Source of the DNA: an uncultured Rubritalea sp.
GTDB taxonomy: Bacteria > Verrucomicrobiota > Verrucomicrobiia > Verrucomicrobiales > Akkermansiaceae
NCBI GenBank assembly: GCA_937132085.1
Contig: CAKZNV010000036.1
Coordinates: forward strand, 1-64,000
DNA: 64,000 bases
Reading direction: 5' to 3'
Shown: positions 1 to 64,000 of the stretch, in pieces
Numbering within the stretch: the stretch's first letter is position 1
Layout: the number at the start of each line of letters is the position of its first letter
Made by a program: the position numbers and the translations under genes
Notes under the pieces: model-generated
What the model was told of the DNA's origin: nothing
Databases searched by the model: none
The model's input: only the letters and a program-made list of their open reading frames with translations

Positions 1-187
1 CTACCTGAGATTATGCTATAAATTCCGTCTACAGCCAGCCTCTCTAGGTTTCCCCATTTCAGGTTCTTTGCCAGTTCATGTCAAGTTGGCTGTTCTTAGT
101 TCAAGCCTTCATCTCGCTAAGTTCTCCAGTTTCATTGTTTTTTTTAAGGTAACCCAATTCTTCACTAGCGGAGCATTTCCAACGGCC

Positions 188-221
188 AAATGATTACATG
201 CTAAATGATAAATCCTAAATG
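188..221. repeat. End fragment of the four-helix-bundle element repeat
   Basis: The core AAATGATTACATGCTAAATG matches the right ends of the two elements in the tRNA array (40347 and 40537 regions) with one change. The following ATAAATCCTAAAT is the reverse complement of their left-end sequence. I infer a solo terminal fragment, or a folded remnant, of the same repeat family, about 40 kb from the other copies. Confidence 0.55.
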
Positions 222-230
222 CCCCCCTTT

Positions 231-337
231 CTCTGAAGGAGAAATTTATATCAGGATAGGGAAAGGAACATCGTGACGCATCCCTATCACCCTCCCCCAC
301 CAACAACACCAGCGTTCGCTGAAAGTGAACTTTATGC
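231..337. repeat. Dispersed structured repeat, copy A
   Basis: This copy shares AAATTTATATCAG at its left and CGCTGAAAGTGAACTTTATG at its right with copy B at 22846-22947. Between them lies a stem, GATAGGG (255-261) with CCCTATC (282-288). The loop AAAGGAACATCGTGACGCAT resembles that of copy B. The stem bases differ between copies but stay paired, which suggests the structure is what is conserved. The function is unknown. Confidence 0.65.
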
Positions 338-507
338 TGTTTAAACTAGTAGATATCCTGAAACTTGTTCCCTCTCATCACACCTTCACCAAACCTCATC
401 ACTCACAAATTTAATCTGAGCATTCATCATCACCTGATTACTATAACATTAACGTTTAATCTCTCTCGATATAGAGATCCAACTAGAGAAACTTATTCAC
501 ATCCTCA

Positions 508-3500
508 CTAGTTACTTTTGCCTAATGGGAAGTCTCTTAGATTTTCCATCCTTGGTGTTGTTGGATGTTGCGCCCCATTCGTAAGACGAGGGACTTCCCT
601 CCCGACGAAGCTAGTTAACTCAGTTAAAAAAACGTAACCATCAGAATTTCCTGCTATAGCGTCAGCTTTGCCCTCTAGGCCATCCAATAGTGCGGCAGTG
701 AATGCTCCGTGACCACCTCTGAACTTTTTATTTTCATAAGATGATTCTCGCCCAGTTGAAGATGCTAGCACAACTGTTCCTGTCCCTTGAGAAACAAGTT
801 TAACCGCTTCATCAGAACTCAGCCCATTGCCCCGGCGTTTAGAACGGTTTGATGCAGTAGGGAAAGAACCGGCATGGCATATATCCATCATGAACAGTGC
901 TTTTTGATTTGCTGGTCTACGCTCTAAAAACGCTGCAAAATCACGCATCTCTAGCCCTGTATAAGGCTCATCCATATCACTATCATGTGCTACAAAATAA
1001 AGCTCTTGGTCTGAACCGATAATCCCATGACCTGCGAGAAAGATAACAATGATATCTTCAGCAGAAGCCTGCTTAAAGAATCTATTCATTTCTATTTTTA
1101 TATTCCTCACCGTGGCATCTTTGTTCGTGATTACTTTAGTATGGACTTGTTTATAAAGCTGACCTTCTTGCTTTTTAAACATTTTTGCTAACTCAGTTGC
1201 ATCTTTATCAGCAAAATTTAAATTCTGATCAACTTTCTCGTAATCCTTAACTCCAACTCCAAAAAACCACAAATGAGCTGTAGTGTCGGCTTTCTCACCG
1301 TTTGACTTCTTTGCTACAGATCTTTTTACAGTCACGGTATTTGGCATCACAACGGCACTCTTATAGCGTAAAGCTACAGACAGAACATTGTTACCTTCCG
1401 ATAAAGGAAATTCATGCTCCACTGTATATTTTCTAAGAGCTGATTTGACAGGAACGACCTTAAAACCTCTTCCTGTATGACCATTAACAGTCCACACTAA
1501 AACTGGGGCAGGAGTATCATCACCGTCTACTTCTACCTCTACTTTCATTTTATACACTTTATCTTTAGTCGTATGACCGGTGTCAGAAATTACTTTTAAC
1601 TTATAAGGTAGTTTAAACAAATCAGGATCAATTGCTGGGCGAGGATCTACAACGACACTAACCACTTTTTTATTCATTATGTCTTTTAGACGATTAGCAA
1701 GTAGCGCTGGACGTTCAAACTTAGAACGTAAGACCTCCATAGGCAACATACGTCCTCCTACTTTCCAGAATACCTTATCAGTTCCCTTAGGAGATGCAAC
1801 GAAGTAGCCTTCATCTGTATATGCTATCCACTCAGCCCCCTTCTTTAAGATACGTATACCTAGTTTACCTGTATCACGTCGGATAAAACTGATTTCACCT
1901 GAAGGTGAAAATTCGATCTTAATATTTAGTTTAGTAAAAGCAGTTGATAAAGGTGTATCACAGGTGTTGAATGGACGACTCAGCCTAGATTTGTTTTTCC
2001 CCCAAGTGCCCATGCGTAGGTTTCTCACATCATCAGAGCTCCATTTATTAGCTGAAATACGTAAAAGGTTCTCATTTTCATAAGCAATGCTCTCAATGCT
2101 TGAAGATTGATACACTGTAAAAGGTTTAGCGAGTTCATTAGCGTTCCAACTCCATCGCACTATTTTACCTGAAATAGTTCTAGCCCAGCCTTGATACCCG
2201 TCTTGCCACCGAGTGACAAAGGTAACCTCTTTACCAGAAGGCGATAGCTCAAGATGTTCAATACCTGGTTTGGTCATTTTACCATGTCGAAGTTTCGAGG
2301 TGAGAGCCTTCACTTGCTGTTTGGCAAGCTGTTTGCCAGTTTTAGCATCCAAAATCACAAGCGTTACATTCGTAGTTCGAGCTTGATCGAAACTAGCTCC
2401 TCCTACGCAAACGACGCCAGATGCAATAGATAGGGAGTCAGCCTTTATTGCTAAGGTCCCGACGAGCTTACGTTGATAAGTATTCAAGTCGTAGCGATAG
2501 AGTTTACTCTTTTCAGATTCTTCATCAATCGTTAGCCCATATAAAATACCTGTTTCAGAATTTGATCCTGGTTTACAAATGGCCATCTTCCCCTTCCACT
2601 CATGAGCTTGTCTACCCGTCTTAACATCCCAAATACTAATGCCTCCAGCAGAAACGGCAGCTATTATATCGAGCTTTTCAAAGGCATAAACAGCCTTTAA
2701 TTCTGCGGCTAGTCCCTTCGTGAAAATCAAGCTTTGGTTAGATAACTGCTGAGTATTAAAGTCCATTCGGTATATTCCAGTCTCTTCTCCTGCTCCGTCA
2801 ATCTTCGCTTTTTCATTAGCTACCCAGCCACCACTGATTAGTAGTTCTTCTCCGTCTCTTCCCCAGAAAACCTCAGGATCAACATTCTCGCTAGATTTAT
2901 CAGAATGCACCTCGCCTGTTTTAAAGTTTACTACACCCCAGTTTCCAGTGTGCATACAGTTTAGAGCTACTAGCTGAGAGTGCACTGGATGCGGTGAAAT
3001 ATGAGTCGCTGCTAAGCGTTGCCCATTCGCCAAAGCGGTTCTCCAGAAAGCTTTCTTAGTCGGCCTCTCTTCATTTAAAGAATCCCAATTTAAGACGGCT
3101 CCATCATCATCTCCTATATAGAGGTATCGGCCGTCATAAGATGATGCCATACTGTGTAAATAGCCTAAATCAGGAACCTTAAGCTCCTCAATCTCTCTAG
3201 ATGCTACGTCTATCAAGAATATACGCCCTTTCGCCGAATGGCCAGCGAGAGCTATCCCACTACCACCTTTCACCCAAGCTGGATAGAGTGCTTGATCTGT
3301 TGAACCTGGCATTGCAACAGAGAACTCATAATCACTGCTCTCAAGATTATAGACATATGCAAACCCCAGAGTTGTAATTGCTAAACGTTTCGAATCAGGG
3401 GACCATACAGCCCCATTGATAAGGCTACCTGGAGATGGGTTTAATACGAAGGACTCTAAAACCCCTGTTCTTGCATTCAAAATAACACCAACAGAATTAT

Positions 3501-5544
3501 TCCTGTCGTCATTCACGCAAATAAGTAAGCGACGTCCATCTGGTGAAAAATTCACACCTTCGCTCTTCCATGGTAAATCAATTTTATACAGTCTAACCCA
3601 TTGCTCAGTATCCCAAACATCACCGTTGCCATCTAACATAAGCTTACCATCTACACTTACAGCGGTAATAACGTCATCAACTGTTCCTGTGGTAACTAGA
3701 TTAGGCTTAGCTAAATTACCAACAAGGTTTAGCTCTACTCTTCTATTTTTGCTCTTACCTGCTTTCGTCAGATTCGTAGCAATAGGTCTACGTGACCCAA
3801 ACCCCTCTACCTCAAATCGAGAATACGGCACACCTTTTTGCTCATGGAGATATAGAGCCAAGCTTTGAGCTCGTCTCACTGACAAGCTCTCGTTGTCACC
3901 GGCATTACCCGTGCTATCAGTATGGCCTTCTACTCGAAAAGCCAAATGTGAATATTTTTGATTAGCAAACAACTTAAGAATAGGAGCCAATTTCCGCTCT
4001 ACGTCGTTAGGTAGCTCATCAGATCCTGTAGCGAAATTCAACTGCACAGATATACCGTTTTTCCCAAACTCGCTTTTCCAGCTATTTTCAAGAGGGTTCG
4101 ACTTTAGATAGGATTGCTTCTGATCAACTAGCTTTCTTAGTTTCTTTAACAATATTCCACAGGATTCTGAGTAAGAGGGATTCCCGCCAGCTTTAATGTC
4201 CCTTTTTAAGGATTTTTCACTTTTAACGATGTCGCCTGAAGATAATAAAGTCATTATATAATAAGCGTAATTAGACTCGTTAGGATCGTCAGCTAACATT
4301 TTTTCCATCTCGCCTATAACCTCTAGATTACTAAATGTTTTCGGCCCATAATACTGAGCGGCCCAATAGTTAATAAGTGCATGCTCCCTATAAGCTCGCT
4401 TTAATTCAGCTCGACTTCCTAAATCATAAAAACTTTTTGCTTTTTGCCACTGCATAAATTTACCCGCAAGTTTTCCCTTCATATTATACCAATCCGCATC
4501 AGGAATAACTGGGTGAGTAGGCAGGTCGTTTAATGCTCTAAAACTAAAAGAACGAAATGTATCTTCAGGTAGATAAGTTCCATCTCGAGGGGCATTTCTT
4601 ATCGTGTATGCGAGCGCTAGAGCCTCACCTGTAGGAGCTAATTTAAGAGCTCCTCCGTGATCTGGAGACAGAAATGCAAAAGCGGCAGATGCTGTAGAGT
4701 TATGCCGTTTATCCAAATTAAAGACCTTACGAGCCACTTCTATACACCATTGCGCCACAACAGCACGACGAATAGGATCTTCTTCACTATCTGCAGTTTT
4801 CTGCTGATATTTAAGTAATCGTTTAAGAAATCCATCCCCATTAAGTCGCTCTGCATCATCTAAACCTCTAAATAATTTTTCATCAAACCGGAGATCAAAT
4901 AGCATAGAAAGATTAAATTTTCCACTCCACTGGTCTAAATCCATACTCCAAATTTCCGAAACTATCTTTTCTGCTTTTTTAAAGTCTTCAGCTTCGTATA
5001 AGTAATAACGAGCCTCCATCATTAAATAAGCCGCGTGCTGTTGCTTTACTATTCTTTGATTTTTCTCAGTTAAGTTGACCCATTCTATCCTATATTTTTC
5101 CTCCATTGATTGATAATAAGCCATGTCTATATCCCCTTCTTCGAACAACACTTTCATAGCATCAATTGCATATTTATCTTTGCCTCCTATAGCAGCTCTA
5201 TTGGTCGCTGCCGCACATTTAAGCTCCTTCCATGCACGTTGATCGAAGAGCACTTTAGAGTATAAATCAGCCTCTAAGGCCTTCTTTCCAGCCTGTCCAG
5301 CCTGCCATGCTAGACAAAACAATCCCTCAACTGTTTCAGGCCTATAATTTGCTAGGTAATTTCGAGTAGCTGTTCTCTGCACACCGACAAACGATAGCTC
5401 AAGTAATTTACGGCTATCATGGTCATCGTAAATCGACGGATCGGCCTGAGGAATTTCTCCAGCACTTAATGGTAGACATTGAAAAATTGACAGTGAGACG
5501 ATGCTCAAAAACTTTATTATTAGAGCTATATTAGATTTAATCAT
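508..5544 (-). CDS. Exported OmpA / beta-propeller / caspase-fold protein
   Basis: A 1678-residue protein with an N-terminal signal peptide (about residues 1-29). A TPR-like helical region is followed by an OmpA-C peptidoglycan-binding domain at about 495-610, with the motif EGHTDSTG. WD40-type propeller repeats occupy about 640-1200. A caspase-fold (C14) domain sits at about 1420-1660, with His1506 in AGHG and Cys1556 in DICHAG as the expected catalytic dyad. OmpA-C anchoring and the signal peptide imply it acts in the periplasm, unlike cytoplasmic death effectors. It starts 9 nt after the papain-like gene on the same strand, so the two are probably one operon. Family assignment is firm; substrate and role are unknown. 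Confidence 0.85.
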   Translation of the reverse strand: MIKSNIALIIKFLSIVSLSIFQCLPLSAGEIPQADPSIYDDHDSRKLLELSFVGVQRTATRNYLANYRPETVEGLFCLAWQAGQAGKKALEADLYSKVLFDQRAWKELKCAAATNRAAIGGKDKYAIDAMKVLFEEGDIDMAYYQSMEEKYRIEWVNLTEKNQRIVKQQHAAYLMMEARYYLYEAEDFKKAEKIVSEIWSMDLDQWSGKFNLSMLFDLRFDEKLFRGLDDAERLNGDGFLKRLLKYQQKTADSEEDPIRRAVVAQWCIEVARKVFNLDKRHNSTASAAFAFLSPDHGGALKLAPTGEALALAYTIRNAPRDGTYLPEDTFRSFSFRALNDLPTHPVIPDADWYNMKGKLAGKFMQWQKAKSFYDLGSRAELKRAYREHALINYWAAQYYGPKTFSNLEVIGEMEKMLADDPNESNYAYYIMTLLSSGDIVKSEKSLKRDIKAGGNPSYSESCGILLKKLRKLVDQKQSYLKSNPLENSWKSEFGKNGISVQLNFATGSDELPNDVERKLAPILKLFANQKYSHLAFRVEGHTDSTGNAGDNESLSVRRAQSLALYLHEQKGVPYSRFEVEGFGSRRPIATNLTKAGKSKNRRVELNLVGNLAKPNLVTTGTVDDVITAVSVDGKLMLDGNGDVWDTEQWVRLYKIDLPWKSEGVNFSPDGRRLLICVNDDRNNSVGVILNARTGVLESFVLNPSPGSLINGAVWSPDSKRLAITTLGFAYVYNLESSDYEFSVAMPGSTDQALYPAWVKGGSGIALAGHSAKGRIFLIDVASREIEELKVPDLGYLHSMASSYDGRYLYIGDDDGAVLNWDSLNEERPTKKAFWRTALANGQRLAATHISPHPVHSQLVALNCMHTGNWGVVNFKTGEVHSDKSSENVDPEVFWGRDGEELLISGGWVANEKAKIDGAGEETGIYRMDFNTQQLSNQSLIFTKGLAAELKAVYAFEKLDIIAAVSAGGISIWDVKTGRQAHEWKGKMAICKPGSNSETGILYGLTIDEESEKSKLYRYDLNTYQRKLVGTLAIKADSLSIASGVVCVGGASFDQARTTNVTLVILDAKTGKQLAKQQVKALTSKLRHGKMTKPGIEHLELSPSGKEVTFVTRWQDGYQGWARTISGKIVRWSWNANELAKPFTVYQSSSIESIAYENENLLRISANKWSSDDVRNLRMGTWGKNKSRLSRPFNTCDTPLSTAFTKLNIKIEFSPSGEISFIRRDTGKLGIRILKKGAEWIAYTDEGYFVASPKGTDKVFWKVGGRMLPMEVLRSKFERPALLANRLKDIMNKKVVSVVVDPRPAIDPDLFKLPYKLKVISDTGHTTKDKVYKMKVEVEVDGDDTPAPVLVWTVNGHTGRGFKVVPVKSALRKYTVEHEFPLSEGNNVLSVALRYKSAVVMPNTVTVKRSVAKKSNGEKADTTAHLWFFGVGVKDYEKVDQNLNFADKDATELAKMFKKQEGQLYKQVHTKVITNKDATVRNIKIEMNRFFKQASAEDIIVIFLAGHGIIGSDQELYFVAHDSDMDEPYTGLEMRDFAAFLERRPANQKALFMMDICHAGSFPTASNRSKRRGNGLSSDEAVKLVSQGTGTVVLASSTGRESSYENKKFRGGHGAFTAALLDGLEGKADAIAGNSDGYVFLTELTSFVGREVPRLTNGAQHPTTPRMENLRDFPLGKSN

Positions 5545-5553
5545 AATAGAATT

Positions 5554-7002
5554 TTAGTTAGCAAATTTGATAATTAGTGGCACACAAGTTTCATCTAACC
5601 TCTTCGAATTAAATTCAAATTTATTGAATTTAAACCCTGTGTTTTTTTCAGCCACAACCGAGTGACCGTGAATCTTTAATACTTGGGAAACTGCGTCATA
5701 AAGCGGTATTTTATCATCTCTGATCTGCTTCCCTCGCTTTTTTAAGTCCTTCAAGATCTTCTCGATAGGCAATGGTTTGACGGAAAAGATAACGCATAAA
5801 TCATTTCTACCAGCATTCCCGTCCAACTCAATAAAATGTTCCTCATCAGGAATAGGAACATGCACATTCTCATAGGGTATATAAGGGCTTACTGAAGGCT
5901 TATGCGGAAAAACATTGAAAAATTTAGATGTTTGGTCAAACCCAAATGCATAAAGATAAATAGGGGACGTATTCTTTAGATAAATTCTAAACTTTGTTTT
6001 TTTAGGATAGATCTTCGCTAGCCGATAGGCTTTTTGCTTAGCATCAAAGACCCCATTCATCGTCTTTATCTTAGAAGTCTCTAGAATAACAGAGCCTCTC
6101 AAATCTGCTGTATATTTAGGTTTGTCTATCATACTAAAAGATTGAACAACAAATCTATTGAAATCCACATACTCTATCCAGCAAAACCCACGCTGTCCCC
6201 ACTTGGAGCCCCATGAGTTAATTACATGAAATGCTCCATGCCTACCTTTGTTATCATCATAACCAACTACTGTCATTGCATGCCCACTATATTTATCTGC
6301 ATCGAAGAAGGCTCTGTCAATTTCTATCCCCCTATCTACCGAGTTAGGCTTATAAAACCCATCTGATTTTATTTTCTGAAATGAATTAGTCAAATGCATT
6401 CCGATAACAACTGGCTGTTTAGCGGCCAATGCTTTTTTTACTTGCTGGACTTTATTGTTATCATAGAGGTCATGCAGCCTCAAAAAATCGTAAATTGTAT
6501 GAGGTCTAACTATGTCATCATAACGACCCCAGTCATTAAAACTACAATTAAACTTTATAACACTCGCCTTCAGGGCTCCAGATGTTTTAAGTAAGATCAT
6601 AGCATCTTCTATACTTGTTCCATTCTGACATCCTGATTTTTTTCTTATCTGATTATAGATAAAAGATGGAGAAAATGCCTCTCTATTAGCTCGGGCCGCT
6701 CCAAGTTCCCTCTGATTAATCCCCTCTAGTATAGTGCGAGCGTGATAAGCTGTAGCCCATGAAGTGCAGGTTCCAAACTTCCCTTGACTACCCGGAATTG
6801 GGCAGTAACCACTTAAATCAACTTTTGCAGGAAGCTTACTAGAGTCTCGACTTGCAAGTAGGGATACACTCGCTTGTTGTTCATATTTATCTTGATCAAA
6901 CTCAGCTCCTTGCCTGAAGTTTTGAGCCTTCGTTACACAATTTACAACGAACAGCATTAACACAACTAGTTTGTATAAACTATTACTTGTAAAAATCTTC
7001 AT
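5554..7002 (-). CDS. Exported papain-like (C1) cysteine peptidase
   Basis: A 482-residue protein with a signal peptide (about 1-26). The active-site region reads QGKFGTCTSWA: oxyanion Gln73 and nucleophile Cys79 have the same spacing as in papain, but the residue after Cys is Thr, as in many bacterial C1 peptidases. His241 (SGHAMTVVGYD) and Asn262 (INSWGSKWG) complete the triad. The last 190 residues form an extra domain of unknown function. It is the first gene of an apparent operon with the caspase-like gene; two cysteine peptidase folds together suggest a shared extracytoplasmic proteolytic task. Confidence 0.85.
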   Translation of the reverse strand: MKIFTSNSLYKLVVLMLFVVNCVTKAQNFRQGAEFDQDKYEQQASVSLLASRDSSKLPAKVDLSGYCPIPGSQGKFGTCTSWATAYHARTILEGINQRELGAARANREAFSPSFIYNQIRKKSGCQNGTSIEDAMILLKTSGALKASVIKFNCSFNDWGRYDDIVRPHTIYDFLRLHDLYDNNKVQQVKKALAAKQPVVIGMHLTNSFQKIKSDGFYKPNSVDRGIEIDRAFFDADKYSGHAMTVVGYDDNKGRHGAFHVINSWGSKWGQRGFCWIEYVDFNRFVVQSFSMIDKPKYTADLRGSVILETSKIKTMNGVFDAKQKAYRLAKIYPKKTKFRIYLKNTSPIYLYAFGFDQTSKFFNVFPHKPSVSPYIPYENVHVPIPDEEHFIELDGNAGRNDLCVIFSVKPLPIEKILKDLKKRGKQIRDDKIPLYDAVSQVLKIHGHSVVAEKNTGFKFNKFEFNSKRLDETCVPLIIKFAN

Positions 7003-7144
7003 TATTTCAAACTATATAAATTTAAATTTGGAGCAAGTCTATTAAACAGATAGCATTCCTTTCCAAATTGGAATATCACTCCAAAATTCTTACGAGAGTA
7101 GTCCACCATCCCAAAATCCCCATCCAATTCGCAGCCAAAAAAAA

Positions 7145-7170
7145 TAGCCCTACCGTTTCCAGTAGGGCTA
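7145..7170 (-). terminator. Intrinsic terminator after transketolase
   Basis: TAGCCCTAC pairs with GTAGGGCTA around an 8-nt loop. On the minus strand it is followed by eight T residues (7137-7144 on the plus strand are A). It lies just past the stop codon of the transketolase gene. Confidence 0.85.
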
Positions 7171-7193
7171 TAAAATTTTATTGGATAATCTAA

Positions 7194-9167
7194 TTAAAGA
7201 ATATCATGAGCCGCAGTAACGACATCACGTGATGTCATTCCGAGTTCCTTCATGACGACGTCACCAGGAGCTGAGATACCGAAGCGATCGATGCCGAGCA
7301 CCTTGCCTTCGCATCCGACATACTTCCACCAGAGTCCTGAGACACCAGCTTCGATAGCGATCTTCTTCTTCACGCTGCATGGGATAACGCTGTTCTTATA
7401 CTCGCATGACTGACGGTCAAATCTCTCAAGACATGGCATAGAAACAACACGCACTCCGTCGCCTAGCTCCTTAGCAGCATTCACGATGTGATCTACCTCT
7501 GAACCAGAAGCCATGAGGATGAGTTTTAGCTCACCAGTCTCCTGCTTAAGAATGTATCCACCTTTAAGTGCACCTTCACGGCGAACGCTCGCTGGAACAT
7601 CTGTGTGGTTGCCGATTTTCTGACGAGTCAGGATAAGAGCTGTAGGCCCATCTTGTCTCTCGATAGCTGCAACCCAAGCTGCTGCCACCTCTTCAGGATC
7701 ACCAGGACGGTAAACATCGAGTCCTGGGATAACACGAAGACCACTAACAGTTTCCACTGGTTGGTGAGTAGGTCCGTCTTCGCCCACACCCACTGAGTCG
7801 TGAGTGAAGATGTAAGTCACAGGAAGATTAGCTAGAGCTGCAAGTCTGATAGATGGTCTGAGGTAGTCTGCAAACACACAGAACGTAGCCGCACTAGGTA
7901 GGAATAGTCCGTCGTATGCGATACCATTTGAGATTGCTCCCATAGCGTGCTCACGGATTCCATACCAGATATTACGTCCAGACGCATCGTCTGCTGAATA
8001 GTCTCCACCGTCCTTGATGTAGTTCTTAGTAGATCCGTAGAGGTCAGCTGATCCAGTGATTAGCTGTGGAACTTCTTTAGCAAGAGCATTGATCACCACT
8101 CCACCAGTGCCACGAGTAGCATCTGCATAGTCAGCACCAAACTCAGGAACCTTAGCAAGTAGACCCTCAGTGCATACTCCACCTTCAAGTTGCGCTGCTA
8201 GCTCAGGATTAGCCTTCTTCCACTGAGCGTAAACTGCTTCCCACTCTGCATGCGCTGTTGATTTCTCACTAGCTCTCTTCTCAAAGTGCTTCTGCACCTC
8301 ATCAGAGACATAAAATAGTTCTTCAGGTAGTCCGAGCCCTGCACGAGCTGACTCAGAGAAGTTAGCACCGCTTTCGCCGTGGCCTTTCGCTGTTCCCGCT
8401 ACTTCTGGGATACCTTTACCGATGATTGTCTTAGCGATGATCACCTTTGGCTTGCCGTTGTCGTCAGACTTAGCTTTCTCCATCGCCTCAGCGACAGCGC
8501 CTAGATCGTGACCGTCTACGATCACTGCATCCCAGCCTTGAGATTCAAAGTAAGCTGCTGTGTCTGTGCTCTGAGTCACGTCAGCAAGAGCGTCGAGAGT
8601 CACGTCGTTGCTATCATAGATAAGCACCAAGTTATCGAGAGCATTGTGACCTGCGAACTCAATCGCTTCACGTGCTACACCTTCTTGGAGACAACCGTCA
8701 CCGTGGAGAGCCACTACGTGATGATTAAAGATTTCATGCTCGTCAGTATTATAAACTGCCGCCGCACGCTTACCGCTCATTGCGAAACCTACAGCATTTG
8801 CGATACCCTGACCGAGTGGGCCAGTAGTAGCCTCTACACCTGGAGTCTCGCTGAACTCTGGGTGACCAGGAGTGATGCTGTGTAGCTTACGGAAGTCCTT
8901 GAGATCCTGTCTTGCCACTGCATAGCCACTGAGGTGAAGCCAGCTGTAGATGAACATTGAGCCGTGACCAGCTGAGAGGATAAATCTATCTCTATTGAGC
9001 CACTTTGGAGCTTTAGGATCGAAATTTAGGCTCTCGCTGAAGAGAACCGCACCAATTTCAGCACAACCCAAAGGCAGTCCCAAATGACCAGATGAACAAG
9101 CGTGAACAGCATCAATAGCAAGTCCTCGCGCTTCGTTAGCAGCTTGTGAAAGTAATTCTGTATTCAT
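7194..9167 (-). CDS. tkt: Transketolase
   Basis: About 657 residues, the normal length for transketolase, the thiamine-diphosphate enzyme that transfers two-carbon units between sugar phosphates in the pentose phosphate pathway. The ThDP-binding motif appears as GDGCLQEG followed by an N-rich stretch. The pyrimidine domain carries the usual [12 protein letters not shown] motif. I chose the ATG at 9167 ([15 protein letters not shown]) because the upstream in-frame ATG adds only five atypical residues. It is a single gene with its own terminator. Confidence 0.95.
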
Positions 9168-9361
9168 AGATGCACACAACATCTAAAATCTAAGCCATTA
9201 CTACAAGAGTGAAATCGTAGATAGTGCGTCAACATATACTCAATTTTGCGTCATTGCTCCAAAACTGGTAACATCCAACTATGTTTCAATTCGAATTTAA
9301 TGAGCTCAGCGTCTACCCCACATTCAAGTAGATCTGCCTATTTAGAGTAGATTCAGACACC

Positions 9362-9886
9362 TCATTCCTTGTCCTCAAAACGCTTTTTCGCATCGAGCAG
9401 GATTTGCTTAGAGTCTAATCTATAATCATGTCGCAGTTCGATCCCAAGCCGACCTTCACTTAACAACATCACACATTTTTCCTTAGCAGTCGTGTTCCCT
9501 AGATGCGGACAACTCGATGGAAGTTGCCTCTTGGTGTTTATATCCAAATACTCGACCCAAGTAACTCTGATCGATTTAGTCATCTTAGCGTCCTTCTTAT
9601 TTTGAATAGTCTCTATCACTTCTATCGTCCCAGAAAATAACCCCAAATGCCCCTGAAAACCTTCCCCTTCAGTTTTAGGAAACACATGATCTGGTGCATA
9701 AAACTTCCCTTCATACACGATGTTTTCCAACTTACTCTCCTTGAGTTTACCCACAATGATATAGTCATGGTTCAGATCATGCCGCAGCGATTCATCCGAC
9801 ATATTCATCACCCCTGCTTCAACTCCTCCAGAGAACAAACAAACTAATGTGACCACAAAACAACTAAACATCATCCAAATTTTCAT
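9362..9886 (-). CDS. Secreted protein of unknown function
   Basis: 174 residues with a clear signal peptide (MKIWMMFSCFVVTLVCLFSGGVEA cut after about residue 24, shown by its hydrophobic core). I do not recognise the mature domain, which is rich in charged residues and has a Cys pair near CPHLGN and KCVML. It ends in TGA. It lies 37 nt downstream of an EEP-family gene on the same strand and may be cotranscribed with it. Confidence 0.7.
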   Translation of the reverse strand: MKIWMMFSCFVVTLVCLFSGGVEAGVMNMSDESLRHDLNHDYIIVGKLKESKLENIVYEGKFYAPDHVFPKTEGEGFQGHLGLFSGTIEVIETIQNKKDAKMTKSIRVTWVEYLDINTKRQLPSSCPHLGNTTAKEKCVMLLSEGRLGIELRHDYRLDSKQILLDAKKRFEDKE

Positions 9887-9923
9887 GAACGAATGCTACC
9901 TGCTCCTCGATCTCACAAAAGGA

Positions 9924-10781
9924 CTATTTTTTAGTATCCCATTTGATCACAGAAAGCTGAGGCATGTGATCCGACGCTACAGCCCCATTGACAACTGGAT
10001 TTAAAACAACGGAGCTAAGAGTCTCGATCTCAGGGCTATGAAAGATGAAATCAATTTTACCCACTCCTTTATAATCTGCTTTCCATCGGTTAAAGGTAGC
10101 TGGATTTTTGTTCTCTGGGTTTGTAGAGAGGTAACTATCTACTAACACAGCCTTGTTTTCTTCATCCACTGCCTCGGTCAGAGATTTTATCGCTTTGTTA
10201 GAGATCGTAGCATTGAAATCACCTAGCAACACTACGGGATCCTCCGCGTGTTTCCGTAACTGTATTGTCTTCAGAATAAGCTCAGCGGATTTCTCTCTCG
10301 ACTGCTGAGATCGATGATCAAAATGAGCATTAAACACATAGAGTTTAGCACCAGATTTATTCTCCATGTGCGCCCAGGTGCAAATTCTAGTGATCCCGTT
10401 CCCCCAATGTTTACTACCCACCACCTCGGGTGTGTCCGATAGCCAGAATGTGCTCGACTCAAGAACCTTCCACTGAGTTTTATCATAGAAAATTGGAGCA
10501 AACTCACCAGAGAATTCACCATCGTTTCGCCCATGACCAACATAAGCATAGTTCGGCAACTTCTCTAACAACTGCTTCACTTGATGATGTAGAGCTTCTT
10601 GAGAGCCAATAATTGAAGCCTTCTTAAACTCCGGAGCTATAATTGGTAAACGATGTCCCCAATCACGAGTCCCTTTATCAGCCCTAGCATCATAGCGGAT
10701 ATTAAAAGTCATCACTTTAGTTTCCTCAGCCAGCACTGACGAGGCTATTACCAATAAGACAAAAATAGATTTAAGATTCAT
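9924..10781 (-). CDS. Secreted endonuclease/exonuclease/phosphatase family protein
   Basis: 285 residues with a signal peptide (about 1-18). The EEP fold is shown by MTFNIRYD at the start of the mature chain, the metal-site Glu in GSQEAL, FNAHFDHRS, GDFNAT and the C-terminal catalytic SDHMPQ. These match the DNase I / sphingomyelinase-like superfamily. Export suggests it works on extracellular nucleic acid, phospholipid or a phosphoester; the sequence alone does not decide. Confidence 0.85.
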   Translation of the reverse strand: MNLKSIFVLLVIASSVLAEETKVMTFNIRYDARADKGTRDWGHRLPIIAPEFKKASIIGSQEALHHQVKQLLEKLPNYAYVGHGRNDGEFSGEFAPIFYDKTQWKVLESSTFWLSDTPEVVGSKHWGNGITRICTWAHMENKSGAKLYVFNAHFDHRSQQSREKSAELILKTIQLRKHAEDPVVLLGDFNATISNKAIKSLTEAVDEENKAVLVDSYLSTNPENKNPATFNRWKADYKGVGKIDFIFHSPEIETLSSVVLNPVVNGAVASDHMPQLSVIKWDTKK

Positions 10782-10920
10782 AAAGTTACTAGCAACCTAT
10801 AGAAAGTATCACTTCAGAAGAAGATGTTTTTCCGGAAAAACTACACCTGATAAGCTAAGTCATGACTGATCACTATTATTTTTCTTGTTGAAACTAAGGA
10901 GTTTATTTATCGTCACTCAC

Positions 10921-12057
10921 ATGATCACAAGATTAATCACATCTCTTTTAATATTAATGACCTGCACAACTCTACATGCACAAGATCTTGTCCTCAAAGA
11001 TCAGCAGGGAATGGATTGCTATGTTTACCTGCCATCCAAGATTGATAAGAGTAAAAAATATTGGCTAGTAGTAGGAGTTCATGGCGCTGGTGGTCAGGGT
11101 AAAAATGCTGGTGGTTACGCCTCTTGGGCGAAGCGTGGAGACGTCATCGTTATTGGCCCATCATTCATCTCTCGTCAGCAAGGTAATGTCGCTCCTTATC
11201 AGAATGGTGATGGCCCACATGCGAAGAAGCTCATCGCCTTATTTGATAAGCTAAAGCAAGACTACCCACTACATGATAAAATGTTCCTTACTGGCTTCTC
11301 AGGAGGATCTCAGTTCACTCACCGCTTCACAATGAACCACCCAGAACTAGTTTGCGGAGTAGCTGCTCACTCTGGTGGATCATGGGCTACTAGAGGACTA
11401 GGTAGGATTTCTAAGAAAGCTAAAGGCATCCCATTTGCCATCTCCTGTGGAGAAGCTGACACTGGCAAAGCCTGGGGAGCAGCACCGCTAAATCGACTAG
11501 CTTGGTATAATGAATTTAAAAAGGAAATCGATACAGCTGGCTTCACCTATCTAGCTAAATCTTTTCCTAAAGTCGGCCACAGCCACACAGCTGAGGCGAG
11601 AAAAATGTCAGCAGAATGCTTCCAACTAGCGACCGGCCTCGGAGGAGGAACCAAAGGAGCTAAGCTTACTTTAAGCGCTGAATGGAAGAATCTAAACGGT
11701 GCAATAGTCGCTAAACCGGCTGCAGATGGAAACTCTGATAAAAAATCTGGTAGGTTCACTGATTACCAGAAAACTCAGCTTCAGAAGACAGCAAGATCTG
11801 CATTTATACAGGCAGATAAAAAGATTATCTCAGATTCTAAATTGATAGCATTTCTAAAGAAAAATCCAGCGATCATCTGGAAAGACCTACCTGGCTCTGC
11901 GAAGCTACTAGAACAATGCGAAGCTGCTGCTCAACGCTGGCAAACCGCAGCCAAAAGTAAAAACAAGTTCAATGGTCGCTTTCTGAAAGACTTCAAGAAA
12001 TTCACAGAAGGCCTAAAAATCCACGAAGACACCTTCAGCGAAGAAGCTGTGAAGTAG
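10921..12057 (+). CDS. Secreted alpha/beta-hydrolase (esterase, PHB-depolymerase-like)
   Basis: 378 residues from the ATG at 10921, which gives a clean signal peptide ending near HAQ; an upstream TTG start is less likely. The nucleophile elbow GFSGGS lies after a beta strand (KMFLTG), and a late His occurs in KVGHSH. The C-terminal third is Lys-rich and helical and not part of the hydrolase core. The overall pattern resembles secreted esterases of the feruloyl-esterase/PHB-depolymerase group. Substrate unknown. Confidence 0.75.
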   Translation: MITRLITSLLILMTCTTLHAQDLVLKDQQGMDCYVYLPSKIDKSKKYWLVVGVHGAGGQGKNAGGYASWAKRGDVIVIGPSFISRQQGNVAPYQNGDGPHAKKLIALFDKLKQDYPLHDKMFLTGFSGGSQFTHRFTMNHPELVCGVAAHSGGSWATRGLGRISKKAKGIPFAISCGEADTGKAWGAAPLNRLAWYNEFKKEIDTAGFTYLAKSFPKVGHSHTAEARKMSAECFQLATGLGGGTKGAKLTLSAEWKNLNGAIVAKPAADGNSDKKSGRFTDYQKTQLQKTARSAFIQADKKIISDSKLIAFLKKNPAIIWKDLPGSAKLLEQCEAAAQRWQTAAKSKNKFNGRFLKDFKKFTEGLKIHEDTFSEEAVK

Positions 12058-12058
12058 C

Positions 12059-12409
12059 CTAGAGCGACAGCAACACATCCTTAGTCAGATCCACGGATTG
12101 AGGACTCAGTCTTATCACCTCTCGATGAGTTCCTTTCGCTGATTTATCGAATACCAAATGCAGGCCCTTGCTTTCACCGAGTTCCTGCACTTTCTTAGCG
12201 ATAAGATCCATTGATTCTATTTTCTCTTCTTTTGTCATCTCTGCACCGTCAGTGTGCTTCACAAGAAACAATCGATCCATATCCACTGTCGCAATTTTTA
12301 GTTGAGCCAAAGGCATCTTCTTCTTGTTAGACTTGATTTCTCCATCTTGCATCCATGACTGAACATCTGTTGTCACATCTAGATCGTCGATAGGATAATC
12401 AGAGACCAA
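12059..12409 (-). CDS. OmpH/Skp-like protein, short
   Basis: 116 residues. The central LKIATVDMDRLF and the later LHLVFDKS resemble the two conserved strands of OmpH/Skp periplasmic chaperones, but the long coiled-coil tentacles and the signal peptide are missing. It could be a truncated or degenerate relative. It is convergent with the esterase gene, with one nucleotide between the stop codons. Confidence 0.5.
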   Translation of the reverse strand: MVSDYPIDDLDVTTDVQSWMQDGEIKSNKKKMPLAQLKIATVDMDRLFLVKHTDGAEMTKEEKIESMDLIAKKVQELGESKGLHLVFDKSAKGTHREVIRLSPQSVDLTKDVLLSL

Positions 12410-12608
12410 ATCAGTCCAAATTTTAGCCCTTTTATTTTCATCACACTCACCATAACATTTCCTCCATTATTGAAACAACATATACGACCAAATGACAACT
12501 GTTTGAAGCCAATTTAAACGGTTGTATTAAAACAATAGTTTACACATCTTTAATATTTAGCTACATATAGTGATTCATTCCCCGAATACCTAACCCCCTA
12601 TTAAACTA

Positions 12609-13259
12609 ATGAACACCCCCAAGTATGCATTAGCAGCAGTATTGTTGCCCCTATTTGTTTCATCAGCACAGGCTGTAGAATTTACTCTTAAATTTGAAGA
12701 AGCTGATGCAGGAATCCGCTGGACAGGCATCGTAGACTCTACTGCCGACACACTCGCGATCACTGCCTGGGACGTGACTGGAAATCAGTTTTATCCAACG
12801 TCAAACTCACTTCCGATGATGTTCAGCGCCGTGTCTGGTGAATTTGGCAGCTATGACGTCCCTGATGACTGGGATGGAAACCTAGAGAACTGGGGATTCA
12901 TCTCAGACAATACCTGGCTTGATTATCAATGGACCAATGCAGCCACAGAGAAAGATGGTGGAGACCTAGCCTTTGGCGGAATCAACCCACCACCACTAGC
13001 GGTAGGACTGACCTTAGAATATACACCTTCATCTATTCAACAGAGCGGAGACCTATTTTTCATTACTCCAGAGCACTTCGCTAGAACGTATACAGACACG
13101 CATACTTTAGCCAGTCCGCTCCATGGTGCTAATTTAACTGCGACTAGCATGAAACTAGACGGAGTGGAAATATCAGCAGCACAAGCGGTGCCAGAGCCAT
13201 CTAGTGCCTTACTCCTACTCGTAGGTGCAGCAGGTGCTCTCGTTCGTAGAAAACGCTAG
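12609..13259 (+). CDS. PEP-CTERM protein, paralogue 1
   Basis: 216 residues: signal peptide ending near AQA, a mature beta-rich domain with DWDGNLENWGF, and a C-terminal sorting signal VPEPSS followed by a hydrophobic helix and VRRKR. PEP-CTERM proteins are processed by exosortase and placed at the cell surface or in exopolymer; no exosortase gene is in this window. It is a close paralogue of the genes at 13301 and 23168 (shared pattern WTGxVDxTxDTL). Confidence 0.85.
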   Translation: MNTPKYALAAVLLPLFVSSAQAVEFTLKFEEADAGIRWTGIVDSTADTLAITAWDVTGNQFYPTSNSLPMMFSAVSGEFGSYDVPDDWDGNLENWGFISDNTWLDYQWTNAATEKDGGDLAFGGINPPPLAVGLTLEYTPSSIQQSGDLFFITPEHFARTYTDTHTLASPLHGANLTATSMKLDGVEISAAQAVPEPSSALLLLVGAAGALVRRKR

Positions 13260-13300
13260 TAGTTTTTCTATTTTAAAATCAACTCATCCCCTCTTACTTT

Positions 13301-13936
13301 ATGAACATCTCCCAATACATATTAGCAGTATTAGCGATTCCTTTTGCCACATCATTTTCGCAAGCAGCGGAGTTTGATCTCAACTTTGAAGACACCAGCA
13401 CAGGCGTGAACTGGGCAGGAGTAGTAGACACGACGACTGATACATTATCGATTAGCCAGTGGTCAGCTACAGGAGGTGACTATTTTGCTACAGAGGCATC
13501 ATTACCGATGATCTTTAATGCTGTGACTGGAGCTAGCTCTAGCTACGACATTCCTGATGTCTGGGATGGCAACCTCACAAACTGGGGATTCCTTTCAGAG
13601 AACATCTGGACCGATTATACCTGGAATAGCCAGCCTAACATTGACAGAGGCAACAACCCTCTCTTCATTGACATCAACACCACTAAAATAGGTATCGGTG
13701 TAAAAGAAACGTATGTCCCTGAAGCAATCGATGGCGGTGATGAAGGCTTTACTATCATTCCAGCACGCTTTGACAGAACTTATACGAACGCAGCTACAAT
13801 GACCGACTCTGTAAATGAGAAGCGTGACATCACGGCAACGACCTTTACAGCCACCCCAGTAGCAGTGCCAGAGCCATCCAGTGCTTTACTCCTGCTCGTA
13901 GGCGCAGCAGGTGCCCTCGTTCGCAGAAAACGCTAG
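13301..13936 (+). CDS. PEP-CTERM protein, paralogue 2
   Basis: 211 residues, a tandem duplicate of the preceding gene 41 nt downstream. Shared features are the signal peptide, the EDTSTGVNW motif, DVWDGNLTNWGF, and the tail VPEPSSALLLLVGAAGALVR followed by RKR. The tails of paralogues 1, 2 and 3 are nearly identical while the mature domains differ, so surface sorting is probably the most constrained part. Function of the mature domain unknown. Confidence 0.85.
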   Translation: MNISQYILAVLAIPFATSFSQAAEFDLNFEDTSTGVNWAGVVDTTTDTLSISQWSATGGDYFATEASLPMIFNAVTGASSSYDIPDVWDGNLTNWGFLSENIWTDYTWNSQPNIDRGNNPLFIDINTTKIGIGVKETYVPEAIDGGDEGFTIIPARFDRTYTNAATMTDSVNEKRDITATTFTATPVAVPEPSSALLLLVGAAGALVRRKR

Positions 13937-13942
13937 TGAAAA

Positions 13943-14548
13943 CTAAGACCTTTTACGTCTTAATATCAGCATCACCCCTAGGCCTAACATTGCCGCTGAG
14001 CTAGGCTCCGGCACAGTATTAGCCACACCTATGCTGCTCGCTGCGTTTGACCAGTTTCCAACTCCATCTCCTGAGCCATCATACTGTAATGTATCTGCTC
14101 CCGTTGCCGTAGCTACAAAATCATAAACTGTTGGACCACCAGACCAAATACCTTTCGCCACAGCAACATCAACACGTCCGACATCCGTAGCAGTCCCCCA
14201 TTGCACGAATGATTCCATTGCGCTGGCGGTGCCAAAAGAGTTAGTATTAAAAAGCCCAAAATCGGCTGAAACATCATTTAAATCAATACTCAATGTAAGC
14301 ACAGCGATTTGCCCTGCGCCTAGATTTAGTGAGCCACTCGTCAGAGTTTGACCACTTAACTGGACATAACTAAATCTCGAACAAAACCACCAAGAACTGA
14401 TGTCTACCGTAGTGGCTCCATTGTTGAAAATCTCTACCCTGTCATTCCCTATCGTGTTTAAATAGTCGACTTCGTTAATTACGATCGCCGCCTTGGCAGA
14501 AGAAATCATAGCCAGCATCAGAGCTGCAGATTTTAGTTTATTTTTCAT
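13943..14548 (-). CDS. Lamin-tail-domain PEP-CTERM protein
   Basis: 201 residues with a signal peptide (about 1-20). The mature part opens with IVINEVDYLNTIGNDRVEIF and contains DISSWWF and LGAGQIAVL, typical of the bacterial lamin-tail (LTD) immunoglobulin-like domain. The C-terminus is VPEPSSAAMLGLGVMLILRR followed by KRS, a PEP-CTERM signal. It is convergent with PEP-CTERM paralogue 2, with 6 nt between the stops. Confidence 0.8.
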   Translation of the reverse strand: MKNKLKSAALMLAMISSAKAAIVINEVDYLNTIGNDRVEIFNNGATTVDISSWWFCSRFSYVQLSGQTLTSGSLNLGAGQIAVLTLSIDLNDVSADFGLFNTNSFGTASAMESFVQWGTATDVGRVDVAVAKGIWSGGPTVYDFVATATGADTLQYDGSGDGVGNWSNAASSIGVANTVPEPSSAAMLGLGVMLILRRKRS

Positions 14549-14650
14549 AGATTCTTCATGCTAATAAAGACAATCTAACCCAACAAGGAAAAACCATATT
14601 TCAACAGACTGAATCATCGACAAATACCCATATGAATAAGTGCCGAAATG

Positions 14651-15646
14651 TTACTTCTTCTCCCAGCTATCTTTACCCTCTAAGCTCATCTGCACCTTAT
14701 CAGATTGTAGCCAGTTTTTAGCTTTCTTATCGTTGCTTAGATAGGCTTTGAAGAATGCAGTGCTTATCGCTTGAATAGCTTGATGATGCTTCGGGTTCTT
14801 ATGATTCTTCCCCAGTATGGTCTTATCTGAAAACGCCATGTGATTCGCTTTATTCAAGACTAACTGATACTTATCCCCAGCAGGCAGACCAGAGTAAACT
14901 TTCTTTCTATTCACTACATCAACATGCGGAGTCATGAACGCTTTGTCAGCAGTCCCAGTCATCAGAAGCCATGGAATACTTACTTCACCAAATGCTTTTT
15001 TAGCCTCGTTAGCATCCGCTTTTTTTCTGAATCGTGAGCTACTAGGACTCATCGCAAAGGCAGCCTTAATGCGTTTGTCGGTATATTTCTGACCAACTAC
15101 TGGAAACGACTGACCCGAGACAGCCTGCGTAGTCACCGCTCCAAATGAATGCCCACACATGCCAATCTTCTGCAGATCTAATTTCCCATAGAGAGCATGA
15201 GATCTATCTGCATTCCATTTGCTAACTTGATCTATTGACTCTGAAACATCGTCCACTCGATTGAGGAAATTCTCTAGACTCATCGCCTTCTTAAAAGTCT
15301 TCACATACTCTCTGCGTTGCTTGCCTTTGATGATTTCGATATCGCTCCCCTTATGCTGCATCGCTACTACCACAAAGCCGTTTTTAGCCCAGTGCAGCCC
15401 CAGATAATTTCCAATCTCACGAGAGCCCCCCAGTCCATGACTCATCATAATCACAGGTAGTTTTTTCGCCGTCTTTGATTTAGGAAAATACACTTTAATA
15501 GGCACTTTTCGAGCCACCCCTTCATATTCATAATCAAAACTAGTCAGTAAAGTCTCCGCCTTATATCGAGGCAGAGTTTTCGTTTGTTGTGCGAACAACA
15601 TACCACTCATCAAAACCAGTAATCCAGCTAGTAAATAAAGTCTCAT
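14651..15646 (-). CDS. Secreted alpha/beta-hydrolase (dienelactone/PAF-acetylhydrolase-like)
   Basis: 331 residues with a signal peptide ending near FAQ. The oxyanion motif MMSHGLGGSRE, the nucleophile elbow GHSFGA and a late His in KANHMAFSD fit the alpha/beta-hydrolase triad. The layout resembles predicted dienelactone hydrolases and platelet-activating-factor acetylhydrolases of this phylum. Substrate unknown. Confidence 0.8.
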   Translation of the reverse strand: MRLYLLAGLLVLMSGMLFAQQTKTLPRYKAETLLTSFDYEYEGVARKVPIKVYFPKSKTAKKLPVIMMSHGLGGSREIGNYLGLHWAKNGFVVVAMQHKGSDIEIIKGKQRREYVKTFKKAMSLENFLNRVDDVSESIDQVSKWNADRSHALYGKLDLQKIGMCGHSFGAVTTQAVSGQSFPVVGQKYTDKRIKAAFAMSPSSSRFRKKADANEAKKAFGEVSIPWLLMTGTADKAFMTPHVDVVNRKKVYSGLPAGDKYQLVLNKANHMAFSDKTILGKNHKNPKHHQAIQAISTAFFKAYLSNDKKAKNWLQSDKVQMSLEGKDSWEKK

Positions 15647-15742
15647 AATAGTAGAACACCAAGACTCATTAAAAGTTTCATTTATCTTTTTCGTGTAACA
15701 ACTATGCGCTTGATACGTAGTCCTCTATGTAAGAATCTAATT

Positions 15743-18001
15743 ATGAACATGGTATCCGTCTGGAAAAAATCTCTTCTCACCTCTCTATCCATACTCAGTA
15801 TTGGAGCAGCAGCGTCGCTACATGCCCAGAAGCTAACCTACGAAGACCATATCTTACCCATATTAGAAACCTCCTGCACCAACTGCCATAACCCAGATAA
15901 ACAAAAAGGAGGACTAGATCTCACTAGTTACAGAGGCCTAATCACTGGCGGATCTGGCGGTAAAGTAGCGACCGCAGGCGATGGTGCTGGCTCTAAAATG
16001 TTCACCACCTCAGCCCACCTCGTAGAGCCACTGATGCCACCCGAAGGTGAACGACTCGGCAAAAAAGAACTCAACACCATCCGAGCTTGGATCGATGGTG
16101 GATTGCTCGAAACTAAAAATTCTGTCGCAAAGAAAGACAACACACCAAAGATCGATTTCTCAAAACTCGACACCAACAAGCCCTCTGGCCCACCACCTAT
16201 GCCCATAGGTCTAGCTACAGACCCAGTCGTCCAACTAGATAGAACTGGAGCTATCTCAGCCATAGTAGCAAGTCCTTGGGCGCCGCTAATTGCCATCACT
16301 AGTGAGAAGCAAGTGCTCCTGTATAATACTGATAACTTCGACCTTGAAGGCGTTCTCCCATTTACCAAAGACAAAGGGAATCCTGAATCTTTAAGCTTCC
16401 ACCCCTCAGGCAAATATCTGCTCGCTGGAGGAGGTCTCCAAGGCAAATCTGGTTCGACGGTCACCTGGGATATCACTAACGGCAAGCCCATCATGACCAC
16501 GGCTAAGGAATACGATTCCGTCATCGCCTCGTCTCTCCGCTCAGACCTTCAAGCCGTCACCACTAGTGGCCCATCCCGACTAATCAAAATGTGGCAAACC
16601 GCAGACAATTCACTGCAACACAACATCAAGAAACACACCGACTGGGTCACCAATGTAAGCTACTCACCAGATGGCATCTTACTAGCCACCGCTGACAGAA
16701 ACGGTGGTCTCATGGTCTGGGAAGCTGAATCAGGTAATGAATTCCATAGCCTACGTGGCCATTCAGCTAATATAACCGCTCTAAAATGGAGCACCGATTC
16801 TAACTTCCTAGCCTCAGCCTCAGAGGATGGATCATTCCGCATCTGGGATATTAACTCTGGTAGAGAAATCAAAAAAGTAGATGCCCACAAAGCAGGAATT
16901 CTCAGCTTAGATTGGGCTAAGTCTGGTGAAATTATTACCACGGGTAGAGACAACAAAATCAAACTTTGGAAGCCTGACTACAACCTTCTCAAAGAAATCA
17001 CCTACCCAGGAGACCTCGCTAACAAAGCTTGCTGGAGCCACGATGCCAAACGATTCATCAGTAGCGACTACCGTGGCATCATCACAATATGGGACAGTAA
17101 ATCACACCGAAAAATAGGCTCACTACCCTCTAACCCTGCCAATCTAACAGAACGAATTGTTAGAGTTCAATCCCAGATCGCTAAACAAGAGCAATTAGCC
17201 ACCGCTAAGCTCAGTAGCTATCAAGCCAGCACCATAAGCAAACAAGCCCACGAGGCAAAAATCCTAGCTAATATCAACGCTACTAAATCCGCTGAAACAA
17301 CGGCCAACAATCTCAAACAGACAATCAAAAACGAGCACAACGCCATCAAAGCAATCCATCAAAAGAAAAAACAAACCCAACAACAACTTCAGCAACAACA
17401 AAACAAAACTAGAGCAATCACCAACACACTCAAACAGACTCATCTGAAACTAGCGCAGTTCGACAAGCAACTAACAGCACATAATGCAGAAGTAGAAAAA
17501 CTCAATACTCTGGTCCAAAAGCTCAACACTGAAATCCAGCAAACCCAACTCCAGATCCAAAAAGAACCTAAAAACAATAGCCTCAAGGACACACTCAAGA
17601 GACTACAAGGAACTCTAAAATCTGATCAGAAAAAACTAGAACAGAGAAAGCTTCAAGTCGTTCTAACCCTCAAATCTAAAGAAGATCAACACCAACTTGC
17701 TATCAAACAAGACGCTGAGCACAAGCAACTACGCCAACAAGTCGACAAACTCACCGCTCAACAAAAAAATCATGCTGCTGATGTCAAAAAACGCAACGAC
17801 TCCATCCGTAGCCACCAACAAAACGTCGCCAAACTAGCCAAAACCGCTCAACAAAGAAAACAACAACTCCCCATTCTAAAAAAGGCCCTAGAACCAATCG
17901 TCGAAGCGGAGAATAAGGCTAAATCAGCTTACAATACATTCATTTCTAGTATAACCCCCATCCAGGCAAAACTAAACAGACTCCAAGCAAGAAAGAAATA
18001 A
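15743..18001 (+). CDS. Cytochrome c / WD40 / coiled-coil exported protein
   Basis: About 752 residues from the ATG at 15743, chosen because it directly precedes the signal peptide (cleavage near HAQ). A planctomycete-type cytochrome c domain follows, with haem motif CTNCH and the distal MPPEGERL. WD40 repeats run from about 160 to 450, several ending in W-D (for example FRIWDINSG). The last 290 residues are a Gln/Lys-rich coiled coil. Such fusions are common in Planctomycetes and Verrucomicrobia, usually beside DUF1549/1553 partners, which are absent here. Confidence 0.85.
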   Translation: MNMVSVWKKSLLTSLSILSIGAAASLHAQKLTYEDHILPILETSCTNCHNPDKQKGGLDLTSYRGLITGGSGGKVATAGDGAGSKMFTTSAHLVEPLMPPEGERLGKKELNTIRAWIDGGLLETKNSVAKKDNTPKIDFSKLDTNKPSGPPPMPIGLATDPVVQLDRTGAISAIVASPWAPLIAITSEKQVLLYNTDNFDLEGVLPFTKDKGNPESLSFHPSGKYLLAGGGLQGKSGSTVTWDITNGKPIMTTAKEYDSVIASSLRSDLQAVTTSGPSRLIKMWQTADNSLQHNIKKHTDWVTNVSYSPDGILLATADRNGGLMVWEAESGNEFHSLRGHSANITALKWSTDSNFLASASEDGSFRIWDINSGREIKKVDAHKAGILSLDWAKSGEIITTGRDNKIKLWKPDYNLLKEITYPGDLANKACWSHDAKRFISSDYRGIITIWDSKSHRKIGSLPSNPANLTERIVRVQSQIAKQEQLATAKLSSYQASTISKQAHEAKILANINATKSAETTANNLKQTIKNEHNAIKAIHQKKKQTQQQLQQQQNKTRAITNTLKQTHLKLAQFDKQLTAHNAEVEKLNTLVQKLNTEIQQTQLQIQKEPKNNSLKDTLKRLQGTLKSDQKKLEQRKLQVVLTLKSKEDQHQLAIKQDAEHKQLRQQVDKLTAQQKNHAADVKKRNDSIRSHQQNVAKLAKTAQQRKQQLPILKKALEPIVEAENKAKSAYNTFISSITPIQAKLNRLQARKK

Positions 18002-18058
18002 AACTACTCACAGCCTAGAAAGGCTTGCAATTCTAGCAGATTTTCGACCTGCTAAGGA

Positions 18059-18652
18059 ATGCTCTTTATCTGGGACATCATCGGAACATTTTTCTTCTGC
18101 GTATCTGGCGCACTAGCAGGAAAACAGAAAAATTTTGACTACTGGGGAATGTTCCTCATGTCACTCATCACCGGCACTGGCGGTGGAGTCCTCCGCAGCT
18201 TACTCATCGGCGACACACCACCAGCTATACTCGTTGACCCCATCTATGTGATTGTTGCCATATCCGCAGTCCCCATCGTCGTTTTCTTCCCATCTGCTTT
18301 ACTAAAATTCAGGCGACAGGTATCCATTATCGATGCGTTAGGCATAGGGATTTTCGCCTGTATCGGAGCCAGAGTCTCCATGAACAACGGCCTCGACTGG
18401 TGGGCTGCAATGCTTATGGGAGCAGTCACCGCTACCTTCGGTGGAGTGATCCGTGATATTTTACGCAATGAACCTCCATTGATTTTCAGAAAAGAAATCT
18501 ACGCCACAGCCGCCCTCGCTGGAGCAGGCTTCATGCTACTGATCGAGCACTTCGGAGTAGATCAACAGACCTCTATGTTCATCGCGGCTTTCGCCACAGC
18601 AGGCATTCGCCTCCTAGCTATCAAATTCGCTCTTAACGCCTCTGAAGCGTAA
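18059..18652 (+). CDS. TRIC-type channel (UPF0126/YicG family)
   Basis: 197 residues, nearly all hydrophobic helices. Two homologous halves each carry a Gly-rich glycine-kink motif (GTGGGVLR and TFGGVIRDIL), the signature of bacterial trimeric intracellular cation channel (TRIC) homologues. It acts in the inner membrane, probably as a cation or small-solute channel. It is preceded by a hairpin-rich spacer and followed by a 185-nt gap. Confidence 0.9.
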   Translation: MLFIWDIIGTFFFCVSGALAGKQKNFDYWGMFLMSLITGTGGGVLRSLLIGDTPPAILVDPIYVIVAISAVPIVVFFPSALLKFRRQVSIIDALGIGIFACIGARVSMNNGLDWWAAMLMGAVTATFGGVIRDILRNEPPLIFRKEIYATAALAGAGFMLLIEHFGVDQQTSMFIAAFATAGIRLLAIKFALNASEA

Positions 18653-18837
18653 TCGAGACTGCCTAGATCTAGCTTTCACCCCCTCGGGATTTCCAACCAA
18701 TTAGAGAGGATTACGCACAAATGATAAAATTTTGCTTTAATTGACATCCATTTAAACTAAATTAAGAGCTTGGATCGATTTAATCATAGAAATATGCCCC
18801 TAATTAAAGCTGATCTAACATTACTAATTGGAGTCAA

Positions 18838-19899
18838 ATGAGCGACAGATATGAAATAGAAAGCCTTATTGGCAAAGGCAGAACTGGCGGAGTCTATGAA
18901 GCCCTCGATACCGTTCTGCATAGAAAGGTCGCTCTACGTAGGTTCTATTCTGAACAAGGAGACACTGACACATCTCGTTGGCAGGATAAGTTTGACTACC
19001 TAACAGGCTATCTTTCCAGTCTCGCTCACCCGAACCTCGCTACTGTCTATGATGCAGGCATAGACGATGATGGTGCCTACCTCACGACAGAATTTGCGCC
19101 CCACCCGACTCTAGATGATAGATTATTACAAGGCAGACTAGAGCTTGATGAATTTTGGGCCATGGCCACAGATATACTAGAAGCTTTAGCAGTCCCACAT
19201 GCCAGAGATTTCACCCACTCTGGACTCACTACTAAATCCATCATTCTACATCCACGCAGCCGTGGAGATGTCAGATACCGCATCATCGACCTAGGTCAAG
19301 CTTGGCTCATCCCACTAATCAACCCTGACAACCCTCTACTCTCACTAGCTGATCCAGCCATTATGGCTCCAGAGCTGTTTGAGAAACACAATCCTACTCC
19401 ACAGACAGACGTCTACATGATAGGAATGCTCTTCTATCTAGCGCTTGCTGGTGGACACCCATTCGCAGGATTACCAGCCGAAGAGGCACACGAGAGGCAT
19501 CTCAACCACAGCCTCGCCCCCATCACAGGATACCGCACCAGCGTGCCTCCCGAAATTAGCGACTGGCTCGAAATCCTCACTCAAGCAGATCCTAAACTAC
19601 GCCCTCAGAATGCCACTGAAGCCCTGAATCTACTACCGCTCAAGAGTTCCATCAATAAAGCATTCTTTCAAACCACTACCACTTCTGTGCCTAACTTCCA
19701 TAGCACAAACCCGGCTCAACATTTTCAAAACACACAGGCTCCCTACAGACCCATTACTCAAGTTCAACCAGTCCAGCCACAACAACCGCAACCTGGTTTT
19801 GTCCATCAAAGACCTCCAAGTCCTCCTGCTCCTCAGAAGCGACTTGCATCTGCAGATAGTTCTAACTCTACCTTAGCGGTCATTCTTGTAGTCATTTGA
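18838..19899 (+). CDS. Pseudokinase with interrupted C-terminal membrane anchor
   Basis: 353 residues to an in-frame TGA. The start is an ATG with GGAG 7 nt upstream. The kinase fold is clear (GKGRTGGVYEAL, MAPELF, DVYMIGMLFYLALAGGHPF), but catalytic residues are lost: the beta-3 Lys is Arg (VALRRF), and HRDLKPxN reads HSGLTTKSI, losing Asp, Lys and Asn; DFG is DLG. A Pro-rich linker leads to a hydrophobic tail that is cut by TGA after AVILVVI. The same frame goes on as VLLLLILLAAA to TAG at 19933-19935, which would complete a membrane helix. It is a PknB-like relative that probably scaffolds or binds rather than phosphorylates. Confidence 0.8.
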   Translation: MSDRYEIESLIGKGRTGGVYEALDTVLHRKVALRRFYSEQGDTDTSRWQDKFDYLTGYLSSLAHPNLATVYDAGIDDDGAYLTTEFAPHPTLDDRLLQGRLELDEFWAMATDILEALAVPHARDFTHSGLTTKSIILHPRSRGDVRYRIIDLGQAWLIPLINPDNPLLSLADPAIMAPELFEKHNPTPQTDVYMIGMLFYLALAGGHPFAGLPAEEAHERHLNHSLAPITGYRTSVPPEISDWLEILTQADPKLRPQNATEALNLLPLKSSINKAFFQTTTTSVPNFHSTNPAQHFQNTQAPYRPITQVQPVQPQQPQPGFVHQRPPSPPAPQKRLASADSSNSTLAVILVVI

Positions 19900-20013
19900 G
19901 TCCTACTACTACTCATCCTCCTAGCCGCGGCTTAGGAAACTTGTAGTCTTTCTTTCGTAGAGAAGATCTCACAGAACTGGCGAAAATAGGAACTAGATTG
20001 AGCTCACCTAAGC

Positions 20014-20439
20014 TCAGATTTTACTATAAAACAATTCTCTGCCGCCTTCGACATGCTCGATATGGATGCAGATCGTTCCAGCTGGCATCAGCTCCGGAAA
20101 TCTATCCGCCCACTCCACCACAAGCACAGCATCACGCTCTAAATACTCTTCCCATCCGATCTCTAGTAGTTCTTCTGCTTGTTCCAGACGATACAGATCA
20201 AAGTGGATCAACTCAGGCTTGGCTGCCACATATTCATTCACCAGAGCAAACGTAGGACTAGTCACCTCAGCTAAATAGCCGAGTTTCTTAGCAATCCCTT
20301 GTGTAATATGCGTCTTCCCAGCACCTAGGTCACCCACCAGCGCCACCACATCACCTGCTTTCAGTGATTCTGCTATTTGCTCACCAAAAGCGATCATAGC
20401 CTGCGCATTTTCAATTTTTATAGGGAATAAGTCGTCCAT
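20014..20439 (-). CDS. tsaE: tRNA threonylcarbamoyladenosine biosynthesis ATPase TsaE
   Basis: About 141 residues. It carries the Walker A motif GDLGAGKTH, the family signature TSPTFALVNEY and the HFDLYRLE segment. TsaE is the ATPase partner of TsaB-TsaD in t6A37 modification of ANN-decoding tRNAs. I chose the ATG at 20439 (MDDLFPIKIE) because an AAAAGGGGG Shine-Dalgarno lies just upstream; the longer frame adds 12 unlikely residues. It is the only tRNA-modification gene in the window. Confidence 0.93.
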   Translation of the reverse strand: MDDLFPIKIENAQAMIAFGEQIAESLKAGDVVALVGDLGAGKTHITQGIAKKLGYLAEVTSPTFALVNEYVAAKPELIHFDLYRLEQAEELLEIGWEEYLERDAVLVVEWADRFPELMPAGTICIHIEHVEGGRELFYSKI

Positions 20440-20577
20440 CTGCCCCCTTTTGGCATTATTTTCATGAAATTCCAAAAAAAATCTTGCCGATCACGCAACT
20501 TTATGTTGAATTTCCGCTCCGCAAGGGTGAATTCGCACCCTATGCAACTTTCAATCAACCATTAACTTGTCACGACC

Positions 20578-20889
20578 ATGGCATATTCAGTTTTCAAAAC
20601 AGGCGGCAAACAATACCGCGTTCAAACAGGTGATCTAATCGACGTCGAAAAGCTCGACCTCGAAGAGGGCACAGAAGCATCATTCAATGAGGTCCTCCTC
20701 GTAAACGACGGAAGCACTACAACAGTAGGCGCTCCTGTAGTTGAGGGCGCAACAGTCACAGCTAAAGTTGTGGAGCAATTCCGCGGCAAGAAAGTTATCG
20801 CTTTCAAGTTCAAGCGTCGTAAGGGTTACCACAAGACTAAAGGCTCACGTCGCCACCTCACAAAACTTGAAATCACTAGCATTTCATAG
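20578..20889 (+). CDS. rplU: 50S ribosomal protein L21
   Basis: 103 residues, the full length for bL21, beginning MAYSVFKTGGKQYRVQ and ending with the conserved KRRKGYHKTKGSRRHLT region. It is followed by rpmA after 33 nt, the usual rplU-rpmA order. A small GC hairpin, AGGGTG with CACCCT at 20524-20541, lies in the leader and could be regulatory. Confidence 0.97.
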   Translation: MAYSVFKTGGKQYRVQTGDLIDVEKLDLEEGTEASFNEVLLVNDGSTTTVGAPVVEGATVTAKVVEQFRGKKVIAFKFKRRKGYHKTKGSRRHLTKLEITSIS

Positions 20890-20922
20890 TTTCATATAAA
20901 CCACTAACTATTATTACCCACC

Positions 20923-21174
20923 ATGGCTCATAAGAAAGGACAAGGTTCCGTCAAGAACGGCAGAGATTCACGTAGTAAGCGCCTCGGCGTTAAGAAATTT
21001 GGCGGCGAAGTCGTCATCCCAGGTAACATCATCATCCGTCAACGCGGAACTAAGTGGACACCAGGTAAAAACGTAGGCATCGGTAAAGACCACACTATCT
21101 TCTCTCTAAAAGAAGGTAACGTATACTTCGACAAAAGCGGTCGTCGTGTAAACGTAGCTCTTGCTGAAGCATAA
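20923..21174 (+). CDS. rpmA: 50S ribosomal protein L27
   Basis: 83 residues, normal for bL27. It begins [16 protein letters not shown] and contains [10 protein letters not shown] and [11 protein letters not shown]. The mature N-terminus of L27 reaches the peptidyl transferase centre. It forms an operon with rplU and ends at an intrinsic terminator. Confidence 0.97.
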
Positions 21175-21195
21175 TACTACCAAAGTAACTTTATT

Positions 21196-21230
21196 AGCCG
21201 CAGTCATTTTATATGACTAGCGGCTTTTTT
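21196..21230 (+). terminator. Intrinsic terminator of rplU-rpmA
   Basis: AGCCGC and GTCAT pair with ATGAC and GCGGCT (one-sided A and TA internal loop), followed directly by six T residues. Confidence 0.9.
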
Positions 21231-21327
21231 GTGTCCACGATTAACAAGCTTGCGAAGCAAGCAGACAATCGCAAATTATAAATTTCAAATCACAAATCAC
21301 CTAAAATCCGCCTCAAGCGGTTTTAGC

Positions 21328-21738
21328 TTAGGCCTCCACAAGCTGCTCCATGATCTCAGTAAGCTCGTCTACTCCTTCTTTCCAGTCGGAGTAGTCCTCA
21401 GCTTCAGTCCATGTGTCTTGCAGCTCAGAACCTTCGTTCAAAACCAACTTAAGAGCATTCAAAGCGGGCTCTGGAAGATCTGTGATATCATCACACTCAT
21501 TATCACTGAGCCAATCCTTGAGCTCTTCAGGTAATCCCTTTCTTGGCTCATCGAGGAACGCTACGATTACTTCAGCCGCTGCAACAGCAATAGCACCTGT
21601 GTCGTAGTCCAATTCATCCTCCTTAGTCAGAGTGATTGCTCCCAGCAGGAACTCACGAGTTTCCTCTGCGTCAGCTAGCTCAGCTAACCAATCTACTGCT
21701 GTATCGTCTTCAAATGTTTTAGTTCCCCAAGCGGCCAT
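21328..21738 (-). CDS. DUF4259 family protein
   Basis: 136 acidic residues from the ATG at 21738 (MAAWGTKTFEDDTAVDWL), where the family normally begins; the longer upstream frame is AT-rich and unlike coding sequence. MAAWGxxxFExDxAxDWL and the C-terminal W-rich segment match DUF4259. Some DUF4259 members are linked to polymorphic-toxin immunity, but nothing nearby supports that here. It stands alone. Confidence 0.8.
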   Translation of the reverse strand: MAAWGTKTFEDDTAVDWLAELADAEETREFLLGAITLTKEDELDYDTGAIAVAAAEVIVAFLDEPRKGLPEELKDWLSDNECDDITDLPEPALNALKLVLNEGSELQDTWTEAEDYSDWKEGVDELTEIMEQLVEA

Positions 21739-21953
21739 AATAGTGATTTTTAGTAATCTTAATGTTGTGTTGACCTCATATTGAAAAATAAACAGTGCAT
21801 CATGCAAGGGGGAACTGCATTTATTTTTGATTAACATGACACCAACTAATATTTCCGAGGGACTATAAACCAACTTACAGGCCACTCATTCACCGCATAA
21901 ACGCCCAAAATTTAGTATTGAAAATCTACGCTTTTCCAATCATACCTCTTCAC

Positions 21954-22829
21954 ATGAATCTACTTTTTGACACTCTCCTGTCCTCCGCCCCAGCCATAAC
22001 AGCACTAGGTGAGCCTAGCATGATCGCCCAGATCGGCACTCTGTTTATGCTCATTATACTCCAGGCTGTATTAGGATTTGATAACCTTCTCTACATCTCA
22101 CTTGAGTCAAAGCGCGCTCCTGAAAAAGACCAAGCATTTGTCAGAAAAATGGGCATCGGCATCGCCATCGTCCTACGCATCGTTCTCCTCTTCGTTCTAG
22201 TAGCCCTCATCTCACACTTCCAGAAGCCAGTTCTCCATTTTGATAATGATTGGTTCGTTGGAACATTTAACATCCACGCTCTCATCGTCCTCCTCGGTGG
22301 AGCATTCATCATCTACACTGCCACCAAGGAAGTCATGCACATGATGCGTATCGAGCATGGACACGGCATCGACACCAAACCTAAATCCGTCGGCGCCACC
22401 ATCACCATGATCGTCATCATGAACCTCGTTTTCTCTTTCGACTCCATCCTCTCTGCCATGGCACTCGCTCAGTATAAGGACTCACTCGGTGATACTCAGC
22501 ACCTCATGTGGGTAATGACTGTCGCCATTGTGATCACAGGCATCCTCATGATCTGGCTAGCCGACAAGGTCTCAGACTTCCTCCAGAAGAACCGCATGTA
22601 TGAGGTGCTCGGCCTCTTCATCCTCTTCATCGTAGGAATCATGCTCGTCACAGAAGGCGCTCACCTCGGCGAACTCACACTCTTCGGTGAAGCAGTCATG
22701 CCAATGACCAAAACCACCTTCTACTTTGTCCTCTTCATCCTCATCATCACAGACATCGTTCAAACTCGTTATCAGAAGAAACTACTCGCTGAAGGCACGG
22801 CAAAAGCCAAACACACCGAGGAAGCTTAA
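21954..22829 (+). CDS. TerC family integral membrane protein
   Basis: About 291 residues from the ATG at 21954; a TTG further upstream is less likely. It has seven or eight hydrophobic segments and conserved acidic residues in membrane helices (LGFDNLLYISL and FSFDSILSAMAL), the hallmark of TerC/Alx exporters. Related proteins export manganese or contribute to tellurite tolerance and metallation of secreted enzymes. It stands alone; the structured repeat copy B begins 16 nt after the stop. Confidence 0.9.
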   Translation: MNLLFDTLLSSAPAITALGEPSMIAQIGTLFMLIILQAVLGFDNLLYISLESKRAPEKDQAFVRKMGIGIAIVLRIVLLFVLVALISHFQKPVLHFDNDWFVGTFNIHALIVLLGGAFIIYTATKEVMHMMRIEHGHGIDTKPKSVGATITMIVIMNLVFSFDSILSAMALAQYKDSLGDTQHLMWVMTVAIVITGILMIWLADKVSDFLQKNRMYEVLGLFILFIVGIMLVTEGAHLGELTLFGEAVMPMTKTTFYFVLFILIITDIVQTRYQKKLLAEGTAKAKHTEEA

Positions 22830-22845
22830 TCAGCATCTCTCCTTT

Positions 22846-22947
22846 GGCTGAAAGTCAAATTTATATCAGACCGGGGAAAGGAGCTTTGCGACGTATCCCC
22901 CGGCCTAACTACCAAGCCCAGCATTCGCTGAAAGTGAACTTTATGCT
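22846..22947. repeat. Dispersed structured repeat, copy B
   Basis: This is the second copy of the repeat at 231-337. GGCTGAAAGTCAAATTTAT (left) and CGCTGAAAGTGAACTTTATG (right) flank the stem CCGGGG (22871-22876) with CCCCGG (22898-22903). Copy A has a different but still paired stem. It sits between terC and a PEP-CTERM gene. No protein-coding content seen. Confidence 0.65.
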
Positions 22948-23167
22948 TCATCTATGAGTTTTATGAACACTTAGGATATCCCCACTCTTTCCTGCCTAGA
23001 GTTAAAATTCTAATCGGCTTCACCATGTTTTTCATAAAGAAAAGCTTAACTTCAACGCTTCGTGAATCCACAAGTCACTTAAATATAAATATTGACATAT
23101 TTCATAATCAATCTATCTATTATTTATAGTATAAATTCATCCCCCGAATATTACCCCCAATATAAAT
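22948..23167 (+). other. Leader region of PEP-CTERM paralogue 3
   Basis: Gene-free. The last 45 nt contain TTCATCCCCCGAATATTACC, almost the same as the TTCATTCCCCGAATACCTAA upstream of paralogue 1 (about 12572). AT-rich sequence upstream (TATTTATAGTATAAAT) could hold a -10 element. I infer a shared promoter-proximal leader. Confidence 0.4.
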
Positions 23168-23791
23168 ATGAACATCCCCCGATACGCCTTAACATTACTA
23201 GCTATTCCCTTAACTACCTCTTCAGCACTAGCTGTGGATTTTAATGTCTTTTTTGAAGACACAAGCACAGGAGTAGACTGGACAGGAGTAGTAGATACCA
23301 CCACAGACACTTTATCTATTAGCCAATGGAATACTACAGGAAATGAATTCTACCTAGGTCAGAGTTCATTACCTATTATCTTTAATGCAGTGACAGGATC
23401 TGATGGCAGTTTCGACATACCTGATACTTGGGATGGAACTCTAACAAACTGGGGATTCGTTTCAGAAAACCCGTTCACAACTTATCAGTGGACTGATAGG
23501 TTCGGTTCAGAAATCGCCTTCGATCTACCTAATACAAACGGTGTAGGCGTAGGCGTTATAGAAACTTACATAGAAGAGTCGATTATCGGTTCAGGCAAAG
23601 GTGCTACAGTCACTCCAGCACGTGTGGATAGAACTTATACTAACTCCGCCGCCACTCATGACCCAATAAATAGTAGAACGTTAACAGCAACTACCTTTAC
23701 AACCACTTCAGCAGAAGCAGTGCCAGAACCATCCAGCGCTATGCTCTTATTAGTAGGTGCAGCAGGCGCCCTCACTCGTAGAAAACGCTAA
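23168..23791 (+). CDS. PEP-CTERM protein, paralogue 3
   Basis: 207 residues, closely related to the proteins at 12609 and 13301 although 10 kb away. It has a signal peptide ending near ALA, the motif FEDTSTGVDWTGVVDTTTDT, DTWDGTLTNWGF, and the PEP-CTERM tail VPEPSSAMLLLVGAAGALTR plus RKR. The start is an ATG within ATGAACATCCCCC, a context shared with the paralogues. Surface-sorted; mature function unknown. Confidence 0.85.
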   Translation: MNIPRYALTLLAIPLTTSSALAVDFNVFFEDTSTGVDWTGVVDTTTDTLSISQWNTTGNEFYLGQSSLPIIFNAVTGSDGSFDIPDTWDGTLTNWGFVSENPFTTYQWTDRFGSEIAFDLPNTNGVGVGVIETYIEESIIGSGKGATVTPARVDRTYTNSAATHDPINSRTLTATTFTTTSAEAVPEPSSAMLLLVGAAGALTRRKR

Positions 23792-23825
23792 TAAACGCTA
23801 GGTTTTAACAATTTTATAAGCAGCA

Positions 23826-23853
23826 GCCTCTAGATTTATTTCTAGAGGCTTTT
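23826..23853 (+). terminator. Intrinsic terminator after PEP-CTERM paralogue 3
   Basis: GCCTCTAGA pairs perfectly with TCTAGAGGC around loop TTTATT, followed by TTTTC. Confidence 0.85.
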
Positions 23854-24028
23854 CTGTAGTGGCTCAGGACTAAATCTCCGAACTCACACCCTGTAGTCTC
23901 CTTGCGCCCGTTTCAAGCTTGTCATGCGGTGCGCACAATCACCGATAAATTGATTATTTATACATGTGTGATTTCTTGTGGAACTGATTCTTGAGCCTAA
24001 ATTGGCTCAGCCTTCATTCCCTTCTTTT

Positions 24029-27000
24029 ATGAATTCAAATCAACATACTAGCTTATCAAGCTTTTCTAGGAATAACCAGATTCGTAGCTTTCAGCTTCTA
24101 TTGCTCTTCCTGCTTACACTTCAGTCTGCTCACGCAGATCAGGTAGGATGGTGGAAGCTCAATGAAACCACAGGTTCTGTCGCTATTGACTCCAGTGGCA
24201 CAGGTAATAATGGTGCAGTCACCACAGCCTCTAGTGCCTCAGGGAGCCCCAGCTGGGTCAACGATACTACGCGTGGCAAAGTCCTAGCGCTCGATAAGCA
24301 TGGAGATGTTAGAATCGACACCTCCTATCCCTCCCTCACCAATGCTATGTCGATAGCCTTCTGGGTGAAAGGTAACAGCTCACTGAGTAAATCCACAGCC
24401 TTTACCGCAATGGACGGATCGGCTATCCGATTTAGAGCTCAGATCCCAAGAAGAAATCGTGAAGTTCGACTCACCACCACGGCTGGATCACACAGCTATA
24501 ACACGGCTACCACAGATAACCTGAAGCATGAGTGGCGTCACTGGGTGTTCCTTGTCGATGGCACCACGAAAAAATATTCTATTTATCTGAATGGAGTCCT
24601 AGAGAGCAGCGGGAAGTTTGAGGGAGCTACATTTACTTTTTCTGATATCGATACAATACGGATCGGATCAAATCAAGGGAGTGGCCAGTTCTATGATGGC
24701 CGAATGAGTGATTTTAGACTCTACGATCACGCTTTAACATACGCTGAAGTTCAAAATATTTTTGAACCTAAGAATGCAGCGCCTGTGGCGGTAAATGACA
24801 GCTACATCGCTGAGAAGAATACATTGCGCAGCATCATGGCTCCTGGAGTCCTTGGCAACGATAGTGACCAAAACGGGGATACGATTACATCAAAACTCGT
24901 CACTGATGCGCAGAATGGGACTCTTAATCTTGCTGCTGATGGATCATTTACCTACCTTCCTAATGTTGATTTTATAGGCACAGATCAATTCACCTATAAA
25001 GTCAACGATAGCACCGAGGACTCTACCACAGCAACCGTGATAATAACCGTGACAGAGCCTGGCATGAATGGAATCACGATTGAAGAACTTCAGAAAATAT
25101 CGAACGATTTAGGTGTCACCCTCACTATTGACGAGCAGCTCTCACTCTCGGCAATTGTCAAACCGAGTGCATCTACTCAATGGCGCACCGAGGCTGAAGC
25201 TCGGATCAACCAACATCGTAAAGCAGACTTTAATGCAATTATAGTCGATTCCAATGGCGTGCCTGTCGTCGGAGCTAAGGTCGACATCAAACTGCGCAAA
25301 AAACAATTCCGTTTTGGCGGCATCATGAATCTTAAAAAATTTGCAGGCGAAACAGCAATGGATGTCACAACAGATAAATACAAATCTTTGTTTCTTAAGT
25401 ATTATGATCACGCTGGGCTTGATAACGGACTTAAGCCCAAACTTCGTGCAGGTAATGAAGATCTCCTTCCCGCTTACTTCACCTGGCTAGCTGAAAATAA
25501 GATGGAAACCAGAGGGCACCTCTTGATGTGGCCAGGTGGCACTCATATGTCCACCAATATCGACCTGCTAGTCACCAGTATTGAAAATGAAGCAGATCTC
25601 GTAGTAATAGAGACTCTTAAAACCCAACTCCGCACTGCAATCAACGCTGAGATCACTGGATGGGCCGCGTCATGGGATGTCACCGAGTGGGATGTAGTCA
25701 ATGAGCTGCTTAGCAACCACCGAGTGCAAGATATCCTTGGTCAGAGTGAAATTGTTTCTTGGTTTAATCTAGCAAGAAACAATGCGGTGCAATCCGATGC
25801 AAAGCTTCTCATTAACGAGTTCCAGATCATCTCCGCTAAGTCTACAGGAAATTCCTACACAGCAAGATCAGCAGACTACAAAGCGGAGATAGACTTCCTA
25901 GTTAACAATAATGCCGAATTAGATAAAATCGGATTTCAAAGTAGATATAAATTTGATCACCCAGATCCGGCTGTGCTGTATTCCCGCATGCAGGACTTTG
26001 CTGCTTATAATCTCCCAATGGTTGGCACCGAGTTTGAGATTATAGATCTTGCTCCCTTCTCTCCATCAGAAAATGAACGTGCTGAGATGACAGAGGAAAT
26101 CATGACAATCTACTATAGTCACCCCCAGATGGAAGGGCTATTCAGCTGGGACTTTCTCACTTCTGATAGCGTAGGCGCTCTGGTAAACGGGGATGGCACC
26201 CCGAAACTTAACGGTCTGGTTTGGTATTATCTAAATCGTATTCGCTACAACACAGAGACTACTACCACGACTGATGCTTCTGGAGCGATCACCTTCAATG
26301 GATACAAAGGGGAATATGATCTAGAAGTCACGATTAATGGGCAAAGCTACCTTACACAAGCCGACCTTACTGCTGATGGTCTGGTAGAGATAGCTATCGT
26401 ATCCACTAGTATAGGAACCATACTCCATACCAGTAATACTATAGAGGATGCACACTGTCGGGAATCAATTCCGGACTCGAACTTTGGCAGTGACACACGG
26501 CTACAGCTCCGTTCAGATCCCCTCTCATCCTTCACTCGCCACGTCTTTCTCAAGTTTGATATCAGCGGCCTTCAAGGAGCGGCTACCAACACTAGATTAC
26601 GTCTTTATTCAGATGATCTGACCAGTGTAGTTGAAGCCTATGCAGTGCACGATAATACATGGAAGCAAAAGAGCATTACATGGAACAATAAACCCACACT
26701 AGGTAACTTGATTGGCTCTGCAACAGGAAGACCATCTACGAGCTTGGATATAGATCTCGGCAATTATGTGACCAGTGACGGACTCATCACGATCGCTTTG
26801 AAATCTACTGAAAACACCATGTTCAAGCTATTTTCCAGTGAGAGTATTTCACCACCACAACTTCTGATCACCTCAGACACGAGCCTAGCTCCTACGGGGC
26901 AATCCGATAGTTATTCACTAAAGCAAAACGGAATAATTCAGCAACCTGTCGCAGGGGTGCTGACGAATGATACGAACCTAGGCAGTGGTAATATGACAGC

Positions 27001-27550
27001 GACTCTGATACAGGATGTCAGCTTCGGCAGTCTTAACCTTCTAACCGATGGCTCATTCACCTACACTCCTGATGCGGGATTTTGGGGCTGGGACTCGTTC
27101 ACCTACCAAGCTACTAACTCAGCTGGATCATCCACTACTCAGACCGTCTCGTTGGGAGTGGCACGTAATTTTATCGATACTGATAACGATGGACTAGAAG
27201 ATAGCTGGGAGATTACTCATGTAGGTGACCTGACAACAATGGCTAGAACTACCGACACTGATGGCGATGGCCATCTGGATATTGACGAACACTTATCCAA
27301 GACGGATCCTAATAATCCGGCAGACAAGTTTCACGTGATTGGGCTCACCTCTGTAGCAGCTGGTCAATTGACGCTCAAGTGGAGCAGCAAGGCAGGCCTG
27401 AGGTATAGAGTTCAGAGATCAGCCAATCTAACAATAGACAGCTGGGTGACTGAACTAGATCAGATTCAAGCAAAAGGCAATACCACGACCATCAACCTCA
27501 ATTCGACAAGAGATCGTAATTTCTACCGAGTCCAAGTTATTGATCCTTAG
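24029..27550 (+). CDS. Modular secreted GH10 xylanase
   Basis: About 1173 residues from the ATG at 24029, preferred over an upstream GTG because the signal peptide follows. Order: signal peptide, LamG/concanavalin-like domain (about 35-235), cadherin-like repeat (GVLGNDSDQNGD...), GH10 barrel (about 385-770), a DNRLRE/CBM96-like domain (HVFLKFDIS), a second cadherin-like repeat, thrombospondin type 3 calcium repeats (DTDNDGLEDSWE, DTDGDGHLD) and a small C-terminal beta domain. In GH10 the acid/base is Glu559 (WDVVNE) and the nucleophile Glu668 (GTEFEI). It probably attacks beta-1,4-xylan outside the cell. It stands alone. Confidence 0.88.
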   Translation: MNSNQHTSLSSFSRNNQIRSFQLLLLFLLTLQSAHADQVGWWKLNETTGSVAIDSSGTGNNGAVTTASSASGSPSWVNDTTRGKVLALDKHGDVRIDTSYPSLTNAMSIAFWVKGNSSLSKSTAFTAMDGSAIRFRAQIPRRNREVRLTTTAGSHSYNTATTDNLKHEWRHWVFLVDGTTKKYSIYLNGVLESSGKFEGATFTFSDIDTIRIGSNQGSGQFYDGRMSDFRLYDHALTYAEVQNIFEPKNAAPVAVNDSYIAEKNTLRSIMAPGVLGNDSDQNGDTITSKLVTDAQNGTLNLAADGSFTYLPNVDFIGTDQFTYKVNDSTEDSTTATVIITVTEPGMNGITIEELQKISNDLGVTLTIDEQLSLSAIVKPSASTQWRTEAEARINQHRKADFNAIIVDSNGVPVVGAKVDIKLRKKQFRFGGIMNLKKFAGETAMDVTTDKYKSLFLKYYDHAGLDNGLKPKLRAGNEDLLPAYFTWLAENKMETRGHLLMWPGGTHMSTNIDLLVTSIENEADLVVIETLKTQLRTAINAEITGWAASWDVTEWDVVNELLSNHRVQDILGQSEIVSWFNLARNNAVQSDAKLLINEFQIISAKSTGNSYTARSADYKAEIDFLVNNNAELDKIGFQSRYKFDHPDPAVLYSRMQDFAAYNLPMVGTEFEIIDLAPFSPSENERAEMTEEIMTIYYSHPQMEGLFSWDFLTSDSVGALVNGDGTPKLNGLVWYYLNRIRYNTETTTTTDASGAITFNGYKGEYDLEVTINGQSYLTQADLTADGLVEIAIVSTSIGTILHTSNTIEDAHCRESIPDSNFGSDTRLQLRSDPLSSFTRHVFLKFDISGLQGAATNTRLRLYSDDLTSVVEAYAVHDNTWKQKSITWNNKPTLGNLIGSATGRPSTSLDIDLGNYVTSDGLITIALKSTENTMFKLFSSESISPPQLLITSDTSLAPTGQSDSYSLKQNGIIQQPVAGVLTNDTNLGSGNMTATLIQDVSFGSLNLLTDGSFTYTPDAGFWGWDSFTYQATNSAGSSTTQTVSLGVARNFIDTDNDGLEDSWEITHVGDLTTMARTTDTDGDGHLDIDEHLSKTDPNNPADKFHVIGLTSVAAGQLTLKWSSKAGLRYRVQRSANLTIDSWVTELDQIQAKGNTTTINLNSTRDRNFYRVQVIDP

Positions 27551-27576
27551 CTCAAGGAACTTAAATCCACACCCTT

Positions 27577-28578
27577 CTAAAACCCTACCCGGCCTTCTCT
27601 GATAGCACTGGAGAATTGACTTCTTTCTGTGACGCTATTTGCAGCCTTATTGATCTTGGCCTGTTGATTGTAGTCATCGAATGAAAGTCCAGCCGTGACG
27701 AAGGCTTTGTGCTCGTAGAGATAGCTGTCGAAGTAGCCGTTAATGAGCATGCGCCAGTTGAAATCATTGCGCTTATTCTTGGGCGTCTGAGCTCTATAGC
27801 TGGTGGTGCAGTTAGCGGAAATCACGTTGTAGAAGCGAGGGTTTTTATGGAGATCATTAGCGGTATCTATACACTCCATGAGGAAAGCTCTGCAATGCTC
27901 AGGACGATAGACCAAGCGATAGAGGAATACTGGTTCGTTGCGGATATTAGTGCGCACTCCGACTAAATCTTCTTCTGATCCGAAGATGTATTGGAGATCA
28001 AACATCTTGTAGAGGCCACCAATAGTAGAAAAGCTCTCCCCTTTCTCACGTCTAGTTTCCACCGATAAACAAAGCCTGCCTTCATCGCCAAAATCAAACG
28101 ACACTATAGGGTGAGCTAGCACTTCACCACCAAAAGCATCAAAGAATAGATCGATCCCCTTCAGTTTACTCAGGTGATGCGTGCGGGTTTCCCATTGTTC
28201 TGCGGAGCCGTCTTTGCTGTGAATAAAGTTTCTACACTGATGAAATGTCAGTGTATCACCATCGACCTCTACCCAACTAGTTTCAGCGAACTCTGCTTGC
28301 CAGTCACGGTCATTAGATGCGGGAATCATCGACCACGGGATAACTACAACTATGAAGGTTGCGAAAATTGCTCCATACTTTTTCTTTTTCGAGAGTTTAG
28401 ACCGAACAAGATAAATGATGAGACCAAGCCACAGCAGAGCGAGAGCTACATTGCAAAATGAACCTGCTCCCAAAGGGCCGTTATAGTAAATAGCACCGAA
28501 AAAGTAGAGCGTGAATAGAGCAAAAAAGAAGCGAACCAAAATGGTTCTAGCACGCTTAAGAATTGTTTTCAGTTTAGT
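27577..28578 (-). CDS. DUF4105 membrane protein (Lnb N-terminal-like)
   Basis: About 333 residues from the ATG at 28578. Two N-terminal membrane helices precede a periplasmic domain with HQCRNFIHSKDGS, SVETRREKGESFS and GVRTNIRNEPVFLYRL, typical of DUF4105. This domain is homologous to the N-terminal part of lipoprotein N-acyltransferase Lnb and to Cys-peptidase-like folds; NCTTSYR supplies a candidate Cys. It starts 14 nt after the NlpC/P60-like gene on the same strand. Confidence 0.8.
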   Translation of the reverse strand, partial: TKLKTILKRARTILVRFFFALFTLYFFGAIYYNGPLGAGSFCNVALALLWLGLIIYLVRSKLSKKKKYGAIFATFIVVVIPWSMIPASNDRDWQAEFAETSWVEVDGDTLTFHQCRNFIHSKDGSAEQWETRTHHLSKLKGIDLFFDAFGGEVLAHPIVSFDFGDEGRLCLSVETRREKGESFSTIGGLYKMFDLQYIFGSEEDLVGVRTNIRNEPVFLYRLVYRPEHCRAFLMECIDTANDLHKNPRFYNVISANCTTSYRAQTPKNKRNDFNWRMLINGYFDSYLYEHKAFVTAGLSFDDYNQQAKINKAANSVTERSQFSSAIREGRVGF

Positions 28579-28592
28579 CATGCCAGCTCTTA

Positions 28593-29405
28593 TTACTTCG
28601 CGGTAGGGAATGGCTGATCTAGGATCCATTTGAGTAGTAGGTCTCGATTCTTCGAGATATTGCCAATGACTCTGTAGTTAGAGACTCTGAGTGCGTAGGC
28701 ATCTGGGCGTAGCTCATCGACTACTAGCCTCTGAATTCCACCAGAGTGGATGAAATGCAGTTTACCATTCTTGATCACCACGAAGGCAACATGCTTATCA
28801 AGTCCGACGATGTTGATACCATCGTAGTCGCTCTGTAGCTTGTCCGCATACTTATCGTAGGGCATTCCAGCTTTGATCCACATCTTCTTCCTTGGCACAA
28901 AAGTCTTAATGATTCGCTGTGATGGTTGCTGTGCTAGCTTGATACGTTTCACTCCGAATCCAGTGTCACGCATGATGGTAGAGACGAAGTATCCACAGGC
29001 TATTTTACCTTCACCGGGAACAGTCGCTGTGCCATTGAAATCCCACGGATGCCCTAGCCAGCAGCGCATAAGCTCAGGCATAGTGTGCTCTAGCAGCGCC
29101 GAAGTATCGCTGATCACAGCATCTTGTTCTTGAGTAGTCTTAGCAGCTAAATAGCGCTTTCTAAGCAACAAGCGCTCATCTGCCAGCTGTTTTTTCAGAA
29201 CTTCATACTTGATCGGGTCAGGTGTAGGCGTCGCCTCAACTTCGCTAGATCCAGTGATGATCTCATCTATCTTCCATTCATCTCGTTTCACATAGAGCGT
29301 CACTGCCACCGCTATTAGGCACAGCATGAATACAGGTAAAAAGAACCCTCTTTTTTTAGGAGGGGCTTGCTCTGATTCCTCGTTCCTGTGTTCGTTTGTT
29401 TTCAT
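28593..29405 (-). CDS. Membrane-anchored NlpC/P60-like protein
   Basis: 270 residues: a cytoplasmic charged N-terminus, one membrane helix (about 22-40), a helical linker, then a domain with candidate nucleophile Cys in KIACGYFVS, His in LDKHVAFVV and a following HSGG. This Cys-His order is that of NlpC/P60 cysteine hydrolases. The substrate may be envelope peptide or lipoprotein. Likely first gene of an operon with the DUF4105 protein. Confidence 0.6.
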   Translation of the reverse strand: MKTNEHRNEESEQAPPKKRGFFLPVFMLCLIAVAVTLYVKRDEWKIDEIITGSSEVEATPTPDPIKYEVLKKQLADERLLLRKRYLAAKTTQEQDAVISDTSALLEHTMPELMRCWLGHPWDFNGTATVPGEGKIACGYFVSTIMRDTGFGVKRIKLAQQPSQRIIKTFVPRKKMWIKAGMPYDKYADKLQSDYDGINIVGLDKHVAFVVIKNGKLHFIHSGGIQRLVVDELRPDAYALRVSNYRVIGNISKNRDLLLKWILDQPFPTAK

Positions 29406-29459
29406 TTTGTTAGATTAACTTTAGTGACTTATTTCATTGGTTTCTGATGCGGGCTTACT

Positions 29460-31655
29460 ATGCTTCGAGACATAGTGAACAGCGAGCAACGACAGACCAG
29501 ACTTGGCCTAGATGGTAAGTTCTTTTTACGTGATGGAAAGAGAATTTCTATCAACGCAGTCACCTATGGTCCCTTTCCAGAGTATAACAAACCAGCCTCA
29601 CATGCTGAGGAAATGGCTAAAATCGCTAAATCTGGGTTTAACTCCATTCGTATCTATGATGAACCAAGCACAAACTTATTAGACGCAGCATTGGCACATG
29701 GCGTCATGGTTTTCGCTGGCACTTATTGGCCATGGAATAGAGCCTTTCGTGGGATCGGCGCTGAGAGATTCTTCACTGAGGCAAAACTTCGCACTGCGGA
29801 ATTCCTCAATAAATGGGCAGCGCACCCAGCGCTAGTCGGCTATTATATAGCGAACGAAATCCCATCAGACATCGCTAGATGGATGGGGCCAGTAGCTACC
29901 AGAAATTCTCTTCATGAACTCATCGACCTCTGTCACGAGATCGCACCACAGCTACTCACCGGCTACGCTAACTACCCGAGCAGTGAGTATCTAGAGCCAG
30001 AGAACGCAGACTTCACCGGCTTCAATATCTATCTCGAAGATGAGGAGAAATTCTCAAACTATCTAGCAAGACTCCACCACCTCTCAGGCGACAGACCCGT
30101 GCTACTCTCAGAGCTAGGACTCGATAGCAAACACCACGGTGAGCAGAAGCAAGCTGAGGTGCTAGGCTGGTCGAGACGCCGAGCGCTCGCTGCTGGCATG
30201 GCTGGCACGACTATCTTTGCCTGGTCAGATAGCTGGCAAGTCGCTGGTAAAGAAGTCACCGACTGGGACTTCGGCATCACAGATAGAAATTTTCAAGACA
30301 AGCCCGCACTAGAGACTCTAACAGAAATAAATCAACAAGAGTGGAGCCCAGCTTTAAATCTAACAGAAACACCAAAAATCAGCGTTATCATCTGTGTTTA
30401 CAATGGAGTGGATAGAGTATGGAAAGCGATCGAATCACTAGAAAATCAAAGTTACCCCAACTATGAAGTGATCGTAGTGGATGATGGATCTAACGATGGA
30501 ACCACAGAACTGTTAGAACGCTACGCCGACTCGGTAACCGTAGTGCAAGCTCAGCACGGAGGGCTGAGTAATGCCAGAAATATAGGAGCGAAGACGGCTA
30601 CAGGAGATATCTTCGCCTATACGGATGATGACTGCGAAGTGGATCAAGACTGGCTCAGCTGGATAGCTAGAGGATATGCTGAGCAAAACGTGGATGCCAT
30701 GGGCGGCCCCAACATCCCCCCCACTCCTCAAGATGAAGACGAAGCAGTAGTGGCGGCATCACTCGGCGCACCATCGCATATCCTGCTCAACGACACAGAA
30801 GCCGAGCACATCCCAGGTTGCAATCTCACCGTTACTAGAAAAGCATTTGAGGCGATAGGAGGATTCCACGAGACCTACCGAGTCGCTGGCGATGATGTGG
30901 ACTTCTGTTGGAGATTAGAGGCTGCAGGTTTTAAGATAGGCTTCCATGGAGCGGCCTTCGTATGGCACAGACGCCGGACTTCAGTTTACAGATATTTTAA
31001 GCAACAAAAAGGCTACGGCAAAGCGGAGGCTCTCTTGATGCGAGATCATCCAGAAAAGTTCACCCGTGGCCATGGCGCAAAATGGAAAGGCTGTGTCTAC
31101 ACTGGTGCTGCACTAGGTGCTCAAAACGGCAGTTTCATCTATCATGGTGAAGCTGGATCTGGAGCCTACCAGCAGGTGGTCACTCACATGATGCCACAGC
31201 GTCCACTGCATCCTAGATTTAGAAATAAAATGGCGCTATGGAAGCTCAGACTCACTCAGTGGCTCCAACCTAAAGTCCGTAAATGGTCTCGCTGGTATTA
31301 CAGTCGTGACTGGGTAAAGACGATCGAGAAAGCAGAGAAACAAAAGACTAGTTCACCTGTCACTCCAGTAAATAAAACAAAGGAATCCCAGATATTTTGC
31401 GCCTCATTTACAGCTCGCTCACATGTCATCGAGGCACTACTCACACGAGGCTGGCACGCTGACCATGGCTACTCAGAATGGGATCTCACGAAGGAAGATC
31501 AAAAGCTACTCATCGCCCAAGAATCTGTAGGTGACCAACTGTGGAATATTAGAATCAGACTATTGAAAGATAGCCCCCAGAGTATCAGTAAATCAATCAC
31601 TCGAGAAATCGAGCGACTCATAGATCAACTCGACAAATCGAACCACATAACTTAA
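29460..31655 (+). CDS. Glycoside hydrolase-like barrel fused to GT2 glycosyltransferase
   Basis: 731 residues. The first ~300 form a TIM-barrel like GH2/GH5-clan hydrolases, with candidate acid/base Glu in YYIANEIPS and nucleophile Glu in VLLSELGLDS. Residues about 305-560 are a GT2 domain: ISVIICVYNG, VVDDGSNDGT, AYTDDDCEVD and ED-like GDDVDFCWRLEAAGF with WHRRRTSVYRYFKQQKGYG. There is no membrane helix or signal peptide, so it is probably cytoplasmic. It lies 9 nt upstream of the cupin gene. One chain with both a glycan-cutting and a glycan-making module is unusual. Confidence 0.8.
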   Translation: MLRDIVNSEQRQTRLGLDGKFFLRDGKRISINAVTYGPFPEYNKPASHAEEMAKIAKSGFNSIRIYDEPSTNLLDAALAHGVMVFAGTYWPWNRAFRGIGAERFFTEAKLRTAEFLNKWAAHPALVGYYIANEIPSDIARWMGPVATRNSLHELIDLCHEIAPQLLTGYANYPSSEYLEPENADFTGFNIYLEDEEKFSNYLARLHHLSGDRPVLLSELGLDSKHHGEQKQAEVLGWSRRRALAAGMAGTTIFAWSDSWQVAGKEVTDWDFGITDRNFQDKPALETLTEINQQEWSPALNLTETPKISVIICVYNGVDRVWKAIESLENQSYPNYEVIVVDDGSNDGTTELLERYADSVTVVQAQHGGLSNARNIGAKTATGDIFAYTDDDCEVDQDWLSWIARGYAEQNVDAMGGPNIPPTPQDEDEAVVAASLGAPSHILLNDTEAEHIPGCNLTVTRKAFEAIGGFHETYRVAGDDVDFCWRLEAAGFKIGFHGAAFVWHRRRTSVYRYFKQQKGYGKAEALLMRDHPEKFTRGHGAKWKGCVYTGAALGAQNGSFIYHGEAGSGAYQQVVTHMMPQRPLHPRFRNKMALWKLRLTQWLQPKVRKWSRWYYSRDWVKTIEKAEKQKTSSPVTPVNKTKESQIFCASFTARSHVIEALLTRGWHADHGYSEWDLTKEDQKLLIAQESVGDQLWNIRIRLLKDSPQSISKSITREIERLIDQLDKSNHIT

Positions 31656-31663
31656 GCTAAATC

Positions 31664-32392
31664 ATGGACGACTACGACAGACGACATTTCATCCGCACTT
31701 CGATCCCTGGATTCCTAGGGCTATCGATGGCGCTTCCAGCTATCACAGCCTTCGCCACTAAAGCCAATGCCTTCCAAGGCCGCGTGCCTGAAAATGGTGC
31801 TATTAACTGGGATGCCTTCCTCACTGCTGTCGAAAAGGAAGCGAAAGTCCAGCATCTAGATCAATGGAATGAGCTCAACTACATCAAAAAAGCATCCGCT
31901 ATCGCCGCTCGCCTCAACCTCCAAGACCCATTGCTAGAAAAAGCATTCGCCGCTGTAAAGAAATCTGGTGTGGGTAACGGACGCATTGATTTCACTCCTC
32001 TAGAGAAACAGATCGACTATCATGTGACTCTGGTTCAGTTCGAAAAGAACGAAGAAATTGCTCACCATGATCACCCCGAGATGACTGGAGTCCTACTCTG
32101 CGCCACTGGTGATGTAGAGGTCTGGAACTACGATCTTTTGGGCGAAAAGGCTGACAAAGAACACGTCCTGCTCAAGCAAACTAGCCACGCTAATCTGCTC
32201 AAAGGCAAGGTCTCAACACTGACTTCAAAAGAACGTAACATCCACCGACTTCTCGCTAAAGATTTCACCCAGCTCGTCGACATATTCGCCCCACCCTATG
32301 ACAAGAAACGCATCCGTGACAGCAACTGGTTCGATGTCGATCCGGATGGATTCAAGGGTAATGACGAGATCTATCTAGCGAAGAAACGTTAG
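31664..32392 (+). CDS. Tat-exported cupin, thiol dioxygenase (ADO/PCO)-like
   Basis: 242 residues. The N-terminus YDRRHFIRTSIPGFLGLS is a twin-arginine signal. The cupin core FEKNEEIAHHDHPEMTGVLL supplies His ligands, followed by GDVEVWNYD and later NIHRLLA and LVDIFAPPYD. The order resembles the 2-aminoethanethiol/plant cysteine oxidase family (ADO/PCO), which adds O2 to thiols using Fe(II). Tat export suggests metal loading before secretion. Probably cotranscribed with the GH-GT2 gene. Confidence 0.65.
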   Translation: MDDYDRRHFIRTSIPGFLGLSMALPAITAFATKANAFQGRVPENGAINWDAFLTAVEKEAKVQHLDQWNELNYIKKASAIAARLNLQDPLLEKAFAAVKKSGVGNGRIDFTPLEKQIDYHVTLVQFEKNEEIAHHDHPEMTGVLLCATGDVEVWNYDLLGEKADKEHVLLKQTSHANLLKGKVSTLTSKERNIHRLLAKDFTQLVDIFAPPYDKKRIRDSNWFDVDPDGFKGNDEIYLAKKR

Positions 32393-32398
32393 TAAACT

Positions 32399-33334
32399 TT
32401 ACTTACGACGTCTGAGAAGCGCCATTGTTGAACCAAGAAGAACGAGTAAAACAGATGACGGTTCAGGCACAACAGTTAGGCTAATCACACCCGCTCCAGT
32501 CTCTGAAGTGAGGTCATAATCTTGGTCAAAATTCACAGAAAGCGCATCACCATTTTCTAGCGTGCCTTCTAACAAACCTGAAGTAGGCACAACATTTCCT
32601 GCACCGACAGCTAGCCCATCGATAGTGAATCCACTACCGATCACGTTGATAATACCGCCAGCCTCTGTGCGGAAATCATTCAAAAAAGTCCCACCTCGGA
32701 CTTCGATCATCCCTTCAGAAGCCTCGATCTGACCAGAGAACGAACCATCAAAGATCTTAATTAGAGAGCCAGAATCAAAAGCTTCAGCGTCGTCCGCAAT
32801 CGTGCCATCATTGAAAATAATCTGCCCACCACCTTGAGCCAGAAGGTCATCACCAAAACTACCGCCATTCACAGTAATCATTGCGCCACCCATCGCCAAT
32901 AGATCTCCGCTATTAGAGCCGAACGCATCGTTGATCGTAATAATCGCATTACCAAAGGCTACGATAGCATTATCATCAGCATCGACCCCAGCAAAGATTC
33001 CAGAATGGATGACTGCTGTTGAGTTACCACCCAAGGCAAAAGAACCCGCAAAGGTTCCAGCATTAACCGTAGTAGTCGAGACACCACTAGCAAGGTAAGA
33101 AATCCCATCGGGGAGACCACCGCTAGTCCTTAAACCTGTTACTTCAGCACCCGTGTCAAAGATCACATTCGTCCCAGCCGCACTAGCACCCGCATCATAA
33201 TCTACTTCGTAGTAGTCCGAAATCACCGAGTTAATGGTAAGCGTGCTGCCTGGCGTAGGAATGATCACACTAGCGTGCAACATTGTTGGAGTGACCAATA
33301 CACTTAGCGCAGTTGATAGTATTACTTTTTTCAT
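32399..33334 (-). CDS. PEP-CTERM protein with beta-helix-type repeats
   Basis: 311 residues with a signal peptide (about 1-21). The mature chain consists of about 18-residue repeats such as VNAGTFAGSF, IHSGIFAGVD, VNGGSFGDDL and IFDGSFSGQI, suggesting a parallel beta-helix. It ends VPEPSSVLLVLLGSTMALLR plus RRK, a PEP-CTERM sorting signal. It is convergent with the cupin gene (6 nt between stops). Likely a surface structural or adhesive protein. Confidence 0.8.
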   Translation of the reverse strand: MKKVILSTALSVLVTPTMLHASVIIPTPGSTLTINSVISDYYEVDYDAGASAAGTNVIFDTGAEVTGLRTSGGLPDGISYLASGVSTTTVNAGTFAGSFALGGNSTAVIHSGIFAGVDADDNAIVAFGNAIITINDAFGSNSGDLLAMGGAMITVNGGSFGDDLLAQGGGQIIFNDGTIADDAEAFDSGSLIKIFDGSFSGQIEASEGMIEVRGGTFLNDFRTEAGGIINVIGSGFTIDGLAVGAGNVVPTSGLLEGTLENGDALSVNFDQDYDLTSETGAGVISLTVVPEPSSVLLVLLGSTMALLRRRK

Positions 33335-33581
33335 GCTGAAGCTTCTAACACACTCAACCTTTCCACTTCATTACCACAGCGATAATGATGGAATTTTTTC
33401 ACCTAAAATCTACAAGCTACCTAGCATCATAGTAGTGATTATAAAAAATTGTAACCCACAGAAGAACAGGCATCTTTTACTTTTCCTATTCTAACAGATG
33501 TAACCGATATCCACCCTCTCGAAACTCTTACCCTCCTTTGGCATTGACTGTGATTACTTCAATCTGTAATAATATAGTATT

Positions 33582-34136
33582 ATGTTTACCAAAATGAAGT
33601 TTCTACTATCTGTTGCCTCCATTTATTCACTTAGTGTGCTTGCATCAGCGGCAGCTCTAACGATGACTATTGACCCGACGACTAAGGAGTTGAGCTTTTC
33701 AGGTAGCGCCTCAGGAACATCTCTAGAACTAGCAGGTGTTATTCAAGTGACTAGTTGGAACCATGAGAGTGTCTCAGGGCCCAATGAATCGCTCGCTATA
33801 GGAACCGCTTTTAATGAGACCTTTTCAAACAGAGCTGACATCATTGTTTATGAAAACACTACTACAATGGTAACGGGGTTACGTATTCTCTTTGCGAATA
33901 ATAACCCTACAACCATTCCAACTATCACAGCTAACGCAACTAAGATTAGCTATGCAGGCATGGCCTCTAATTTCGTCACTATACTAGACAGTTATGCCCC
34001 TGGGACCTTTACTCAAAACCAAGGTTCTGGTTACGGTGACATAAGCTTCACCAATACCGCAGTGCCAGAACCAAGTTCAACCACGTTTTTGTTATCCTCA
34101 TGTTTACTAGCGCTCTCTATTCGTAGACGTAAATAA
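33582..34136 (+). CDS. PEP-CTERM protein
   Basis: 184 residues with a signal peptide ending near ASA. The mature region is short and beta-rich. The C-terminus is AVPEPSSTTFLLSSCLLALS then IRRRK, a divergent PEP-CTERM signal. It is not closely related to the 12609/13301/23168 paralogues. Function unknown. Confidence 0.78.
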   Translation: MFTKMKFLLSVASIYSLSVLASAAALTMTIDPTTKELSFSGSASGTSLELAGVIQVTSWNHESVSGPNESLAIGTAFNETFSNRADIIVYENTTTMVTGLRILFANNNPTTIPTITANATKISYAGMASNFVTILDSYAPGTFTQNQGSGYGDISFTNTAVPEPSSTTFLLSSCLLALSIRRRK

Positions 34137-34148
34137 TATGGGCTTATA

Positions 34149-34169
34149 GTGCTTACTTGAGATAAGCAC
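34149..34169 (+). terminator. Probable terminator hairpin after PEP-CTERM gene
   Basis: GTGCTTA pairs with TAAGCAC around a 7-nt loop, followed by CAATTTTC; a weak U tract. Confidence 0.5.
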
Positions 34170-34276
34170 CAATTTTCTAGCATAGAGCTCTAGACCTCTC
34201 TCTCAAAGTGATTACACCAACACGACTAATCATTACTAGCTTGCTATTGTTTTGCTGAATCTTTAGTCAATCTGCT

Positions 34277-35146
34277 ATGCAGAAACAGAATTCACGTAAC
34301 AACGCCATGCCACCTTGGCTAAAAGTAATTCTTTTCCTAGTGGGCATCGTCATCACTACTTGGGGTTTCACAGGATTCCTTGTTGTTAACAATATCATCA
34401 GTGGAGGTCTACCGGGCTTATGTTTGTTACTTTTCCAGAAACTAGGCTGGGATCCTTCTGTCTCACAATGGGCGATCGGAATCCCTATTTTCATCATTGC
34501 TTGGTTCACACTCGGCGGCACTCAGACAATGAGCTCGCTCGCTGGTTCACTACTGCTTCCTGCCGCTATTTGGCTTAGTTTCCAAATACCTCAGATCCAG
34601 GTAATTTGTGAGCAACCAATCCTAGCATCTATCGCAGGTGGATTTATCATAGGCATCGGATTAGGTCTTATTTTCAAGACTAATGCCTCGGTTGGAGGAT
34701 TCTCCCTCCTCGCTCGAGTGATAGCAAAATACTGGAACTTCCCCGTAAGCCGCACACTACTCTTCACAGACAGCCTTGTGATCCTCGTTGCGGGTTCATT
34801 CTTCGGCATTGAGGCTGCTATCCTAGCTATTCTCAGTGTCGCAGCGATGACCAAAGCTATAGACATCGTCCTCACAGGTCTAGGCAGAGCCAAGGCAGTA
34901 AACATCATCACAGACAAACAAGCAGAGATGCGGGAAATGCTCACCAACAAACTAAATTCTGGAGCCACTGAGGTCGACGTGCGTGGAGCCTACAAAGGTG
35001 CCGAAAAAACGATGTTTTACTGCGTAATACCAGTCACCAAAGTGGCAAAACTAAGACGTAACATCCTCTACATAGATCCCAATGCATTCACTGTAATCAA
35101 TGATGCTTCCGAAGTCTTAGGTTATGGATTCGAGGGGTATAGTTAA
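34277..35146 (+). CDS. YitT family membrane protein
   Basis: 289 residues: five or six membrane helices with the YitT repeats (GFLVVNNIISGGLPGLCLLL and FKTNASVGGFSLLA) and a C-terminal DUF2179 domain (TEVDVRGAYKGAEKTMFYCV). Members are membrane proteins of unsettled transport function; the soluble domain is related to small-ligand-binding folds. It stands alone. Confidence 0.9.
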   Translation: MQKQNSRNNAMPPWLKVILFLVGIVITTWGFTGFLVVNNIISGGLPGLCLLLFQKLGWDPSVSQWAIGIPIFIIAWFTLGGTQTMSSLAGSLLLPAAIWLSFQIPQIQVICEQPILASIAGGFIIGIGLGLIFKTNASVGGFSLLARVIAKYWNFPVSRTLLFTDSLVILVAGSFFGIEAAILAILSVAAMTKAIDIVLTGLGRAKAVNIITDKQAEMREMLTNKLNSGATEVDVRGAYKGAEKTMFYCVIPVTKVAKLRRNILYIDPNAFTVINDASEVLGYGFEGYS

Positions 35147-35181
35147 GGCTCGTTTCCTCAGTTTCATGTAGAGAACCTCTT

Positions 35182-35559
35182 CTAAAGCCCTGCTCCAAGA
35201 GCAGCAAATGTAGCGGCTGCGGCTAGTGAAAATAACACCACTCCTCCTACAGTGGCTCCACCTACTGCTGCAGCAGTTTTGCCTTTACTCAGAAGCTTCT
35301 TTCTTACGGATGTGACATCAGAAGCGTTGATCGTTTGGTCACCTCCCTTGATGATTCCCTGCTCGAACTGAGATACTTTGAACTTATGCACAGCTCCATT
35401 CGTCGTAGTCAACTCCACTTTATCCCCTTGCTGAATTGCACCATCCCACTTGGAATCTGCAGACCCCTGTAGGTTAGGCTGCACCTGAGTCAAGGTGGTG
35501 CATGAGACTGTCGTGACAGCAATGAGCAATGTAGCGGAATACTTAATTTTTGAAATCAT
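35182..35559 (-). CDS. Small lipoprotein of unknown function
   Basis: About 125 residues from the ATG at 35559. A lipobox TTVSC makes it a predicted lipoprotein. A small SH3-like region (KVELTTTNGAVHKFKVSQFE) precedes a Gly/Ala-rich hydrophobic tail that may insert in membrane. I do not recognise a named family. The alternative ATG at 35574 adds five residues (MVGCG). Confidence 0.7.
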   Translation of the reverse strand: MISKIKYSATLLIAVTTVSCTTLTQVQPNLQGSADSKWDGAIQQGDKVELTTTNGAVHKFKVSQFEQGIIKGGDQTINASDVTSVRKKLLSKGKTAAAVGGATVGGVVLFSLAAAATFAALGAGL

Positions 35560-35660
35560 ACCACATCCAACCATTAATAAATTTTACTGTCACTGAAAAA
35601 CTCATATTCGTTTAGTTCACTAACTAGGCTGTAGCTAGATCGATCAAACTAAAACTTGCG

Positions 35661-35694
35661 AAAAAAATCCTCATTACCGTGAAGTAATGAGGAT
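35661..35694 (-). terminator. Intrinsic terminator of the desaturase gene
   Basis: ATCCTCATTAC pairs perfectly with GTAATGAGGAT (loop CGTGAA); on the minus strand it runs into seven T residues. Confidence 0.9.
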
Positions 35695-35719
35695 GGTTAA
35701 AATTTACTGTGATTCAGTA

Positions 35720-36838
35720 TTAAGCTTTAAGAGACTTGAGCTCTTTCACGCTGATTCCACGAACTACTGAGCGGATTTCCTGCTGAACAGTAGAGAGCTT
35801 TGCCTTAGATAGCTCTACTTTATTGGAAACAGCTTCTTCTAGTTCAGTATAACACTTAGTAATACGGTCTGAGAGACCATCGATGAGTTCTTCAGCACGG
35901 TCCTTGAGTGGGCTAGTGCCTTCGATCGCTTCGAGACCATCACGCTTACCATCGATAAGACGCTTCACTTCACGCATTTCTGCCATGAGGATTTTCTCAT
36001 CCTGAACAGTTCTGAGACTAGATGTAAGACCGAGCTTAGAAAGTGTCCAGATCATCCACTTAGTAGGATCTAGCTGCCAAGGCTTAACGCCATTTCTGTA
36101 GTCGTGCTGGAATGTGTGGTGATAGTTATGGTATCCCTCTCCACATGTGAATACTGCCATGATCGCACTGTCACGAGCTGTGGTGCGTGAGTCGTATGGT
36201 CTGCGACCAATAGTGTGACAGAGTGAGTTAATGAAGAATGTGCAGTGCTGCACTAGAACTGTTCTGAGAAGACCAGAAAGGATGAATGCACCCCAAGCGC
36301 CAGTAGCTCCTGCATGCCAGTAACCTAGTAGTGTAGGAATGATGAATCCAGCTACAAGACCGATGAGGTGAACCCACTTGTCCTGCCACATGACGAGCTT
36401 GTCACGCTCTAGATCTCTCACATTGTCCTGAACAGGCATAGGATCTAGCTTGAAAAGCAACCAACCGATGTGTGCATACCAGAATCCTTTAGTGATATCG
36501 TATGGGTCACCGTCTGTGTCCACGTGCTTGTGGTGGTGTCTATGATCTGATGCCCAGCTGAGGCATGAGTTCTCAAATGAAGCAGCACCGAAAACCAGTG
36601 TAAAAAACTTCACTGGCCACTTAGCCTTAAAGGAAAGGTGGGAGAATAGTCTGTGGTAGCCGAGGGTGATACTCATCGTAGTCGCTACAAAGTAGAAAGC
36701 AAACATGATACCTTGGAACCAGTCGATCCCATTGTTAAACAGGTAGATCGGTGTGAGAATCAATGCGAATAGTGCGGTTAATCCAAGGAAGGTGCTAGTC
36801 TTCCAGTTAACTCGGTGAAAGGGGAAATTCTTAAACAT
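35720..36838 (-). CDS. Acyl-CoA/acyl-lipid delta-9-type fatty acid desaturase
   Basis: 372 residues. The three His boxes of membrane di-iron desaturases are present: HRLFSH (62-67), HRHHH (99-103) and HNYHH (about 237-241), with hydrophobic helices between. It introduces a double bond in membrane fatty acids, usually in cold adaptation. The C-terminal ~90 residues are an extra helical, charged tail. Its own terminator follows. Confidence 0.92.
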   Translation of the reverse strand: MFKNFPFHRVNWKTSTFLGLTALFALILTPIYLFNNGIDWFQGIMFAFYFVATTMSITLGYHRLFSHLSFKAKWPVKFFTLVFGAASFENSCLSWASDHRHHHKHVDTDGDPYDITKGFWYAHIGWLLFKLDPMPVQDNVRDLERDKLVMWQDKWVHLIGLVAGFIIPTLLGYWHAGATGAWGAFILSGLLRTVLVQHCTFFINSLCHTIGRRPYDSRTTARDSAIMAVFTCGEGYHNYHHTFQHDYRNGVKPWQLDPTKWMIWTLSKLGLTSSLRTVQDEKILMAEMREVKRLIDGKRDGLEAIEGTSPLKDRAEELIDGLSDRITKCYTELEEAVSNKVELSKAKLSTVQQEIRSVVRGISVKELKSLKA

Positions 36839-37131
36839 AATTTTTAATTTTGGTTAGTGGTTATACCCCACTCAAGTCAGCCATCAGAACCAGTCGATCC
36901 AAGATAACTCCTTGCGTTTTAGTGGAGATAGATGCTCCTTACTCCACAAATTTACTATTTGCTATAAAAAACTGATTATTATCCTCAAATAAGACCTGAT
37001 TCTGACCGTATATTGTGCTTTTTGTGAATAATACGCCTACACCACAATCTGTAGAAAGCCCTCGGATAACAGTTTGACAGCAGCAAAGGCATTGATAACT
37101 ATCTCGTAACACCACACACACCCATTTTTCT
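36839..37131. other. Intergenic region between divergent genes
   Basis: This holds the upstream regions of the desaturase (minus) and the M15-like lipoprotein (plus). It is AT-rich and I see no gene or strong structure. A minus-strand frame across it has no protein-like features and overlaps the next gene. Confidence 0.5.
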
Positions 37132-37722
37132 ATGAAATCCTTAAAAAACACGCTTCTCAGAAGTATTCTAGCCTCCCTCTCCCTAATTACCGTCATTTCA
37201 CTCAGCTCATGCGGGACTAGTCCCAAAAAGAAATCTACACCGGTAAAATCATCCAATCCATCGATGGGCTCAAGACAAGCTCTGGCTAAAAAAATCCTAG
37301 CTCACCCTAAGATCACACTTTTAAAAAAACAAGTCAGCGGCAGAGTAGATGGAGCTAGCGCCTACCACAACATCGCCTCAGCAGCTCGTGGCTACAGTGC
37401 TAAGAGATCCTACTACGGCAATGCTCCAGGCGGATACACGAGGCTCAACACCAAAATGCTCAGAACCATGCTCTACCTAGCCAATACCAAAGGCTACAGC
37501 TATCGAGTCACCTCCATAGCTGGTGGATCACACAGCCGCCGCTCACGTCACTACAACGGTGTAGCAGTAGACATCGATATGATCAACGGCCGCAAAGTAG
37601 GCTACGGTAACCCATACTACAGAAGCGTCATGAGAACAGGCAGAGCTAAAGGAGCGACAGAGGTCCTAGGACCTGGAGACCGCGCTCATAGCAGCCACGT
37701 CCACCTAGCTTGGCCTCGTTAG
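37132..37722 (+). CDS. Lipoprotein with M15-like zinc peptidase domain
   Basis: 196 residues with lipobox SLSSC near residue 27. The C-terminal domain has SRRSRHYNGVAVDID and SSHVHLAW, giving the H-x6-D ... H-x-H zinc ligands of the M15/Hedgehog-type D-Ala-D-Ala peptidase fold. Likely an outer-membrane or periplasmic muropeptide hydrolase, possibly a DUF882-type relative. It ends at a strong terminator and is convergent with the HNH gene. Confidence 0.75.
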   Translation: MKSLKNTLLRSILASLSLITVISLSSCGTSPKKKSTPVKSSNPSMGSRQALAKKILAHPKITLLKKQVSGRVDGASAYHNIASAARGYSAKRSYYGNAPGGYTRLNTKMLRTMLYLANTKGYSYRVTSIAGGSHSRRSRHYNGVAVDIDMINGRKVGYGNPYYRSVMRTGRAKGATEVLGPGDRAHSSHVHLAWPR

Positions 37723-37750
37723 TCGATATCGACTAACTCCCCAAAGATTT

Positions 37751-37786
37751 AAGCCATGCAGATCGCTCTGCATGGCTTCGTTGTTT
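37751..37786 (+). terminator. Terminator between M15-like and HNH genes
   Basis: AAGCCATGCAGA pairs perfectly with TCTGCATGGCTT around TCGC, followed by CGTTGTTTTT on the plus strand. It may also stop minus-strand transcripts from the HNH gene. Confidence 0.85.
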
Positions 37787-38371
37787 TTATGAGACTAGAA
37801 AGTGGCTCCAGTCTTCGAATTCATAGCTATTTTTCAGAATCGCAGTGATAGGCACGGAACGGGGCTCGAATGGCTTACGAATCAGCTCTAGTCCAGCTTC
37901 CTTCGGAGTCTTATCCGCCTTCTTCTGGTTCACCTTACGGCAAGACAGCACACAGTTTTCCCAGCTATCTTTACCACCACGAGACACAGGGATGATGTGG
38001 TCAATGTTACCTTCACTGGGCCTTAGATTCTTACCAGTGTATTGACATTTCCCGCTATCTCTTAGCCAGATGTTCCGTGAGTTAAGCTTCGGCCTATGCA
38101 TCGGCACCTGAGCATATCTACACAGCACTATCACGGAAGGAACCCGCACTACACCGTCTGGCACACCGACTGATAGATCACCAACACGCACAGCGAGATC
38201 TCTCCATTCTGCCCACTTTACAGGCACCATCCAGTCGCGTGACTGGATATCCAGCCCCGTAGCAGCATCGGTAGCCATCTGCGCAAATGCCTGCGCAGGC
38301 GTAGTGATAGATATTGCCTGCCAGTTCCGATTCAGGACTAGCACGACATTTTTATGGATTACATTTTTCAT
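37787..38371 (-). CDS. HNH endonuclease next to tRNA array
   Basis: 194 residues. The HNH fold is at about 105-165: KCQYTGKNL (one Cys of the usual CxxC replaced by Thr), NIDHIIPVSRGGKDSWENCV with the catalytic His and Asn, and CRKVNQKKAD. The N-terminal ~95 residues (VLVLNRNWQAI...) are typical of a stand-alone HNH family found in many bacteria. It is the last gene on the strand of the tRNA array, after the 115-residue gene. HNH genes recur near tRNA arrays in phages and mycobacteria, so the linkage is probably meaningful. Confidence 0.88.
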   Translation of the reverse strand: MKNVIHKNVVLVLNRNWQAISITTPAQAFAQMATDAATGLDIQSRDWMVPVKWAEWRDLAVRVGDLSVGVPDGVVRVPSVIVLCRYAQVPMHRPKLNSRNIWLRDSGKCQYTGKNLRPSEGNIDHIIPVSRGGKDSWENCVLSCRKVNQKKADKTPKEAGLELIRKPFEPRSVPITAILKNSYEFEDWSHFLVS

Positions 38372-38465
38372 GGTCTCATCGCATTTGTTCGTTTCTTTAT
38401 TTATTAGTAAATTGGGTGTTCGCTTCTAAAATTCATGATCGATTTGTCATTAAAAGCATAAGCTA

Positions 38466-38498
38466 GGAGCGAAACTCTGGCCAACAGAGTTCCGCCCC
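38466..38498 (-). terminator. 14-bp hairpin between array-linked genes
   Basis: On the minus strand GGGGCGGAACTCTG pairs along all 14 positions (two or three G-U) with CAGAGTTTCGCTCC around TTGGC. There is only a weak T tract after it, so it may be an attenuator or RNA-processing site rather than a simple terminator. Confidence 0.55.
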
Positions 38499-38540
38499 TG
38501 CTTTTTCTTTCACAACACAAAGTTTAAAATGGCTAGCCGT

Positions 38541-38888
38541 CTAGCTAGCTAAAGCGAGAAATCCCGCCTTCTTAGCTGCATGGCTGATAGCCTCCTCAAG
38601 GACTGATTTAGTTCTCGGGCTAGCATCTCGCTCCACAGCTGTAAGTGCCGCAGAGAAATCTTCCGCAGCCACATTACTCTCAGCCACTCGCTGAGGATCT
38701 GTGATCAGTAAGACCACATCGACTAGCAGACTTTCGTCGTCCGCTAGGATTTCATTCACATTTTGCAGCAGCATTTTCACACCGATCTGCTCATTGCGAA
38801 CAAGATTTACTAGTAAACCCAGCTCATCCCCCGCACTCGCACGAGGAAGGGGAAGCCTGAAGCTCTCTATAGTTCTATTTGTTATCAT
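38541..38888 (-). CDS. Unknown 115-residue protein at the end of the tRNA array
   Basis: 115 residues, mostly predicted helix, with LGLLVNLVRNEQIGVKMLLQ and DVVLLITDPQRVAE. There is no signal peptide or recognised domain. It starts 30 nt past the last tRNA (Lys, 38918) on the same strand and precedes the HNH gene, so it is probably part of the array locus. Regular codon use over its full length argues for a real gene. Confidence 0.6.
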   Translation of the reverse strand: MITNRTIESFRLPLPRASAGDELGLLVNLVRNEQIGVKMLLQNVNEILADDESLLVDVVLLITDPQRVAESNVAAEDFSAALTAVERDASPRTKSVLEEAISHAAKKAGFLALAS

Positions 38889-38917
38889 AATTGTTTTGGT
38901 TATTAGGTTAAAAAAGA

Positions 38918-38993
38918 TGGTCGGCTTGGCAGGGATCGAACCTGCAACTCTCTGGGTAAAAACCAGATACTCTACCAGTTGAGTTACAAACCG
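38918..38993 (-). tRNA. tRNA-Lys(UUU)
   Basis: Acceptor CGGTTTG/CAAGCCG, A73 and encoded CCA. Anticodon arm TCTGG-TTTTTAC-CCAGA gives anticodon UUU. T arm GCAGG-TTCGATC-CCTGC. Fully canonical cloverleaf. Confidence 0.93.
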
Positions 38994-39004
38994 TTGTTAA
39001 AAAT

Positions 39005-39107
39005 TGGCAGAACCTTGAGGACTTGCACCCCATGCCACAATTGGCACTCATCGTTTAGCAAACGAGTCCGGCACGCTTGTCCGGCACGCTTGTCCGGTTA
39101 AGATTCT
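39005..39107 (-). tRNA. tRNA-Ser(GCU) with duplicated D-loop segment
   Basis: Acceptor AGAATCT/AGGTTCT, G73, encoded CCA. Anticodon loop TTGCTAA gives GCU. Class II variable arm TGCCA-ATTG-TGGCA. T loop is TGCAAGT. The D region contains a 13-nt unit (ACAAGCGTGCCGG) twice in tandem, so the gene is 103 nt and the D arm cannot be standard. Confidence 0.8.
39068..39097. repeat. 13-bp tandem duplication in tRNA-Ser D arm
   Basis: CCGGCACGCTTGT occurs at 39068-39080 and 39081-39093, followed by a third CCGG (39094-39097). Confidence 0.95.
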
Positions 39108-39115
39108 AGAGAAAA

Positions 39116-39189
39116 TACCTACGGTAGGAGTCGAACCTACAACATACTGATTCTAAGTCAGCCTTCTCTACCAGTTGGAATACGTAGGC
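39116..39189 (-). tRNA. Class I tRNA with anticodon UAG (Leu-type codon)
   Basis: Acceptor GCCTACG/CGTAGGT (G1-U72), A73, no encoded CCA. Anticodon arm GCTGA-CTTAGAA-TCAGT gives UAG, which reads CUA (Leu). The variable loop is only 5 nt, unlike all normal tRNA-Leu. T arm GTAGG-TTCGACT-CCTAC is canonical; the D stem has a mismatch. True charging identity uncertain (Arg-like body). Confidence 0.75.
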
Positions 39190-39199
39190 GTTTAAAAAT

Positions 39200-39275
39200 T
39201 GGCATTCCTGCTGGGATTCGAACCCAGGTCGTTCGGCTGAAAACCGAGTGTGTTAAGCCTCTACACTACAGGAAC
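39200..39275 (-). tRNA. tRNA-Glu(UUC)
   Basis: Acceptor GTTCCTG/CAGGAAT, G73, encoded CCA. Anticodon loop TTTTCAG gives UUC; the top anticodon pair is a mismatch. D arm GTGT-AGAGGCTTA-ACAC is Glu-like. Confidence 0.9.
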
Positions 39276-39285
39276 ACATTAAAGA

Positions 39286-39360
39286 TACACCTGGAAGGAC
39301 TCGAACCTTTAACCTCCAGATTCGTAATCTAGCGCTCTAATCCAATTGAGCTACGAGTGC
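39286..39360 (-). tRNA. tRNA-Arg(ACG)
   Basis: Anticodon arm CTAGA-TTACGAA-TCTGG gives ACG. Acceptor GCACTCG/CAGGTGT has a C6-A67 mismatch, and the T stem AAAGG/CCTTC has an A-C mismatch. No encoded CCA. Canonical T loop TTCGAGT. Confidence 0.85.
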
Positions 39361-39381
39361 GTTATCTTGTTAGTGAAAAAA

Positions 39382-39466
39382 TACGAAATGGAAGATTTGA
39401 ACTCCTCGGCGTCCTACCCACTGTTTTTTGCCAACGGTTTAGAAAACCGACGTGGGAACATCTCGC
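39382..39466 (-). tRNA. Degenerate class II-like tRNA, anticodon UCU
   Basis: Acceptor GCGAGAT/ATTTCGT with A73 and T loop TTCAAAT define the ends. The anticodon hairpin CGGT-TTTCTAA-ACCG would give UCU. A long insert pairs TTGGC with GCCGA like a variable arm, and CCCAC can pair GTGGG around the whole centre. No normal D arm can be drawn. The Leu-like acceptor conflicts with an Arg anticodon. Confidence 0.55.
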
Positions 39467-39572
39467 TTAGATATAAAAAATTCTGTGGTAGCCGCAAAAA
39501 GGCGCAAGATTCACAAAACCTTCATAATAAATCAATTTTGTGGCTTTTGTGCTTCTTTGTGGCAAAAAATAT

Positions 39573-39646
39573 TGGAGCAGCATCTCGGATTTGAACCGAA
39601 ATCCTCTGGGTGGAAACCAGACATTCTACCATTGAACTAATGCTAC
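39573..39646 (-). tRNA. tRNA-Gly(UCC)
   Basis: Acceptor GTAGCAT/ATGCTGC, U73 (typical for Gly), encoded CCA. Anticodon arm TCTGG-TTTCCAC-CCAGA gives UCC. T loop TTCAAAT. Confidence 0.92.
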
Positions 39647-39654
39647 TTTAAAAT

Positions 39655-39728
39655 TGGTTCGAGTTAGAGGTTATGCTCCCCTGCTCTCTGCATGTAAAAC
39701 AGACGTGCTACTATTACACTAAACTCGA
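39655..39728 (-). tRNA. tRNA-Val(UAC) with atypical T loop
   Basis: Acceptor TCGAGTT/AACTCGA, A73, encoded CCA. D arm GTGT-AATAGTA-GCAC. Anticodon arm TCTGT-TTTACAT-GCAGA gives UAC. T arm AGGGG-AGCATAA-CCTCT lacks the usual TTC start of the T loop. Confidence 0.85.
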
Positions 39729-39742
39729 ATTTATGATGAATA

Positions 39743-39829
39743 TGGTAGGTTTGGTGAGATTCGAACTCACTAGGTCTTGCGACGATTGGGTTACAGCCAA
39801 GTCCAGCCCTCCAGCTCTGGCGCAAACCT
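39743..39829 (-). tRNA. tRNA-Tyr(GUA)
   Basis: Acceptor AGGTTTG/CAAACCT, A73, encoded CCA. D arm CCAG/CTGG. Anticodon loop CTGTAAC gives GUA. Class II variable arm GTC-GCAA-GAC. T arm GTGAG-TTCGAAT-CTCAC canonical. Confidence 0.92.
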
Positions 39830-39848
39830 ACATATTACTATAAATGAA

Positions 39849-39919
39849 TCCTCCTGCACGGTAATGCTCCGCGGTCTCTCGGTTATCAACCGAGTGCTCT
39901 ACTATTGAGCTACAGGAGA
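39849..39919 (-). tRNA. tRNA-Ile(GAU) with atypical T loop
   Basis: Acceptor TCTCCTG/CAGGAGG, A73, no CCA. D arm GCTC-AATAGTA-GAGC. Anticodon arm CTCGG-TTGATAA-CCGAG gives GAU. T arm CGCGG-AGCATTA-CCGTG, the same AGCAT loop type as tRNA-Val. Confidence 0.87.
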
Positions 39920-39922
39920 CAG

Positions 39923-40379
39923 TAAATTTAGCATTTATGATTTAGCATGTTGTCATTTGAGAGGCTATTCGGTAGCGTTCAGTATGGATAAAGATGCAAT
40001 GAAACAACGCTCTAAAGAATTTTCTCTAAGAACCTTGAAAGTCGTTACTGCGATGCCTCAAACTACAGAGGCAAAAGTTATTGCACATCAAATTGCTAAA
40101 TCAGGAACCTCGGTAGGCGCAAACTATAGAGCCGCTTGTAGAGCTCGAAGCACTAAAGAGTTTATAGCCAAACTAGGCACTGTTCTTGAAGAAACAGATG
40201 AAACTGCTTTTTGGCTAGAGATCATTATTGAAGCGAATATTTTACCAGCAAATAGAATTAAAACTCTACTAACAGAAGCTGATGAACTATGTGCTATATT
40301 CTACAAAACTATCGAATCTGCTAGAAACAAGTAATCCATTTTCTAAATGATCACATGCTAAATGTTCCATGTTAAATGA
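39923..40379 (+). mobile_element. Element carrying a four-helix-bundle gene, flanked by inverted repeats
   Basis: The left end contains TTTAGCATGTTGTCATTT. The reverse complement of the right end reads TTTAGCATGTGATCATTT, an 18-bp imperfect inverted repeat. Both ends recur in the ORF-less element at 40461-40570. The element separates tRNA-Ile from tRNA-His. It has the opposite orientation to the array. I infer a small mobile or intervening-sequence element. Confidence 0.65.
39984..40334 (+). CDS. Four-helix-bundle protein (23S rRNA IVP family)
   Basis: 116 residues from the ATG at 39984. It contains KEFSLRTLKVVTAMPQTTEA, AHQIAKSGTSVGANYRAACR and EETDETAFWLEIIIEA, the signature of the S23/four-helix-bundle family (TIGR02436 type). 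Members are encoded inside 23S rRNA intervening sequences and as scattered stand-alone genes. It is the only plus-strand gene inside the tRNA array and lies within inverted repeats. An upstream alternative start adds nine residues. Confidence 0.9.
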   Translation: MDKDAMKQRSKEFSLRTLKVVTAMPQTTEAKVIAHQIAKSGTSVGANYRAACRARSTKEFIAKLGTVLEETDETAFWLEIIIEANILPANRIKTLLTEADELCAIFYKTIESARNK

Positions 40380-40382
40380 AAA

Positions 40383-40455
40383 TTCCCTCGCTCGGGATCG
40401 AACCGAGATATCCACGATCACAGTGTGGGATTTTAACCGGTTAAACTACAAAGGA
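40383..40455 (-). tRNA. tRNA-His(GUG)
   Basis: Acceptor TCCTTTG/CGAGGGA, A73, no CCA. The nucleotide at -1 is C, not the G usual for tRNA-His. Anticodon loop CTGTGAT gives GUG, with a mismatch at 31-39. T arm CTCGG-TTCGATC-CCGAG canonical. Confidence 0.87.
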
Positions 40456-40460
40456 GGTCT

Positions 40461-40570
40461 TAAATTTAGGATTTATGATTTAGCACGTTGTCATTTACTT
40501 GCTTACAACCCTTCAGGTTTGGATAACGCTTGCGAAAATGATCACATGCTAAATGCTCCTTGTTAAATGT
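40461..40570. mobile_element. ORF-less miniature copy of the four-helix-bundle element
   Basis: The left end TAAATTTAGGATTTATGATT and the right end AAATGATCACATGCTAAATG repeat those of the 39923-40379 element with one or two changes. Only about 40 unrelated bp lie between, so the gene is missing. It sits between tRNA-His and tRNA-Thr. Confidence 0.65.
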
Positions 40571-40575
40571 TAATA

Positions 40576-40647
40576 TGGAGCCAACGGTGAGGCTTTCACT
40601 CACATGTTCCGATTTACAAGATCGGTGCACTTATCTGCCACGGTGGC
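40576..40647 (-). tRNA. tRNA-Thr(UGU) with reduced D arm
   Basis: Acceptor GCCACCG/CGTTGGC (one C-U mismatch), U73, encoded CCA. D arm is only GCA-GATAAG-TGC with no GG pair. Anticodon arm CCGAT-CTTGTAA-ATCGG gives UGU. T arm GTGAG-TGAAAGC-CTCAC. Confidence 0.83.
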
Positions 40648-40658
40648 TTTTGAAAGAA

Positions 40659-40730
40659 TACTTCTAACAGGACTCGAACCTATAACCTAGGGATTATGAG
40701 TCCCCCGCTCTACCATTGAGCTATAGAAGT
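40659..40730 (-). tRNA. tRNA with CAU anticodon (Met or Ile2), copy 1
   Basis: Acceptor ACTTCTA/TAGAAGT perfect, A73, no CCA. D arm GCTC-AATGGTA-GAGC. Anticodon arm GGGGA-CTCATAA-TCCCT gives CAU. T loop TTCGAGT. Could be elongator Met or, after lysidine modification, Ile. Confidence 0.9.
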
Positions 40731-40734
40731 TTTA

Positions 40735-40809
40735 TGGTGGCTCTGCGCAGATTCGAACTGCGATAGTCTGGCTCAAAACCAGATGTAATGACCATTATAC
40801 GACAGAGCG
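40735..40809 (-). tRNA. tRNA-Gln(UUG)
   Basis: Acceptor CGCTCTG/CAGAGCC with a C1-C72 mismatch, A73, encoded CCA. Anticodon arm TCTGG-TTTTGAG-CCAGA gives UUG. T arm CGCAG-TTCGAAT-CTGCG. Confidence 0.9.
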
Positions 40810-40822
40810 GTTACTAATTAAA

Positions 40823-40898
40823 TGGAGGCTTCTGTGGGTAACGCTCCCACCTACGACTGTTTTGCAGACAGCGCCGTTCACTTGCTCGGTCAAAAGCC
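40823..40898 (-). tRNA. tRNA-Cys(GCA) with atypical T loop
   Basis: Acceptor GGCTTTT/AGAAGCC, U73 (Cys identity), encoded CCA. D stem CCG/CGG. Anticodon loop CTGCAAA gives GCA. T arm GTGGG-AGCGTTA-CCCAC, the third AGCRTWA-type loop. Confidence 0.88.
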
Positions 40899-40908
40899 TT
40901 ATTAAATA

Positions 40909-40986
40909 TGGTCGGGAATGCTGGATTCGAACCAACGGCCTCAGCAATCCAAATGCCGCGCTCTGACCAAACTGAGCTAATTCCCG
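40909..40986 (-). tRNA. tRNA-Pro(UGG)
   Basis: Acceptor CGGGAAT/ATTCCCG perfect, A73, encoded CCA. D arm GCTC/GAGC. Anticodon arm CGGCA-TTTGGAT-TGCTG gives UGG. T arm GTTGG-TTCGAAT-CCAGC. Fully canonical. Confidence 0.94.
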
Positions 40987-40998
40987 TGATCTTAAAAT

Positions 40999-41073
40999 TG
41001 GCACTTCTACATGGCTCCGCCCCATGAACTCCGGGTTAACAGCCCAGCGTGATACTCATTTCACTATAGAAGT
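40999..41073 (-). tRNA. tRNA-Asn(GUU) with atypical T loop
   Basis: Acceptor ACTTCTA/TAGAAGT, G73, encoded CCA. D arm GTGA-AATGAGTA-TCAC. Anticodon arm CTGGG-CTGTTAA-CCCGG gives GUU. T arm CATGG-GGCGGAG-CCATG with a non-standard loop. Confidence 0.87.
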
Positions 41074-41079
41074 AGATAT

Positions 41080-41154
41080 TGGTTGCGAGGATGGGAATTG
41101 AACCCACGGGAAACGGCTTATGAGACCGTCTTGAATACCAGCATTCACCTCGCT
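41080..41154 (-). tRNA. tRNA with CAU anticodon, copy 2 (A1-A72 mismatch)
   Basis: Acceptor AGCGAGG/CCTCGCA pairs except position 1-72 (A-A), A73, encoded CCA. Anticodon arm ACGGT-CTCATAA-GCCGT gives CAU. T arm GTGGG-TTCAATT-CCCAT. An unpaired 1-72 resembles initiator tRNA, but the three G-C anticodon pairs of initiators are missing. Confidence 0.85.
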
Positions 41155-41178
41155 ATAAAAATTATGTTAGAAAAAATA

Positions 41179-41254
41179 TGGTGGAAACAATGGGACTTGC
41201 ACCCAACTCACACTACTTGCAAGGCAGCGTCGCCACTATGGAACATGTGTCCCC
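41179..41254 (-). tRNA. tRNA-Ala(UGC)
   Basis: Acceptor GGGGACA/TGTTTCC contains the G3-U70 pair that defines alanine identity; A73 and encoded CCA. Anticodon loop CTTGCAA gives UGC. T loop TGCAAGT, as in the array tRNA-Ser. Confidence 0.88.
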
Positions 41255-41298
41255 ACGTTGAAAAATGTTTATAAGGTTGAGAAGGACACCATTATAGA

Positions 41299-42131
41299 TA
41301 GGAACTTGCGCAGGAGTATCGCACAGGCTGCTTGCCTGGCCTTCCCTGCTCTTCCACTTAGCTGAGCACATGAGTTGGCTCACACTAAGTATTCCTACAT
41401 GACTGCTTTTGTTAGAGGAGTAGCTATTCTCCTATCCTGACACACTATTCAATATTCTACCTACCGTCTGCCTTGCGAGCAGTGAAGAAGCGCTAGCCTC
41501 ACCGTGCGGTTTCCTATCAATCCGCAGAAACCTTGCGAGTTTCATTGGATCCTAATTACTCTCAAAGGAGCTTAGGACTTAAGCCATTTTCATGAGCCAG
41601 TGGACACGTCTTTGCGTTTAAGTCAAACACCGGGATTCGCACCCAGGGCTAAACGATTAGAGATCGTCTGCTCTACTACTGAGCTATATTTGCAGTTTCC
41701 TTCTGTAAGATGTGCATGTCCGGTAGCTTCATTGCCTTTTGAGCAACAAAATACTACACACCTCTTATCATCACTGCTGTCACAGCGATCACGGTCTTTA
41801 AGACTTGAGCCTTTTTAGAACTCTCACCTCTAGACTACCATCAAGCACTTAGCGATCACACCTCGCACTTCTATGGCTACCCTTCATCCTCAGATGTCGA
41901 TGTTTGCGTAGAGACTCCGTAGGTTGCTATACCTACCTAGCAGTTGAACATTTGTCATCACTGCTAGCAGCATCTCCCACCTTCCATCATAGCCGCCAGT
42001 CAGGTATTACCCGCTCTGACACTTCTGGACTAGGTTTGCTTAGTTGTCCCAGTATTACACTAGGCGGACAAACAGGAATGTTGCCCCTTTACGCACCTTT
42101 CAGCACGCGTATCTCATGACGCCAAGCCGCC
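41299..42131 (-). ncRNA. Large structured RNA, GOLLD/ROOL-like candidate
   Basis: About 830-900 nt inside the tRNA array with no credible protein gene. Hairpins on the minus strand include GAAAC-UCGCAAG-GUUUC (41527-41543), CUGC-UCGCAAG-GCAG (41468-41482), UUGC-UCAAAAG-GCAA (41732-41746), CCUAGU-GUAAU-ACUGGG (42048-42064), UAGCAGU/ACUGCUA (41938-41966), GUAGGU/ACCUAC (41919-41936), AUCGCUG/CAGUGAU (41770-41789), UACGC/GCGUA (42090-42111) and a closing helix at 41299-41307 with 41387-41397. A tRNA (41622-41693) is embedded. Size, place in a tRNA array and the embedded tRNA recall GOLLD; ROOL or a new class is equally possible. No model search could be run. Confidence 0.5.
41622..41693 (-). tRNA. 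tRNA-Arg(UCU)-like, inside the large RNA region
   Basis: Body GCAAATA/TGTTTGA (position 1-72 mismatched), D arm GCTC-AGTAGTA-GAGC, anticodon arm GACGA-TCTCTAA-TCGTT giving UCU but with C instead of U at position 33, T arm CTGGG-TGCGAAT-CCCGG, no CCA. Possibly a structural tRNA mimic rather than a translating tRNA. Confidence 0.7.
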
Positions 42132-42141
42132 ATTTTCATTC

Positions 42142-42181
42142 AGAATTTAAATCTCACATCTACACATGAGATCTAAATTCT
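42142..42181. repeat. Inverted repeat between large RNA and tRNA-Trp
   Basis: AGAATTTAAATCTCA and TGAGATCTAAATTCT are inverted with one mismatch (15 bp, 10-nt loop). The word AAATTTAGATTTAG style resembles the ends of the four-helix-bundle elements. It could be an element remnant or an RNase III-type processing stem. Confidence 0.7.
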
Positions 42182-42189
42182 AAATGAAA

Positions 42190-42258
42190 CACGTAGTCTA
42201 GGTGCTGCCCCTAGCACGAAAGGTTTTGGAGACCTTCCTGCACGCTGATGCCCTACGT
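42190..42258 (-). tRNA. tRNA-Trp(CCA) with reduced D arm
   Basis: Acceptor ACGTAGG/ACTACGT (last pair mismatched), G73, no encoded CCA. Anticodon arm AAGGT-CTCCAAA-ACCTT gives CCA. D arm GCA-TCAGCG-TGC is short, like the array tRNA-Thr. T arm CTAGG-GGCAGCA-CCTAG. First tRNA of the array in the direction of transcription. Confidence 0.85.
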
Positions 42259-42261
42259 ATT

Positions 42262-42405
42262 TTATTTGAAACGACTTATTATCATCAACTCGATGCTCGG
42301 TGGATTATCTTCAACTGGAATCGCCATCACCTTTACTATCCTGTGCTGATCTAACAGCTTGCGATCTGGTGGAATAAATCCGCCTTCGCACTCGTAGCGT
42401 GTTTG
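42262..42405 (-). other. Protein-like short open frame without a clear start
   Basis: 47 open codons ending 4 nt before tRNA-Trp. The translation includes GGFIPPDRKLLDQHRIVKVM and IELMIISRFK, which looks protein-like, but there is no ATG/GTG start before the ATG at codon 27. It lies in another frame just after the ORF at 42413, so it may be the 3' half of a frameshifted gene. Confidence 0.35.
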
Positions 42406-42412
42406 TTATTAT

Positions 42413-42586
42413 TTATATTAGGTTGGCCTCATCTCGAGGGGAAACATCCTGAGCGTTAAGCTGACTATTTAATAAGTCGTTTTTTATTTCATTTTTTAAG
42501 AAACGAACACCCTTGCCGCTCATTTTTGAGCCACAGCCGCAGGATTTCTCTGGCGGACGTTTTAGTGCTTCAGGTGCACCTCCCAT
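42413..42586 (-). CDS. Small unknown protein upstream of the tRNA array
   Basis: 57 residues from the ATG at 42586, which has AAAAGG 6 nt upstream; a GTG at 42604 would add six residues. It starts MGGAPEALKRPPEKSCGCGS and is Lys-rich. No recognised family. Same strand as the array and directly before it. The frame of the next open stretch (42262-42405) suggests a possible frameshift. Confidence 0.45.
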   Translation of the reverse strand: MGGAPEALKRPPEKSCGCGSKMSGKGVRFLKNEIKNDLLNSQLNAQDVSPRDEANLI

Positions 42587-42604
42587 TGGATACCTTTTAG
42601 ACAC

Positions 42605-42908
42605 AAAATGTAACTAATTTATAATATTATATAGTTAGTTAATTAGACATAGGTTTCCCTATACTTGACTTTTGCACCTAAAAGCGTATTCTCAATTCAT
42701 CGCTGATTGACCGCTAATAAGGCAATTTATTTTGCCAGTAGTCTAATCCGAGGCCTTCACCAGTTACAGCTGGTGGAGGCTAACTCAGTATTTTGTTATG
42801 TTTGTTTTGTATTAAATTCTGTTCTTCGTTCTGCGCTGACTTTTCAGCGACTTACTATTGGGTTTGTTTTTGGGTTAAATGATTTGGTTGGTCGAGATTC
42901 GCAGGCAA
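42605..42908 (-). promoter_or_regulatory. Gene-free leader region of the tRNA array with strong hairpins
   Basis: This contains GCCTTCACCAG paired over 11 bp with CTGGTGGAGGC (42753-42780, loop TTACAG) and GGCAA/TTGCC (42721-42736). Near 42620-42650 the minus strand is TATA-rich (TATATAATATTATAAAT), a candidate -10 region for the array and small ORF. A plus-strand open frame here overlaps the hairpins and looks non-coding. Confidence 0.4.
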
Positions 42909-42940
42909 TAAAAAACCCGCTTCCGTTTTGGAGAGCGAGT
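42909..42940 (-). terminator. Intrinsic terminator of the 72-residue gene
   Basis: On the minus strand CGCT-C-TCC pairs with GGA-AGCG (one bulged C, loop AAAAC), then GG and G followed by six T residues. It lies 33 nt past the stop of the 42974-43192 gene and supports that gene. Confidence 0.75.
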
Positions 42941-42973
42941 CAGCATAGTTCTATATGAATTATAGGTTTATTA

Positions 42974-43192
42974 CTATACTGATTGCGCACCTCCCTGGTT
43001 ATTTTTATGGTTTATCTCGTGTTTGAGGTCTTCCACTCTACAAAACTGGATCGGCATTGCACTTCGCTCTGATCTACTTGCTACTGTATACATCTCGCTC
43101 CACGGATTCACAGCTGATCGGATCCCTGTAAAGGCATCTGCACAGATCTGAGAAGTCAGATTTGAAGTTGATATGTAGTTTGTCGGTAACAT
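42974..43192 (-). CDS. Unknown 72-residue protein
   Basis: 72 residues including SQICADAFTGIRSAVNPWSE and MPIQFCRVEDLKHEINHKNN. It is soluble and mixed in composition, with two Cys. AAGAGA precedes the ATG, and a good terminator follows. No family recognised. On the strand of the tRNA array, upstream of it. Confidence 0.55.
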   Translation of the reverse strand: MLPTNYISTSNLTSQICADAFTGIRSAVNPWSEMYTVASRSERSAMPIQFCRVEDLKHEINHKNNQGGAQSV

Positions 43193-43452
43193 GGTTTCTC
43201 TTGAAGTTGGCGGAAGCTAGCACAGATCAAAATGAATTGCAAGACAAAACTATATCTTTTCTAAAAAAACTAATCGTGAAATTTAGAAGACAATGAAAAA
43301 ATAGATATATCAACCACAAAACCCAACGCAGCGAAGAATCGAATAAACCTCTGAATTGCCAGCTGAAAGCATTACACGCAAAGGTGCTGATCATTTTACT
43401 CCAGTTGCTTTTTCATTGCCTAAACAGGATGCAGGTCTAAATTTACGTCAAC
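43193..43452. other. Intergenic region before sulfatase
   Basis: AT-rich, holding the promoters of the 72-residue gene (minus) and the sulfatase (plus). No gene or repeat seen. Confidence 0.5.
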
Positions 43453-44901
43453 ATGAAGAGACTACTTTCAGCTATTACTCTAACCGTCGCAAGTCTTGCT
43501 AGCTTCTCCCAAGCTCAAGACTCTCCGGAAAAACGCACCAAACCAAACATCGTTCTCTTTTTTATCGATGATCTAGGCTGGGCAGACATCGGAGCCAACG
43601 GCTCTAAGTTTCACGAAACTCCTAACATAGATAAACTAGCCAATAATGGAGTGAATCTGAAAAACTCCTACTCAGCGCATGCTGTCTGCTCTCCCACTAG
43701 AGCTGCACTCATGAGTGGTAAAGCTCCGCAGCGAGTAGGCATCACTCAGTGGATCCACCAGCCATCACACATTCACCTAAAGTCTGAAGAATTCACTATC
43801 GCTGAAGCATTCCAATCAAACGGTTACACTACAGGATACATCGGTAAATGGCACCTCGGAGAGAAAGATGAGCAGCTACCTACCGCTCAAGGCTACGATT
43901 GGAAAAAAGCTGTCAACAGGGCTGGCCAACCCGGCAGCTACTTCTTCCCTTACATTGGAAGACAGAATAGAGGTGCATTCTGGAATGTCCCAGACCTAGG
44001 TGATGGCAAGCAAGGAGACTACCTAACAGATGCTCTGACTGATAAGGCTTTGACCTTTATTGACGAAAACAAAGACAGCCCATTCTTCCTCACATTCGCT
44101 CACTACGCCGTCCACACCCCCATCCAGGCGCCTAAAGATCTCGTAGAGAAATACAAAGCCAAAAAGCTCGAACTTTTTGGAGACACTAAATCTCCAAAAT
44201 CTACTCAGCGCTACAATACTCAGAACAAAGACCGTCAGGACAACCCGACCTACGCAGCTATGATGGAGAGCCTCGATACCAACATCGGACGCATTCTCAC
44301 CAAGTTAGAACAAAACAATCTGTTAGAAAACACCATCATCATTATCACCTCAGACAATGGCGGACTATCACACCTCAGAAACCCAGGCGTCACCTCTAAC
44401 AGACCACTCAAATCTGGCAAAGGCTGGAACTACGAAGGCGGAATCAGAGTTCCACACATCATTTCATGGAAAGGCATCATTCAGCCAGCCATCAACGACA
44501 CTCCTACCATCACCATGGATATCTACCCTACTCTGTTAGACCTCGCAGGCCTAGAGCTAAAGCCACAACAGCACCTAGATGGCATGTCTATTAAGTCGAC
44601 TTTATTCGAAGATGATCAGCCTAGCGACAAGCTAAAGAATCGTTTCCTAGCGTGGACCTACCCACACAATCACGGATCTGGCCACAAGCCATCACACGCG
44701 ATCCGAAAAGATGGCTGGAAGCTTATCCACTTTGAAAACGGCGAAACTTACGAACTCTACAATCTCAACGACGACATCGGTGAAAGCAAAAACCTAGCGA
44801 AAGAACACCCTCAAAAAGTGAAGACGCTTGATGCGCTTTTAATGCAATGGATTAAAGACACCACACCGATACAACCGATCTTCCAGAAAGCCAAAAAATA
44901 A
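43453..44901 (+). CDS. Secreted sulfatase (arylsulfatase A type)
   Basis: 482 residues with a signal peptide ending near SQA. The formylglycine motif is CSPTR (Cys79, Arg83), metal-binding Asp39-Asp40 lie in FFIDDLGW, and the downstream IGKWHLGE, HYAVHTPIQAP and TSDNGG motifs are all present. It removes sulfate esters, probably from marine polysaccharides. The needed FGE maturase is not in the window. Its TAA stop overlaps the next ATG by 1 nt, so it is translationally coupled to the first membrane paralogue. Confidence 0.93.
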   Translation: MKRLLSAITLTVASLASFSQAQDSPEKRTKPNIVLFFIDDLGWADIGANGSKFHETPNIDKLANNGVNLKNSYSAHAVCSPTRAALMSGKAPQRVGITQWIHQPSHIHLKSEEFTIAEAFQSNGYTTGYIGKWHLGEKDEQLPTAQGYDWKKAVNRAGQPGSYFFPYIGRQNRGAFWNVPDLGDGKQGDYLTDALTDKALTFIDENKDSPFFLTFAHYAVHTPIQAPKDLVEKYKAKKLELFGDTKSPKSTQRYNTQNKDRQDNPTYAAMMESLDTNIGRILTKLEQNNLLENTIIIITSDNGGLSHLRNPGVTSNRPLKSGKGWNYEGGIRVPHIISWKGIIQPAINDTPTITMDIYPTLLDLAGLELKPQQHLDGMSIKSTLFEDDQPSDKLKNRFLAWTYPHNHGSGHKPSHAIRKDGWKLIHFENGETYELYNLNDDIGESKNLAKEHPQKVKTLDALLMQWIKDTTPIQPIFQKAKK

Positions 44902-45470
44902 TGTCCAAAACGAAAAAACTAAAAGCAAAATTCATCGAGAGATTCTTCTTTTGGTTTGGAGTATTACTAGTCGGCCTCAGCGGCTATCTCTTCACTAGCG
45001 CTTATTTGAAGTCCGATCCTACTGAGTTGGATTCCACTCAAATCTCCTTTAATGGAATCAATATCTACTCCGAGCACGAATACATACACCCTGATTCTAC
45101 TCCTCTAGCAAGCGGAGCAACCCTCGTATCAATCCTAAGCCCAAGCTCCACTCCTAAGCACCCATTCGGTGTGATCCAATACCCAAAAGGCACGTGGGTA
45201 GGCGGGAGTTGATTCCCCGTTCACATTTCCTCACCGCAGTTTGCGGCTACTTACACATCATTAACCAGACTTTCCAGTGTGCTAAGCACAAGGCCAGATC
45301 TTCATAATAACCGAGAAACTCTGCAACGAGTCACACTACTGCTCTTCAATGGAGACACTTACCTCTCACCCATCCGCCTTGAGCTCTATCCACTAATCAC
45401 TGGTATTCTATTCCTCATTTTACCCGGGATCTGTATCATAAAAAGGCGCAGAACTAGGGCTATAAAATGA
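44901..45470 (+). CDS. Tandem membrane paralogue 1, interrupted by in-frame UGA
   Basis: The frame codes for 103 residues to TGA at 45210-45212, then stays open in the same frame to 45470 (189 residues in all). The N-terminus is FIERFFFWFGVLLVGLSGYL (membrane helix), then FGVIQYPKG; after the TGA come RVTLLLFNGDTYLSPIRLEL and a second helix ending IIKRRRTR. Both halves match paralogues 3 and 4. A hairpin CCGC-AGTTT-GCGG (45234-45246) begins 21 nt after the TGA, its loop after 25 nt. It may be UGA readthrough, selenocysteine insertion or a pseudogene. Confidence 0.6.
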
Positions 45471-45479
45471 ACCTTTAAT

Positions 45480-46040
45480 ATGAAAACTCCTAAACCCAGC
45501 TTCATCGAACGATTCTTCTTCTGGTTCGGTCTATTACTTGTAGGCCTCAGCGGCTACCTATATACTACCGCTTATTTAAAGTCTGAAACTCATTTCAATG
45601 CACAGCATGAAATTGATCAAACTAAGACCGTCACCTTCATCCCGTTTTATAACCCTCCTATCGCGGAACATGAGTTCACAAATAAAGATGTAACTAAACT
45701 CTTTGGGGTCGGCCAATATCCAAAAGACTACTCTCTCGGCTACCTGAGCTGAGGTGCGGTTCATGGCGCTCTACCGCGGTCTGCGGTAACTACTACAGTG
45801 AGTCCATACTTCGCTCTACCATCTGCAACGATTACCTCCCAATACCTCCGCAGTGCAGTCTATGCTAAGCCCACGCTCTACTCAGGTAACAGCCTAAGCC
45901 AAAGAGTCACCTTACTTTTCTTTGATGGCCAATCATATCTCTCACCCATACGACTAGAATACTACCCCTTCATCTGCGGTGCAGTATTTCTCATTTTACC
46001 TATTATTGGGATTTTCAAAAGACGTAGAGTTAGAGTTTAA
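45480..46040 (+). CDS. Tandem membrane paralogue 2, interrupted by in-frame UGA
   Basis: 91 codons including TGA at 45750-45752, then open in the same frame to 46040 (186 residues in all). N-terminal FIERFFFWFGLLLVGLSGYL and FGVGQYPKD precede the TGA; RVTLLFFDGQSYLSPIRLE and a helix ending IFKRRRVR follow. A hairpin TACCGC-GGTCT-GCGGTA (45772-45788) has its loop exactly 25 nt after the TGA, as in paralogue 1. The TGA aligns with a Trp codon (VWPG) in paralogue 3. No frameshift is seen. Confidence 0.6.
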
Positions 46041-46077
46041 ATTCTCTGTTACACAAGATGCCGCAACTTGGAAAACA

Positions 46078-46593
46078 ATGTCTAGATTAAGAAAATTAAG
46101 AATGAGTATCATCGAGAAGTTTTTCTTCTGGCTTGGGGTAATCTTGCTAAGTTTGAGCCTCTACCTTTTTAAATCTGCTCACAATCAGACTCAAAACTTA
46201 CTAGAGAATCAAACCTCCTCTCAACCTCTCACATTGGAGACAATTTCCACAATTTCAATAGCTGAACATGAATATATAAACCAAAACTCCTTAAAACTAT
46301 TTGGAGTAGCCCAATACCCAAAAGGCAGTTTTTTAGGAGCCAATGTATGGCCTGGGCTAGATATGACTTCAGAACTCGTTCGACATAGCGTTCTAACTAA
46401 ACAACCTCATCTCGAAACAAATTACTGTCTCAACGAACGAATCACGATTCTATTTTTCAACAACGATGTTTACTTTTCTCCTATACGACTAGAGATCTAC
46501 CCACTTCTAGTTGGCATACTCTCTCTCATTCTACCTTTTATCGGGATCATAAAAAGACGTAGAGCTAGAGCGTTGATTAACAATCATAAATAA
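46078..46593 (+). CDS. Tandem membrane paralogue 3 (uninterrupted)
   Basis: 171 residues from the ATG at 46078. N-terminal helix SIIEKFFFWLGVILLSLSLY, AEHEYINQNSLKLFGVAQYP, then ITILFFNNDVYFSPIRLEIY and a C-terminal helix ending GIIKRRRAR. It has no stop at the site where paralogues 1 and 2 carry UGA. Two-helix membrane protein of unknown function. Confidence 0.8.
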   Translation: MSRLRKLRMSIIEKFFFWLGVILLSLSLYLFKSAHNQTQNLLENQTSSQPLTLETISTISIAEHEYINQNSLKLFGVAQYPKGSFLGANVWPGLDMTSELVRHSVLTKQPHLETNYCLNERITILFFNNDVYFSPIRLEIYPLLVGILSLILPFIGIIKRRRARALINNHK

Positions 46594-46598
46594 CACGC

Positions 46599-47138
46599 AT
46601 GCTCATAGACATTAAAAAACACAAACTAAGCCTCATTCAGGCTTTGCTATTTTGGACTGGAATTCTTTTCGTTAGCTTGGCTATCTATTTATATGTGATG
46701 GCCGCTGTTAACCTCATGAATATCAAAGAGGCCAATGATAGTGAGCTAGACATCATCGTTTCAGATCATGATTATAAGTTCCATATTCAACATGAATTCT
46801 CCAATAACGACAAAAATAACCTCTTCGGTGTGAGTCAATATCCACAAGGATCTTTGGTGGCTCATTATGGTAGCTTTCCTTTCTATTTGAATAACTCACA
46901 GACTAAAGTAACGATAATCGCAAGCGCTTACCTAAAGAACAAAAGCACGAGTAGGTCGCCTCTAAGCCATGGCAGCGCACTCAAACAGCAAACCACCCTC
47001 TTCTTCTGCTGCGACCGTGTGTATCTATCTCCTATTCGCCTAGAACTCTATCCGCTAACCTTAGGCGTCGCCCTCCTAATCTGGCCGATCATAGGCATCA
47101 TAAAAAGACGCAACTCTAGAGAGTTGACTAGCGCTTAG
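46599..47138 (+). CDS. Tandem membrane paralogue 4 (uninterrupted)
   Basis: 179 residues, 5 nt after paralogue 3. It has the same plan: SLIQALLFWTGILFVSLAIY helix, HEFSNNDKNNLFGVSQYPQG, YLSPIRLELYPL and a C-terminal helix ending IGIIKRRNSR. It is the most divergent copy. The end overlaps the convergent lipoate ligase-like gene by 11 nt. Confidence 0.8.
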   Translation: MLIDIKKHKLSLIQALLFWTGILFVSLAIYLYVMAAVNLMNIKEANDSELDIIVSDHDYKFHIQHEFSNNDKNNLFGVSQYPQGSLVAHYGSFPFYLNNSQTKVTIIASAYLKNKSTSRSPLSHGSALKQQTTLFFCCDRVYLSPIRLELYPLTLGVALLIWPIIGIIKRRNSRELTSA

Positions 47139-47817
47139 TGAGCCACTCTTTTGTTTTATACTTCTCTTCACCTAACCTAACAGATTCATCTAACAAATCG
47201 ATACTAGGCGACCAATCTATCATCTTACTACCTAGAGCTGTTAGAAAATACTTTTGCCATTGAGTGCTGGCTTTGACTCCTACTACTGAGCCTTGGTGGA
47301 GGAGTCCGTAGCGTGAGCGTTTCTGTCCTGCTCCAGCTAGTTTGTTGCCATTGTCGCAGACGATGTCGAAGGCTACAGGGTTTTCGAAGCATGCTGCGTT
47401 GCCGTCTCCTGCATTTTCGGCGATGACTTTGCAGTCGACTCCTTGGTCGTTCAATGCGCTGGCGACAGCTTCGTGAATGATGCGATAGCTCTCTGCTCCA
47501 CGGAGATTTGCTAATGGATGAGATTTCGGGATGACTAGCGTGTAGGTGAGGTCGATACGATGATCGACCACTCCACCGCCAGTCCAGCGTCTGACGTAGT
47601 TCAGGTTTTCATCATCGCTAAATGCCTTCTGCGCTTCTGCTAGCTTATCGAAATAGCCGAAGCTCACGGTAGGCTCTGACCACTCATAAAATCTCAGCAC
47701 TGAGAGATCAGACACACTGGTCATGAGCAGCTCATCGATTGCCATGTTCTGCTCACCAGATCTAGGCACAGGATCCTGCCAGACTCTGATTTGCTCAATG
47801 TGTTGTGAATCGCTCAT
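47128..47817 (-). CDS. Lipoate-protein ligase A-type protein
   Basis: 229 residues of the BPL/LplA fold. It has FYEWSEPTVSFGYF, the RRWTGGGVVDH motif (equivalent to RRxSGGGxVYHD) and the lysine in NKLAGAGQKRSR. Such proteins attach lipoate, octanoate or related acyl groups to carrier domains. It lacks the C-terminal accessory domain, like the LipM/LplA2 types. It stands alone. Confidence 0.85.
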   Translation of the reverse strand: MSDSQHIEQIRVWQDPVPRSGEQNMAIDELLMTSVSDLSVLRFYEWSEPTVSFGYFDKLAEAQKAFSDDENLNYVRRWTGGGVVDHRIDLTYTLVIPKSHPLANLRGAESYRIIHEAVASALNDQGVDCKVIAENAGDGNAACFENPVAFDIVCDNGNKLAGAGQKRSRYGLLHQGSVVGVKASTQWQKYFLTALGSKMIDWSPSIDLLDESVRLGEEKYKTKEWLTKR

Positions 47818-47924
47818 TGCTGGAGTTTCTACTCAAACCTCGTGGTCTGTCAATATGACTTAAAATTTTGCTCAATTCAGAGATTGAGCTTGCCAGTCCT
47901 CAAGCATAAATAGAGATTCAAACT

Positions 47925-48989
47925 ATGAGCAACAATTCTACTGATGACCTACGCATCGCAAAAACTGATCCATTGATTTCACCTGCGATACTTTCCTACT
48001 ACCTCCCTGTCACTGAAGAGGTCTCAGAGACTGTGGTCAAAGCTCGTAAAGCTTCAGAAAACATCCTCAACGGCACAGATGATCGCCTTCTCGTAGTTAT
48101 TGGACCTTGCTCGATCCACGATCCAGAAGCTGCGATCGAATACGCAAACAGACTCAAGCCACTAGCTGACAAATACGCAGACGATCTCGTGATCATCATG
48201 CGAGTCTACTTCGAGAAGCCACGCACCACTGTTGGCTGGAAGGGACTTATCAACGATCCGCATCTCGATGGCTCATTCGACATCAACCGTGGCCTACGCA
48301 TCGCTCGTGAACTTCTCCTAGATCTTAACTCCATCGGAATCCCAGCTGCTACAGAATTCCTCGATACCATCTCTCCACAATACGTGGCTGACCTCATCGC
48401 ATGGGGCGCTATCGGAGCTCGCACCACTGAATCTCAGATCCACCGTGAGCTAGCATCTGGCCTTTCAATGCCAGTAGGATTTAAGAACGGCACTGGTGGC
48501 AGCATCCAGATTGCACTCGATGCGATCCAAGCATCTCAAGGCTCACACCACTTCCTGTCAGTAACGAAACAAGGCGTCTCTGCCATCGTGACTACTTCTG
48601 GAAATGACTCATGCCACATCATTCTACGAGGCTCATCTAAGGGACCAAACTACGATTCAACAGCAGTTCAAGAAGTAGCCGACAGACTCAAGTCCAAAGG
48701 CCTTCCTGAGCAGCTCATGGTAGATGCTTCACATGGTAACTCAGAGAAAGACTTCCGCAATCAAGCTAAGGTGGTGACTTCACTCTGCGAGCAACTCTCT
48801 GCAGGATCTAAGGCAGTGGCATCAGTCATGATCGAGTCCAACTTAACTGAAGGCGCTCAGAAGCTCACAGACGATCTTAGCCAACTCAACTACGGCCAAT
48901 CCGTCACTGACCAATGCATAGGCTGGGACGAAACTGAGACTCTGCTAGATCAGCTCGCTGTAGCGATCCGTAACAGAAGATCAAGGTAG
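47925..48989 (+). CDS. aroG: 3-deoxy-7-phosphoheptulonate (DAHP) synthase, class I
   Basis: 354 residues, the usual length of AroF/G/H. Conserved motifs are VIGPCSIHDPEAA, RVYFEKPRTTVGWKGL, PAATEFLD, GARTTESQ, GFKNGT, and MVDASHGNS. It condenses PEP with erythrose 4-phosphate at the entry to the shikimate pathway. Which feedback isoform (AroF, G or H) it represents cannot be told here. It overlaps the convergent subtilase-like gene by 9 nt. Confidence 0.94.
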   Translation: MSNNSTDDLRIAKTDPLISPAILSYYLPVTEEVSETVVKARKASENILNGTDDRLLVVIGPCSIHDPEAAIEYANRLKPLADKYADDLVIIMRVYFEKPRTTVGWKGLINDPHLDGSFDINRGLRIARELLLDLNSIGIPAATEFLDTISPQYVADLIAWGAIGARTTESQIHRELASGLSMPVGFKNGTGGSIQIALDAIQASQGSHHFLSVTKQGVSAIVTTSGNDSCHIILRGSSKGPNYDSTAVQEVADRLKSKGLPEQLMVDASHGNSEKDFRNQAKVVTSLCEQLSAGSKAVASVMIESNLTEGAQKLTDDLSQLNYGQSVTDQCIGWDETETLLDQLAVAIRNRRSR

Positions 48990-51035
48990 TTCCACCACAC
49001 GGAGGCGAATAAATCGGTGCATTCCTGCACCGATCGCCACGTTATCACGGACACGAAGCGTGGTTGCGGTGTCTTCGAGAACAGTAGTAGCAGGAGTCCA
49101 AGTTGCGTCTAGGAGTCCTGCTTTAACTTCTACGATATAGTCGATTTCGGGCTTCTTCTCTTTGCGATTCACCGTGATTTGCAGGTAGGTAGATCCTCCA
49201 TCCTCCACCATACTAGCCTTAGGTTGAGTCATCCCTCCGTCATCACCATCTCCTGAGTTAGGATCAGTGCTTAACGCAAACTCTGTTAGGTTATTAACTC
49301 CATCATTATCAGGATCTGCATCATTCGCGGCATCGCCTGTGTTTGCAGTCGTGCCGAAATTATCCTGCCTCCAATCTTCCAAGTAGATCAAGGTCGTAGC
49401 AGTCACCACATTAGAGTAAAAGGAATCTCCATTCGCATTCGTAGCCTTCACTCTGTAATAATATTTACTACCTCCTGACAAACTTGTGTCGCTATAGCTA
49501 GTCGTGTCAGCAGCTAATGTGAATACGGTATTATACGCTCGCCCCGATAACGTGCTGCGCTGGAGCTCGAAGTTGAGTTCATCACTGGAATTATCACTCC
49601 ATGTGAGGTCGATCTGATTATTAGAGATCGTCGTTGCAACTAAAGTTGTCGGAGCGTCTGGAGCTGGCTCTGAAAAGCGGAAAGCTAATGCATATTCTTC
49701 AGAGTTGGAAACTCGACCCGAGCCTCTTTTCACCACCTGCAATACATACCTTCCTATTGGCAAATCTCTGCTGTAAATATGCTCTACATTATCAACCGCG
49801 CTCACACTACTTTCCACTACAGCTCCTGTATTAGCGTTGAATAAATAGAGGTCTAAGTTGTTAATGCTGGTTTTATTTAACTGTCTATTCCAAGTGAGAG
49901 TAGCTACCACATCTTTGACTGTCGTATGGTCAAAATAATAGTTTTCGACCCTGTCTCTAGTGGTGAATATAGAGAATGAGCTGTCAGTAATCGTTTCGAA
50001 ATTCCAGCCAATCGGCGAAGCCACATTTCCGGAGGTGCTACTACTCGGTGTATGAACACCACCTGAGGACTCATCAGAACCAGAGATAGAATTATGTTTT
50101 CCACCTTCTAAGATGAGATGAGAATGATTGATCTCTAGCATTCCTGCACCTCTTCTAGTATCTAGAGGCTGGGTCGAAGAATGAGTCCATGAAAAATCTT
50201 TTACCGCACCATTTAAGATCAATGCTTTCACTGTCCTAGGATCAGCTGCTGCAGTGGCTGTGCCTGAACCGCCATCACTATTGGCAGCCGCTTCCATAAG
50301 GACTGCCGCTGCACCAGCTACATAAGGAGCCGCGTAGCTAGATGCACTACCCGGAGCTATCATATCAGGCTTAGAACGGCCATCATACGTAGTTCCGGTG
50401 CTAGAGGCTAAATCCTCACGTCCTACTGCGATACAATTATAAGAAGAGGCAGGAGGCACTACCGCTGTCGAAGATCCATTATTGACTCCATTGACAAAGA
50501 GAATACCAAATTTATCTGCGTAATTGTCATATCGTTGTTGAACTAGCTCTATTGTGCTCTGTTGCGTAGCAGGATTAAGAGTAAATATAAAACTCTGATT
50601 CACTACTGAAGCTCCGATATCTTGAGTATTAGCAGAAACTACACCATTAAAAAAATGGTCGGCATCAAACACAAATATTTCAGACACATCGGTAGCGACC
50701 CCTGTATTCAGGTCGAAGAAATTATTGGCGACTAAATTAGCATGGCCAGATTGCTTAGATGAATTGTAGGAGCCAGCTACAGGATAGAGGGAATCAGCAT
50801 CATAAAATGAAAATTTACTAGCTGGCTGAGCCGCACCAGCTGGGCTGGGCTGATAGGCTGTTCCTGCTTCCACCTGCGCTATTCTAAGCCCTGAACCATC
50901 AGCCCCAGGCTTGCGAGCTAGAAGATCAGTTAGCCCAATCGTGTCCTTCTCACTAGCTGAAAGAACAGCTGCCGAAACCATCAAAATCACTGATACGGAG
51001 ACAGTTAAGACCTTTAAATGTGATAAAATAATCAT
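48981..51035 (-). CDS. Secreted subtilase-like (S8) protein with FnIII domain
   Basis: 684 residues with a signal peptide (about 1-27). S8 features are the His segment SGHANLVANNF and the Ser segment GSASSYAAPYVAGAAAVLM. The expected Asp strand reads LRIAQVEAG, with Glu instead of Asp, so activity is uncertain. A beta domain follows, then a fibronectin type III domain (about 465-555), an acidic Asp-rich repeat (DPDNDGVNNLTE) and a C-terminal beta domain. It ends in TGA and is convergent with the DAHP synthase. Confidence 0.75.
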   Translation of the reverse strand: MIILSHLKVLTVSVSVILMVSAAVLSASEKDTIGLTDLLARKPGADGSGLRIAQVEAGTAYQPSPAGAAQPASKFSFYDADSLYPVAGSYNSSKQSGHANLVANNFFDLNTGVATDVSEIFVFDADHFFNGVVSANTQDIGASVVNQSFIFTLNPATQQSTIELVQQRYDNYADKFGILFVNGVNNGSSTAVVPPASSYNCIAVGREDLASSTGTTYDGRSKPDMIAPGSASSYAAPYVAGAAAVLMEAAANSDGGSGTATAAADPRTVKALILNGAVKDFSWTHSSTQPLDTRRGAGMLEINHSHLILEGGKHNSISGSDESSGGVHTPSSSTSGNVASPIGWNFETITDSSFSIFTTRDRVENYYFDHTTVKDVVATLTWNRQLNKTSINNLDLYLFNANTGAVVESSVSAVDNVEHIYSRDLPIGRYVLQVVKRGSGRVSNSEEYALAFRFSEPAPDAPTTLVATTISNNQIDLTWSDNSSDELNFELQRSTLSGRAYNTVFTLAADTTSYSDTSLSGGSKYYYRVKATNANGDSFYSNVVTATTLIYLEDWRQDNFGTTANTGDAANDADPDNDGVNNLTEFALSTDPNSGDGDDGGMTQPKASMVEDGGSTYLQITVNRKEKKPEIDYIVEVKAGLLDATWTPATTVLEDTATTLRVRDNVAIGAGMHRFIRLRVVELP

Positions 51036-51117
51036 TCCTGTAGCAACATAGCATCAAAATACCCCTTGTAAATACTGCTCTAATTAACTGACACAGAGTC
51101 CTTCTTCTACCCTCGTC

Positions 51118-51597
51118 TTACCTTCGCCAGAGATAGGACTGCTTAGACTCGATCAATCTGCCACCATAGACTAGATCAGCTTTCCAAGACAGAACTCGCC
51201 CACCCTCTGTGTAGTTTTCACCGATGATATTAAACTCGATTTTGCCTCGAGAAGTTCCTGCAGGATATCTCTTAGAGAGAAATTTTAGCTTAGAGCCTGT
51301 ATTTGCCTGCCTATATCTGAATATCACAGTCACAGGTTCGCTCGGCTCCAGGATCTTACCATCGAGACACCAAGTGACTTCATAGTATTGGCCTAGTCTC
51401 GCTTCATGGTCAGCTATCGTCACAGCACCGTAGAGACGCTTCTGCTGATCACCTCGGACCATTGGCACATCATGTCTCTCTATTCTTACATCCCGCAGAG
51501 TAAATTTATCCACGTTCAGAGTTTCCAGCTGGCTAGAGCAACTCACTAGTAACAAACAAGCTACCCCTAGTCCTCTCACTAAAATCCATTTAAGCAT
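51118..51597 (-). CDS. Lipoprotein of unknown function
   Basis: 159 residues from the ATG at 51597, which puts lipobox LLLVSC right after a hydrophobic core; a longer upstream frame is less sensible. The mature region looks all-beta (VTIADHEARLGQYYEVTW). It is divergent from the Fur-type gene. No family recognised. Confidence 0.65.
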   Translation of the reverse strand: MLKWILVRGLGVACLLLVSCSSQLETLNVDKFTLRDVRIERHDVPMVRGDQQKRLYGAVTIADHEARLGQYYEVTWCLDGKILEPSEPVTVIFRYRQANTGSKLKFLSKRYPAGTSRGKIEFNIIGENYTEGGRVLSWKADLVYGGRLIESKQSYLWRR

Positions 51598-51689
51598 GTC
51601 CCATTGAGCCACTAATTTAAATAAATGCCAATCAATAAAACCACTGAGCACTCCATTGTCCTACATTCTTCTGTTCAAATCCGTCACAA

Positions 51690-52217
51690 ATGCTATTAAA
51701 TGCACTCTCTATGGAAAACGTCAGTATTGCAGATATACAAGATAAGCTCAACGGCTTCATCAAACGCAAAGGTCTCAGAAGGACCCCTCAGCGTGATGCT
51801 ATCGTGGAGCTCATTTTCAGCACTGACGAGCACTTCACAGCAGACGAGCTCTATGATCGCATTCGTAGAACCAACTCTACCGCCTCACGTGCCACGCTTT
51901 ACCGCACATTGTCGCTTTTAGTTGAGGCAGACTTACTTCATGAGATTGACCTCGGTGGCGATCAGAAAACTTACGATCCTAATTTCGTAGACTCTCCCTC
52001 GCATAATCACCTCATCTGTATCGACTGTGGTAAAGTCGTAGAATTCGCAGATGATAATATCGAGATCCTCAACGACTGCATCACCAGAAGACTAGGTTTC
52101 CGCCCAGCTAAACAAAGTATCCGCATCGAAGCCTGTTGTGAAACTCTACGTTCCAAAGGCATCTGCCAAGACCTCATTAAGTCCAGACTTTCTAGTAAAC
52201 GTATTAACAAAAAATAA
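51690..52217 (+). CDS. Fur family metal-dependent regulator
   Basis: 175 residues: winged helix (RRTPQRDAIVELIFSTDEHF, TLYRTLSLLVEADLL) and dimerisation domain with HNHLICIDCGKVVEF, the Fur metal-site/CxxC signature. The second Cys pair is present in a modified form (CC and C near the end). Fur, Zur or PerR type cannot be decided. An ATG eight codons downstream (51711) is an alternative start. The next gene begins 2 nt after the stop, so they form an operon. Confidence 0.9.
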   Translation: MLLNALSMENVSIADIQDKLNGFIKRKGLRRTPQRDAIVELIFSTDEHFTADELYDRIRRTNSTASRATLYRTLSLLVEADLLHEIDLGGDQKTYDPNFVDSPSHNHLICIDCGKVVEFADDNIEILNDCITRRLGFRPAKQSIRIEACCETLRSKGICQDLIKSRLSSKRINKK

Positions 52218-52219
52218 CC

Positions 52220-53026
52220 ATGACCTCATCGATCACTAGACCAGATTCAGAAGTTAATATTTCTTACGATCTAGTAGGGAATGGATCACCACTCCTCTTT
52301 CTACACGGCCTTGGTGCAGGTAGAGCTCAGACCACTTCGGCTCTGACAGATTTACCTCAGCATCAGATCATCGCTCCCGATATGCTCGGACATGGCGACT
52401 CTATTTCTGAGAATTCAGAGGCTATTCAGAGCTTCGATCAGTTTGCCGATGACAGCATCGCTATCCTCGACCACCTAGGTATCGAAAAGGCAAACATTGG
52501 CGGACTCTCCATGGGTTCAGGCATCTCGATCAACATCGCACTACGCTATCCTGAACGAGTCAATAAGCTCATTTTGTTACGTCCATCATGGCTCTGTGAG
52601 AAGCAACCCGGCCACCTAGCTCTAGTAGCCAACGTGGGTCAGTGGATTCACGAGCACGGTGCAGAGAAGGCACAACAGCTCCTACAAAAACACCCAGACT
52701 ACCTAGCACTCCATAAGGAAGTCCCTAAAGTCGCCGCATCTATCCTAGGTCTATTCACCCGACCTCAGCACTACTCGCACACAGCAGTTCTGTATAAGAT
52801 GTGGATGGATGCACCCTTTTCAGACCTAGAAGAGCTCACTAAGATCTCTAACAAAACGCTAGTGCTTCACACCACCAGAGACGAGCTTCACCCAATCCCA
52901 GTGGCAGAAACGATTGCTAATCAGCTAGCTAACAGCACAGCAATGAGCTTACCACCACGTTACGATGATCCTGAGAACTATGGTAGCCAGCTCAATAAGG
53001 TAATCGCTGAATTCCTCAGCGATTAG
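52220..53026 (+). CDS. Alpha/beta-hydrolase
   Basis: 268 residues without a signal peptide. It has the HG oxyanion motif LFLHGLGAGR, the nucleophile elbow GGLSMGSGI, an acid in TTRDELHPIP and a candidate His in the C-terminal part. Class resembles cytoplasmic hydrolases of the MhpC/BioH kind. It is cotranscribed with the Fur-type regulator, so it may belong to a metal or oxidative stress response. Confidence 0.82.
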   Translation: MTSSITRPDSEVNISYDLVGNGSPLLFLHGLGAGRAQTTSALTDLPQHQIIAPDMLGHGDSISENSEAIQSFDQFADDSIAILDHLGIEKANIGGLSMGSGISINIALRYPERVNKLILLRPSWLCEKQPGHLALVANVGQWIHEHGAEKAQQLLQKHPDYLALHKEVPKVAASILGLFTRPQHYSHTAVLYKMWMDAPFSDLEELTKISNKTLVLHTTRDELHPIPVAETIANQLANSTAMSLPPRYDDPENYGSQLNKVIAEFLSD

Positions 53027-53044
53027 CACTTAGATTAAGACATT

Positions 53045-55396
53045 CTATCTGACTCGGATCACTCCATTTGAGTCAGATCCACCACCAGTTTTCACTTTAG
53101 CACGCAGCTGATACTTCGCACCCTTCTTGTATTTCTTAAGCTTCAGAGTGTAGATATTATCAGAATCTTGGCCACCAGTGACGCCATCATGCTCGTCTTT
53201 AGAGATGACTACGCCGTCTTCTAACAGCTCAGCATTTTTTACTAACAGCTTGTGTAGACCGCTCTGATAATCGAACTCAACACTCAGTGATCCTGCTGCT
53301 TTGATAGCCTCGTTGAGATCAAATTCCACAGTCTTAAATTCTTCGCTCAACTCACCAGATTTCCATCCACCTACTTTTAGGTTTCTTGGAGCCTTAGCAG
53401 AGATAGATGCGCTGTGAAGAGTTCCGTGCATTCCTCTTGGAAGAACGTCACCGAGCCTCGTGAGAGGACAAACCATCTGTTTACCGATAGATTGGATCAA
53501 CTTGCCATTCACATACAGTGATGTCTTTCTCCTTTCACCTACGAGAGTGATCTCTACTTTTTCGCCGACAGGCACTTGATAGTCGAACAGTAACACATCT
53601 GGATTATAAGAAGTCAGAGGGTCAAAGCCATACGCTTGATTCGCTCTCACACAGGCAAAGCCTCTCTTCTTAGTCACCTTCTTGGTCTTCTTATCAGTAA
53701 TTTCTCTCTCTAGGTCTACATAAAATGCAGCTAGCTTAGAAGACACTAGTATCTCATCACCTGCAACATCATGATGACGAGTAAGGCTAAACTTCGCTGT
53801 CCAGGGCCACTCTAGATTTTCTGATTTCAATCCGAGCTCAACCTTGCTGTTAGCGATGAAGATTCTCTCTTTCTCTAAACTCCAAACCTTAGAGCCAACC
53901 ACGTCTTTAATTGCGTCTCTCTTAAACAGATTCACTTTAGGCATGATAGCCTCATAAGACTTAGCATTTTTCATGTTAGCTTCATAGCTAATCGGCTTGA
54001 AGTCAGCACCCTTCTTGCTAGCCCACAGTTTCTCACTCATTACCGCCATTGAAGGAGCAGTCAGTCTTGCGATTTCGTTCCAGGTATAGCCACTAGGTCC
54101 GAAATCATTCCATACGTGTAGTTTGCCACCCATCAGACCTGGGTCACTGTCATCAAGCATTCCTTCTGGCTTACCAGAAAACTGCTTCGGCGTCCAAGTG
54201 TCGTAGATGAACTTATTATTCACCCCGTAATACGGAGCTCCAGGGACGATGTATGTGTAAAAGTGTGATGAGTTCACCACCTTGTAGCCAGCCTTCACTT
54301 TATTCTTCGCATCGGCAGTTTCCCACATATCGATGATCACGGTAGTGTCTGGCTCAGTTGTTCCAGGCATGTGTTCATAACCAGACCAGGTTCTAACAGT
54401 CTTACCATGCTTCTCTCTGATATACTTATTGAGGTGGTTTATATACTGACGGAAGCTCTCGCCTAGGGCGTCTCTATCCTTCTTATTTTTGATCAGGTTT
54501 AAACGATATTCATCCGTTCCAATATGCACTAACTCAGAATCAAACAATGGGCAGACTTCGTCCCAAATATCTTCCATAAACTTGATCGCATCAGGATTTC
54601 TAAGATCCAAATAAGCTAAGCCAAATCCACCACGATTGATCTCTGGGTGAGCTAGCTCTGGACGATACGTAGTAAAGGCAAGAGAGTGGCCGGGTGAGTC
54701 GATCTCTGGAACGATGACCACTCCGTGAAGCTTCGCAAAATCTTGCAACTCACGAATCTGTTTAAAGGTATAGTGACCATCCTTGGACGCTAGTCCTGGA
54801 AACTTCTTAGATTCCAATCTGTAGCCTGGGTATCTGCCCCATGAGTTATCGTTGAGGTGAAGGTGCAGCTCATTCATCTTATAGAATCCCATCATTCTGA
54901 TCCAATCCTTGAGACCATCAACAGGGATGAACTTACGCCCCACATCAAGCAAAAGTGATCTAACTGGATACTTAGGAGCATCATTAATCACACCTTTAGG
55001 CAACTCACCAAGACTCATCATTTGAATCAGCGTTCTTGTTCCATAGTAAAGCCCAGATGCTGAGCTAGACTTGATCGTCACCTTATCAGAAATCGTAATC
55101 TGGTATGATCCATCAACCATACTTCTGTTCCCATCAGCGCCTAATTCCAAGTGAAGCACACCAGCCTCACCCTTTTGCACCATCTCGCCCTCTAGCATCT
55201 TCACCAGAGGAGCTAATTCAGTCTGTTTTTCTGCAGCTACAGAAATAGACCCAACTTTAAAACTCAAGGTCCCCTGACTAGCCTTCCAGCTTCCGACAGT
55301 TGGGATGACTCCTTCCACACCCTGAGGTCTTTCTTGAGCGGAACATGCCATACCGAGCATGCCTAAACCTAGTATCATTTTTGAAATAATCTTCAT
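53045..55396 (-). CDS. Secreted GH20 beta-N-acetylhexosaminidase
   Basis: 783 residues from the ATG at 55396 with signal peptide (cleavage near CSA). A GH20 N-terminal domain precedes the catalytic barrel with LLLDVGRKFIP, HLHLND, PEIDSPGH and the catalytic pair Asp295-Glu296 in HIGTDEYR; VWNDFG follows. A C-terminal lectin-like beta region comes last. It would release GlcNAc/GalNAc from chitin-like or glycoprotein glycans. It stands alone. Confidence 0.92.
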   Translation of the reverse strand: MKIISKMILGLGMLGMACSAQERPQGVEGVIPTVGSWKASQGTLSFKVGSISVAAEKQTELAPLVKMLEGEMVQKGEAGVLHLELGADGNRSMVDGSYQITISDKVTIKSSSASGLYYGTRTLIQMMSLGELPKGVINDAPKYPVRSLLLDVGRKFIPVDGLKDWIRMMGFYKMNELHLHLNDNSWGRYPGYRLESKKFPGLASKDGHYTFKQIRELQDFAKLHGVVIVPEIDSPGHSLAFTTYRPELAHPEINRGGFGLAYLDLRNPDAIKFMEDIWDEVCPLFDSELVHIGTDEYRLNLIKNKKDRDALGESFRQYINHLNKYIREKHGKTVRTWSGYEHMPGTTEPDTTVIIDMWETADAKNKVKAGYKVVNSSHFYTYIVPGAPYYGVNNKFIYDTWTPKQFSGKPEGMLDDSDPGLMGGKLHVWNDFGPSGYTWNEIARLTAPSMAVMSEKLWASKKGADFKPISYEANMKNAKSYEAIMPKVNLFKRDAIKDVVGSKVWSLEKERIFIANSKVELGLKSENLEWPWTAKFSLTRHHDVAGDEILVSSKLAAFYVDLEREITDKKTKKVTKKRGFACVRANQAYGFDPLTSYNPDVLLFDYQVPVGEKVEITLVGERRKTSLYVNGKLIQSIGKQMVCPLTRLGDVLPRGMHGTLHSASISAKAPRNLKVGGWKSGELSEEFKTVEFDLNEAIKAAGSLSVEFDYQSGLHKLLVKNAELLEDGVVISKDEHDGVTGGQDSDNIYTLKLKKYKKGAKYQLRAKVKTGGGSDSNGVIRVR

Positions 55397-55507
55397 GTTG
55401 GTAGTATGAGCTACCCACACATCAAAACAACTTCATTTATCAGGATGTCATAATAATTTTCAATCTGTCACAACAATCTCCAAACCTCATGAAAAGAGCA
55501 ACTCACT

Positions 55508-56134
55508 CTAGTCTAAGATTTCGTGATAAATGTAGGCAGCAGCTTCAGCAACATGCTCATTTTTATCTTTCAGGAGTGGTTTAAGCTGTGGCTTCAAATG
55601 CTCAATCAGTTCACTACCAATAATATCACAAGCGAAACTACGTTCTAGTGGATTTTTAGATTTTAGAGCATCCTCCAGTATCTCGATCTTCTGCCTCGGA
55701 TACGCCTTACACATATACTTCATGCCCCACGCTGATAGCCATTCGTCATTCACCGTATCGAAATCACTCTCAATAAGAGGGAAATAGTTAATCTGGATAT
55801 AGCCCTGTAAAGCAGTCCCTTTGAGATACAAATTCTTAGACTTAAAAGCCGAATCCAGAGCCGCCTTGACGGCATCCGTGTCCATCCCTGCATTCGTTAA
55901 AAAAAACAAAGCAGAACAACGACGGTTCACATCATTAGCATCAATGAAACCTGTTAGGAAATCAACCCAGCCATCATCCACATTACTCAGTCCACCAGCG
56001 ATCTCATCATAGATAAGCCTCTGCGCCTCCTCATCCTCTGGCTTCAACCCAGCAGATTTATAGAGGGTTTTAGGTATTTTCACCCACCACTGCCTTAGCT
56101 GGGTCGCATTTGCTTCATCGATTTCTGCTATCAT
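55508..56134 (-). CDS. Helical-repeat (HEAT-like) protein
   Basis: 208 residues, soluble, made of paired helices with the pattern NPLERSFACDIIGSELIEHL and NEHVAEAAAYIYHEI typical of HEAT-like repeats. Its ATG follows the TAA of the upstream lipoprotein gene directly, so the two are coupled. Probably a protein-binding scaffold; no family name is safe. Confidence 0.65.
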   Translation of the reverse strand: MIAEIDEANATQLRQWWVKIPKTLYKSAGLKPEDEEAQRLIYDEIAGGLSNVDDGWVDFLTGFIDANDVNRRCSALFFLTNAGMDTDAVKAALDSAFKSKNLYLKGTALQGYIQINYFPLIESDFDTVNDEWLSAWGMKYMCKAYPRQKIEILEDALKSKNPLERSFACDIIGSELIEHLKPQLKPLLKDKNEHVAEAAAYIYHEILD

Positions 56135-56833
56135 TTAATTAGATGTTTTTAACTTACTAGGCTCTTCTTTGATTTCCTTCACCATACGCTTGGCCCATTC
56201 ATCAAATGACTTATTAATGTGTCCATAGCGAGACATTCCTGAAGCGAGTTGTAACTTGTTTCCAGTGTCTTTATCGATGATAGAAAAATACCTCTTCCTC
56301 GACACTGAATCAATAATTTCGGCCTCTACAATAGCAGTCCCAGCACCCACTGTCTTCCCAGCTAATATTCCATAAGCGCCAGTAACCATCCCTAGATAAG
56401 GAGCATACGTAGCTGTAAACAACTTAGGACTACCAGGAGTAAAGTCTGTCACAGCCACTCTAACACTCAAGGTATCCTTCCCCTTTCTGCCTTTCAGTTT
56501 AAACTTAGATTTAGAAATTTCCTTAGCCAGAGCACTCCTAAGCCCAGACTCCAATGCCGCAATCTCTTTCTTCGTCACCTGCTTCTTAGCCATCTTTACC
56601 GGTTCACGCACCACCACAGATTCCAAGTAAATGTTCTTAAACTGCCTCATCTCCACCATATCACCACGGTAAGTAACCGAGTCAGAGCTCTTCGATTCCT
56701 GCTTCAGTCCATCATAGCTAGTTAGGAAATCTTTCTTCGCAGAAGTAGTAGCCGAGCAACTCGTCAAATAAGTCAAGCCCGACAACCCGACAGCTAATTT
56801 CAACACGACAAGGCACATGGATAAAGTTTTCAT
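56135..56833 (-). CDS. DUF3313-like lipoprotein
   Basis: 232 residues from the ATG at 56833, chosen because lipobox LTSC follows a proper hydrophobic core. The sequence LSVRVAVTDFTPGSPKLFTA and GTAIVEAEIIDS fits the DUF3313 family of periplasmic lipoproteins. It forms a pair with the HEAT-like gene. Confidence 0.7.
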   Translation of the reverse strand: MKTLSMCLVVLKLAVGLSGLTYLTSCSATTSAKKDFLTSYDGLKQESKSSDSVTYRGDMVEMRQFKNIYLESVVVREPVKMAKKQVTKKEIAALESGLRSALAKEISKSKFKLKGRKGKDTLSVRVAVTDFTPGSPKLFTATYAPYLGMVTGAYGILAGKTVGAGTAIVEAEIIDSVSRKRYFSIIDKDTGNKLQLASGMSRYGHINKSFDEWAKRMVKEIKEEPSKLKTSN

Positions 56834-56952
56834 ACCACTACACCTTGCTCTACATCTCATAGAGCACAAGAGAAAACCTTTAGCTCTAAATGAAAAATGG
56901 TGGTAGCGACTGCTCCCCACCACCATATAAAGTTAAAATCGTGTAGCTACTC

Positions 56953-57672
56953 TTAGTAACCTGATATAATCTTAGTCTTTGGCCACTTTGCTCCTGGGTT
57001 TTGATAGATTAGGCAAAGCTCTTTTACTTGAGGGCTAAATGACCATGTTGCTGTGTAAAAGTTGGTGATTTTCTTACTCACTTTATGATGAGTGTAAACC
57101 TGTAGTTTCATTTCACTCTTACCATTGTTAGGCTTGATCACTTTTGCGTTTCCATTGGTGATTCTCTTCGCTGGCTTCTTATCATTCTCTACAATGTAGA
57201 TCTTTTTATTCGTCAGATTTACGATGCAGCTGCTCCCGTCTTGAAACTCACGACCTATTGGTATTGCTTGGCAAGAGTAGATCGTCTGCACTTTACTAGA
57301 GGATGGCAAGAGAAGCATAATTAGCTCTCCACTATTCCCGGATTTACTACTGTATGTAGCTACAGGTGACACAGGTTTGTCCTTCTCTGGCAGGTTTGAT
57401 GGATCATAAAAGTGCACTGTTCCATTAGCTTCCGCTTTGACATTCACAGTTCCGCTCAGGTGGTTTACGTTGAGCTGTATTTCTTCGAACTGTTTAGTAA
57501 TACTAGAACGATAAGCCAAGACGCTGAGACCTTTCTTAACTTTAACACATGCTATACGCATCTTCAGCCCCTTATCTTCTACTGCTCCTTGAGCTGAAGC
57601 AGTGATTAACCCTGCACATGAGCACAGAATCAGTAGTAATGTTCGGTAGGTGGATTGATGATATAGTTTCAT
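56953..57672 (-). CDS. Secreted protein of unknown function
   Basis: 239 residues with a signal peptide (cleavage near ASA/AQG). The mature chain is beta-rich and Lys-rich and carries no motif I can name. It begins 45 nt downstream of the Verru_Chthon cassette A gene on the same strand and has a regular codon pattern. Confidence 0.7.
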   Translation of the reverse strand: MKLYHQSTYRTLLLILCSCAGLITASAQGAVEDKGLKMRIACVKVKKGLSVLAYRSSITKQFEEIQLNVNHLSGTVNVKAEANGTVHFYDPSNLPEKDKPVSPVATYSSKSGNSGELIMLLLPSSSKVQTIYSCQAIPIGREFQDGSSCIVNLTNKKIYIVENDKKPAKRITNGNAKVIKPNNGKSEMKLQVYTHHKVSKKITNFYTATWSFSPQVKELCLIYQNPGAKWPKTKIISGY

Positions 57673-57717
57673 AGCGGTGAATGTTTGGTTAAAAAATAAT
57701 TTCGTTAAAGGTGTGAG

Positions 57718-60700
57718 CTAGTTGACCTCTTTCGGCGACAGCCAGCGGAAGGAAACAATCTGGAATTTGCGTCCAAAAGTTCGATTCATTTCAGCCATAC
57801 TGGTTGATGTAGGCTTCTTGTTAAATGCACCTGTGTAAGTAGGCTTTTCAGGTGAGTTAACATTGTCATCTGAATGAAGATAATAAGGTGTGCGCTGAAC
57901 CGTCGCCTCACACCATGCTTGAGCGATTACTTTACCGCTAGCGTCACGAACATCACCATAAGCACGGATCACGAATGTGTCGTCACGAACGGTCAGTGCA
58001 TTTCCTGTCGCTTTCAAAAGATCAGATTGCATGACGTAGCCAGGAATACCTGTGTAAGCAGAACCTTTCGCAGCAAGCGGGAACGCATAGCTCACACCGG
58101 GATTCACAACATCAGATTTTAACCGTGCATTGATCGAGTCGCTTCCCCCTGCGCTACCGCTGAAACCAGAGTCAAAATCATCGTAGTCAATAGCCGCCTG
58201 TAATGGGCCACAGACACCGAATTTGTCGGCGCTTAGTCGGCGGTTTATGAATTCTGACATATTCAGAAATGGCCCTCTGAGTTTTACCTGACGTGCGATT
58301 TGGACTGCCAAGGTATCGATCTGTTCATCAGTTAAATAGCGGATTCCACTCCAGGATGCAGGATCTGACTCATCAGTTCCTTCTAGTTCGCTGTTGGCTA
58401 AGCGAAAACGGCTCAAGGCTAGCTTGTCTTGTTTCTCAGTGAGTCCTCGTTTGCCTGTCACCGCGTCAATATAGGGAATTTGACGAGATTTAAGACCATG
58501 AAGAAGAGCTCTCCATGCCTCAGCATGTGGGTTATTTACATTAAACCCAGAAGCTACTGCTAGGTATTTAGCTGATCGCATATAACCTTCGGTAGTCTTA
58601 AGTTCCGCCAATACATCCTCATTGGATTTATTCGTTTTGATATACTTTAGACGTGTATTCGGCAGTGGTGATTTATTATCAGCAAACTCGTTAAACGATT
58701 CATCCATAGACTTGGCTACCTCATAAGCGGGTGCTGTTTGTGGAGCTATGGATGAACAGAACCACCCATCGTAGAGAGCGTCGTTAGCAAGAAGTAAGGT
58801 ATCATAGTGATCCTCGAAAATCGGTTGATTCTTTAGATTAGAAAAACCAGAATGCTTGGTGTAAACCTCACCTCCCTCGATCATCGGATGAGCAAAAGAA
58901 TTACCAATACCGCAGCCAAACGGAGCACCCCAATGAGAAATGTGCTGAGTGTTAGGGCCAAAACTGTTCCCCGTCGTTGATTGATAACTAGGCTGAACTG
59001 GTCGTCCATGCGTAAGACGCATGGTGCCAAAGCCAGCTAAACTAGTTACAGGTGAAATAGGCAGCTCTTGATAGGTGAAATGCTTCACACCAGTGGCTCC
59101 GATAGAAGGTCCCATGAAGGCATTATCTCCATCAGACTGAAGATATTCAGTAATGCCGTTACCGACAGCGGCCTTGTAAGTAATCTCATATGGGAAGGCT
59201 GTGCGCTTCAGTGGATTCGGCTTAAATAAATGCCTCCACGTTTGAGTCGGGTTGGCATGAATCCATGTTCTATTCGCCACCGGTTTTGATGATTCACGGC
59301 TTTTGTCAGCCTCATCATATTCCTCTGTGCCTTTTACCGAAAGCCCCACTAGAGCCACTGGCTGAGGCTTCGCTCCAGGGTTAGGGAATTTAACGCTCTG
59401 AGCGGGATCATTACTGATGATCTCAGCCCCTTTTTTGCTAAACCAATCCATTACCACACCTCCACGTGGACCACGAGGCGCACGGTAACTGACACCCTTA
59501 CCAGTAGCATCATTGGTTCTAATAATGCCGCCGTAATTCTCAAAGCCCAAAGCCGAGGCATCAAAACCATAAGACATCGGAATTTCAGGTCCAGGATCGT
59601 TCCAAAGTCTAGTGCCAGTTTTAGTGGTGAAGCGTAGAGCATAGCTAGCAGAGGTGAGCTTACTCTTAGGAATTTCTCCTAGCTCATAACGAAGCCTCTT
59701 GTCCAATAAAGTGTTGTTGTTGAACCCAGGACTGAAGTGCGTCTTAGCGCCGGCTTTAAATTGCTGCATTGAGAAAATTCTGACCTCTCCTGGTTTAAAA
59801 ATAACATCGTTTACTCCACTGGCTGTCGTTCCATTTGTTAAGACAACATCATCAAAGTGTGACCCTCCACCAGTAATCTGAGTAGTATCAGCCCCATTAT
59901 CCACCCAGCGGTTGAGATTATTATCAGTCACTCCATCCACTTTAACATAGGAGTCCAACATGAGAGCTCGTCTCAGCGAAGTCTGGATCGAATACTCGCT
60001 GTATGGACCAGCAGCACCTGGCACAGGCTTTCCTTCAGGAATGCGTAGAGTGATATTATAGGGATTCCACAGCACCATCACTGGAGAAACATGGGAATAA
60101 AGTTTCACCATTTCATTAGGTGACTCTCCTCCTGCATCTTCAGATGAAACTCCTACAATATAGATCAATCGAGCCAATACTGGAGAGCGGTGATAACCCA
60201 AATTATCCGGGATTTCATACTGCTGGTGGTGTGCCCCCCAGCCTGGATCCATGTGCTTGCCAGTGACGAAGTAATCTGTCATCGGTGCTCCATCTCCAGT
60301 CGGCCACTGCACGCTTGATGAAGTATTGCTCAGCGTATTCTTGTAGAGTCGATAGTAGTCCCTGAGTTGGCGCCAAGATGTCGGCGGCACATTCGGGTTT
60401 GATGGAGTGATAGCATTGATAACATCAGCTCCACAGATTGGTGTTTCGACAGTCGCTCCCTGCAGACTAATCGACTTATAATCCCCATGAATACTGTTCG
60501 AGTCAAAATCACCCCAGTCACTCTCTAAGAATAGATTGAGATCCTTTTTCATCCCACTATTTCGCACATCACTTAAAAGACTATATCCCTCAACACCAGA
60601 AAGGTGAAAATAATGCTTTCTTGCCAAGCCTTGCACTCCAGCAGCCACATCGAGCTCGTTAAGAGAAATCATTTTACTGATCATTGCTCGGTCATCAGGA

Positions 60701-61509
60701 GCTGTGCTTATATCACTTAATCCGTTAAGATCATAGTTGCTTAGATTCCCAGCTTCATTCGACTGTCCAGCGAGTCCAGCTAGACCAGTTTTGGGTGCGT
60801 AGCTGTTCGTTGAAGGCAAATTCTTACCCACTACGCCCCAAGCATACTTACCTGTCTCACCCGAGCTATTGGTGCTCATGGAGATGAGACCAGCTCGGAG
60901 GTTATTGCTGTCTTCATGCTCTGCATGACCTAAAGACACAGGGCGGACAAGCACTACGGAGTTTGTTTCATCCATAGCCAGAACGCTACCATCTTCAGCC
61001 GCATTCATATCACGCACAGCCTCTTGGTCTTGGTGTGAAATCATGTAACGACGGAAAAGCTTCTCGTCACGGCCTCTTTTATCATAGGTCTCATCAATGG
61101 TGATCGATTGATCAGTAGGCTTACCATCCTGATCACGCAGAAACTTCTTACCATGCAGCTGAGTATCCCAAGCATCATACACCATCATCATGTGGTTATG
61201 AGCTAACCCATCGATATTCTCATCATCAGGCTCTAGATCTAGCACCGATGATGAAACGGTGATTCGTTGATCTGGACCAGCTTCTATCTGCAGCTCACCT
61301 AATGCCAACATCAGCGCCATACGAGCATTTGCTTGCGCCTGCATTTGTGCTCTAGAGTTACCAGCAGAACGCGATGTAACACCACTTAGACTTAACATCG
61401 CTAGCGATACCAGAGTCAATAAGCTCAATACGATAATACTCGAAATAAGAGCAAAACCTTTAGATTCATTGATAGAGATTGTAAGCGATCGGTGGAGTTT
61501 AATTGTCAT
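57718..61509 (-). CDS. Verru_Chthon cassette protein A homologue
   Basis: 1263 residues. The N-terminus has a prepilin-like stretch GFALISSIIVLSLLTLVSLA, followed by ARMALMLALGELQIEAGPDQ, which is the signature of Verru_Chthon cassette protein A, a lineage-specific pseudopilin-like giant. The remainder is beta-rich and unassigned, ending with conserved segments such as IRYLTDEQIDTLA and QAWCEATVQRTPYY. The usual cassette partners B, C and D are not seen next to it. Likely a cell-surface or pilus-related protein. Confidence 0.75.
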   Translation of the reverse strand: MTIKLHRSLTISINESKGFALISSIIVLSLLTLVSLAMLSLSGVTSRSAGNSRAQMQAQANARMALMLALGELQIEAGPDQRITVSSSVLDLEPDDENIDGLAHNHMMMVYDAWDTQLHGKKFLRDQDGKPTDQSITIDETYDKRGRDEKLFRRYMISHQDQEAVRDMNAAEDGSVLAMDETNSVVLVRPVSLGHAEHEDSNNLRAGLISMSTNSSGETGKYAWGVVGKNLPSTNSYAPKTGLAGLAGQSNEAGNLSNYDLNGLSDISTAPDDRAMISKMISLNELDVAAGVQGLARKHYFHLSGVEGYSLLSDVRNSGMKKDLNLFLESDWGDFDSNSIHGDYKSISLQGATVETPICGADVINAITPSNPNVPPTSWRQLRDYYRLYKNTLSNTSSSVQWPTGDGAPMTDYFVTGKHMDPGWGAHHQQYEIPDNLGYHRSPVLARLIYIVGVSSEDAGGESPNEMVKLYSHVSPVMVLWNPYNITLRIPEGKPVPGAAGPYSEYSIQTSLRRALMLDSYVKVDGVTDNNLNRWVDNGADTTQITGGGSHFDDVVLTNGTTASGVNDVIFKPGEVRIFSMQQFKAGAKTHFSPGFNNNTLLDKRLRYELGEIPKSKLTSASYALRFTTKTGTRLWNDPGPEIPMSYGFDASALGFENYGGIIRTNDATGKGVSYRAPRGPRGGVVMDWFSKKGAEIISNDPAQSVKFPNPGAKPQPVALVGLSVKGTEEYDEADKSRESSKPVANRTWIHANPTQTWRHLFKPNPLKRTAFPYEITYKAAVGNGITEYLQSDGDNAFMGPSIGATGVKHFTYQELPISPVTSLAGFGTMRLTHGRPVQPSYQSTTGNSFGPNTQHISHWGAPFGCGIGNSFAHPMIEGGEVYTKHSGFSNLKNQPIFEDHYDTLLLANDALYDGWFCSSIAPQTAPAYEVAKSMDESFNEFADNKSPLPNTRLKYIKTNKSNEDVLAELKTTEGYMRSAKYLAVASGFNVNNPHAEAWRALLHGLKSRQIPYIDAVTGKRGLTEKQDKLALSRFRLANSELEGTDESDPASWSGIRYLTDEQIDTLAVQIARQVKLRGPFLNMSEFINRRLSADKFGVCGPLQAAIDYDDFDSGFSGSAGGSDSINARLKSDVVNPGVSYAFPLAAKGSAYTGIPGYVMQSDLLKATGNALTVRDDTFVIRAYGDVRDASGKVIAQAWCEATVQRTPYYLHSDDNVNSPEKPTYTGAFNKKPTSTSMAEMNRTFGRKFQIVSFRWLSPKEVN

Positions 61510-61681
61510 GAGTTCTTATGAAATTTCTTCAATGAATACTGGATTTCACATCAGAGCAACACTACCCAATGTATATTCATTGTATGCAAATCATGTGAAA
61601 TCGCTAAAAGTTAACAAAAAGTGTGACAAATCTACTGAACAACCTAACTACTAGAGAATAAAACCTCTAGAAAATAACTTT

Positions 61682-62470
61682 TCACTTACCAACGCTTGGC
61701 GGGCTCGCAGGATAAACCCAGACTGCATGCCACTTTGTCGCTTTGATCATGAAGCGTTGCTTTTGCAGACGAACTTCTAGCCCAGGCATTCTGGCTGCTG
61801 AGACGATCATTGTGATGTTCTTTTTGCCCCTGATCAGCTGATGATGCATTTCTGCGATGAGAACGTCATCTCTCAATGAATGAATACTTGATGCCCCGAT
61901 GAAATAAGGAACCTCATCGAATTCCCCCAATAGTCTTTTGAGAGATTTCTTATCATCAGGAACGTCTAGCAGCACAGACTGACGTTGCTCATTAGGTAGA
62001 GCTCCAAAATTTTTCAGTGAAATATCAGCGATTTTAACTTTTCGACCTTTGAATACTAGAACAGTGTCTACAAGTTGTAGGTTAAACTTCGCAGCTGAGT
62101 TTTGATACTTTTTCTGAAGCTCTATCAGTGGCTTAATTTCTAGGGATGGCTTCGCTTCAAGTGAGGCTTTCAATAGACCCTCGACAAGAATAGGCCCTTT
62201 ATTCAGGAGCTGATCCTTCAGACCTGAAGCATAGGATTCACTTGCTAGATGAGGGATTCCTATGAGTTTCACAGTGATATCACCGTCTACTAGCTTACTC
62301 GATGCCAACTTTATCGTTATCTGCCCTTGCTTACCAGTTGTTGACTTAAGGAGGGTCCTAGGCGCTAACTTTTTGAGGTGCTCATGTCCTTCATGAGCGT
62401 TTACAACACAACAACAGATGAACGAACAAACAGTAGCTAGTTTCAGCATATTTTCACGTATCGAAATCAT
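61682..62470 (-). CDS. Secreted protein of unknown function
   Basis: 262 residues with a signal peptide ending near VNA and a His-rich mature N-terminus (HEGHEHLKK). Beta-rich, no recognised family. It begins 3 nt after the stop of the cytochrome-like gene, so both are probably one operon. Confidence 0.65.
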   Translation of the reverse strand: MISIRENMLKLATVCSFICCCVVNAHEGHEHLKKLAPRTLLKSTTGKQGQITIKLASSKLVDGDITVKLIGIPHLASESYASGLKDQLLNKGPILVEGLLKASLEAKPSLEIKPLIELQKKYQNSAAKFNLQLVDTVLVFKGRKVKIADISLKNFGALPNEQRQSVLLDVPDDKKSLKRLLGEFDEVPYFIGASSIHSLRDDVLIAEMHHQLIRGKKNITMIVSAARMPGLEVRLQKQRFMIKATKWHAVWVYPASPPSVGK

Positions 62471-62473
62471 GAC

Positions 62474-64000
62474 TTATTCCTCCAATTCATAACGCATAAA
62501 CATCCTTTTATTACGATCTGCATGCATCGTCTCTGTATCAAGCTGAATGGATGTCTCCGTCGCAGGGTATTTAGCTGCGCTAACTGTGCCCATATCTGTC
62601 CAAGTATTTAAGTCCGTGGTGAGGTAAACACGATAAATTCTCCCTGGCACTGAGCCTATCTTGACAGTATATTCATCACCACCCCCATTAAGAGGTAGGA
62701 CTTCTACACCTTTGAGCCTACTCTCTGGATCTAGAGGGTCCGTCCCAGCTTTCCTTTCCTGATCATCAGAGAATCCATCACCATCACTATCTCCATTAGC
62801 AGTCAGAGCGGTTAAATCTTGCGTATAGAACCTCTCCCAAGAATCGTTAAGCCCATCATTATCTGTATCTCCATTAGTTGCAAGAACCGTGAAGCTAACA
62901 TTGAAGTGATAATTTCTATTCAGATTGGTCAGGACTGTATCTCCAAATGTCGGCGCAGCACCTTCCGCTACACTGCCATTTTCTCCATTAGCACTTCCTC
63001 CACTATAATGAATTTCGTCCCCCCCATCATCGAAAGTGATCATACCCGAATAAGACCCACCGTTACCAGTTGCCGTTGTATCGAGAAAACCAAAGGCTAT
63101 TTTCTGACCAGCACCAACCGTGATCGTTTTAGGAGTATCACTAAAATCGTAAGTGCTTGTCGTGTCTCGTGTGAAGTCGTTCCTTGAAGTCCCTACCGCA
63201 AGCACAGTAAAATCATTATCGGCATTCACTCGGACTACGAATGGAGTAACTGGATCTCGTTCGTGGGTAGTTGTAAAGAAGCCTGTGATCTCATAGTGTG
63301 CACGAAAACTGAACTGATTTAAAGTGATCTGCTGAGGAAACCCTGTGGTATTTGTGTAAGTGTCGGTCTCGTTTATAACCATGTTCTCATGCCAGCTATC
63401 TTCTAAAGTATGAGAAGTAGTGCCATTCCCTAATGTGAGGTTCGTCGCTATCGTTCCTCCAGCAGTGCTACAGTCCGATGGCTCCATACTTAGAATCCAG
63501 CTAGCAATTTGAGCCGCAGCTTCTTCATCCTCAATCCCCTTACCGAGGGGAGGCATAGCGCAGCACCCATCGGAGCTCGTTAGCCGATGGAAAATCATCG
63601 AGTTGATCACATCAGCCGGTTTAATGATTTTCGGATTTTGCAGATTCAGACTATTAAACACTGGCCCACAAATTAAATTCTGTTGAGCAAGAGGCGTTAT
63701 AGTCCTAGCATCGAACACAGCTCGATTGCCGTTTGGCTGGTGGCAGTGCATACAGTTACTATCGATATAAGATCTAGAATACTCCTCATAACTTATACTC
63801 GTGTCATCACGCCGGGAATTAGTGATCACATCGACCAAGTCCACCTGATCCTTTTCTGGGCTTATATAACCTAGCTTACTCAGAGTCTCTATCTGGTTCG
63901 CTCTACGGCCGGTAGCAGAGTAGAAGAAGTTACCATTCAGCTGACGCGTCCTAGGCCCCAGCACAGGACCACCAACATCTGTGTGGCAGATAGCGCACTC
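62474..64000 (-). CDS. Multihaem cytochrome-like protein, cut by window edge
   Basis: Partial: the frame remains open to the last base. Residues at the edge read ECAICHTDVGGPVLG, a CxxCH haem site, and NCMHCHQPNGNRAVF supplies a second; GCCAMPPLGKGIED may hold the distal Met. A C-terminal region has thrombospondin type 3 repeats (DTDNDGLNDSWE, DSDGDGFSDDQE) and a beta domain. The first part resembles the HNE_0200-type c-type cytochromes often fused to a PQQ-sugar dehydrogenase-like barrel, which would lie outside the window. Confidence 0.75.
   Translation of the reverse strand, partial: ECAICHTDVGGPVLGPRTRQLNGNFFYSATGRRANQIETLSKLGYISPEKDQVDLVDVITNSRRDDTSISYEEYSRSYIDSNCMHCHQPNGNRAVFDARTITPLAQQNLICGPVFNSLNLQNPKIIKPADVINSMIFHRLTSSDGCCAMPPLGKGIEDEEAAAQIASWILSMEPSDCSTAGGTIATNLTLGNGTTSHTLEDSWHENMVINETDTYTNTTGFPQQITLNQFSFRAHYEITGFFTTTHERDPVTPFVVRVNADNDFTVLAVGTSRNDFTRDTTSTYDFSDTPKTITVGAGQKIAFGFLDTTATGNGGSYSGMITFDDGGDEIHYSGGSANGENGSVAEGAAPTFGDTVLTNLNRNYHFNVSFTVLATNGDTDNDGLNDSWERFYTQDLTALTANGDSDGDGFSDDQERKAGTDPLDPESRLKGVEVLPLNGGGDEYTVKIGSVPGRIYRVYLTTDLNTWTDMGTVSAAKYPATETSIQLDTETMHADRNKRMFMRYELEE

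What the first reader, a model, noticed from the sequence alone, without database searches (positions are those of the whole stretch)
41299..42131. Candidate giant structured RNA (GOLLD/ROOL-like) inside the tRNA array
An 830-900 nt stretch between tRNA-Trp and tRNA-Ala has no credible ORF but at least ten perfect 4-7 bp hairpins on the array strand. Three hairpins carry the same heptaloop type (UCGCAAG twice, UCAAAAG once), readable as a bulged U plus C-G-closed GNRA-like loop. Two others share a GUAAUAC element. A tRNA-Arg-like gene with C33 is embedded. GOLLD RNAs (about 800 nt) are known next to tRNAs in phages and prophages, sometimes with tRNA in a variable region, and ROOL also sits in phage tRNA clusters. 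This could be a divergent GOLLD, a ROOL, or a new class.
Basis: partly seen in the sequence, partly recalled or inferred. Interest (0 to 1): 0.8.

Follow-up and report, generated by a model that had tools for sequence, protein, structure and literature searches.

The report
Cage-forming GOLLD RNA carrying tRNA
The stretch encodes a complete GOLLD RNA, a giant bacterial RNA known to self-assemble into hollow cages, inside a tRNA array of a Verrucomicrobiales bacterium; comparing relatives shows that the loop thought to lie inside the cage nearly always carries a tRNA, a tRNA anticodon arm or a ribosome toxin-target loop, which suggests a testable role as molecular bait.

Summary
Window 42131 to 41274 (minus strand, 858 nt) is a full-length GOLLD RNA. 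Rfam GOLLD matches the 3' domain end to end above the gathering score (153.1 bits, cut-off 150, E 6.5e-41). The 365-nt 5' domain, which Rfam does not model, is conserved in 14 Verrucomicrobiales genomes and covaries (63 of 113 pairs change on both sides; shuffles 37, slid controls at most 27). The embedded tRNA-Arg(UCU), with C33, sits exactly in the variable linker, which in the published cryo-EM cage points into the cavity. The RNA is a new member of a known family, in a chromosomal tRNA array with no phage structural genes recognised nearby.

The comparison adds something new. In 17 of 18 readable linkers of the order the content is a tRNA (10), a D-arm plus anticodon arm (4) or a 23S sarcin-ricin 12-mer (11 of 12 bases in one) plus an anticodon-like hairpin (3). 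Linker tRNAs often cannot decode normally: stop anticodons 2/10 against 0/341 array tRNAs. Anticodon-like hairpins also recur in phage GOLLDs. The neighbourhood in relatives is rich in RNA-repair genes. My preferred, unproven mechanism is caged bait for tRNA- and rRNA-cutting nucleases (about 0.35).

The parts
41274..42131 (-). GOLLD RNA, full length, 858 nt
   Evidence: Rfam hit over the 3' domain plus conserved, covarying 5' domain
41767..42131 (-). GOLLD 5' domain, 365 nt, not covered by the Rfam model
   Evidence: alignment A1 of 14 relatives; 113 pairs, 63 with change on both sides, 94.8% of cells paired
41274..41766 (-). GOLLD 3' domain including linker
   Evidence: RF02032 153.1 bits, model 1-416 of 416; 78 of 107 pairs covary in 18 relatives
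41617..41708 (-). variable linker between first 3'-domain hairpin and conserved AACGCAAAG
41622..41693 (-). tRNA-Arg(UCU) with C33 inside the linker
   Evidence: ARAGORN, Rfam tRNA 48.7 bits, anticodon loop
42132..42198 (-). near-perfect long hairpin directly upstream of the GOLLD 5' end; possible RNase III processing signal (inference)
   Evidence: read directly; picked up as a long stem by weak sub-threshold microRNA-model matches
38918..42259 (-). tRNA array containing the GOLLD gene
37787..38371 (-). HNH endonuclease gene beside the array, conserved next to arrays in relatives
   Evidence: Pfam HNH_4 E 2.2e-12; homologues in 10 of 19 GOLLD loci and most TROVE loci

Best explanation
Identity (shown, about 0.97): a full-length GOLLD RNA with a covarying 5' domain, a tRNA-bearing linker and the Rfam 3' domain, encoded on the array strand of a chromosomal tRNA array. 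Mechanism (inferred, about 0.35): the RNA is transcribed with the array and cut out, assembles into the multimeric cage seen by cryo-EM for another GOLLD, and holds its linker in the cavity. The linker presents a tRNA or anticodon arm, and in some relatives a sarcin-ricin-type loop, as bait or sensor for nucleases that cut tRNAs or 23S rRNA, sparing the working tRNAs and ribosomes. Linker anticodons change between relatives because the nucleases differ. Steps shown: family identity, structure, linker position, recurrent anticodon-arm and SRL content, RNA-repair genes beside the arrays of relatives. Steps inferred: transcription, cage formation here, binding of nucleases.
For: Rfam GOLLD full-model match; 5' and 3' domains covary. 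Linker content in 18 relatives: 10 full tRNAs, 4 D-arm plus anticodon arms, 3 SRL plus anticodon-type hairpins, 1 none. Seven of 8 linkers without full tRNA hold a U33/R37 seven-base hairpin, 0.51 expected in shuffles, P 1e-8. In 37 phage linkers where ARAGORN calls no tRNA, 15 have such a hairpin and 1 has the mirror form. The linker anticodon stem covaries at 4 of 4 pairs. The SRL 12-mer occurs only twice in the Roseibacillus persicicus genome, in 23S rRNA and in the GOLLD linker. Linker tRNAs are enriched in non-decoding features, 5/10 against 19/341, P 2e-4, with 2 stop anticodons against 0. Close pairs differ at the anticodon: GTA/TCT in an otherwise similar body; two phage linkers of 56 nt differ only in the triplet, GAT/AAG. 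TROVE, RtcB, RlaP, RNA ligase, Band_7 and HNH genes flank these arrays in relatives. Cage with linker inside: PMC12286853.
Against: No direct evidence that a nuclease acts on any GOLLD, that this RNA is expressed, or that it forms a cage. The window's own linker tRNA could be an ordinary or decaying gene. The window lacks the RNA-repair genes in its array (only HNH); its genome has RlaP and RtcB on other contigs. Linkers share ancestry, so the shuffle P values overstate independence, and the hypothesis was formed on the same Verrucomicrobiales data. SRL occurs in only one lineage of three related genomes. About half or more of the phage linkers show no anticodon-like hairpin, and one Verrucomicrobiales linker has none.
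Confidence: 0.35

Rival explanations
1. Passenger: the linker is merely a tolerant insertion site. tRNA genes from the array drop into it, replace one another and decay; anticodon arms and D-arms are remnants with no function.
For: Arrays supply tRNA genes; linker tRNAs show decay-like features (C33, A33, 8-base loop, stop anticodons); a pseudo-tRNA without detected expression was reported inside mycobacterial GOLLD (PMC6582537).
Against: Decay would not be expected to keep the anticodon arm rather than other parts in four related loci with intact stem and U33/A37 but changed triplet; it does not explain the SRL 12-mer nor anticodon-like hairpins in phage linkers without a tRNA; the anticodon stem covaries.
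Confidence: 0.33
2. Carrier or maturation device: the cage protects or releases a functional linker tRNA for decoding.
For: The window linker folds into a cloverleaf and 5 of 10 linker tRNAs have ordinary anticodon loops.
Against: Two linker tRNAs have stop anticodons, one a four-base anticodon, and seven linkers lack the T-arm needed for a working tRNA; one linker has neither.
Confidence: 0.12
3. Translation mimic: the anticodon arm or SRL contacts ribosomes, factors or modification enzymes, for example to hold ribosomes, rather than baiting nucleases.
For: Pull-down of ribosomes with GOLLD is cited in PMC12286853; the SRL is also a binding site for translation factors (general knowledge).
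Against: Changing anticodons are not needed for ribosome binding, and RNA-repair genes rather than ribosome-hibernation genes flank the arrays.
Confidence: 0.15
4. Not a GOLLD: an unrelated array spacer that reaches the cut-off by chance or through the embedded tRNA.
For: The score is only 3 bits over the gathering threshold.
Against: E 6.5e-41; the tRNA is an insertion not modelled by Rfam; relatives score up to 165 bits; covariation in both domains.
Confidence: 0.02

Closest known systems
GOLLD RNA (Rfam RF02032); env-38 GOLLD, 833 nt, solved as a 14-mer cage (PMC12286853)
   Same: Whole 3' domain model, variable linker, separate 5' domain, length about 0.8-0.9 kb, tRNA neighbourhood
   Different: Verrucomicrobiales chromosome with no recognised phage structural genes nearby; tRNA in linker; homology of this 5' domain to that of env-38 not tested
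GOLLD in Mycobacterium tRNA arrays (PMC6582537; Morgado 2020, known only from its citation)
   Same: Inside a large tRNA array, an HNH endonuclease gene in the array, a (pseudo) tRNA inside the GOLLD gene
   Different: Other phylum; here RNA-repair genes also flank arrays of relatives
Phage GOLLDs of viral contigs L083-L203
   Same: Same 3' end motif and linker position; several linkers carry tRNA or anticodon-like hairpins
   Different: Most linkers AT-rich with motif ATCCACAACACAAA and no full tRNA; this 5' domain pattern not found in viral contigs
ROOL RNA
   Same: Large phage-associated RNA near tRNA islands that forms a cage (PMC12286853)
   Different: No ROOL model match in the window

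Membership tests
GOLLD (RF02032) | Covariance-model score at or above the gathering threshold | tested here: met
   153.1 bits against 150, full model 1-416, E 6.5e-41
GOLLD (RF02032) | Conserved, covarying 3' domain | tested here: met
   78 of 107 pairs change on both sides, 94.5% of cells paired, 0 of 500 shuffles as high
GOLLD (RF02032) | Structured, less conserved 5' domain | tested here: met
   63 of 113 pairs with double change; but homology to the published 5' domain was not tested, and genus g21 of the same order has a different 5' domain
GOLLD (RF02032) | Variable linker, sometimes with tRNA | tested here: met
   tRNA-Arg(UCU) at model positions 60-130
GOLLD (RF02032) | Location near tRNA genes | tested here: met
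GOLLD (RF02032) | Location in phage or prophage (frequent, not universal) | tested here: not met
   Only an HNH gene with phage homologues of known role among the 10 neighbouring proteins tested against PHROGs; no structural gene or integrase. Not a defining feature, since mycobacterial array GOLLDs are accepted members
GOLLD (RF02032) | 14-mer cage assembly | not testable with these tools
   needs cryo-EM or mass photometry
ROOL | Match to the Rfam ROOL model | tested here: not met
   no match in all-Rfam scans at gathering threshold and at E 1

The most novel reading that the evidence does not exclude
GOLLD cages are RNA decoy devices: their interior linker displays exchangeable copies of toxin targets (anticodon arms with switching triplets, and the 23S sarcin-ricin loop), in bacteria as part of tRNA-array and RNA-repair islands and in phages as counter-defence against tRNA-cutting host nucleases.
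Probability: 0.3. Interest if true: 0.93.

Novelty: new member of a known kind. Interest (0 to 1): 0.66.

Why it matters
GOLLD has had no known function since its discovery, and the 2025 structures showed an empty cage with an unresolved interior linker. If that linker consistently holds tRNA anticodon arms or a sarcin-ricin loop, the cage has a content that can be tested directly. It would tie GOLLD to RNA damage and repair, explain why it travels with tRNA arrays and phages, and give a cultured species (Roseibacillus persicicus KCTC 12988) in which to test it.

Tried and rejected
Searches of viral contigs for the 5'-domain motif found nothing real; the one hit, L052, is coding sequence of a phage. 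A search for SRL plus GCAAAG in viral contigs gave ten hits, all chance matches outside GOLLD. A phylum-wide draw added no GOLLD outside the window's own family (2 of 388); the exhaustive family search found 6 of 260, and genus searches added none. Arrays with TROVE but no GOLLD were searched with a model of the first 3' hairpin and lack it. Weak microRNA-family matches at 42121-42201 are just the long hairpin. Promoter and terminator scans were close to chance. The GUAAUAC element was dropped as not conserved. ROOL was rejected for lack of any match. The paper on GOLLD in mycobacterial arrays (PMC7549688) is not held in the library.

Full report
WHAT WAS CHECKED. The stretch lies on the minus strand of a tRNA array. 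An all-Rfam scan of the window gives one non-tRNA hit above threshold: GOLLD, RF02032, 41766 to 41274, 153.1 bits against a gathering score of 150, the whole model, E 6.5e-41. The genome holds one GOLLD.

FULL LENGTH. The Rfam model covers only the 3' domain. Nineteen of 387 genomes of the order have a GOLLD. Reading upstream of the hits shows that 14 of them share a second conserved block of 365-399 nt that starts with GGCGGC.TGGCGTC; in the window its upstream end is 42131. Its alignment folds into 113 pairs, 63 of them with changes on both sides. Controls: shuffled 36.8 with sd 3.0, 0 of 500 as high; slid structures at most 27; 94.8% of cells paired against at most 46% when slid. The 3' domain in 18 sequences gives 78 of 107 such pairs against 54.0 shuffled and at most 30 slid. 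The structure was derived from the same alignments, so cell percentages are favourable by construction, but the double changes are not explained by that. Four loci of another genus (g21) have the GOLLD 3' domain with a different upstream sequence, so the order has at least two kinds of 5' domain.

WHO HAS IT. The pattern scan of named genomes returned 13 loci, all Verrucomicrobia, mostly metagenome-assembled genomes and one isolate, Roseibacillus persicicus KCTC 12988. In the phylum draw no genome outside the family had a hit. In the family 6 of 260 genomes have one. Most GOLLDs lie among tRNA genes. In genus g15 the flanking metabolic genes (isopropylmalate synthase, HAD hydrolase, PNP phosphorylase, ketopantoate reductase) are shared among loci, so the array is at one chromosomal place there. 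The proteins flanking the window array are mostly ordinary metabolic proteins, with no phage structural gene or integrase among those tested.

THE LINKER. The published cage (PMC12286853) is empty apart from the disordered linker, which points inwards, and that paper notes tRNAs sometimes in it. Here 18 linkers can be read. Ten hold a tRNA callable by ARAGORN, with anticodons TCT, TCA, an eight-base loop, CTG, GTT, GTA, TCT, TCT, TCC and TTA. Four (g21) hold a D-arm and an anticodon arm but no T-arm, with loops CT-CGT-AA, CT-ACG-AA, CT-GAT-AA and CT-AAG-AA on nearly constant stems. Three hold AGTACGAGAGGA (one with a single change), the universal core of the 23S sarcin-ricin loop, followed by an anticodon-type hairpin. 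One holds neither. The anticodon stem is part of the consensus fold, with covariation at all four pairs and 92% of cells paired.

IS THAT CHANCE? Seven of the 8 linkers without a full tRNA have a hairpin of at least four pairs with a seven-base loop, U33 and purine 37; 0.51 are expected from dinucleotide shuffles, P 1e-8. These linkers are related, so the effective number is smaller. An independent set is phage GOLLDs from viral contigs (41 distinct linkers). Four have a tRNA called by ARAGORN. Of the other 37, 15 have such a hairpin with at least five pairs, and only 1 has the mirror image (purine 33, U37), a control that keeps stem and loop size but reverses the loop. Two of the 15 look like full tRNAs that ARAGORN missed. 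Thirteen phage linkers on one stem carry loops TT-AAG-GT, TT-GAT-GT, TT-TGA-GT and TT-GCG-AT, and two 56-nt linkers differ only inside the triplet. The number of such close pairs is small (P 0.007). For the SRL, 0.00013 exact matches are expected in the 18 linkers and 2 are seen, though the motif was recognised after the fact. In R. persicicus the 12-mer occurs twice in the genome, once in 23S rRNA and once in the linker.

DO LINKER tRNAs DECODE? Linker tRNAs have a non-U33 base, a stop anticodon or a four-base anticodon in 5 of 10, other tRNAs of these loci in 19 of 341 (P 2e-4). Stop anticodons: 2 of 10 against 0 of 341 (P 7e-4). The window's C33 fits this picture.

NEIGHBOURS. Beside arrays of relatives lie genes for TROVE/Ro60-like protein, RtcB ligase, RlaP, an ATP-dependent RNA ligase, Band_7/SPFH protein and a stand-alone HNH protein. 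The window has only the HNH gene (37787-38371); its genome has RlaP and RtcB on other contigs. Strong TROVE hits and GOLLD co-occur in genomes more than expected (9 of 19 GOLLD genomes against 24 of 368 others, P 4e-6, not corrected for kinship). Of 20 TROVE loci without GOLLD, 19 have at least four tRNA genes nearby, and a GOLLD model finds nothing in them. So the island exists without GOLLD, and GOLLD is an optional part of it. The Salmonella rsr-yrlBA-rtcBA RNA-repair operon is switched on by cut tRNAs, and its tRNA-like Y RNA has been suggested to compete with an anticodon nuclease (PMC7790460).

MECHANISM. The best reading I can give is bait or sensor for tRNA- and rRNA-cutting nucleases, held in the cage. 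It accounts for the changing anticodons, the stop anticodons, the loss of the T-arm, the SRL, the repair genes and the presence in phages, where tRNAs with altered anticodon loops are proposed to evade host anticodon nucleases (PMC10264068; compare PMC11555353; abstracts seen). None of the functional steps is shown. The main rival is that the linker is a tolerant site in which tRNA genes land and decay.

NOVELTY. The object itself is a new member of a known family, with a known neighbour type (tRNA array) and a known linker content (tRNA). What I did not find in the papers I could search is the regular anticodon-arm content of linkers that lack a full tRNA, the sarcin-ricin loop, and the link to RNA-repair islands. 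The library lacks most subscription papers, so earlier mention cannot be excluded.

Noticed in passing
window 39926-40377 and 40464-40568: A 23S-rRNA-intervening-sequence-type four-helix-bundle ORF (39957-40334) framed by 33-nt inverted repeats sits between tRNAs; an ORF-less copy of the same repeats follows 0.5 kb on. IVS-type elements seem to insert in tRNA-array spacers.
   Followed up: partly
window 42132-42198: A long near-perfect hairpin abuts the GOLLD 5' end; similar inverted repeats lie just upstream of GOLLD in L028, L031 and L020. Possible RNase III processing sites.
   Followed up: no
L053-L072: Verrucomicrobiales TROVE genes of the 480-550 aa type sit beside tRNA arrays, usually with HNH and often RlaP, RtcB, Band_7: a tRNA-array RNA-repair island that exists with or without GOLLD.
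   Followed up: partly
window 37787-38371; L021-L037; L053-L072: The most constant protein gene beside these arrays is a stand-alone HNH endonuclease with a Cas9/IscB-like HNH motif; mycobacterial GOLLD arrays also have an HNH gene (PMC6582537).
   Followed up: partly
L021, L022, L024, L025: Genus g21 GOLLDs join the standard 3' domain to a quite different, highly conserved 5' region starting ACGGGCC.TCGG.
   Followed up: no
L083-L203: Many phage GOLLD linkers share the motif ATCCACAACACAAA.CTT before the linker hairpin; its role is unknown.
   Followed up: no
L034 9667-9735; L020 685-759: Two linker tRNAs have stop anticodons (TTA and TCA), the only ones among 351 tRNAs called in these loci.
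   Followed up: partly
window 53045-55420, 43453-44901, 23978-27550: Polysaccharide-degradation genes (GH20, sulfatase, GH10 with cadherin-like repeats) around the array.
   Followed up: no

Follow-up and report, generated by a model that had tools for sequence, protein, structure and literature searches.

Two adjacent paralogous genes of the window, that is, of the whole 64,000-nucleotide stretch of DNA analysed, are read here, with a probability of about 0.82, as selenoprotein genes in which selenocysteine (Sec) would be inserted at an in-frame UGA under the guidance of a downstream SECIS hairpin. The proposal, drawn from sequence, is supported by the sel genes of the same genome, by a SelD that itself contains a UGA, by a loop (AGUUU) that this SelD has in common with paralogue 1, and by purifying selection past the UGA. 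The recoding mechanism itself is already known; on the best reading, the paralogue family would constitute a new selenoprotein family. The relevant features are as follows.

43453–44901, forward strand: S1-type sulfatase of 482 residues, an open reading frame whose CSPTR motif and signal peptide were read by eye
44901–45470, forward strand: paralogue 1, 189 residues when translated with the UGA as Sec (residue 104)
45210–45212, forward strand: candidate Sec UGA of paralogue 1, aligned in one column with that of paralogue 2
45234–45246, forward strand: SECIS-like hairpin 1, CCGC-AGUUU-GCGG, with its loop 25 nt past the UGA of paralogue 1
45480–46040, forward strand: paralogue 2, 186 residues when translated with the UGA as Sec (residue 91)
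45750–45752, forward strand: candidate Sec UGA of paralogue 2, aligned in one column with that of paralogue 1
45772–45788, forward strand: SECIS-like hairpin 2, UACCGC-GGUCU-GCGGUA, with its loop 25 nt past the UGA of paralogue 2
46078–46593, forward strand: paralogue 3, free of internal stops, with Asn-Val-Trp-Pro at the UGA site and no RGUYY-type hairpin
46599–47138, forward strand: paralogue 4, free of internal stops, with Gly-Ser-Phe-Pro at the UGA site and no RGUYY-type hairpin

The sulfatase, probably the leading gene of the operon, is followed by the four paralogues in tandem on one strand, with intergenic gaps of −1, 9, 37 and 5 bases; the stop codon of the sulfatase shares one base with the ATG of paralogue 1. 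Arylsulfatase-type matches of the leading gene in NCBIfam all lie under the cut-off (best 162 bits). The family profile matches paralogues 1 and 2 with 264 and 272 bits, respectively, and one TGA lies inside each match. All four paralogues begin with positive charge and a hydrophobic helix, carry FGVxQYP[KQ] in the middle domain, and close with the C-terminal block YxSPIRLExYP, a second helix and KRR; the sulfatase-led operon is best read as encoding two-helix membrane proteins. Two AlphaFold2 models (mean pLDDT 50 and 52) display a helix–strands–helix order and are too poor for a fold search. Elsewhere in the window, the region 38918–41766 on the reverse strand holds a tRNA gene array (15 genes by Rfam, one of them inside GOLLD, and 12 by ARAGORN) followed by a GOLLD RNA (RF02032, 153 bits against a cut-off of 150) that contains a tRNA-Arg; this region lies about 1.7 kb upstream of the sulfatase operon. 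Six proteins encoded at 12609–14548, 23168–23791 and 32399–34136 bear PEP-CTERM-like VPEPSS...RRK tails (a motif read by eye), and two of the six are tandem relatives of each other. PEP-CTERM proteins would fit a tentative placement of the organism in Verrucomicrobiota, close to Akkermansiaceae.

The original prediction placed one in-frame TGA in each of paralogues 1 and 2, and both were found, as was the claimed spacing of 25 nt from UGA to loop in the two hairpins. It also described the frames as remaining open long after the UGA, which stands, but its counts of 86 and 96 codons include the stop, and the open stretches measure 85 and 95 codons. The loop of hairpin 2, GGUCU, is that of E. coli fdhF. 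Both hairpins satisfy the bacterial SECIS rules on loop, stem and spacing as set out in PMC13188914. The same text gives an energy limit of −7.5 kcal/mol; hairpin 2, at −7.9 kcal/mol, falls within it and hairpin 1, at −5.3 to −6.6 kcal/mol, misses it, while the SelD hairpin of the same genome, taken alone, reaches −6.9 kcal/mol. At the UGA column, the predicted Trp of paralogue 3 proved in a MAFFT alignment to be Val, with Trp one residue further on, and paralogue 4 has Ser; the further statement that the residue is not Cys was upheld, since neither sequence has one. This lack of Cys, read from just two UGA-less paralogues, counts against Sec and is the main remaining weakness of the proposal. 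Around the UGA of paralogues 1 and 2 there is no CxxU or UxxC motif, and no nearby residues are well conserved, S-U-x-x-V-H excepted.

Hairpins of the kind originally described (a G among the first two loop bases, a stem of at least 4, and a distance of 16–37 nt from the UGA) follow 3086 of 6928 TGAs on both strands of about 152 kb; with approximately 45% of TGAs passing, that rule proves nothing alone. A stricter rule, demanding an RGUYY loop, at least four pairs, and G–C at three or more of the four pairs adjoining the loop, is satisfied by only two hairpins on both strands of the 64 kb window, namely those of paralogues 1 and 2. An RGUYU hairpin at 16–37 nt accompanies 9 of the 6928 TGAs. 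Besides the SelD TGA and those of paralogues 1 and 2, these include a neighbour of paralogue 2 that is out of frame; the remaining five all fail to combine at least 25 open codons before the TGA with at least 40 after it. These open-codon limits also define 121 distinct read-through-like TGAs, among which GC-rich RGUYY hairpins occur only in paralogues 1 and 2; ranked by energy under the published rules, hairpin 2 is fourth and hairpin 1 fifth of this set. Randomising synonymous codons (20,000 draws) yields such a hairpin in 0.85% of cases for paralogue 1 and in 0.01% for paralogue 2.

The selenocysteine machinery is present. The search for selA, selB, selC and selD proposed at the outset recovered all four in the same genome (4.46 Mb, 254 contigs, 98.7% complete): selA with 503 bits, selB with 306 bits against a curated cut-off of 242, the tRNA-Sec gene selC with 58 bits and the anticodon TCA, and selD, whose single in-frame TGA falls within the motif SCGG-U-ASK. 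The absence of sel genes, which the original prediction named as a ground for refutation, is thereby removed. Judged by its gene content, the organism uses selenocysteine. Across this genome and its relatives, SelA was found in 31 of 58 genomes and SelD exceeded the cut-off in 33; within the genus, each occurs in 11 of 12 genomes, and all 11 selD genes have an in-frame TGA. The G+C content of the window (0.446) matches that of the contig stretches bearing sel genes (0.42–0.47), and its tetranucleotide profile correlates with theirs at 0.95–0.98, as against 0.30–0.70 for seven short loci of relatives, which makes a mis-binned contig unlikely. Formate dehydrogenase was considered as an additional selenoprotein and set aside, its Fdh-alpha-like matches being devoid of a stop and under the cut-off; the paralogues aside, no selenoprotein other than SelD was identified in the genome.

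The selD genes of the clade offer a set of hairpins with which those of the paralogues can be compared. Thirty loci were fetched, and 27 were resolved as UGA-containing, with L045 and L046 left unresolved. An RGUYY pentaloop lies exactly 32 nt past the UGA in 25 of the 27 (AGUUU in 14, GGUUC in 6, GGUCC in 2, and AGUUC, AGUCU and GGUCU in 1 each); the other two, L070 and L073, have a UGA without such a loop at 32 nt and rely on some other SECIS form. The RGUYY loop is likewise absent from the one selD locus of the Cys form. The seven-pair SelD stem is paired in 95.7% of cells, as compared with at most 56% in slid versions, and four pairs have changed on both sides (covariation); the loop motif follows in part from the Gln-Val-Leu codons. 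Both paralogue loops belong to the same RGUYY class and occur within it: AGUUU of paralogue 1 is the loop of the own-genome selD, and GGUCU of paralogue 2 is that of selD in a genome of the same genus. Because the codon frame over the loop is CAR-GTY-YTG in SelD and CRG-TYT in the paralogues, the shared loop is an RNA-level and not a protein-level likeness. SelD differs from the paralogues in spacing (32 versus 25 nt), in the pairs that close the loop (CA/UG versus GC/GC), and in its protein, which is unrelated to theirs. A covariance model built from the 25 SelD hairpins was tried as a genome-wide SECIS finder and abandoned: SelD (E 1.3e-4) was its sole significant match in the whole genome, two insignificant matches corresponded to no convincing gene, and the paralogue hairpins were missed, being absent also from the 17 matches obtained in the window up to E 10. 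A weak SelD-like hairpin elsewhere in the genome (L079, contig C74, near 33938; 16.1 bits, E 2) has its loop some 17 nt past an in-frame TGA whose frame spans just 15 plus 27 codons, and is probably a chance match.

The sequence past the UGA has evolved under constraint. Substitution rates were computed by the Nei–Gojobori method with Jukes–Cantor correction, under which a saturated dS is only a rough figure; between paralogues 1 and 2, dS is saturated both upstream (2.0) and downstream (2.75) of the UGA; dN, by contrast, amounts to 0.33 upstream, 0.50 downstream, and 0.29 in the C-terminal block, where dN/dS is near 0.11. The 32 codons directly past the UGA are poorly conserved (dN 0.80). For comparison, the intact pair, paralogues 3 and 4, has a dN of 0.63 past the site, and of 0.36 within its C-terminal block. 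Neutral codon evolution downstream of the stop, named in the original prediction as a sign of nonsense mutation, is thus replaced by purifying selection in the comparison of paralogues 1 and 2, and a functionless frame would not be expected, at saturated divergence, to lack stops over 85 and 95 codons. The hairpin core is identical at 11 of 13 bases (8 of 8 in the stems) versus 14 of 35 in the surrounding bases (Fisher p 0.006), even though the encoded amino acid differs at two of the four codons that it spans. The two loop differences change the protein (Gln to Arg, Phe to Ser) yet preserve RGUYU.

These observations bear directly on the other explanations of the UGAs. If they were ordinary nonsense mutations, the genes would be pseudogenes or decaying, as the two adjoining intact paralogues and the poor conservation of the 32 codons next to the UGA (dN 0.80) might suggest; however, the UGA occupies one alignment column despite saturated synonymous divergence, the frames remain open for 85 and 95 further codons, dN/dS at the C-terminus is about 0.11, and the window holds no other hairpins of this loop-preserving kind, which renders decay very unlikely. 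Alternatively, the UGA might be read through with an ordinary residue such as Trp, the hairpin acting as a stimulator and short and long forms both being made. The Trp of paralogue 3 one residue from the site and the one-helix protein that the short form would represent are compatible with such read-through, but the hairpin loops belong to the selD loop class of the clade, and the ARAGORN list for the window includes no UGA-reading tRNA. Of 71 long open frames in the sequence analysed, 7 terminate at a TGA, beyond which they could be extended in frame by only 2–45 codons, so the code is not reassigned. Read-through of this type is considered highly improbable. Hardly any weight can be given to the notion that each gene is in fact two genes, the second starting from a GTG past the UGA: GTG codons do occur at 45279 and 45798, but they lie at unequal distances from the UGA (66 and 45 nt), a single frame runs the full length of each of paralogues 3 and 4, and the hairpins would be left unexplained.

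Searches for relatives of the family returned next to nothing. Neither Pfam nor NCBIfam yielded a family over the cut-off, PHROGs gave two weak and unconvincing matches only, and solved structures gave no significant match. Profile searches of 386 genomes of the order, 387 of the phylum and 260 of the family (overlapping sets that include the own genome) retained no homologue from outside the genome itself. The same was true of 58 relatives searched with one paralogue, of scans of genome contigs (which may omit very near genomes) and of viral contigs, and of phages and plasmids searched with paralogue 2. The only outside match, in genome G450 (E 9e-4, 46 positions), was dropped; it runs out of frame within an open reading frame that reads by eye as a glycosidase. 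None of the 119 families and subfamilies in Table 1 of PMC13188914 is recognisable as the paralogue family, nor was the family found described in the literature consulted on selenoproteins in Verrucomicrobia/Verrucomicrobiota or on selenoproteins lacking Cys homologues.

Under the selenocysteine reading, SelB together with Sec-tRNA would recognise the hairpin, with its RGUYU loop 25 nt downstream, and decode the in-frame UGA as Sec. Without selenium, or on failed recoding, translation would stop at the UGA and release proteins of 103 and 90 residues that possess the first membrane helix only. The full-length protein would comprise an N-terminal helix, a Sec-bearing middle domain and a C-terminal helix with KRRR behind it; the positive-inside rule would place the middle domain outside the inner membrane. 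In E. coli, Sec decoding of UGA succeeds on 30–40% of passages according to PMC4513850, so short and long forms of the paralogues should coexist. As no resolving Cys lies near the Sec, candidate roles are redox chemistry or metal contact involving a partner from outside, or selenium-dependent switching of the second membrane helix. A bolder version, put forward tentatively and rather doubtful, is that the family is restricted to the species, that Sec never replaced Cys but arose at a Val/Trp or Ser site, and that the UGA serves as a selenium-gated switch between one- and two-helix forms.

The lack of Cys at the corresponding site of paralogues 3 and 4 would be unusual for selenoproteins. According to a published survey (PMC12013277), Cys homologues exist for known selenoproteins, whereas the UGA-less paralogues have no Cys at the site. 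Selenoprotein A of glycine reductase (GrdA) was long cited (PMC1794560 and PMC1914089) as the sole selenoprotein without Cys homologues, although Cys homologues were later reported for it (PMC12013277); GrdA also has a CxxU redox motif (PMC13188914), unlike paralogues 1 and 2. Present-day selenoprotein finders depend on Cys homologues, and the authors of deep-Sep state (PMC12013277) that all selenoproteins known so far now seem to possess such homologues and that any without them may escape their method. Paralogues 1 and 2 are a concrete candidate for this missed class, in a genome whose SelD is UGA-encoded. If the reading is true, Sec would be recruitable in an orphan membrane protein with no Cys counterpart, and SECIS-first searches that ignore Cys homology would be justified.
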